Assembly (NCBI GenBank): GCA_903889655.1 | Contig: CAISYL010000159.1 | Location: 1 to 32,965, forward strand | Direction: 5' to 3' | Length of the DNA: 32,965 bases | Source: an uncultured Alphaproteobacteria bacterium | GTDB taxonomy: Bacteria > Pseudomonadota > Alphaproteobacteria > Parvibaculales > Parvibaculaceae | Shown: piece after piece, positions 1-32,965 of the stretch | Layout of the letters: the number at the start of each line of letters is the position of its first letter | How positions within the stretch are numbered: the first letter of the stretch is position 1 | The notes under the pieces: generated by a model | Seen by the model: only the letters and a program-made list of their open reading frames with translations | Databases searched by the model: none | Told to the model about the DNA's origin: nothing | Position numbers and translations under genes: made by a program

Positions 1-44
1 ATGACGCGAACCAGGCCATGTTGAGCCTGGACAATCCGAGCTAG
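1..44 (+). CDS. C-terminal end of a CDS truncated by the window start (...DANQAMLSLDNPS*)
   Basis: Open frame from the window start to TAG at 42-44, followed by a strong hairpin. Too short to identify. Confidence 0.35.
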   Translation, partial: DANQAMLSLDNPS

Positions 45-63
45 GCGCCGACCCGCCGGCGAA

Positions 64-89
64 CCCTCCCCGCGGGGGAACGGGGAGGG
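64..89. terminator. Hairpin, candidate terminator
   Basis: CCCTCCCCG(64-72) pairs perfectly with CGGGGAGGG(81-89). It lies between the partial plus-strand CDS and the minus-strand ORF ending at 104. No clear T-tract. Confidence 0.45.
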
Positions 90-103
90 CCGCTATCGGC
101 AGG

Positions 104-316
104 TCAGGCAGCGGCCGGCATGCAGGCCGCGACTTCTTTCGGGCTCAGCCAATAGGCACGGCTGGCCAGTCGTTCGACCCGGTCGGCACGCCAGAGGGGG
201 ACGCCGTTGCGCGGTTGCGGGCCGGTCAGGTCGAGTACGCATTCGATATCGAGCGGGTTGAAACCTTTGGCTTTGAGAAGCCGCGTTGCAGAGGCAAGGT
301 CGAGATATTCAGGCAT
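104..316 (-). CDS. Small hypothetical protein (70 aa)
   Basis: Complete ORF. A purine-rich GGAGGC-like RBS lies upstream of the ATG on the minus strand. No family recognised. Confidence 0.6.
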   Translation of the reverse strand: MPEYLDLASATRLLKAKGFNPLDIECVLDLTGPQPRNGVPLWRADRVERLASRAYWLSPKEVAACMPAAA

Positions 317-553
317 TTGGGGGCCTCCTTACTCTGATACGAATGGAGTTTACGACTTTGGCATGTCACTGACGTGACCACCGGGGCAATCTTGGATGAC
401 GGCGACCGGGCTTCGTTGCCGGCGGCAGTCCCCTTGCAGTCCGCCTCGGGGGGTGTCCGCTTGTCGCTTGCAAGTCTGGCCGATTTGGGGCGATAAGAAT
501 GCAATTTCAAGACTCTGCCCTCATTATGGGGCAGATGGACGGGAGTTAAGGAA

Positions 554-862
554 ATGGCGCGCGCGCGTATCTACAAGCCTTCGAAAAATGCCATGCAGTC
601 GGGCAAGGCCAAGACGAAGAAGTGGGTGCTGGAGTTCGAGGCATCCGCCGCGCGCAAGATCGAGCCGCTGATGGGCTGGACGAGTTCGCCGGATACCAAC
701 ACGCAGCTCGTCCTGCGCTTCGATACGAAGGAAGAGGCGATCGCCTATGCGACCCGCAAGGGCATCGAGTATCAGGTGATCGAGACGCAGACCTCCAGGC
801 CGCTCATCAAGGCCTATGCCGACAACTTCAAGGCCGACCGTGTCGGCCAATGGACCCATTGA
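554..862 (+). CDS. ETC complex I subunit family protein (NDUFS4-like)
   Basis: MARARIYKPSKNAMQSGKAKTKKWVLEFE...PLMGWTSSPDTNTQLVLRFDTKEEAIAYATRKGIEYQV matches the NDUFS4-type accessory subunit seen in alphaproteobacteria. Confidence 0.92.
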   Translation: MARARIYKPSKNAMQSGKAKTKKWVLEFEASAARKIEPLMGWTSSPDTNTQLVLRFDTKEEAIAYATRKGIEYQVIETQTSRPLIKAYADNFKADRVGQWTH

Positions 863-908
863 GGGGACGCATTGAGCGGACGCGAAATCGGCACCCGCTC
901 GCCGGTCT

Positions 909-985
909 GGTCCCGTAGCTCAGCTGGATAGAGCAACGGATTTCTAATCCGTCGGTCACAGGTTCGAATCCTGTCGGGATCACCA
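909..985 (+). tRNA. tRNA-Arg(TCT), CCA encoded
   Basis: Acceptor GGTCCCG/CGGGATC, anticodon arm ACGGA-TTTCTAA-TCCGT (anticodon TCT), T arm CAGGTTCGAATCCTG, terminal CCA. Confidence 0.96.
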
Positions 986-987
986 GT

Positions 988-1851
988 TCAACGCCAGCCC
1001 GATAATCCCAAGGCAAAGTCGTACAGATCGTCGTTCAGGCGATCCATGTGCGTGACAAAGAGCCCGTGCGGAGCGCCCTCGTAAAGTTCGAATGTCGCGC
1101 TGGGCAGGAGTGCCGCCGTCGGCCGGCCGGTGAGGTCGATGGGGGCCGAGGCATCGGCATCGCCGTGGATCACCAGTACCGGCACTTCGATCTCCCTCAA
1201 CTCGGTGCGGAAATCCGTCGTCGTGAAGGCGCGCTGGCAGTCGATGGCAACCTTGAGCGGACATTGCAGCAGCATGTCGGCGCCCCAGCGCATCATTTCC
1301 GGAGACGTCTTAGGTGTGAAGAAAGGCGCCGTGTTGTCAGCGACCCATTTCGGAAAATCGCGCGACCACATGCCGCGCAGAGCTTCGAACATCGCACCGT
1401 CGATGCCGTGCGGATTGTCGACCGTCTTCAGCAGGAAGGGCGTCACCGGCGCGACGAGCGCGGCGCCGGCTACGCGGCCGGCCCCGTGCCGCGTGAGATA
1501 GCGGACGATCTCGCAGCTACCCATCGAATGACCGACCAACGTGACGTCATGGAGATCATGCGTCTCGATCACGGCAGCAAGATCGTCGGCCAGCGTGTCG
1601 CAATCGTAACCGCCGTCCGGTTGCCCGGAGCGGCCATGCCCGCGCCGGTCGAAGGAGACGCAGCGCAGCCCCCGCGCGGTGAGATCCGCCATCTGGTATT
1701 GCCACATGTCGGAATGCGCCGCCCAGCTATGGACGAAGACGACCGGCTTGCCGGTGCCCCAGTCGCGACAGAAAAGGCGGGTGCCGTCCGTCGCCATTAC
1801 CGTATCGGTAGAGGTGGAATTCGCTGCCTTCAGCATCGATCGTCCGAACAT
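988..1851 (-). CDS. Alpha/beta hydrolase (chloroperoxidase/esterase-like)
   Basis: MFGRSMLKAANSTSTDTVMATDGTRLFCRDWGTGKPVVFVHSW...LVGHSMGSCEIVRYL (GxSxG nucleophile elbow), ...VLVIHGDAD..., ...GAPHGLF. The longer 599-aa ORF is an upstream frame extension. Confidence 0.9.
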   Translation of the reverse strand: MFGRSMLKAANSTSTDTVMATDGTRLFCRDWGTGKPVVFVHSWAAHSDMWQYQMADLTARGLRCVSFDRRGHGRSGQPDGGYDCDTLADDLAAVIETHDLHDVTLVGHSMGSCEIVRYLTRHGAGRVAGAALVAPVTPFLLKTVDNPHGIDGAMFEALRGMWSRDFPKWVADNTAPFFTPKTSPEMMRWGADMLLQCPLKVAIDCQRAFTTTDFRTELREIEVPVLVIHGDADASAPIDLTGRPTAALLPSATFELYEGAPHGLFVTHMDRLNDDLYDFALGLSGWR

Positions 1852-1912
1852 GTTGCGCTCCTTGCGTCTGGTGAACCGCAGACAGCATGAGCGGCCGGGG
1901 TAGTGACGTCGA

Positions 1913-1927
1913 TTACGCCGGAGGTAA
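1913..1927. promoter_or_regulatory. Operator-like imperfect palindrome, copy 1 (TTACGCCGGAGGTAA)
   Basis: Shares the TTAC..c-G-GAGGTAA layout with copy 2 at 1955-1969, in the divergent intergenic region. Confidence 0.6.
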
Positions 1928-1954
1928 GGCAAACCGTGTTTTGCGGCAGCGTCC

Positions 1955-1969
1955 TTACCTCGGAGGTAA
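1955..1969. promoter_or_regulatory. Operator-like perfect palindrome, copy 2 (TTACCTC-G-GAGGTAA)
   Basis: Perfect 7-1-7 inverted repeat centred at 1962, 42 bp from the centre of copy 1 (1920). Confidence 0.7.
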
Positions 1970-2004
1970 TGGCAGCGTGTTATCGGCTCTGCTAGATTTT
2001 CTCG

Positions 2005-2847
2005 ATGGATACACGACACAACATCGCGGAAATCGCGCCGCATGGCGTCGGCCCGCTTCTGCGCCGCTGGCGGGAATCCCGCCATCTGAGCCAGCTCGGT
2101 CTCGCGCTCGAAGCGGAAGTTTCGGCCCGGCATATCAGCTTCGTCGAAACGGGCCGGGCGACGCCCAGCCGCGAAATGCTGCTGACACTCTCGAACGTAC
2201 TCGACGTGCCGCTGCGTGAGCGGAATGTGCTGCTGCAGGCGGCGGGCTATGCGCCGGTCTATCGCGAGACGAGCCTCGACGATCCACGCATGGCGCAGGT
2301 GCGAACCGCGCTCGACCTGATACTGAAGCAGCACGAACCGCGCAGTGCGATCTGCTTCGATCGCCACTGGAATCTGGTGATGGTCAACAAGGCCTATGCG
2401 CGATTGATGATCGCTGCCTTCGGTCACGAAATCCCGGGGCTCGAACCCATGACGCTTCTCGCCCGGGGAAAGTTCAATCTGCTGAAACTGCTTTTCGAGC
2501 CCGACGGCATTCGCAAGTTCATCGTCAATTGGGAACCGCTTGCCAAGGCGCTCATCAACGAGGCCTACCAGAGCGCAAGTTGGGCCCGCGATGAAACGAT
2601 GCAGCGGCTGATCGCGGAGGTGCTCGCCTATCCCGGAGTGTCGACGCGCTGGCGCGAACCCGATCTCGAAGCGCCGCAGGCGCTGATGTTGCCCTTCGAG
2701 ATGAAGATCGGCGACAGCGTCGCCCGCTTCTTCAGCACGGTCACGACCCTCGGCAAGCCTCAGGACGTGACCTTGCAGGAGTTGCACATCGAAGCCTTCT
2801 ATCCCGCCGATGCGACGACGGAGGCCCTGACGCTTCTGCCGGAATGA
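2005..2847 (+). CDS. Helix-turn-helix transcriptional regulator with MmyB-like ligand-binding domain
   Basis: N-terminal XRE-type HTH (GPLLRRWRESRHLSQLGLALEAEVSARHISFVETGRATPSREMLLTLSNVLDVPLRERN), then an MmyB-type domain (HWNLVMVNKAYARLM). Confidence 0.92.
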   Translation: MDTRHNIAEIAPHGVGPLLRRWRESRHLSQLGLALEAEVSARHISFVETGRATPSREMLLTLSNVLDVPLRERNVLLQAAGYAPVYRETSLDDPRMAQVRTALDLILKQHEPRSAICFDRHWNLVMVNKAYARLMIAAFGHEIPGLEPMTLLARGKFNLLKLLFEPDGIRKFIVNWEPLAKALINEAYQSASWARDETMQRLIAEVLAYPGVSTRWREPDLEAPQALMLPFEMKIGDSVARFFSTVTTLGKPQDVTLQELHIEAFYPADATTEALTLLPE

Positions 2848-2848
2848 C

Positions 2849-3319
2849 TCACGTCCGTCCGAAGAAACGCCGCGCGATCAGATAATCGAGCGACAGCGGG
2901 CCCGCGCCGCGCGTGATGATCGGAAGCAGCAGCGCCGTCCAGACGAGATGATCGGGCCAGTTCTCGGGATAGACGAAGGTCTGGATGACGAGCGTCATGC
3001 CGAGCATCGCGGCGGCGGCAAAGCGTGCGCCGAAGCCGACGAGCAATAATACTGGCGCCGCGAGTTCGACGGTCGCCGCCAATGTCGCAGCGATATCCGG
3101 CGGCAATAGCGGCACGTTGTATTCGCTGGCGAAGAGCGCAACCGTAGCATCCCAGCTTGCGATCTTGACGAGGCCGGAGCGGAAAAAGACGACGCCGATC
3201 GCAATGCGGAACAGCAATTGCAGCAGCGGCAGCGGAACATTTTCGAGAAGATCGAACGCTTGCCGAAGAAGCAGCACAGGGCGGGTAAACGGGGGGGAAG
3301 CCGGGCGGGTCATGGACAT
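2849..3319 (-). CDS. DoxX family membrane protein (BufD-like) in a bufferin operon
   Basis: Multi-TM DoxX signature (LLFRIAIGVVFFRSGLVKI...FGARFAAAAMLGMTLVIQTFVYPENWPDHLVW). Downstream of bufC-like gene on the same strand. Confidence 0.85.
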   Translation of the reverse strand: MSMTRPASPPFTRPVLLLRQAFDLLENVPLPLLQLLFRIAIGVVFFRSGLVKIASWDATVALFASEYNVPLLPPDIAATLAATVELAAPVLLLVGFGARFAAAAMLGMTLVIQTFVYPENWPDHLVWTALLLPIITRGAGPLSLDYLIARRFFGRT

Positions 3320-3331
3320 GGGTTCGTTCCT

Positions 3332-4120
3332 TCAGGAGTGAGCGGGGAGGAGGTGGCCAATGAAAAGACCGGAGGCGAGGAGTTCTGCGCAGAAGCCGCC
3401 GGCGTCGAATTCATGATACGGGACCTGCGCAGCAGCCAGGCGAGCGGCTTGAGCGAGCGTCTGCATGTCGAGAATGGCTGCGACGAAGGCAGCCTCCGCC
3501 GGTTCGAGGACACGCCAGACCACGTCGAGATCGCGCCGCCAGACCAGCAGCGAGACGCCGCCGCTACCGAGATCGATGGTGAGCGTCGGATCGGCATCCG
3601 GCTGGTTCGCGCGCCAGATGTCGAGAACGGGAAAAGACGATGAGACCAGTCGCGCCGACGGATGTGGCGCAAGAACGAGTTCGCCTTGCAGAGTCGCAGG
3701 TATGGCATCGAACGCCGCCGCGTCTTCCGGCATGGCGTCATCGGCATGGAAGGCGTGATTGATGGCCCATTCGAGAGCCCCCACGTCGGCGAGATAGGCG
3801 AAATCGGCGGAAGCGGTGAGGCCGGCCAGGAAAGCCGGAAAGGCTTCGCCATAGTGCGCCAGCATGGCGACACGTGGCGGCTCTTCGGCGGAGAAACGTC
3901 GTGCCGCCCGGTCGAAATAGGCCTCGCCGACCAGCTTCTGCAGCACCGGAAAGGTCGCTGCGAGTGCACCGGCCAGCGAAATCAGGAAATTGTTGCGGTA
4001 GATCTGAAGACGCTGCGCCGGGGCAATTCCATAAGCGCTCACGATCCCGGAAATTTCCGCGCCGTCGTCGGCGACGATGGCGCGGATGAAAGCGGCTTGA
4101 ATATCAGCGAGAGATCGCAT
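3332..4120 (-). CDS. DUF2063 family protein, MNIO partner (BufC-like)
   Basis: MRSLADIQAAFIRAI...RLQIYRNNFLISLAGALAATFPVLQKLVGEAYFDRAARRF is the DUF2063 N-terminal signature. Start chosen at ATG 4118-4120, overlapping the upstream MNIO gene by 17 nt. Confidence 0.88.
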   Translation of the reverse strand: MRSLADIQAAFIRAIVADDGAEISGIVSAYGIAPAQRLQIYRNNFLISLAGALAATFPVLQKLVGEAYFDRAARRFSAEEPPRVAMLAHYGEAFPAFLAGLTASADFAYLADVGALEWAINHAFHADDAMPEDAAAFDAIPATLQGELVLAPHPSARLVSSSFPVLDIWRANQPDADPTLTIDLGSGGVSLLVWRRDLDVVWRVLEPAEAAFVAAILDMQTLAQAARLAAAQVPYHEFDAGGFCAELLASGLFIGHLLPAHS

Positions 4121-4985
4121 GATGGCCCTCTCTGCCACCGAGCGCGCGGCGGGCATCGGCACGCGCCGCCTCCGCGACCAGTGTTTCAAGTTCGGGAATG
4201 TTGCTATCCCATTCGATGAGCGTGGCGGCATCGGAAAAGAGCGCGACGGCGTCGTCGTAAAGCGACCAGACCGGATCGCTGACGGGGCCGCCATGATCGT
4301 CGATCAGAAGCGCGGTGCCGCCGATATCCTTCGAGGCATGGCCCGCGAGATGGATTTCCTTGACCGGCGCGCCCGCGAAATCTGCAAGCTCTGCCTTCGG
4401 ATCGCGACCGAGATTGATGGCACTCACGAAAATGTTATTGACGTCGAGGAGAAGTGCGCAGCCCGAGCGCCTTGCAAGCTCTATAAGGAATTCCGGCTCG
4501 GTCATCGGCGAATGGGAAAAGCCGAGATAGACGGATGGATTTTCGATCAGGATCTGGCGGCGCAATTCCATCTGCATGCGGTCGATATTTTCAGCGACGA
4601 TGCCAAGCGCCTCTTCCGTGTAGGGCAGCGGCAGCAGATCATTCAGATAGAGGCCGGGCAGGCCGGACCAGGACAGATGTTCGGACACGAAAAGCGGCTC
4701 GATGCGGTCGGCGAGGCGGACGAGACGTCCGAGATGAGCCTTGTCGATCCCCTCTACGGAGCCCAGCGAAAGACCGACACCGTGAAGAGAGACCGGCCAT
4801 TCACGACGTGCCGCGTCGAGATGATGGAAGGCGGGACCGCCACCCATATAGTTTTCGCCATGAATTTCGAGCCAGCCGACATCCGGACGGGAGGCGACGA
4901 TCTCGGCATGGTGCCGGGCGCGGAGCCCGATTCCCGTGCGCCGCAGGGGGGCAGAGGCGCAGTGCTGAGTATACGTCGTTTGCAT
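4104..4985 (-). CDS. DUF692 multinuclear non-heme iron oxidative enzyme (MNIO, BufB-like)
   Basis: GIGLRARHHAEIVASRPDVGWLEIHGENYMGGG...HGVGLSLGS...SEHLSWSG...IENPS...LLLDVNNIFVSAINLG...EIHLAGHA...LIEWDSNIPEL: typical DUF692 His/Asp/Glu motifs. Confidence 0.93.
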   Translation of the reverse strand: MQTTYTQHCASAPLRRTGIGLRARHHAEIVASRPDVGWLEIHGENYMGGGPAFHHLDAARREWPVSLHGVGLSLGSVEGIDKAHLGRLVRLADRIEPLFVSEHLSWSGLPGLYLNDLLPLPYTEEALGIVAENIDRMQMELRRQILIENPSVYLGFSHSPMTEPEFLIELARRSGCALLLDVNNIFVSAINLGRDPKAELADFAGAPVKEIHLAGHASKDIGGTALLIDDHGGPVSDPVWSLYDDAVALFSDAATLIEWDSNIPELETLVAEAARADARRALGGREGHHAISR

Positions 4986-5018
4986 GGAAGGCTCCCGTCC
5001 GGTGCCGCGGGGTTGCTG

Positions 5019-5282
5019 TTAGCCGAGAACCTTGCCGCCGACGATCTTGGCGCAGGTGCCGGCGGGCACGAAGATCCACGAATCGGCCTGAGCATCCTTG
5101 GAGGCCGTGCCGGCGCAGGAATGCATCGCCGTCTGGCAGTCGTTCAGGCCGGCCTTCGCAATGCCCGAGCACTTTTCGAACTTGTAGGCGGGCGGCGTCG
5201 CCGGGCCGGCGAAAGCGACGGTGGCGGCGGAAACGGAAACGATAGCGGCGATGGCCGAAGCGGCGATATACGAGGTTTTCAT
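5019..5282 (-). CDS. DUF2282/BufA1-type bufferin metallophore precursor
   Basis: 87 aa: signal peptide ([26 protein letters not shown]), then [48 protein letters not shown] with four Cys (38, 49, 56, 77). RBS GGAAGGA upstream of ATG. The 161-aa track ORF includes upstream extension. Confidence 0.9.
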
Positions 5283-5406
5283 GATATGTCCTTCCGGATG
5301 GGGTTGAGCTTTGGCGGTCGCCGCGGGCCGGAAACATCGTTGAGAACCGCGTCGAACCGTGACCAGACAATGCCGGCCGGCACGACGAAGCTGAAATACC
5401 GACTGC

Positions 5407-5451
5407 TTATGGTTTCGATGCATGGCGGTTATGGACCGGCGGGACAGGTCC
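5407..5451. promoter_or_regulatory. Candidate LysR-type operator region
   Basis: TTATGG direct repeats at 5407-5412 and 5429-5434 (22 bp spacing), plus interrupted dyad GGACC-N9-GGTCC at 5433-5451, in the bufA/lysR divergent intergenic region. Confidence 0.35.
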
Positions 5452-5470
5452 GGAGGGACGCGAACTAGAG

Positions 5471-6352
5471 ATGGAACTGCATCAGGTCCGCTATTTCCTC
5501 GCATTGTGCGAAAGCCTCAACTTCACGCGCGCGGCCGAACTCTGCAATGTGAGCCAGCCGGCGCTGACGCGCGCAGTCCAGAAACTTGAGGAGGAATTCG
5601 GTGGTCCGCTGTTCCGGCGGGAGCGCGCGAAGACGCATCTCACCGATCTCGGCCGCCTGCTCAGGCCCTATCTCGAAGCCGCCTATCAGGCGAGCGAGAC
5701 CGCGCGGACGCAGGCGGCGAGTTTCGGAAAACTGGAAACGGCGCCCCTCAGTCTCGGCATCATGTGCACCATAGGGCCGTCCCGTCTTGTCGGTGTGCTT
5801 GGCGCGCTGCAGAACCAGGTGCCGGCCCTCCAGGTCGGCGTCGAGGAGGCGCGCGGCGCCGAACTCGTGCAGAGACTTGAAGACGGCAAGATCGACGTCG
5901 CCTTCGTCGCGCATCCGGATTACCCGGAACGTCTGGACCCGAAGCCGCTCTACAGCGAGCGGTATGTCGTGGCCTTTCCGCACGGCCATCGCTTCGAGCA
6001 GATGAACGCGGTGGCCTTCGACGATCTCGATGGCGAGGATTACGTCGAGCGGATCAATTGCGAATTTCCGGAGCATTTCGAGGCGCTGGGGCTTCAGGAC
6101 AATTCGCTGGTCAATGTCCGTTATCGGAGCGACCGCGAGGACTGGGTGCAGGCGATGATCCTCGCGGGCATGGGCTGCACCGTCATTCCCGAATTCATGC
6201 CGCTGATGCCCGGCATCTCGACGCGGTTGATCGTCGAACCCGAAGTGACCCGGACCATCAGCCTCGTCACCGTCGCCGGCCGCCGCTTCTCGCCGGCGGT
6301 ACAGGCCCTCATCAAGCTGATACAAAAGCAGAAATGGACCGGCATCGCCTGA
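5471..6352 (+). CDS. LysR family transcriptional regulator
   Basis: [61 protein letters not shown]: canonical LysR wHTH, followed by a substrate-binding domain. Confidence 0.95.
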
Positions 6353-6405
6353 CGTGCGGCGATCGCAACGGAACCAAACAGCGCGCCGAACTTTCCCCAG
6401 TCACG

Positions 6406-7101
6406 ATGCGTTGGTTTTTTCCGGGTGTTTTCATTCTGGGTGCGGTACTCGCGATCGGCGTGTGGCGCGGCCTGATGCCTGTTCCGCCGGAATGGAATCC
6501 GTGGGCGCCGCTCGATCTCCGCGGCGAAGAAAATTTTCTTACATGGTTCAAGCTGAAACGGCTCGCCCGCGATCCGCCCCTGTGCGCCGCCGCACTCTCG
6601 ACCGCCGGGATGCGATACTCGCCCGTTCCGAACGGAGCCATCGGCGGCAAATGCCCGCTGGAGAACGTCGTCCGTATCGACGATCTGGGACCGGTCCACC
6701 TGTCGGGCAGCTTTCTCTCGACCTGTCCCTTGGCGGCGGCGCTCGTACTTTTTACGCGGCACACACTTGAACCCGAGGCGCGGGCCCATTTTGGACAGGA
6801 GGTCGTCGAACTCGATCATCTCGGCAGCTATGCCTGCCGGAATGTCTATAACCGGCCTCAGGGCCGCCTGAGCCAGCATGCAGGCGCCAACGCGCTCGAC
6901 GTCTCGGGTTTCCGCCTCGGCAACGGGACGCGCATCGTCATAAGCCGAGACTGGGAAGTGGATGATGAGAGATCGAAATTCCTGCACGACGTCGCCAGAG
7001 GAGCCTGCCGAAGTTTCAGCGTCGTCCTGACTCCCGATTACAATGCGGCGCACCATAATCATTTTCACCTCGACATGAGCCCCTTCTGGTACTGCCCCTG
7101 A
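6406..7101 (+). CDS. Extensin-like C-terminal family protein
   Basis: LVLFTRHTLEPEARAHFGQEVVELDHLGSYACRNVYNRPQGRLSQHAGANALDVSGFRL...HHNHFHLDMSP matches the extensin-C family. Start at ATG 6406; the track ORF start is too far upstream. Confidence 0.85.
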   Translation: MRWFFPGVFILGAVLAIGVWRGLMPVPPEWNPWAPLDLRGEENFLTWFKLKRLARDPPLCAAALSTAGMRYSPVPNGAIGGKCPLENVVRIDDLGPVHLSGSFLSTCPLAAALVLFTRHTLEPEARAHFGQEVVELDHLGSYACRNVYNRPQGRLSQHAGANALDVSGFRLGNGTRIVISRDWEVDDERSKFLHDVARGACRSFSVVLTPDYNAAHHNHFHLDMSPFWYCP

Positions 7102-7106
7102 GCTGT

Positions 7107-7138
7107 GCCCCGAGGGTTCACATTTGAACCGCCGGGGG
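7107..7138. terminator. Hairpin downstream of the extensin-like gene
   Basis: GCCCCgaGGGTTCA-CATT-TGAACCgcCGGGGGC, including perfect GGTTCA(7115-7120)/TGAACC(7125-7130). No T-tract. Confidence 0.45.
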
Positions 7139-7199
7139 CCATGATGAGGGAAGCCGGACCAACCGGCGTTCAAAAACGGGGTCGGGGAGGAGAGACATC

Positions 7200-7877
7200 A
7201 TGGTAGACGGCGTTCGTGCTGCGCATATGCCGCGTCGATCCGCGGATCGGGTCGTGAAATTTGCCGGTGGCTTTCTGCTGCTGGCGGGACTGTTTTTCTA
7301 TGCCGGGCCGGCCCACGCCGCCGACAAGGCACCGAGCGAGGCCAGCGGCTCCGAGCTCTATCAACGCGGCTATTATCCGGAAGCCCTGGCCGAGTGGAAA
7401 AAAGCCGTCGACGAGCGCAAGGATGCCGGTGCGGCCTTCCGTCTCGGCGAGGAATATTTCGATGCGAAGGTCGTGCAGCGCGATGTCGGTACGGCCCTGA
7501 AATACTACCGGTTCGGTGCCGAGCATGGCGATGCGCGCGCGCAAATGGACCTTGGCAGCCTTTATGACAAGGGGTGGGGCGTGCCGCGAGATCCGGTCGA
7601 AGCCGCGAAATGGTACGAGGCGGCGGCGAAGCAGGGCATGGCGGAGGCCCAATACAATGTCGGCACCATGTATCAGGCCGGCGAGGGCGTTCCGAAGGAT
7701 GACCGCAAGGCTTACATGTATTTCCTGCTCGCCGTGCAGAACGGCTTTCCCCAATTCGCGAACAAGGAACTCGAAAAGATGTCGAGCAGCATGTCGCCCG
7801 ACGACATCAAGCAGGCGACCATCATGGCGCGCGATTTCAAGGCGAACATGCCGAAGCCGGAATCCATCACACGCTGA
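7200..7877 (+). CDS. Sel1-like repeat (TPR) protein, exported or membrane-anchored
   Basis: Sel1 motifs: RLGEEYFDAKVVQRDVGTALKYYRFGAEHGDARAQMDLGSLYDKGWGVPRDPVEAAKWYEAAAKQGMAEAQYNVGTMYQAGEGVPKD. N-terminal hydrophobic segment. Confidence 0.88.
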   Translation: MVDGVRAAHMPRRSADRVVKFAGGFLLLAGLFFYAGPAHAADKAPSEASGSELYQRGYYPEALAEWKKAVDERKDAGAAFRLGEEYFDAKVVQRDVGTALKYYRFGAEHGDARAQMDLGSLYDKGWGVPRDPVEAAKWYEAAAKQGMAEAQYNVGTMYQAGEGVPKDDRKAYMYFLLAVQNGFPQFANKELEKMSSSMSPDDIKQATIMARDFKANMPKPESITR

Positions 7878-7986
7878 TCCGGGTTCAGACCGCGGAAGGC
7901 TCCGGCGTCGCCGGGGCCTTTCTCGTTTCTGAAGAATGCCTATGCCATACTCGGCTCGAGACAGTTGAGCGACTCGGGAGCGGCGC

Positions 7987-9297
7987 ATGAATTACGTCTG
8001 GTCGAACTGGTCCGGCTGGGTCAAGGCCTGGCCGAAATCCATCGCCGAGCCGGCCAGCGAGGAGGAACTCGCCGCCATCGTTCAGGAAGCCGAAGCGCCG
8101 GTGCGCGTCGCCGGCACGGGACATTCCTTCACGCCGCTGGTCGAAACCGCCGGCACCATCGTCACGCTGCGACACATCGCGGGCGTAATCGATCACGATC
8201 CGACGGCTTTTACCGCGCGCATCAAGGCCGGAACGACGGTCCGAGATCTCGGCCCCATGCTTTTCGATCGAGGGCTCGGCCTTGCCAATCAGGGCGACAT
8301 CGACCGTCAGGCGCTGGCCGGTGCCGTCGGTACAGGCACGCATGGCACAGGCGGCGGTCTCGGCTCGATCTCGGCCGCCGTCGCGGGCTTTCGCCTCGTC
8401 ACCGCGGATGGCGGGATCGTCAACGCGAACCGCGACGAAAATCCGGACGTCTTCGATGCGGGCCGCGTTTCGATGGGCAGCCTCGGCATCATGAGCGAGA
8501 TCACCATGCAATGTCGCCCGGCCTACGCGCTGGAGGAGACCGGCGGCGCAATGCCGGTCGCGGAAGTTTTGTCGCGCGTGGAGGAACTGCGCGACGCCAA
8601 CCGTCATTTCGAATTCTTCTGGTTCCCCTACGCCGATCTCGCCATCGTCAAGATACTCGCGGAAACCGACAAGCAGCCGAAACCGCGCCGGCGTCGCGCC
8701 GAGGATGAGCTGTCGCGCGACGACCGGATTTTCATCACCGCTTGCGAGACGACGCGTTACGCGCCTTTCCTGCGGGGGCCCTTGCAGAAGTACCTGACGT
8801 CCGGAAGCGGTCGCTATTCGTCCGGCTCGCTGACCGATCCGGGGCGCGTGCGCTGGTCGCATGAAGCCTTCCCGAGCGATCGCAACGTCCGCTTCAATGA
8901 AATGGAATATGCGGTACCCGCCGATCGAGGGCCCGACTGCATCCGCGAGGTCGCGGCGCATATGCGCAAATGCGGTGTCAATTTTCTGTTCCCGCTTGAG
9001 TTCCGCTATGTGGGCGCCGACGACGCCTGGCTGAGTCCCTTCTACAAGCGCGACAGTGTTACCATCTCCGTACACCAGTATCATCGCCAGCCCTATGAAG
9101 AGCTTTTCGCAGGCGTGGAAGCGATCTTCGCGCGCTATGAGGGACGGCCGCATTGGGGCAAACTGCACACGCTCGAGGCGAGGGAATTGTCGAAGCTTTA
9201 TCCGCGCTGGGACGACTTCCAGGCCGTGCGGAGACGCCTCGATCCGAAGAAGAAACTCCTCAACCCTTACCTGAAGCGGCTGTTTGGAGAGTTCTGA
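7987..9297 (+). CDS. FAD-linked oxidoreductase, D-arabinono-1,4-lactone oxidase/L-gulonolactone oxidase family
   Basis: PVRVAGTGHSFTPLV (PCMH-type FAD-binding), GAVGTGTHGTGGGLGSISA, C-terminal HWGKLHTLEARELSKLYPRWDDFQAVRRRLDPKKKLLNPYL. Confidence 0.9.
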   Translation: MNYVWSNWSGWVKAWPKSIAEPASEEELAAIVQEAEAPVRVAGTGHSFTPLVETAGTIVTLRHIAGVIDHDPTAFTARIKAGTTVRDLGPMLFDRGLGLANQGDIDRQALAGAVGTGTHGTGGGLGSISAAVAGFRLVTADGGIVNANRDENPDVFDAGRVSMGSLGIMSEITMQCRPAYALEETGGAMPVAEVLSRVEELRDANRHFEFFWFPYADLAIVKILAETDKQPKPRRRRAEDELSRDDRIFITACETTRYAPFLRGPLQKYLTSGSGRYSSGSLTDPGRVRWSHEAFPSDRNVRFNEMEYAVPADRGPDCIREVAAHMRKCGVNFLFPLEFRYVGADDAWLSPFYKRDSVTISVHQYHRQPYEELFAGVEAIFARYEGRPHWGKLHTLEARELSKLYPRWDDFQAVRRRLDPKKKLLNPYLKRLFGEF

Positions 9298-9299
9298 AA

Positions 9300-9521
9300 T
9301 CAGGCGCGTTCGATACGGGCGACGGTCTGGCCTTCCGCGACGGCATCTTCTTCCGCGACGAGAATTTCGATCACGCGGCAGCCATAAGGCGCGGCGACCG
9401 GAATTTCCATCTTCATCGATTCCAGAATGACGACGGGATCGTCCTCGCTCAACCGGTCGCCGGGCTTTGTCTCGATCTTCCAGACTTTGCCGGCGATCTC
9501 GCTCTTCAGGTCGATGCTCAT
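9300..9521 (-). CDS. Standalone biotin/lipoyl carrier (BCCP-type) domain protein
   Basis: 73 aa with canonical biotinylation site VILESMKMEIPV. Start overlaps the modC stop (ATGA). Confidence 0.88.
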   Translation of the reverse strand: MSIDLKSEIAGKVWKIETKPGDRLSEDDPVVILESMKMEIPVAAPYGCRVIEILVAEEDAVAEGQTVARIERA

Positions 9522-10648
9522 GCCGTTCTCCCGCTATCTCCGAAGTCGCTCGCGAGCGCGACCGATTTGATGAGCGCCCAGACCTGCCGGCCCGGCGCAA
9601 GCGCCAGACGCTCCGCGGCGCGGTTGGTAATCCGGGCGAAAAGTGTAATCGCCGCATCGGAAGAACCCACCGCCAGCGCGACATCAATCTGTGCCGGCCC
9701 CGCCGGCTTGAGCTCGACGATCTTCGCCTCGATCACGTTCTGAATGCTGAGCGCCGTCGGCCGTTCCGTCGCCAGCGCGATATCGCGCGCGTGAAGACGG
9801 ATGCGCAGTTTCGAGCCGACGGGCAACGGCAATTGCGAGAGGGCGAGGGTGGCACCGCCGACATCGAGTTCGGTGAGATGGTGGGCTTCGTCATGCCGCG
9901 CGATCCGCGCCTCGATGATGGTTGCCGGATCGGCGCCGCTGCCATCCTCGCCCAGAATGAGCGCCTGCACGTCGAGGCGATTGAGTACAGCGGCGACATC
10001 GCCCGTCGCCGCGACGCGTCCGCCATGCAAAACGAGCACGCGATCGGCGAGCCGCACGATCTCGTCGATATTGTGGCTGACGAAGAGGATCGGAAGATCG
10101 AGCCGGCGATGCAGCGCCTCAAGGAAGGGCATGATCTCGCGCCGCCTGCGGATATCGAGGCTCGACAACGGCTCGTCCATCAGCAGAAGACGCGGCGCCG
10201 CGAGAAGTGCGCGGCCGATGGCGACACGCTGCGCCTCGCCGCCGGAAAGACGATGCGGACGTCGGTCGAGCAGGGCGTCGAGACCGAGCAGATCTATCAC
10301 CTCGACGCGGCTCATGCCGGTTTCGCTGCCGCGCCGCCTTGCGCCATAGTCGAGATTTTCGGCGACGCTCAGATGCGGAAAGAGCCTCGCTTCCTGAAAG
10401 ACATAGCCGATGCGTCGGCGTTCGGGCGCGGTGAAGATGCGGCGCGTCGTATCGATAAAGATGTCGTCGCCGAGGGCGATGCGTCCGCTCTCCGGCCGCG
10501 CGAGACCGGCAATGGCTTCGAGTGTCATGGTCTTGCCGGCGCCCGACGGACCGATGATGCCGGTCACGCCGCTTCCCGCCTCGAAGGTAACGTCCAGCGA
10601 GAACGCTTCCGCGCGGCGCGCGATGCTGACGCTCAGCCCCCCGCTCAT
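9518..10648 (-). CDS. modC: Molybdate ABC transporter ATP-binding protein
   Basis: Walker A GPSGAGKT, signature LSGGEAQRVAIGRAL, Walker B LLLMDEPLSSLD, C-terminal TOBE-like domain (NVIEAKIVELKPAGPAQIDVALAVG). Confidence 0.92.
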   Translation of the reverse strand: MSGGLSVSIARRAEAFSLDVTFEAGSGVTGIIGPSGAGKTMTLEAIAGLARPESGRIALGDDIFIDTTRRIFTAPERRRIGYVFQEARLFPHLSVAENLDYGARRRGSETGMSRVEVIDLLGLDALLDRRPHRLSGGEAQRVAIGRALLAAPRLLLMDEPLSSLDIRRRREIMPFLEALHRRLDLPILFVSHNIDEIVRLADRVLVLHGGRVAATGDVAAVLNRLDVQALILGEDGSGADPATIIEARIARHDEAHHLTELDVGGATLALSQLPLPVGSKLRIRLHARDIALATERPTALSIQNVIEAKIVELKPAGPAQIDVALAVGSSDAAITLFARITNRAAERLALAPGRQVWALIKSVALASDFGDSGRTA

Positions 10649-11349
10649 GCCGCGCCCCTGATGCGGCGCTGCTGGGCCCGAGCGAAGAATTCCGATGCCG
10701 CCAGCGCACCGACTGCGAGCAGGATCGAGAGGATGACGAAACGCAGCGCATGGATTTCACCTTCGGGCACCTGAAGCGCGCTATAGAGCGCGATGGGCAG
10801 CGTCTGCGTCTCACCCGGAATGTTGGCGACGAAGGTGATCGTCGCGCCGAACTCGCCGAGCGCGCGGGCAAAGCCGAGCAGGGTGCCCGCGATGAGGCCC
10901 GGCGTGACGAGGGGGAGAGTGATGCTCACGAAGACGTCCATGGGGCCGGCGCCGAGCGTGCGCGCGGCTGCCTCGAGCTTCGGATCGACGCTCTCGAAGG
11001 CGAGCCGGATCGCGCGCACGAGGAGCGGAAACCCCATCACGGCCGAAGCAAGCGCAGCTCCCTTCCAGTTGAAGGCGAGCGTGAACCCCAGATACGTCTC
11101 GAAGAAATGGCCGAGTGGGCCGCGATGGCCGAAGAGGATCAGCAGCAGATAGCCTGTGACGACGGGCGGCAGCACCAGCGGCATGTGCACCAACCCGTCA
11201 AGCGCCAGCTTGCCGACGAAGTTCCGGCGCGCCAGCACCCATGCGATGGCGATGCCGGGCGGTAGCGAGATCGCGGTTCCGACGACACCTGTCTTCAGCG
11301 ACAGCCACAGCGCCTGCATTTCGCCGGGCGTGAGCCACGCATCGATCAT
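10645..11349 (-). CDS. modB: Molybdate ABC transporter permease
   Basis: ALWLSLKTGVVGTAISLPPGIAIAWVLAR...PLVLPPVVTGYLLLILFG...AARTLGAGPMDVFVSITLPL...FARALGEFGATITFVANIPGETQTLPIALY is a ModB signature. Confidence 0.94.
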   Translation of the reverse strand: MIDAWLTPGEMQALWLSLKTGVVGTAISLPPGIAIAWVLARRNFVGKLALDGLVHMPLVLPPVVTGYLLLILFGHRGPLGHFFETYLGFTLAFNWKGAALASAVMGFPLLVRAIRLAFESVDPKLEAAARTLGAGPMDVFVSITLPLVTPGLIAGTLLGFARALGEFGATITFVANIPGETQTLPIALYSALQVPEGEIHALRFVILSILLAVGALAASEFFARAQQRRIRGAA

Positions 11350-11352
11350 GGC

Positions 11353-12516
11353 TCAGCCGTTCGCCGCGTTGAGCCGGGCGAAACCCGCTTCGAGATCGGC
11401 GATGAGATCGTCCGGATCCTCGAGGCCGGCATGAATGCGCAGCAGCGGGCCTTCGCAGGCAAATGTCGTCGCCGTGCGTATGCCGGTAAGATCCTGCGGC
11501 ACGATCAGGCTTTCGAAACCGCCCCAGGACCAACCCATGCCGTAATAATCGAGATTGTCGAGCATGGCGCCGAGCGCCGCATCGGTGCAGGGCTTCAGCA
11601 CGATGCTGAAGAGACCGCTCGCGCCGGTAAAATCGCGTCTCCACAACGCATGACCCGGATGGCTCGGCAGGGCCGGATGAATGACCTGCGCGACTTCGGG
11701 CCGGCCTTCGAGCCAGCGGGCAAGCGTGAGCCCGGTTCTCATATGCCGTTCGAGGCGAACCGACAGTGTGCGCATGCCGCGCAGCGCGAGGAAGACGTCG
11801 TCCGGTGCCACCGTCATGCCGATTGCGCCATGCGCGGCGAGAACCGTCTTCGCAGCTTCCTCGGTCGCGGTGATCGAGCCCATCATCACGTCGGAATGGC
11901 CGCCCAGATATTTGGTGATCGCCTGGATCGAGACATCCGCACCGTGCTCGAACGGTTTGAAGTAGAGCGGAGAGGCCCATGTGTTGTCGACGATGACCTT
12001 CGCACCGCCCTCGTGCGCCGCTCCGGCGAGCGCCGGGATGTCCTGAACCTCGAAGGTGATCGAGCCGGGCGATTCCGCGAAGATGACCCTAGTGTTCGGC
12101 TTCATCATGGCGGCGATGCCGGCACCGATCGCCGGGTCGTAGTAATCGACCTCGACGCCATTGCGCTTCAGGATCGTGTCGCAGAAATGGCGCGACGGAC
12201 CGTAGATGCTGTCCGTCATCAACAGGTGGTCGCCGGTCTTGAGAAACGCTATCAGTGCCGTCGTCACGGCCGCGAGACCCGAGGGGGTCAGCACCGTTTT
12301 GGCGCCGCCTTCGAGCGTCGCGATGGCCTCCTGCAATGCGGCGAGCGTGGGCGTACCGCGACGGCCATAGGTATAGGGCTGGTTCCGGGTCTTCAGCGCC
12401 TCGACCGTCGGAAAGAGAATCGTCGAGGCCCGATAGACGGGCGTATTGACCACGCCGAAATGGGCATCCGGGTCGCGCCCGGCGGTCACGATCAGCGTAT
12501 CCTGCTTTGGTTTCAT
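11353..12516 (-). CDS. metC: Cystathionine beta-lyase (Cys/Met metabolism PLP enzyme)
   Basis: MKPKQDTLIVTAGRDPDAHFGVVNTPVYRASTILFPTVEAL...YTYGRRGTPT...VDNTWASPLYFKPFEHGADVSIQAITKYLGGHSDVMMG...GMGWSWGGFESL. Confidence 0.9.
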   Translation of the reverse strand: MKPKQDTLIVTAGRDPDAHFGVVNTPVYRASTILFPTVEALKTRNQPYTYGRRGTPTLAALQEAIATLEGGAKTVLTPSGLAAVTTALIAFLKTGDHLLMTDSIYGPSRHFCDTILKRNGVEVDYYDPAIGAGIAAMMKPNTRVIFAESPGSITFEVQDIPALAGAAHEGGAKVIVDNTWASPLYFKPFEHGADVSIQAITKYLGGHSDVMMGSITATEEAAKTVLAAHGAIGMTVAPDDVFLALRGMRTLSVRLERHMRTGLTLARWLEGRPEVAQVIHPALPSHPGHALWRRDFTGASGLFSIVLKPCTDAALGAMLDNLDYYGMGWSWGGFESLIVPQDLTGIRTATTFACEGPLLRIHAGLEDPDDLIADLEAGFARLNAANG

Positions 12517-12539
12517 CTCGACTCACGGATCATTCGTAA

Positions 12540-12577
12540 CGCTTCCGGTCCATCCCGGCGCTTCCGGCCCATTCCCG
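12540..12577. repeat. Imperfect 19-bp tandem repeat (two units)
   Basis: CGCTTCCGGTCCATCCCGG / CGCTTCCGGCCCATTCCCG in the metC-aapJ intergenic region. Confidence 0.6.
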
Positions 12578-12711
12578 CGCATCCGCCATTGCACCGGAGC
12601 GCGATGCGGTTAGTCTGTGCCTTCGTCGTCGGGGCTGATCGTCCCCATCCCCGAAGCATAGCATCCAAGCCACGCTCCCTGGCAAAGGGGGCGAGAGAAA
12701 AGCCCGGACCC

Positions 12712-13839
12712 ATGGCCAGAAGAAGCAGTCTCGCATCCCGGATATTCCCCTTCGTCTTCGGCCTCGTGGTCGGCGCGGGCGTGCTCTATTTCTTCCTGCC
12801 GGGCCCACCCCAGGGCGGCAAGGTGCAGACGGCGCAGCAGCCCGGCGCAAAGCCGCAGCCGGGCCAGCAAGGCCCCGCGCAGCCCGCCGGCTCGACGCTG
12901 GCCGAAGTGCGCGCGCGCGGCTACATCCAATGCGGCGTCAGCACCGGCCTGCCGGGCTTTTCCAACCCGGACGACAAGGGCAACTGGACCGGCATCGATG
13001 TCGATTTCTGCAGGGCCGTCGCCGCCGCCGTCTTCGGCGATGCCTCGAAGGTCAAGTACCGGCCGCTCAACGCCAAGGACCGCTTCACGGCGCTGCAATC
13101 CGGCGAGGTCGACCTCCTCTCGCGCAATACCACCTGGACCATGTCGCGCGACACCTCGCTCGGCTTCGATTTCGCCGGCGTGATCTACTACGACGGGCAG
13201 GGTTTTCTGGTGAAGAAGGCCTCGGGTATCACCAGCGCGGCGCAGCTGAACGGCGCTACCATCTGCACCCAGACCGGTACGACGACCGAGCTCAATCTCG
13301 CCGATTATTTCCGCGGCCAGAACATGAGCTACAAGGTGCTGCCTTTCGAGAAGAACGAGGAGGCGCTGAGCGCCTACGACAATGGCCGCTGCGACGCCTA
13401 CACGACGGACGCGTCGGGCCTCCATGCGCAGCGCCTGATCCTGAAAACGCCCGACGACCACATCGTGCTTCCCGAAGTCATCTCCAAGGAACCGCTCGGC
13501 CCCCTCGTGCGCCAGGGCGACCCGCAGTGGGAAGACATCGTGCGCTGGACGCTTTTCGCGCTGATCGACGCGGAGGAACTGGGCGTCACTTCGGCCAATG
13601 TCGACCAGCAGATGACAAGCGCCAGCCCGGAAGTGCGCCGCCTGCTCGGCACGGAAGGCAAGTTCGGCGAGCCGCTCGGCCTGTCGAATGGCTGGGCCGC
13701 CGATGCCCTGCGCGCCGTCGGCAATTACGGCGAAATGTTCGAGCGCAATGTCGGCACGAAGACGCCGCTCGGCATCCCGCGCGGCCTCAACGCGTTGTGG
13801 AGAAATGGCGGCGTCATGTATGCCCCGCCGATCCGATGA
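12712..13839 (+). CDS. aapJ: General L-amino-acid ABC transporter substrate-binding protein, membrane-anchored N-terminus
   Basis: STLAEVRARGYIQCGVSTGLPGFSNPDDKGNWTGIDVDFCRAVAAAVFGD...NGRCDAYTTDASGLHAQR; followed by aapQMP. Start at ATG 12712. Confidence 0.92.
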   Translation: MARRSSLASRIFPFVFGLVVGAGVLYFFLPGPPQGGKVQTAQQPGAKPQPGQQGPAQPAGSTLAEVRARGYIQCGVSTGLPGFSNPDDKGNWTGIDVDFCRAVAAAVFGDASKVKYRPLNAKDRFTALQSGEVDLLSRNTTWTMSRDTSLGFDFAGVIYYDGQGFLVKKASGITSAAQLNGATICTQTGTTTELNLADYFRGQNMSYKVLPFEKNEEALSAYDNGRCDAYTTDASGLHAQRLILKTPDDHIVLPEVISKEPLGPLVRQGDPQWEDIVRWTLFALIDAEELGVTSANVDQQMTSASPEVRRLLGTEGKFGEPLGLSNGWAADALRAVGNYGEMFERNVGTKTPLGIPRGLNALWRNGGVMYAPPIR

Positions 13840-13866
13840 TTGGCCGATCCGCTGAAGAGGTGAGGT

Positions 13867-15054
13867 GTGGCTGACAGGCGAAGGAACGCATCGCGAGGCA
13901 TGCGCTGGTCCTGGACCGATCCGCGGATGCGGGCGCTGGTCTGGCAGGTGGCGGCGCTGGCCGCAACCCTCGTCACGCTCTGGTACTTCGCCGCCATGGC
14001 GCATCAAAATCTCGCCCGCCAGCACATCGCGACCGGTTTCGGCTTTCTCGACAACACCGCGGGCTTCGGCGTTGTCCAGACGCTGATCCCCTATTCGGAG
14101 GAATCGAGCTACGGCCGCGCCTTTCTGGTCGGCCTCTGCAACACGCTGCTGGTGGCAGCCCTCGGTACGGTTTTCGCCGTCATGCTGGGCTTCGTCGTCG
14201 GCGTGGCCCGGCTCTCGACCAACTGGCTGATCGCGAGGCTCGCCACCGTCTATGTCGAGACGCTGCGCAACATTCCACTGCTGCTGCAGCTTTTCTTCTG
14301 GTACTTCGCGATCCTGCAGCCGCTGCCCGGCCCGCGCGACAGCCTGACGCTGCTGCCGGGCATCTTCCTCAGCAATCGCGGCATCGTCATGCCCGCCGTC
14401 GAGACGACGCCCTCGACCGCGGCCTTCGTCCTGTGCCTGCTGACCGCGATTGCGGCCGCCATCTTCATTGGCCGATGGGCAAAGGCGCGGAAGCTCCGCA
14501 CGGGTGAAAGTTTCCCGACGCTCATTGTTAACGCCGTTATCATTATCGGCCTGCCGGGGCTCGTCTGGCTGATCGCCAGCGCGGCTTTCGCACTCGCGCC
14601 GCCCGTCATGGGCAAGTTCAACTTCGAAGGCGGCTGGCGCGTGTTGCCGGAGTTCCTGGCGCTGCTGCTCGGCCTCACGCTCTACACGGCGGCCTTCATC
14701 GCCGAGATCGTCCGCGCGGGCATCCAGTCCGTCGGTCGTGGCCAGACGGAGGCGGCGCATGCCCTCGGCCTCTCCAGCGGCCAGACGCTCCGCCTCGTCA
14801 CCGTTCCGCAGGCGCTCCGGGTCATCGTGCCGCCGCTGACGAGCCAGATCCTCAACCTCATCAAGAATTCCTCGCTTGCCGTCGCCATCGGCTATCCCGA
14901 CCTCGTCTCGGTCTTTGCGGGCACCGTGCTCAACCAGACCGGGCAGGCGATCGAGGTCATCGCGATCACCATGGCGGTCTATCTGATCATCAGCCTCGCA
15001 ATCTCCTTCGCGATGAACCTCTACAACGCGCGCGTCGCGATCGTGGGACGCTGA
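13867..15054 (+). CDS. aapQ: General L-amino-acid ABC transporter permease
   Basis: FGFLDNTAGFGVVQTLIPYSEESSYGRAFLVGLCNTLLVAALGTVFAVMLG...ETLRNIPLLLQLFFWY...EIVRAGIQSVGRGQTEAAHALGL. GTG start. Confidence 0.93.
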   Translation: MADRRRNASRGMRWSWTDPRMRALVWQVAALAATLVTLWYFAAMAHQNLARQHIATGFGFLDNTAGFGVVQTLIPYSEESSYGRAFLVGLCNTLLVAALGTVFAVMLGFVVGVARLSTNWLIARLATVYVETLRNIPLLLQLFFWYFAILQPLPGPRDSLTLLPGIFLSNRGIVMPAVETTPSTAAFVLCLLTAIAAAIFIGRWAKARKLRTGESFPTLIVNAVIIIGLPGLVWLIASAAFALAPPVMGKFNFEGGWRVLPEFLALLLGLTLYTAAFIAEIVRAGIQSVGRGQTEAAHALGLSSGQTLRLVTVPQALRVIVPPLTSQILNLIKNSSLAVAIGYPDLVSVFAGTVLNQTGQAIEVIAITMAVYLIISLAISFAMNLYNARVAIVGR

Positions 15055-15055
15055 C

Positions 15056-16126
15056 ATGACCGTAAACGCTGCCGTCAAATGGTTGAAGCGCAACCTTTTC
15101 TCGAGCTGGTGGAACGGCGCGTTGACGCTGCTTGTGCTCTACATCGTCTGGAGCGCGATTCCGCCTTTCCTCGACTGGGCGATCGTCCATGCGGTATGGA
15201 GCGGCGAGGGCCGCGAAGCCTGCCTCGGGCCGGGCAAGGGCGCGTGCTGGCCTTTCATCTTCGCCAATCTCGACCAGTTCGCCTATGGCCGCTATCCGGC
15301 CGAGCTGCGCTGGCGCGTCGATCTCGCTTTCCTGCTCGGGCTCGCCGGCCTCGTGCCGATGCTGATCCCGCGCGTGCCGGCGAAGCTCTGGAATCTCGGC
15401 TACCTGGTCGTCGCGTGGCCGATGATCGCCATCGTGCTGATCGCGGGCGACAGGCCGGGCCTTGTCGGCGTCGACACCGATCTCTGGGGCGGATTGCTCG
15501 TCACGCTGATCGTTGCGATCACGGGCATCGTCGCGTCCTTTCCGCTCGGCATATTGCTGGCGCTCGGCCGCCGCTCGGAAATGCCGGTCATCCGCACGCT
15601 CTCGATCGTCTTCATCGAATTCTGGCGCGGCGTGCCGCTCGTCACCGTCCTCTTCATGGCCAGCGTGATGCTGCCGCTTTTCCTGCCGCAGGGCGTCCAT
15701 CTCGACAATCTGCTGCGCTGCCTCGTCGGCGTCGCGCTCTTCTCGTCGGCCTATATGGCGGAAGTCGTGCGCGGCGGGTTGCAGGCCGTGCCGCGCGGGC
15801 AATATGAAGCGGCGAGGGCGCTCGGCCTCAGCTACTGGCAGACGATGGGCCTCATCGTGCTGCCGCAGGCGCTCCGCAGCGTCATCCCCGGCATCGTCAA
15901 CACCTTCATCGGTCTCTTCAAGGACACGACGCTGGTGCTGATCGTCGGCCTGTTCGATTTCCTGGGGCAGGTGCGCATCCAGCTGAGCGACATGCACTGG
16001 TCGACGCCGCAGGGCGCCGCGACCGGCTATGTCTTCGCGGCGCTGGTCTATTGGGTTTTCTGCTTCGGCATGTCGCGCTATTCCGTTTTCATGGAAAAGC
16101 GACTGAATGCCGGCCAGATACGTTGA
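15056..16126 (+). CDS. aapM: General L-amino-acid ABC transporter permease
   Basis: HisM-type permease: [26 protein letters not shown]...[29 protein letters not shown]. Confidence 0.93.
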
Positions 16127-16142
16127 CGATGGTGAGGTAGGA

Positions 16143-16892
16143 ATGGCCGACACGAAAAAACCGATCATCGCCATCGAGCATGTCGATAAATGGTTCGACG
16201 ATTTCCATGTGCTGAAGGACGTGAACCTCTCCGTCGCGGAAGGCGAACGCATCGTCATCGCGGGGCCGTCGGGCTCCGGCAAATCGACGCTGATCCGCTG
16301 CATCAACCGGCTGGAGGCGCATGACAAGGGCCGCATCGCGGTCGACGGCATCGAGCTGACGGAAGACCTCAAGCGCATCGACGAGGTGCGTCGCGAGGTC
16401 GGCATGGTCTTCCAGCAGTTCAATCTCTTCCCGCACATGACCGTGCTCGAAAACTGCACGCTGGCGCCGATCTGGGTCAGGAAGCAGCCGAAGGAAGAGG
16501 CGGAGGCGACCGCCATGCGCTTCCTCGAACGCGTCCGTATTCCCGAACAGGCATCGAAATATCCGGGCCAGCTTTCAGGCGGCCAACAGCAGCGCGTCGC
16601 CATCGCTCGCGCGCTCTGCATGAACCCGAAGATCATGCTCTTCGACGAACCGACCTCCGCGCTCGACCCCGAAATGATCAAGGAAGTCCTCGACGTGATG
16701 GTCGGCCTCGCCCATGACGGCATGACCATGATCTGCGTCACCCACGAAATGGGCTTCGCCCGCGAAGTCGCCGACCGCGTCGTCTTCATGGATCAGGGCG
16801 AGATCGTCGAAGAAGCACCGCCTACGGAGTTTTTCACCGCGCCCAAGAGCGAGCGGACGAAGGCGTTTCTGGCGCAGATTTTGAGGGGGTGA
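16143..16892 (+). CDS. aapP: Amino-acid ABC transporter ATP-binding protein
   Basis: [62 protein letters not shown]. Start chosen at ATG 16143 (MADTKKP) after an AGGTAGG RBS. Confidence 0.95.
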
Positions 16893-16974
16893 GTTCCCCA
16901 CAGAAAATGAAGACGCTGACAATCGAGGAAACGGACACTGACGTGGCGGGAAAAAATGCCCGGGAAAGCCCAAA

Positions 16975-17601
16975 TCATGCAGGGGCTAGACTGGTAGAGG
17001 GTATCGCCGGACATATTGCGTGATACTTCGAGCGGGCATATTCGTGAAAATACAAGAGGCTGGGAATGTGCGCACTGATAGTCAAAATCTGGTATCCGTC
17101 TGCGATGCGAAATCCGACTCCGACACTAATCCACCGCCGAATTGGCCGAAAATAGCCGAGTCGATTCATGTCGAGACGATAGCCGACGATCGCCACACTG
17201 CGAGCTTCTTCGAATGGTAAGGCTGAATCGCGATTTTCAGCCATTGTCGTGAGATATTCTGCGCCCGCCCCACGCATGACCGCATGAACAGCCGCGATAC
17301 GTCCGAAAATTGACTGTGGAAGGGTCGCCTCGATGATGTCGACTCGTCTAGCCAGTTCTTTACTCAATCGTTCTTGATCAAATTGAGATTTTCCGCTCGG
17401 TAGTAAGCTGGGCCATTCCTGCGTCTGCAGGCGTCGAACTTCTGCGAGCGCCAGGCGGTACTGAGCGTTACTGACAGGACCGAAATCGCAACGATCTTGC
17501 GATTCTAGCGGTCTGACTAAAGGCCAAACATAAACTCCGATCGGCAGGAGTAAAATTATGGCCATGATTGCTGGAACAAATCGCAAGGGAATATATCCCA
17601 T
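16975..17601 (-). CDS. Hypothetical membrane-anchored protein (208 aa)
   Basis: Complete ORF with N-terminal TM (FVPAIMAIILLLPIGVYVWPLV). Composition is AT-richer than its neighbours. No family recognised. Confidence 0.65.
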   Translation of the reverse strand: MGYIPLRFVPAIMAIILLLPIGVYVWPLVRPLESQDRCDFGPVSNAQYRLALAEVRRLQTQEWPSLLPSGKSQFDQERLSKELARRVDIIEATLPQSIFGRIAAVHAVMRGAGAEYLTTMAENRDSALPFEEARSVAIVGYRLDMNRLGYFRPIRRWISVGVGFRIADGYQILTISAHIPSLLYFHEYARSKYHAICPAIPSTSLAPA

Positions 17602-17646
17602 CTACTATAAATCCATCTGAACTCGTCAGAGACTATTCTTAGAAAC

Positions 17647-18159
17647 TCACTCCTCCACCTCGACCTCGCTCTGCCCATAAGGTGAAAACCCCATTCGCTG
17701 ATAGAGCGGCAGCGCGGCGGGATGGTCGAGGGTGCAGGTCTGGACGATCAGGCGGTCGGGGGTTTTCGTCCAGGCGAGCGATATCGCTTCGCCGAGCAGA
17801 AACCGGCCCAGGCCCTGTTCGGTGAATTCCGGCACTAGCCCCAGAAACGAAAGCTCCGCCTGCGGCATGTTTCGGAAGTCGAGTTCGAAATAGCCGACCG
17901 GTGCGCCGTTGACATAGAGGACGTAGATCTCGACCGCATCGTCATGGACGATGGCGGCCAGCGCCTCGTCGGGCAGGTTACGGCGGCTGACCCAGACATA
18001 GGGCCGCCCGACCGTCATGTAGAGATATCGGTAGAAGTGCAGCGGCGGCTTCTCAGCCCGGAGCAGCGCATATTTGCCGAGCGGGCGCGGCGCGGGCGCG
18101 AGCCGTGGCGGCGCCTTCATCTCGAGATGGGTGACCGTCGTTCTGTGAAGCTTGCCCAT
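17647..18159 (-). CDS. GNAT family N-acetyltransferase
   Basis: YVLYVNGAPVGYFELDFRNMPQAELSFLGLVPEFTEQGLGRFLLGEAISLAW...TCTLDHPAALPLYQRMGF. Start (MGKLHRT) chosen to avoid overlap with the upstream gene. Confidence 0.9.
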   Translation of the reverse strand: MGKLHRTTVTHLEMKAPPRLAPAPRPLGKYALLRAEKPPLHFYRYLYMTVGRPYVWVSRRNLPDEALAAIVHDDAVEIYVLYVNGAPVGYFELDFRNMPQAELSFLGLVPEFTEQGLGRFLLGEAISLAWTKTPDRLIVQTCTLDHPAALPLYQRMGFSPYGQSEVEVEE

Positions 18160-18175
18160 CCCGCTGCGATCCGCC

Positions 18176-19024
18176 TCAGGCTTCGATGGGAAGGCCCTTG
18201 GCCGCGCCCCATTCCGCCCATGAGCCGTCATAGACGGAGGTGCGTCCGTGGCCGAGAACGGCAAGGCCGAGGGCGAGGATGCAGGCGCTGACGCCGGAGC
18301 CGCAGGTCGTGATGACAGGGCGCGCGAGGTCGATGCCGGCATCGTCGAAGAGCCGCACGAGCTGTTCGCGCGACTTCAGCGTGCCGTCGGCATTGACGAG
18401 ATTTGCGGAGGGGAGGTTGAGGCTTCCCGGAATATGGCCGCCCTTGAGGCCGGGACGGGGCTCCGGTTCCTCGGCGCGGAAGCGGCGGCCCGAGCGCGCA
18501 TCGAGCACCTGCTCGGCGCAGGTGTCGAGATTGTGGAGCATCGCTTCCCTGTCGCGAACGATCAGCGTGTTGCGGCGCGCCGTGAAGTGCCGCGAGCTGT
18601 GACGCGGGCGCATGTCGTCGAGCGGCCGGCCCTCGGCCTTCCATTTCTTCAACCCGCCGTCGAGCACGACAACATCGTCATGTCCCATGACGCGGAACAT
18701 CCACCAGACGCGCGGCGCGCTGAAGAGGCCGGCGCCGTCATAGACGACGATGCGCATGCCGTCGCCGAGACCCATCGCCCGCATGCGCGACGAGAACTTT
18801 TCAGGCGAAGGCAGCATGTGCGGATAGGGGCTGTCGGTGTCGGCGATCTCGTCGATGTTGAAGAAGACGGCGCCCGGAATATGCCCGCGCTCATATTCGT
18901 CGCGCGGATCGCGCTGCGCCTGCGGCAGGTACCACGAGCCGTCCACGACGCGCACATCCGGCGCATCGAGATGCGCGGCCAGCCATTCGGTGGTGACGAG
19001 GGGGGACTCTACGGTCTGCGGCAT
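18176..19024 (-). CDS. sseA: 3-mercaptopyruvate/thiosulfate sulfurtransferase
   Basis: Two rhodanese domains: DEYERGHIPGAVFFNIDEIAD, GLKGGHIPGSLNLP, catalytic loop TTCGSGVSACILALGL. Start MPQTVES. Confidence 0.92.
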   Translation of the reverse strand: MPQTVESPLVTTEWLAAHLDAPDVRVVDGSWYLPQAQRDPRDEYERGHIPGAVFFNIDEIADTDSPYPHMLPSPEKFSSRMRAMGLGDGMRIVVYDGAGLFSAPRVWWMFRVMGHDDVVVLDGGLKKWKAEGRPLDDMRPRHSSRHFTARRNTLIVRDREAMLHNLDTCAEQVLDARSGRRFRAEEPEPRPGLKGGHIPGSLNLPSANLVNADGTLKSREQLVRLFDDAGIDLARPVITTCGSGVSACILALGLAVLGHGRTSVYDGSWAEWGAAKGLPIEA

Positions 19025-19050
19025 GGGGTCCTTCGGTGGTGACGATGAAA

Positions 19051-20049
19051 CTAGAGCCAATCCGGCGCCGGAAGATTCTTCTCTTTCAGGAAGGCCGGGT
19101 TGAAGAGCTTGGTCTGATAGCGCGTGCCGTAATCGCAAAGGATGGTGACGATGGTATGTCCCGGCCCGAGCTGGCGCGCGAGGCGGATCGCCCCCGCGAC
19201 ATTGATGCCGCTCGATCCGCCGAGGCAGAGGCCTTCATGCTTCAGCAGATCGAAGATCAGCGGCAGCGCTTCCTCGTCGGGGATCTGATAGGCCTCGTCG
19301 ATCGGCGCACCTTCGAGGTTCGCCGTGATGCGGCCCTGGCCGATACCCTCGGTGATCGAGCTGCCTTCGGCCTTCAACTCACCATGCTTGTAGAAATTGT
19401 AGAGTGCTGCGCCCATCGGATCGGCCAGCGCGATGGTGACGTCCTTGTTGCGCTCCTTGAGTGCGATGGCGATGCCGGCCAGCGTCCCGCCCGTGCCGAC
19501 GGCGCAGGTGAAGCCGTCGACCTTGCCGCCGGTCTGCGCCCAGATCTCGGGGCCGGTCGTCTCGATATGCGCCTGCCGGTTCGCGACATTGTCGAACTGG
19601 TTCGCCCAGATGGCGCCGTTCGGCGACTTCGCCGCGAGTTCGTCGGCGAGGCGGCCGGAATATTTGACGTAGTTGTTCGGGTCCTTGTAGGGGACCGCCG
19701 GCACCTCGATCAGCTCGGCGCCGCAGAGGCGAAGCATGTCCTTTTTCTCCTGCGACTGCGTTTCCGGAATGACGATGACGCTCTTGAAGCCGAGCGCATT
19801 GCCGACCAGCGCGAGGCCGATGCCGGTATTACCCGCTGTGCCCTCGACGATGGTGCCGCCGGGCTTCAGCGCGCCTCGGGCGACCGCGTCCTTGATGATG
19901 TAGAGCGCGGCGCGATCCTTGACCGACTGGCCGGGATTGAGGAACTCCGCCTTGCCGAGAATTTCGCAGCCCGTCGCTTCGGAGGCGGCCTTCAGCCGGA
20001 TCAGCGGCGTGTTGCCGATGGAGTCCACGAGGCCCTGTCTGATGTCCAT
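19051..20049 (-). CDS. cysK: Cysteine synthase A
   Basis: SIGNTPLIRLKAASEATGCEILGKAEFLNPGQSVKDRAALYII, EGTAGNTGIGLALVG, CAVGTGGTLAG, GGSSGINVAGA. Confidence 0.93.
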   Translation of the reverse strand: MDIRQGLVDSIGNTPLIRLKAASEATGCEILGKAEFLNPGQSVKDRAALYIIKDAVARGALKPGGTIVEGTAGNTGIGLALVGNALGFKSVIVIPETQSQEKKDMLRLCGAELIEVPAVPYKDPNNYVKYSGRLADELAAKSPNGAIWANQFDNVANRQAHIETTGPEIWAQTGGKVDGFTCAVGTGGTLAGIAIALKERNKDVTIALADPMGAALYNFYKHGELKAEGSSITEGIGQGRITANLEGAPIDEAYQIPDEEALPLIFDLLKHEGLCLGGSSGINVAGAIRLARQLGPGHTIVTILCDYGTRYQTKLFNPAFLKEKNLPAPDWL

Positions 20050-20151
20050 TTTCTTCTGCTTCTTGTCGTGAAGGCGGCGGCGAGAGGTTCGATCCGCAAC
20101 ATACGGACGGAGGGAGGAGGGTTCAAGCTGCGAGCGCCTTGCAGCCCCGAT

Positions 20152-20766
20152 TTACTTAAACTTTGATCTATTGGCTGCAACCCACTGAATCATAAGGAAA
20201 GTCTTTGCATCACGAATGCGTCCGTCTTCCGTTGCGCGCTGCGCTTCGGCGAGCGGCACGACGACGGCGCGGATGTCTTCATGCTCATGGGCGAGGCCGT
20301 GAATGCCGCCGATGCGGGAAAGGTCGGCCCTGGCCGCATAGACATAGGTGCGCTCGCCGTAGCCACCCGGCGAGGAATAGAGCTTGCCGATCAGCACCGG
20401 CTCGTCGATGGCGCAGCCGGCCTCTTCCAGCGCCTCGCGCCTGGCGACCTCGGGCGGTGTCTCGCCGGGATCGACGATGCCGGCCACCGCCTCGATGAGC
20501 CATGTCGCCTCGTCCCAGACGAGGCCGCAGGTGCGGAACTGCTCGATCAGCACGACGGCGTCGAGCACCGGGTCGTAAGGCAGCACCATCGAGACTTCGG
20601 CGATCGTGTACATGTCGCGCTGGACGACGTCGGACCATGTGCCGTCGAAACGGCGATGGCGAAAGGTGAAACGCTCCAGCTTGCCCCAACCCCGGCCGAT
20701 AAGTTCGCGTGAGCGTATCTCCACGTCGGCAAGCGTACGCGGCGTCGGGATCAGGCGGTCTTCCAT
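20152..20766 (-). CDS. NUDIX hydrolase (ADP-ribose pyrophosphatase-like)
   Basis: Nudix box GIVDPGETPPEVARREALEEAGC. An upstream in-frame start at 20799 is also possible. Confidence 0.9.
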   Translation of the reverse strand: MEDRLIPTPRTLADVEIRSRELIGRGWGKLERFTFRHRRFDGTWSDVVQRDMYTIAEVSMVLPYDPVLDAVVLIEQFRTCGLVWDEATWLIEAVAGIVDPGETPPEVARREALEEAGCAIDEPVLIGKLYSSPGGYGERTYVYAARADLSRIGGIHGLAHEHEDIRAVVVPLAEAQRATEDGRIRDAKTFLMIQWVAANRSKFK

Positions 20767-20850
20767 GAGTGGCTCCGGCTTCTTCCGTGCGGAAGACAAT
20801 GGGAGTCGGAGTTTAGTCAGCGCCTCATGGCTTCGCCAGAGCGCTCCGGT

Positions 20851-21048
20851 CTATTTCGCTTTCTGCCTGGACTGAAGCTCCGGCGGGACGTCTTGGGTGC
20901 AGAAAGTGGCCCCGCCGCTTGTTGTGCCGCATTCCCAACCTGGGCCGAGATTGCGGCTGTTCCACGGATCCTTGTCGCCAAAGATCACTATGAAAAAGCC
21001 GGCAACAATAAATGCGCACACAAGCAAAAGTTTTATCGGGGTGTCCAA
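20851..21048 (-). CDS. Small single-pass membrane protein (65 aa)
   Basis: MDTPIKLLLVCAFIVAGFFIVIFGDKDPWNSRNLGPGWECGTTSGGATFCTQDVPPELQSRQKAK: one TM, then a Cys pair. The overlapping 78-aa ORF in another frame looks less protein-like. Confidence 0.6.
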   Translation of the reverse strand: MDTPIKLLLVCAFIVAGFFIVIFGDKDPWNSRNLGPGWECGTTSGGATFCTQDVPPELQSRQKAK

Positions 21049-21064
21049 TTCGCTTCCTCATCCT

Positions 21065-21094
21065 GCGGAGGGTTGGTTCAGCACCAACATCCGC
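21065..21094. terminator. Hairpin immediately downstream of cfa
   Basis: GCGGA-gg-GTTGGT-TCAGC-ACCAAC-a-TCCGC, starting 3 bp beyond the cfa stop. No T-tract on the minus strand. Confidence 0.5.
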
Positions 21095-21097
21095 TCT

Positions 21098-22360
21098 TTA
21101 CGGCTTCGCCAGAGTGACCTGCGTGACATCGATCTGGCCAGCGCGGAAACCCGCCTCGCAATAGGCGAGATAATATTCCCACATACGGCGGAAGCGCTCG
21201 TCGAAGCCGAGGGGCTGGATTTCGGGCCATGCGGCGCGAAACCTTTGCCGCCAGAGTTTCAGCGTCTCGGCATAGTCGAGGCCGAAATCCAGATTGCCGA
21301 CCCAGGTGAGACCCGCCTTCGCGACCTGTTCCTTGAGTACCGTGGGCGAGGGCAGCATGCCGCCCGGAAAGATGTAGCGCTGGATGAAATCCGCGCCCTT
21401 GCGGTAGCTCGCGAAGACGCCGTCCTCGATGGTGATGATCTGGAGCCCGGCGATACCGCCGGGCTTCAGGCAGTCGCGCACTTTCGAGAAATAGGCCGGC
21501 CAGTATTCCTCGCCGACCGCCTCGAACATCTCGATGGAGGCGATGCGGTCGTAGGTCTCGCCGACGTCGCGATAATCCTGATAGCGGATGTCGACCTTGT
21601 CGGAGAGACCCTTCGCCGCGATGCGCTCGCGGGCGAAAGCAAGCTGCTCCTTGCTGATGGTGATGCCGGTCACACGGCAGCCGATCTCGCTTGCGGCGAA
21701 TTCCGCAAAGCCGCCCCAGCCGGAGCCGATCTCCAGCAGGTGATGCTCGCGCCTGAGGCCGATACGCTCGGCGAGCGAGCGATACTTGTTGGTCTGCGCC
21801 TCGGAGAGATCCTGCCCCGGATGCGTGAAGCGCGCCGAGGAATAGGTCATGGTGCGGTCGAGCCAGCGGCGATAGAAGGCATTGCCGAGGTCGTAGTGAG
21901 CTTCGATGTTACGCTTCGAACCGCTCTTCGAATTGCGCCGGAAGAGATGATAGATCCGCGCGCCGAACCGGACGAAGGGAAGCCCCGCAAGCTTTTCGCG
22001 CAGCGCGTCGCGATTGCGCGCGAAGAGTTCGAGAAAGGCGGTAATGTTGGGGCTGTCCCACATGCCGTCGAGAAAGGCTTCGGCCGCGCCGAGATCACCG
22101 CCGGCAAAGAAGCGCCGCGCGAGACCGAAATCCCTGATCTCCATCACCGCTTCCTCGCCGGGCTCACGGCCGGAGAAACGCAACCGCCGCCCGTCGGGAA
22201 GGACGATGGTGAGGACGCCGCGCTTGATGTTGAGAAGCACGCGGAAGGCGAGGCGCGCGAGACGCGGCAGTCCGTCGATCAGCCCGATATTGGCACTCGT
22301 CACCTCGACCGGATCGGCGAGGGCACCCTTACGCATGTGGTCAACGGAGATACGGGTCAT
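21098..22360 (-). CDS. cfa: Cyclopropane-fatty-acyl-phospholipid synthase
   Basis: SKSGSKRNIEAHYDLGNAFYRRWLDRTMTYSSARF...LLEIGSGWGGFAEFAASEIGCRVTGITISKEQLAFARERI...SIEMFEAVGEEYWPAYF. Confidence 0.95.
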   Translation of the reverse strand: MTRISVDHMRKGALADPVEVTSANIGLIDGLPRLARLAFRVLLNIKRGVLTIVLPDGRRLRFSGREPGEEAVMEIRDFGLARRFFAGGDLGAAEAFLDGMWDSPNITAFLELFARNRDALREKLAGLPFVRFGARIYHLFRRNSKSGSKRNIEAHYDLGNAFYRRWLDRTMTYSSARFTHPGQDLSEAQTNKYRSLAERIGLRREHHLLEIGSGWGGFAEFAASEIGCRVTGITISKEQLAFARERIAAKGLSDKVDIRYQDYRDVGETYDRIASIEMFEAVGEEYWPAYFSKVRDCLKPGGIAGLQIITIEDGVFASYRKGADFIQRYIFPGGMLPSPTVLKEQVAKAGLTWVGNLDFGLDYAETLKLWRQRFRAAWPEIQPLGFDERFRRMWEYYLAYCEAGFRAGQIDVTQVTLAKP

Positions 22361-22516
22361 GTCAGCCCCCTTGCGTCAACGGGATCACTATAACGGCGGT
22401 ATCGCCATCGTTCCATCTCGTTACGCACCGGAGGCGGCGACGGTTCAGGGGTTCTTTTGCCCGCCCCGGATGCTAGTTTCGGCGCGCGCGGATGCCGCGC
22501 CCCACTGAGTCGCCTG

Positions 22517-24347
<1,831 letters not shown>

Positions 24348-24349
<2 letters not shown>

Positions 24350-24384
24350 AGGGCCCGACCGCGCTTGGCGCGATCAGGCCCTTT
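24348..24384. terminator. Hairpin between recQ and convergent tRNA-Asn
   Basis: AAAGGGCC(24348-24355) pairs with GGCCCTTT(24377-24384), with inner CGCGC/GCGCG-type pairing. The A/T flanks make it potentially bidirectional. Confidence 0.65.
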
Positions 24385-24389
24385 GAAAC

Positions 24390-24464
24390 TGGCTCCCCGG
24401 GCCGGATTCGAACCAGCGACCGATCGGTTAACAGCCGATTGCTCTACCACTGAGCTACCGAGGA
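24390..24464 (-). tRNA. tRNA-Asn(GTT), CCA encoded
   Basis: Reverse complement TCCTCGGTAGCTCAGTGGTAGAGCAATCGGCTGTTAACCGATCGGTCGCTGGTTCGAATCCGGCCCGGGGAGCCA. Anticodon GTT. Confidence 0.97.
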
Positions 24465-24609
24465 ATATCCCGCCGGATCAAGCCGGTGAGGACGTGCGGT
24501 GCTATAGCAAAGTCGTCCGGGCCGTACCAGCCCAAATCTTGCCACCGGACGCAACTATAACCAAGTCCTGTTGAAGCGACGTAAACCAGAACCTCGGGTG
24601 CAGGAAAAC

Positions 24610-24849
24610 ATGGCCTTCGTACGGGTTGGCAGCAGAAAAATAGCGGTTCCAGGCTCGCCCTGGATGCGCAAGACGGCGGGCGTGGCTCTTGTCGGCGGCG
24701 GTGTCCTTGGATTCCTGCCGATTCTGGGCTTCTGGATGTTGCCGCTTGGCGTCGCCGTGCTGTCCGTTGATTCGCATCCGATCAGGCGGGCGCGGCGCCG
24801 GACGGAGGTCTGGTGGGGCCGCCGGCGGACCGACAAGCCGGCGCCCTAG
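24610..24849 (+). CDS. Small predicted membrane protein
   Basis: MAFVRVGSRKIAVPGSPWMRKTAGVALVGGGVLGFLPILGFWMLPLGVAVLSVDSHPIRRARRRTEVWWGRRR: two short hydrophobic segments and a basic tail. Confidence 0.7.
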   Translation: MAFVRVGSRKIAVPGSPWMRKTAGVALVGGGVLGFLPILGFWMLPLGVAVLSVDSHPIRRARRRTEVWWGRRRTDKPAP

Positions 24850-25937
24850 TCGACGGACGCTCCGGCAAGCGGCTTCGCCAGCGCGAAGGGCTGGCCGCTC
24901 AGCAGCACTTCCACGATCCGGACATCCTGATAATCGCCATTGAGCGAGACGCGCGGCAGCGCCGTCATCCGCGCCGCATGGCTTGGATGCAGAAGCCCCT
25001 TGCGGGTCGTCGTCGCCGAAGCGAAGCCGAATTCCCCCGCCAGCGCGAAGTCGCGGATGCCGGCCGAAGCCGGATCGCCATAGGGGTAGGAGAAGTGCCG
25101 GGGGCGACGGCCCAGTTCCGCTTCATGACGGGCAAGACCGCGCGCGATCTCGTCGCGCGCTCGGTTCTCGGGAAGCCTGGCCAGTGCGAAGTGGCCTGCC
25201 GTATGTGCCTCGATGCGGGCGAGCGGATTGGCGGCAAGCAGCCGTACTTCGTCCCAGTTCATCGCCAGTTCGCGGGTCAGGGTGCTCATATCGACGCGCT
25301 GCTCCACCGCGAGGCGGTGGATTTCGGCTCGCATCGCATCCTCGGAACCCGACCGGAGACGCCAATAGATCGCGGACCATGCGGCGTTCTTTTCCACCGT
25401 CGTTGCGCAGGCGATCGTCTCATCGCCCTCTGCGAACCGGACGCGCAGCTTATGCGCGCGCGCGATGACCCGTTCCAGAGCCACCCACCACAATTCGGCG
25501 GTGCCGTCGGGCAGGTCAGTCGCCAGATAGACCGTGAACGGAACGTCATGCCGTGAGAAGACGGGCGCCGCGTTCGTCAGATTGTCGCGATAGCCGTCAT
25601 CCAGCGTGAAAACGACGAAGGGTTTTGCGAAGTCTCTCTCCTGAAGCCTGCGCACAGCCTCATCTAGATCGACGAAATCATAACCAATCTCGCCAAGTCG
25701 CCGGATCGTGGCGTCGAGAAAGGTGGGGGTGATTTCGAGGATGCCGTTCGGCGTGAAATTCGAACCGTCCGGCTCGCGAACACGATGCAGCATCAGGATT
25801 GCGCCGACGCCCGCCAGAGACTTCGGCGCAAGCCGATACATACCGCTCGCGTGAAGGGCGAGCAGGGCCTTTTTTGTCCAGCCGCCCGGTCGGACCGCCG
25901 GCGACCGCAGCATGGGGGCCTTCGCGACCTCGCTCAT
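24846..25937 (-). CDS. Polysaccharide deacetylase (NodB/CE4 family)
   Basis: ILMLHRVRE, FTLDDGYRDN (NodB motif 1), HTAGHFALARL (motif 2), RHFSYPYGDPASAG (motif 3). Confidence 0.92.
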   Translation of the reverse strand: MSEVAKAPMLRSPAVRPGGWTKKALLALHASGMYRLAPKSLAGVGAILMLHRVREPDGSNFTPNGILEITPTFLDATIRRLGEIGYDFVDLDEAVRRLQERDFAKPFVVFTLDDGYRDNLTNAAPVFSRHDVPFTVYLATDLPDGTAELWWVALERVIARAHKLRVRFAEGDETIACATTVEKNAAWSAIYWRLRSGSEDAMRAEIHRLAVEQRVDMSTLTRELAMNWDEVRLLAANPLARIEAHTAGHFALARLPENRARDEIARGLARHEAELGRRPRHFSYPYGDPASAGIRDFALAGEFGFASATTTRKGLLHPSHAARMTALPRVSLNGDYQDVRIVEVLLSGQPFALAKPLAGASVD

Positions 25938-26075
25938 TCCAGCCCTTTCGGTTAACGGCCAATCCTAGCACGGCGTTTGCAATCAGCCTGGCATGGCGAG
26001 AATGCGCGTCCGGAATTGAGAAAAGATTGATCCAGACGGACCGCGGCGAGCCAATAAAAAAATAAACGTTCCAAG

Positions 26076-27401
26076 TTGATCCATCAGCAAGGCGAGGCCC
26101 CCGTGAAGCCGCTGAAGAAAACCAGAGACGCCATCGAGGCGATCACCCGAATTAACCAGTCCGGTCTTGCCGGCGCGGGCCCGGCTCATCGAGCCACCGG
26201 CCGCGTCATCAGCGGGCCCTGGGGCGCGAAGCCTGAGGTGCTCCTGTCCGTCCATGCCGATTTCGAGGCGCTGCGCACCGCCTGGACGTCGCTCGAGCGC
26301 GACGCCGACTGCACCGCTTTCCAGACCTATGCGTGGCTCTCGGCTTGGTTCCGCAATATCGGCGCCCGGGAAGGTGTCGAGCCAGCAATCGTCGTCGGCT
26401 GGAACGCCGAAGGCGAGGGCGATGCTCTATTCATCCTGCCGCTCGGCCTGAAGCGCGGCGTCTTCGGTACGCGCCTCGTCTGGCTCGGCGGCAGCTTCTG
26501 CGACTACCAGGCGCCCGTGCTCGCCAGAAGCTTTTCGCGTCAGGTGCGCCGCGACCAGTTCAAGGCGCTATGGACCGAAATCCGCGCCGCGCTGCCGGAC
26601 CATGACATTGTCGAACTGAACCGCCTGCCCGAAATGATCGGCGGCCAGAGCAATCCCTTTCTCGCTCTCGGCAACGTGACGGCTCACGCCTCCAACGCCC
26701 ATATGACGCGCCTCCAGCCGACATGGGATGCCTATTACGGCGCCAAGCGCTCGTCGGGCAGCAAGAAGCGCGACAAGCAGAAGCGCCGCAAGCTTGAGGA
26801 ATCGGGCGCGGTCGAGCTGATCACGCCGGAGAGCCGCGAGGAAATCGCTCGCACCGTCGATATGCTGATCGAGCAGAAGACCGCGACCTTCGCCCGCATG
26901 GGTGTCGCCAACCCCTTTGAGAAGCCCGGCGTGCGCGACTTCTACATGGAACTCGCGACCGACGCAGCAGCTGAAGGCCTGATCCATGTCTGCCGCCTCG
27001 AAGTCGGTGGCAAGGTCGCGGCAGCGAACTGGGGCGTCAGCTTCGGCGGTCGCTACCACTACGTTCTGGCGAGCTATGCCGAGCAGGAAGAATTCGCCCG
27101 CCGCGGTCCCGGAATGATCCAGCTGATGGATCTTATGCGTCACGCAACCGAGGCCGGCCACACCGAATTCGACTTCACGATCGGTGACGAGGCTTACAAG
27201 GGCGATTGGTGCGAGGTCGAAATTCGCCTCTACGACCATGTCGAGGCCGTGACCGTCCGTGGCTGGTTGTCGCTTCTTCCGGCGCTCGCCTATCGCCGGG
27301 CTAAACGCTTCATCAAGCAGACGCCGGTACTTTGGGAGGCGTTCACCCGCCTGCGCGCCGCCGTGGGCGCTTTGCCGCGCCTGGGTGCCGCCCAGGGCTG
27401 A
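26076..27401 (+). CDS. CelD/BcsL-type GNAT acyltransferase
   Basis: FQTYAWLSAWFRNIG...RDKQKRRKLEESGAVELI...MIQLMDLMRHATEAGHTEFDFTIGDEAYKGDWCEVEIRLYDHV. The start may instead be GTG at about 26103. Confidence 0.88.
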   Translation: MIHQQGEAPVKPLKKTRDAIEAITRINQSGLAGAGPAHRATGRVISGPWGAKPEVLLSVHADFEALRTAWTSLERDADCTAFQTYAWLSAWFRNIGAREGVEPAIVVGWNAEGEGDALFILPLGLKRGVFGTRLVWLGGSFCDYQAPVLARSFSRQVRRDQFKALWTEIRAALPDHDIVELNRLPEMIGGQSNPFLALGNVTAHASNAHMTRLQPTWDAYYGAKRSSGSKKRDKQKRRKLEESGAVELITPESREEIARTVDMLIEQKTATFARMGVANPFEKPGVRDFYMELATDAAAEGLIHVCRLEVGGKVAAANWGVSFGGRYHYVLASYAEQEEFARRGPGMIQLMDLMRHATEAGHTEFDFTIGDEAYKGDWCEVEIRLYDHVEAVTVRGWLSLLPALAYRRAKRFIKQTPVLWEAFTRLRAAVGALPRLGAAQG

Positions 27402-27427
27402 CGACGGCCCGAAGGATGTAAGCCAAG

Positions 27428-28810
27428 ATGGACGCCATGGTGCTTCCACAACCCCTGAAGCGGATCGGCGAGACGATCGCCGCCCGGCTTGCCGACGGCC
27501 ATCTCGCGACGGTCGTTCGCGGGGCTGGTCTCGTCATGGCCATCCGCATCGCGGGTTCGGCCATCGCGCTCCTGAGCCAGGTGCTGCTTGCACGCTGGAT
27601 GGGCGCCTTCGAATACGGCATTTTCGCCTATGTCTGGGTCTGGGTCATCATTCTCGGCATTCTCGCGCCAATGGGCTTCGGCACATCGACGCTGCGTTTC
27701 GTGCCGGACTACACGATCAACAGGAAATGGCGCCGCCTCGCGGGTATCCTCGATGCCTCGTGGCGCGTCGTCGCCGTGCTCGGCATCGGCTTCATGGCGG
27801 TCGGACTTCTCGCGATCTTCATTCTGCGCAACGAGCTTGAACCCTATTACGTGCTGCCGCTGGTTCTCGCGATGCTCTGCGTGCCGGGTTTCGCGCTCGG
27901 CGACACGCTGGAGGGCACGGCACGCGCTTTCGGCTGGGTCGGTCTTGCGTATCTGCCGGCTTATATCGTCCGTCCGCTCGGCATCGTCGTCGTGGGCGGA
28001 CTGGTCTATCTGTTCGCCGGCGAACTGACCGGCGTCGCAGCCGTCGGCGGCGCGCTGGCCGCGACATTCGCGACGCTCGCCGTGCAGCGCTTTGTGCTCT
28101 CGCGCCGCATCGCCCGGACAGTGCCGAAGGCCAAACCATTTCTTCATACGAAATACTGGATCGCCGCTTCCATGCCGCTGGTGCTGGCGGAGGGTCTTTA
28201 TCTCGTTCTCCTCAATACCGACATAGTGCTGCTCGGCTATTTCGTCGATCCCGATCACGTCGGCATTTATTTCGCCGCGACGCGGATCGTGAACCTTATC
28301 GTCTTCATCTATTTCGCGGTCGCCGCGCTCGCCGTTCCGAAATTCAGCGAGCTGCACGCGGCGGGCGACAGGGCCGGCCTCCAGACCTTCGTTCACAACA
28401 TCATCCAATGGATTTTCTGGCCGACGCTGGCCGCCGCCGCAATCATCCTGCTCGGTGGAAAATTCGCGCTCGGCCTCTTCGGTCAGGATTTCAGCGCCGG
28501 TTTTCCGCTGCTGGCCGTGCTGATGCTCGGCTTCATCGCCCGCGCCTCAACGGGACCGATCGAATATCTGCTTAACATGACCGGCCATCAGAATATCACC
28601 TCGGCCGTTTATGGTGGCGCGGCACTGCTCAACATCGCGCTGAACCTCGTTCTCGTGCCGCATTTCGGATTGATGGGCGCTGCCGCCGCGACCGCTACGG
28701 CGCTCGTGGTCGCAAGCTTCTGCCTTTTCCTTATCGTCCGCCGCCGCCTCGGCATCACGGCCTTCGTCTTCGCCTCGGGCAAGGCCACGGCGGCACTGGA
28801 GTCGAAATGA
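27428..28810 (+). CDS. Polysaccharide flippase (Wzx/MATE-like)
   Basis: About 12-14 TM; AGSAIALLSQVLLARWMGAFEYGIFAYVWVWVIILGILAPMGFGTSTLRFVPDY...TDIVLLGYFVDPDHVGIYFAATRIVNLIVFIYFAV...LLNMTGHQ. Confidence 0.92.
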   Translation: MDAMVLPQPLKRIGETIAARLADGHLATVVRGAGLVMAIRIAGSAIALLSQVLLARWMGAFEYGIFAYVWVWVIILGILAPMGFGTSTLRFVPDYTINRKWRRLAGILDASWRVVAVLGIGFMAVGLLAIFILRNELEPYYVLPLVLAMLCVPGFALGDTLEGTARAFGWVGLAYLPAYIVRPLGIVVVGGLVYLFAGELTGVAAVGGALAATFATLAVQRFVLSRRIARTVPKAKPFLHTKYWIAASMPLVLAEGLYLVLLNTDIVLLGYFVDPDHVGIYFAATRIVNLIVFIYFAVAALAVPKFSELHAAGDRAGLQTFVHNIIQWIFWPTLAAAAIILLGGKFALGLFGQDFSAGFPLLAVLMLGFIARASTGPIEYLLNMTGHQNITSAVYGGAALLNIALNLVLVPHFGLMGAAAATATALVVASFCLFLIVRRRLGITAFVFASGKATAALESK

Positions 28811-30096
28811 CCGAGCTCAATCATCCGCATCATTCTCTATTCTGGACGCGGCGGCAAAGGCCCGCGCCGATGGAATCCTCGCTTTCGGTCTATCCGCTGA
28901 GCCATGCGGCACGCTTCCTGATCGACAATCCGCCGCGCGCCGATATCGTCCTGCTCGAAAGCGCCGACGCGTTGACGCCTTATATCGGTGCCGTCGATGA
29001 ACTTGCCGCCGCCGCGACGGACAGCAATCCGCTCTTCGAAAGCGCGGCGCTGCAGGCGGCCATGACCCATCTGACGCCGCAAGGCGCCGTCCGCGTCGCT
29101 CTGGTCTGGAGCGAACCCAAAGCCGACGGGACGCGGCTGTTGATCGGAGCCTTCCCGTATCGGGCGTGGCGCTTTTACCTCGGCCTGCCGATCGCCGTCT
29201 GGAGCGTGTGGACGCATATTCACAGCTTCCTGGCGACGCCACTCGTGCGTACCGGCTACGAGCGCACGGCAATCCGCCGCTTTCTCGGCTATGCCGATCA
29301 ATCCGGCGCGCCGCTCGTCCGCTTCCCGCTTTTTGAGGCCGGTGGTGCATTCGATGCCGCGCTTAACGACGTGCTCGCCGAGCGCGGACTCCCGAACGCC
29401 GAGACAGAAAGGCACGAACGCGCTTTTCTCAAATCCGATCTCGATGGCGAAGCCTATCTCGCCACGCATATGCGCAAGAAGAAGCGCAAGGAATATGGCC
29501 GCCTTTGGAACCGGCTTGCCGACAACGGCGCGGTCGAATTCGTGGCGCATGACGGAGGCCCCGATTTCCACGGTTGGCTTGCGCAGTTCCTTCGCCTCGA
29601 ACGCAGCGGCTGGAAAGGCAGGCGCGGCACGGCGCTGGCTGAACGCCCCGAGGAACGGCAATTCTTCGAGAGCTTCGCGGGCCGGGCCTATTCGAAAAGC
29701 AAACTGCATTGCGCGGAAATACGCCTGGACGGCAAGCCGGTCGCAATGCTGGCAAGCTTTCTGTCAGGAGGCGGTGCCTATAGCTTCAAGATCGCCTACG
29801 ACGAGGCCTTTGCGAAATACTCGCCAGGCGCATTGCTGATGATGAAAGCCATCGGCGCCTTCCAGAGCGACCCACGCATCGCATGGGTCGATTCCTGCGC
29901 GATCCCGAACCATCCGATGATCGATCACATCTGGGCGGAGCGCCGCGGCATCCGCGCGGTGAACGCCGCGACCGTTCACCCGCTGAGCGACGCGCTCGTC
30001 GCCTATGCGTCCCGCGCGACGCACGTCGCCGATTTTGCCTGGGCCAAAGCCCGCGCCGTCTATCACCGCATCCGCAAAGAGGTGGAGCATGACTAA
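28807..30096 (+). CDS. Second CelD/FemAB-like GNAT acyltransferase
   Basis: SNPLFESAALQAAMTHLTP...HMRKKKRKEYGRLWNRLADNGAVEFV...LHCAEIRLDGKPVAMLASFLSGGGAYSFKIAYDEAFAKYSPGALLMMKAI. ATGA overlap with the flippase stop. Confidence 0.85.
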   Translation: MTELNHPHHSLFWTRRQRPAPMESSLSVYPLSHAARFLIDNPPRADIVLLESADALTPYIGAVDELAAAATDSNPLFESAALQAAMTHLTPQGAVRVALVWSEPKADGTRLLIGAFPYRAWRFYLGLPIAVWSVWTHIHSFLATPLVRTGYERTAIRRFLGYADQSGAPLVRFPLFEAGGAFDAALNDVLAERGLPNAETERHERAFLKSDLDGEAYLATHMRKKKRKEYGRLWNRLADNGAVEFVAHDGGPDFHGWLAQFLRLERSGWKGRRGTALAERPEERQFFESFAGRAYSKSKLHCAEIRLDGKPVAMLASFLSGGGAYSFKIAYDEAFAKYSPGALLMMKAIGAFQSDPRIAWVDSCAIPNHPMIDHIWAERRGIRAVNAATVHPLSDALVAYASRATHVADFAWAKARAVYHRIRKEVEHD

Positions 30097-30991
30097 GTTG
30101 ATCGAAGTGCAGCCGGGAACCGTCGGCAAGACGATGCCGACGAAGACCTTCCGGCTGAAGCATCATCTGGCCGGCCATCCGCTTTTTCAACTCGACCGTC
30201 TGGCGCGCCTTGCAGCCTCGCTTCCGGCCGACAGCGTCGAGTTCAATGGGCCGGTATTGCCGGGACAGGATCCACGCCTTACGCCGTCGAACGGGCTGAG
30301 CGCCGAGGAGACCGTGCGCCGGATCGAGGAATGCCGGTCCTGGATGGTCATCAAGAATTCCGAGCAGGACCCGGAATACAAGGCATTGCTCGATGCCTGT
30401 CTCGATCAGGTGGCGGAACAAACCGGCGGCGTCATGGGCGGCGCGCGCCGGCGTCAGGCGTTCATCTTCGTCACCTCGCCGAACAATGTGACGCCGCTTC
30501 ATATGGACCCGGAATATAACTTCCTGCTGCAGATCCGCGGTTCGAAGCGCATGAGCCTCTTCGATCAGAAGGACCGAGGCATCGTCTCGGAGGAAAATCT
30601 CGAACTCTTCCCGGGCAAGCACCGCAACCTGCCTTACGAGGAAGCTTTCGAGGCGAAGGCGACGCATCAGCATCTGATGCCGGGCGATTCCATCTTCGTG
30701 CCGCTTTTCGATCCGCACTGGGTGCAGAACGGGCCGGAGGTTTCGGTGTCTTTCTCGATCACATGGCACACGGACACGTCCGAGAAGCTCGTGAAGCTCT
30801 CTTATGTGAACGCGGGCCTGCGCAAGCTCGGCTTTCCGCAAGCCCCCGCCGGCACGTATCCGGTACTCGACGGGATAAAGGTCGCGGCCTACGACATTGC
30901 GCGGCCGATCTACGACGCGGTGAAGAAGTTCGTCGGCGACCGGCGCAAGGCCGTCGCACTTTTCTTTGGAAAGACGGCTGTCGCGGGTTAG
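30089..30991 (+). CDS. JmjC/cupin_8-like 2OG-Fe(II) oxygenase-type protein
   Basis: FIFVTSPNNVTPLHMDPEYNFLLQIRGSKRMSLFDQ...HQHLMPGDSIFVPLFDPHWVQNGPEVSVSFSITWHT: HxD plus distal His in a double-stranded beta-helix context. Start at ATG 30089, overlapping the upstream stop. Confidence 0.8.
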   Translation: MTKLIEVQPGTVGKTMPTKTFRLKHHLAGHPLFQLDRLARLAASLPADSVEFNGPVLPGQDPRLTPSNGLSAEETVRRIEECRSWMVIKNSEQDPEYKALLDACLDQVAEQTGGVMGGARRRQAFIFVTSPNNVTPLHMDPEYNFLLQIRGSKRMSLFDQKDRGIVSEENLELFPGKHRNLPYEEAFEAKATHQHLMPGDSIFVPLFDPHWVQNGPEVSVSFSITWHTDTSEKLVKLSYVNAGLRKLGFPQAPAGTYPVLDGIKVAAYDIARPIYDAVKKFVGDRRKAVALFFGKTAVAG

Positions 30992-32965
30992 CCCTGGCTC
31001 TGCGGCGCCCGCAGCGGGCGCGCCGGATATTCTTCGATCACCGTATCCGAATAGCGGCGATAGCGGCGGAGATTGACGCGCGTCAGCAGAATGCCGACGC
31101 GGCGGCCGCTAACCGCCGACAGCATCTTCAAGACACGCGCGACAACGCGGCGGCTCGTGCTCGCCCAGCGAACGACGAGGATCGACAGGTCCGTTATCTT
31201 GACGAGCACCTGAACATCGGCAGCAGCCATGGCTGCCGGCGAGTCGATGATGACGAAGTCGTAGGTCTGTTCCAGCGCCTTCAACACCCAGGCCATCTGC
31301 GAGGAGGCGAGCGCCGCGGTCGGGTTGGGCAGGGGACCGCCCGCCTGCATGACATGCGCGTAGCTGCCATAGTCTTGACGGATCACATGCGCGAAACCGG
31401 CCTGGCCGGTTAGCAATTCGGACAACCCGGCCTGAGGCGGCATACCGAGTGCAAGATGAACCGAGGGCGCGCGCATATCGGCATCGACCAGAATAGTTTT
31501 GTAGCCGCCCATGGCGAGAACCCGGGCGAGGCTCGCCGCCGTCGAGGTCTTGCCTTCATCCATATGCGCGGAGACGACGAGCACGCTCTTGGCTCGGCGA
31601 TCGCCGATGCGCGCCGTCAGCACACTTCCCTGAAGTCCGCGGATTGCTTCGGCGTAAAGCCCGAAGGGTTCGCGCATGAGGTCGGCGGCCGGGCTGCCGC
31701 GCGGTCCGTTTTCAAGCTCGGGAATGAGCCCGAGGAAGGGCATGCCTGTGATGCGCTCTGCTTGTTCGGCGGTGCGGAAACCGGGCGCGAAAGCCTCGAA
31801 GAGGAAACTGACGATCAGCGAAAGAAGGAGGCCCGCGACGACGGCCAGCATCAGCACCGCGCCGGTTTTCGGGAAGGTCGGCTCGGAAGGCTCCTGCGCG
31901 CGCGAGACGATCCGCGCATTGGCAGCGCTCGCATCTGCCTGCGCGCGAGCATTCGCTTCCTCGTAGCGCTTGAGGAAGGATTCGAGCAGGGAACGATTGG
32001 TCGCGGCGTCGCGCTCCAGCGAACGGAGCTGCACTTCGTCCTGATTGAGCGCACCCATGCGCGATTGAAGCTGTGCGAGGCTGGCACGCAGGGAAGAAAC
32101 GCGCGCGGCGGCGACGCGGGATTCGTTTTCGAGACCTTGAATGATCTTGCCGACTTCCTTTTCGATCTGGTGATCGAGATCGGCGAGGTTCGCCTGTGCT
32201 TCCAGCATCTTCGGGTGGGAGGGAAGCAGTGTCTCCGACATCTGGGCGATCTGCGCGCGCAACGCGACTTCCTGCTGCCGCAGGTTCTGGATGAGCGGAG
32301 ACTCGAGAACAGCGGCGGCGGAATTAACCGAATTGCCCGAAGCGATAAGGCTCCGCGCATTGTCGAGCTTGGCTTGCGCTTCCGCGCGCGCGGCTTCGGC
32401 CAGTGTCAGCTGCGAGTTGATATCCGTAAGCTGTTGCTGCGGAACGGTCGAGCCATTAGTGAGGAAAAGTCCCGACTGACTACGGAAGGCTTCAACTGCG
32501 GCTTCCGAGGTCTGGACCTTCTGGCGAAGTTGCTCGATCTGCTGGCCAAGCCATTTTGTCGCTTCGCTATTGACGCTCGTCTTCTGCTCGATCTGCTGGG
32601 CGATATAGAGTTCGGCAAGGCGGTTCGCGATCAGCGCCGCCATGCGCGGGCTGGTCGATGTGAAGTCGATCGCGATGACCCGCGAGGAACCCTTCTGATA
32701 GACGTTGAGCTTGGTCAGCACATTGTCGGCGATGTCACCTTCGTCCGGCGTGCTGCCGCGCACGCCGACCAGCGAAAGAATTTGCGCCTTGGCACCGTCG
32801 CGGAGCGACGGATTGAATTCCGGCTCGCGGTCGAGATGCAGATCCGTCACAAGGCGCGTCAGCAACGGCCGCGAGGTCAGCACCTGAATCTCGCTTTGCA
32901 ATGTCTCGGCGTCGGGTTGCGACGCCTGGCTCTCGGCATCAAAGCTCGAAATCTCGCCGGTACCG
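30988..32965 (-). CDS. Wzz/Wzc-type polysaccharide co-polymerase with CpsD/BY-kinase domain (5' end outside the window)
   Basis: Long coiled-coil; VVSAHMDEGKTSTAASLARVLAMGGYKTILVDADMR (Walker A/A'), FVIIDSPAAMAAAD (Walker B). The frame stays open to 32965 (TGEISSFDAESQASQPDAETLQSEIQV), so the 32901 start in the track is internal. Confidence 0.92.
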   Translation of the reverse strand, partial: GTGEISSFDAESQASQPDAETLQSEIQVLTSRPLLTRLVTDLHLDREPEFNPSLRDGAKAQILSLVGVRGSTPDEGDIADNVLTKLNVYQKGSSRVIAIDFTSTSPRMAALIANRLAELYIAQQIEQKTSVNSEATKWLGQQIEQLRQKVQTSEAAVEAFRSQSGLFLTNGSTVPQQQLTDINSQLTLAEAARAEAQAKLDNARSLIASGNSVNSAAAVLESPLIQNLRQQEVALRAQIAQMSETLLPSHPKMLEAQANLADLDHQIEKEVGKIIQGLENESRVAAARVSSLRASLAQLQSRMGALNQDEVQLRSLERDAATNRSLLESFLKRYEEANARAQADASAANARIVSRAQEPSEPTFPKTGAVLMLAVVAGLLLSLIVSFLFEAFAPGFRTAEQAERITGMPFLGLIPELENGPRGSPAADLMREPFGLYAEAIRGLQGSVLTARIGDRRAKSVLVVSAHMDEGKTSTAASLARVLAMGGYKTILVDADMRAPSVHLALGMPPQAGLSELLTGQAGFAHVIRQDYGSYAHVMQAGGPLPNPTAALASSQMAWVLKALEQTYDFVIIDSPAAMAAADVQVLVKITDLSILVVRWASTSRRVVARVLKMLSAVSGRRVGILLTRVNLRRYRRYSDTVIEEYPARPLRAPQSQG

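Follow-up and report, generated by a model that had tools for sequence, protein, structure and literature searches.

The window, as we call the whole 32,965-nucleotide stretch analysed here, carries a complete bufA-bufB-bufC-bufD operon on its minus strand (5282-2849), with a lysR gene lying divergent from bufA (Table 1). Re-derivation of coordinates and order bore out the four packed minus-strand genes described in an earlier note, in the order BufA1-MNIO-DUF2063-DoxX, with spacings of 33 nt (bufA-bufB), -17 nt (bufB-bufC) and 12 nt (bufC-bufD); the claimed 17-nt overlap of bufB and bufC is real. Comparison of the four proteins with HMMs for DUF2282, DUF692, DUF2063 and DoxX placed all of them far over the curated cut-offs, so these family assignments are not due to chance. 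The proposed pairing of an MNIO with a DUF2063 protein also held; BufB passed the NCBIfam equivalog NF050167 MNIO_BufB ('MNIO family bufferin maturase'; 355.8 bits, cut-off 310) and BufC scored over the DUF2063 cut-off. DUF2282 and MNIO genes each occurred once in the whole 4.36-Mb alphaproteobacterial genome. The earlier description of the operon as complete was correct for the bufABCD core and missed the divergent lysR gene and a conserved upstream element; since both appear to belong to the system, it is larger than first stated. A single nucleotide separates the end of bufD from an XRE/MmyB-type gene that runs towards it, and a tRNA-Arg (tct) gene lies ~1.9 kb beyond the operon end. tRNA genes are common integration points.

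Table 1 Features of the lysR-bufABCD locus and its downstream flank in the window
Feature	Position	Strand	Description
tRNA-Arg (tct)	909..985		tRNA gene
XRE/MmyB-type gene	2005..2847	+	Convergent with bufD
bufD	2849..3319	-	156 aa; membrane protein of the DoxX family; closes the operon; PF07681 65.7 bits, cut-off 23.6
bufC	3332..4120	-	262 aa; DUF2063 partner with RRE-like C-terminal part (PME type 1); PF09836 87.6 bits, cut-off 27.2
bufB	4104..4985	-	293 aa; MNIO (former DUF692) bufferin maturase; PF05114 (MbnB_TglH_ChrH) 320.9 bits, cut-off 25
bufA	5019..5282	-	87-aa Buf1 (DUF2282) precursor; PF10048 81.2 bits, cut-off 22.4
Predicted LysR site	5393..5434	+	42 bp; GAAAT-N19-GAT-N10-TATGG, T-N11-A box within 5417-5434
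lysR	5471..6352	+	Divergent from bufA; HTH_1 70.1 bits, LysR_substrate 114.8 bits, both over cut-off

The bufferin core

Sequence comparison confirmed the operon as a canonical Buf1 bufferin operon. Its core is already a known kind, because its protein families and their gene order agree with those of published Buf1 clusters, which comprise a DUF2282 precursor, an MNIO, a DUF2063 partner and DoxX and in which the bufABC order is strictly conserved (Antoine et al. 2025, PMC12452194). Buf1 precursors carry Sec signals and four cysteines, of which the central ones are modified and the outer two form a disulphide (PMC12452194), and both 5-thiooxazole formation and copper binding have been described for related clusters (Gadgil et al. 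2026, PMC13097082). The suggestion that the locus is an under-characterised system was not upheld, given that the class already has published thiooxazole chemistry and a copper function. With the Caulobacter vibrioides CC3254-CC3257-type Buf1 system it shares a DUF2282 precursor with four Cys and an apparent Sec-type signal, the MNIO, the DUF2063 partner, DoxX and the order bufABCD; it differs in that NrsF was not detected in the genome, where a divergent LysR gene and a conserved element are found instead. The oxazolin/fontiphorin-type captophorin systems HvfABC and FonABC likewise pair an MNIO and a DUF2063 partner with a Sec-type Cys-rich precursor (PMC13097082), but their precursors have EGKCG repeats whereas that of the window belongs to DUF2282, and the window proteins scored under the cut-offs of HvfB-, HvfC- and HvfX-type models.

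The precursor proved to be as first described in length, in its four Cys and in its DUF2282 assignment, and its N-terminus, read by eye, looks Sec-type (charged start, hydrophobic stretch, AFA|G at residues 23-26). Cys38, Cys49, Cys56 and Cys77 align with the four Cys conserved in a 46-sequence homologue alignment, in which BufA also keeps the conserved EKC-x-G motif, N47 and the CAG motif; Ser39 occupies a position where nearly all other sequences have Tyr or Phe. By analogy with characterised precursors, modification is predicted at the two central residues, Cys49 and Cys56. A PDB sequence search with BufA returned no solved relative. BufB departs from the 95%-conserved positions of 42 MNIO sequences only at P->A254 and, by alignment, keeps the His, Glu and Asp positions common to the solved MNIOs 3bww, TglH and MbnB. 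A PDB sequence search gave no match for BufC either, and the only strong PDB matches to its AlphaFold2 model (pLDDT 87.3) in Foldseek were the top-ranked TglI (8hci/8hi7) and NGO1945 (3dee); these modelled fold matches support a role as DUF2063+RRE partner.

BufB MNIO homologues also turned up on 351 plasmid records; 73 of these carry the label Escherichia, and some are conjugative. At four loci of the window's own taxonomic family (L022, L024, L030 and L035), which are without LysR, bufA adjoins a gene resembling glutamate synthase by eye; the element described below was absent from their bufA upstream regions.

The divergent LysR gene: neighbourhoods, cysteines and origin

lysR and bufA are separated by a 188-bp intergenic region. 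In a scan of named genomes, the closest relatives of the regulator (56-59% identity) were found in Azospirillum, where five loci have LysR divergent from a complete bufABCD; plasmid p3 of A. brasilense MTCC4039 is annotated with the same five genes in this arrangement. The Azospirillum loci share the gene set, divergent layout and upstream element with the window; most of the proteins are only 47-57% identical, and BufC only 31-38%. They differ in having a more perfect palindrome (see below), and are unannotated as a regulated bufferin operon.

Across 385 genomes of the class, a close LysR homologue (E <= 1e-55) was detected in 30, and in 11 of these, the window's genome included, a DUF2282 gene lay within 10 kb of it. 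The chance expectation for such proximity is <1 genome, as estimated from the occurrence of DUF2282 in 135/385 genomes and a 20-kb span being ~0.5% of a genome. The regulator is not specific to buf, since in most of the genomes that carry it no buf operon lay within 10 kb. Elsewhere it accompanies recurring genes for 3-hydroxybutyrate dehydrogenase, patatin, peroxiredoxin-like, cupin, MFS and DUF302 proteins, and bufABCD sometimes lies inside the same LysR island, for example in Rhizobium bangladeshense. No island cupin was detected in the window's genome, and a literature search on the wider island returned nothing relevant. Two neighbourhoods were of a different kind. At L117, a distant MNIO (31% identity; 2003-2839) lies directly upstream of the LysR homologue (2902-3804) and no DUF2282 gene was detected; this MNIO may be part of another kind of MNIO peptide cluster. 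In Neomegalonema genomes (L008), a close LysR homologue adjoins not a buf operon but a gene for a small secreted 127-aa protein (4031-4414), which resembles a DM13-type domain by eye.

The solved structures nearest to LysR were OxyR of C. glutamicum (6g1b) and P. aeruginosa (4x6g). Alignment places Cys197 at the peroxidatic Cys position of C. glutamicum OxyR; 42/44 homologues keep it, and all 44 keep Cys25 in the HTH domain. No second conserved redox Cys was found in the resolving region, where LysR has Gly207 and only 6/44 homologues have Cys. The regulator thus resembles OxyR at the peroxidatic position but lacks a conserved resolving Cys and falls far under the OxyR equivalog cut-off (115 bits versus 329), and an identity as OxyR was rejected on these two grounds. 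From the residue pattern, it is possible that this LysR is a one-Cys thiol sensor.

Neither the MNIO tree nor the distribution of LysR supported a vertical descent of the operon within the genus. In that tree, the window's BufB was excluded from a group formed by 16 MNIOs of its taxonomic family (83/85 support; in 95% of bootstrap trees) and was nearest by path to LysR-linked MNIOs, and LysR (E <= 1e-45) was found in 0/24 other genomes of the genus, some of which are incomplete. Together, the tree and the absence of LysR from the genus suggest that lysR and bufABCD were acquired as a pair from outside the family, a reading limited by the incomplete genomes.

A conserved element between lysR and bufA

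Alignment of the lysR-bufA intergenic regions revealed a conserved block with the palindrome CATAGCCGNCGGCTATG in most Azospirillum loci. Upstream regions of other LysR genes carry the same palindrome, usually with GAAAT ahead of it at a fixed distance, giving the general form GAAAT-N19-SAT-N10-TATGG with a LysR-type T-N11-A box. The window's copy, a predicted LysR site, lies 36 bp ahead of lysR and 110 bp ahead of bufA. A first, palindrome-only matrix did not pick this site, because its left half is degenerate; a longer matrix did. This 42-column matrix was built from 12 training sites that excluded the window and were drawn from an earlier matrix search (2/12 without the GAAAT part). It scored the window's site at 24.7 bits, the best in the 33 kb, against 10.7 bits at the next place and a maximum of 14.6 bits in ten random 33-kb sequences.

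The matrix was then run over the 400 bp upstream of bufA genes. Non-training sites were recovered at L107 (21.8 bits), L097 (21.5), L115 (21.2), L120 (14.9) and L104 (11.4), and whole-locus scans placed further sites just upstream of bufA at L153 (30.7) and L155 (20.3); all seven genomes have LysR, but not directly divergent from bufA. In 25 control regions upstream of bufA at loci without adjacent LysR, the element was absent (best 3.0 bits). Where found within 400 bp, it lay 65-160 bp before bufA in a single orientation; no good site occurred within 400 bp upstream of bufA at four LysR-linked loci (L098, L102, L017 and L112).

Across the window's genome, the site in Table 1 was the sole occurrence both of the exact pattern and of the longer form with one mismatch allowed; since the alignment that yielded the short pattern included the window, this uniqueness is partly post hoc. 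Cleaner tests are provided by the matrix trained without the window and by the comparison of bufA upstream regions. As a class-wide marker, the plain pattern GAAATN19SATN10TATGG was rejected as unspecific, because 75/385 genomes match it, mostly at other places, and many matches across the class arise by chance; the specificity of the element comes from matrix score and position. A wider regulon in the window's genome was likewise not supported, as one site only was found. On plasmid pSM-1 of Skermanella mucosa (L121, 10789-10853), the space between the cupin and 3-hydroxybutyrate dehydrogenase genes holds two overlapping copies in opposite orientation (47.4 and 37.3 bits). They are ~4 kb away from the LysR gene and suggest that this island, too, is under the control of the regulator.

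Control of the operon and its probable role

Published control of buf operons runs through ECF sigma factors: in Caulobacter through sigma-F and its anti-sigma NrsF, which has two Cys (PMC3511200), and in S. meliloti through RpoE7 (PMC6180224). NrsF had no match in the window's genome, and the Caulobacter positive control was detected. A LysR regulator linked to DUF2282/MNIO operons was not found in the literature searched, which left out most subscription papers and all supplements; the regulatory arm is a variant for which no report was found in the accessible literature, attached to a known bufferin core.

We consider it quite probable, from sequence comparison, that the locus is a canonical Buf1 bufferin operon of the copper type, controlled by the divergent LysR instead of sigma-F/NrsF. 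BufA would be made with a Sec signal, and the BufB (MNIO)-BufC (DUF2063/RRE) complex would turn its central Cys, probably Cys49 and Cys56, into thiooxazoles, presumably in the cytoplasm. The modified peptide would then be exported by Sec and, once in the periplasm, bind a thiophilic metal, with copper as the likeliest; metal buffering is a role that we carry over from characterised relatives. DoxX would act as an accessory membrane protein whose role is unsettled. LysR is predicted to bind the element between lysR and bufA and may induce bufABCD under thiol-active stress (metal or oxidant), possibly via Cys197.

A bufferin directed mainly at another thiophilic metal (gold, mercury or cadmium), or at oxidant stress, seems unlikely to us but keeps some weight, since gold induces the related 'gig' operons and fusions of MerC with bufferins are known (PMC12452194), relatives in Caulobacter show a response to Cr and Cd (PMC3511200), and the LysR family also stands beside peroxiredoxin-like and cupin genes. 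Against this, direct evidence on DUF2282 products has so far concerned copper (PMC12452194). That LysR is a chance neighbour, with the element serving only its autoregulation and buf under other control such as an unlinked ECF sigma, is in our judgement improbable. The absence of a nearby buf operon from most LysR-bearing genomes would fit it, as would ECF sigma control of buf operons elsewhere (PMC3511200, PMC6180224), but the divergent pairing is kept across Azospirillum and NrsF was not detected here. The element also stands ahead of bufA in several genomes that lack a directly divergent lysR, which likewise speaks against a chance neighbour. Least credible, and very improbable, is a decaying acquisition from which a functional product is no longer made: an MNIO outside its own family's clade, as expected for transfer, and an operon in single copy are compatible with decay, but none of the four frames is broken, and both the conserved positions and the upstream element persist.

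Returning to the copper-type, LysR-controlled operon, a broader proposition, on which our judgement is evenly divided, is that a LysR family with one conserved sensor-position Cys directly senses a thiophilic metal or oxidant and controls alphaproteobacterial bufferin operons via a 42-bp operator replacing sigma-F/NrsF. The same family would connect bufferins with a broader stress-related set (peroxiredoxin-like, cupin, MFS, 3-hydroxybutyrate dehydrogenase and patatin genes). The regulator and element offer a direct, cheap test of the signal inducing a bufferin operon; they also predict where else in this class of operons the same control applies. The LysR gene and its site-like DNA mark a group of bufferin operons seemingly induced by a route other than that described.
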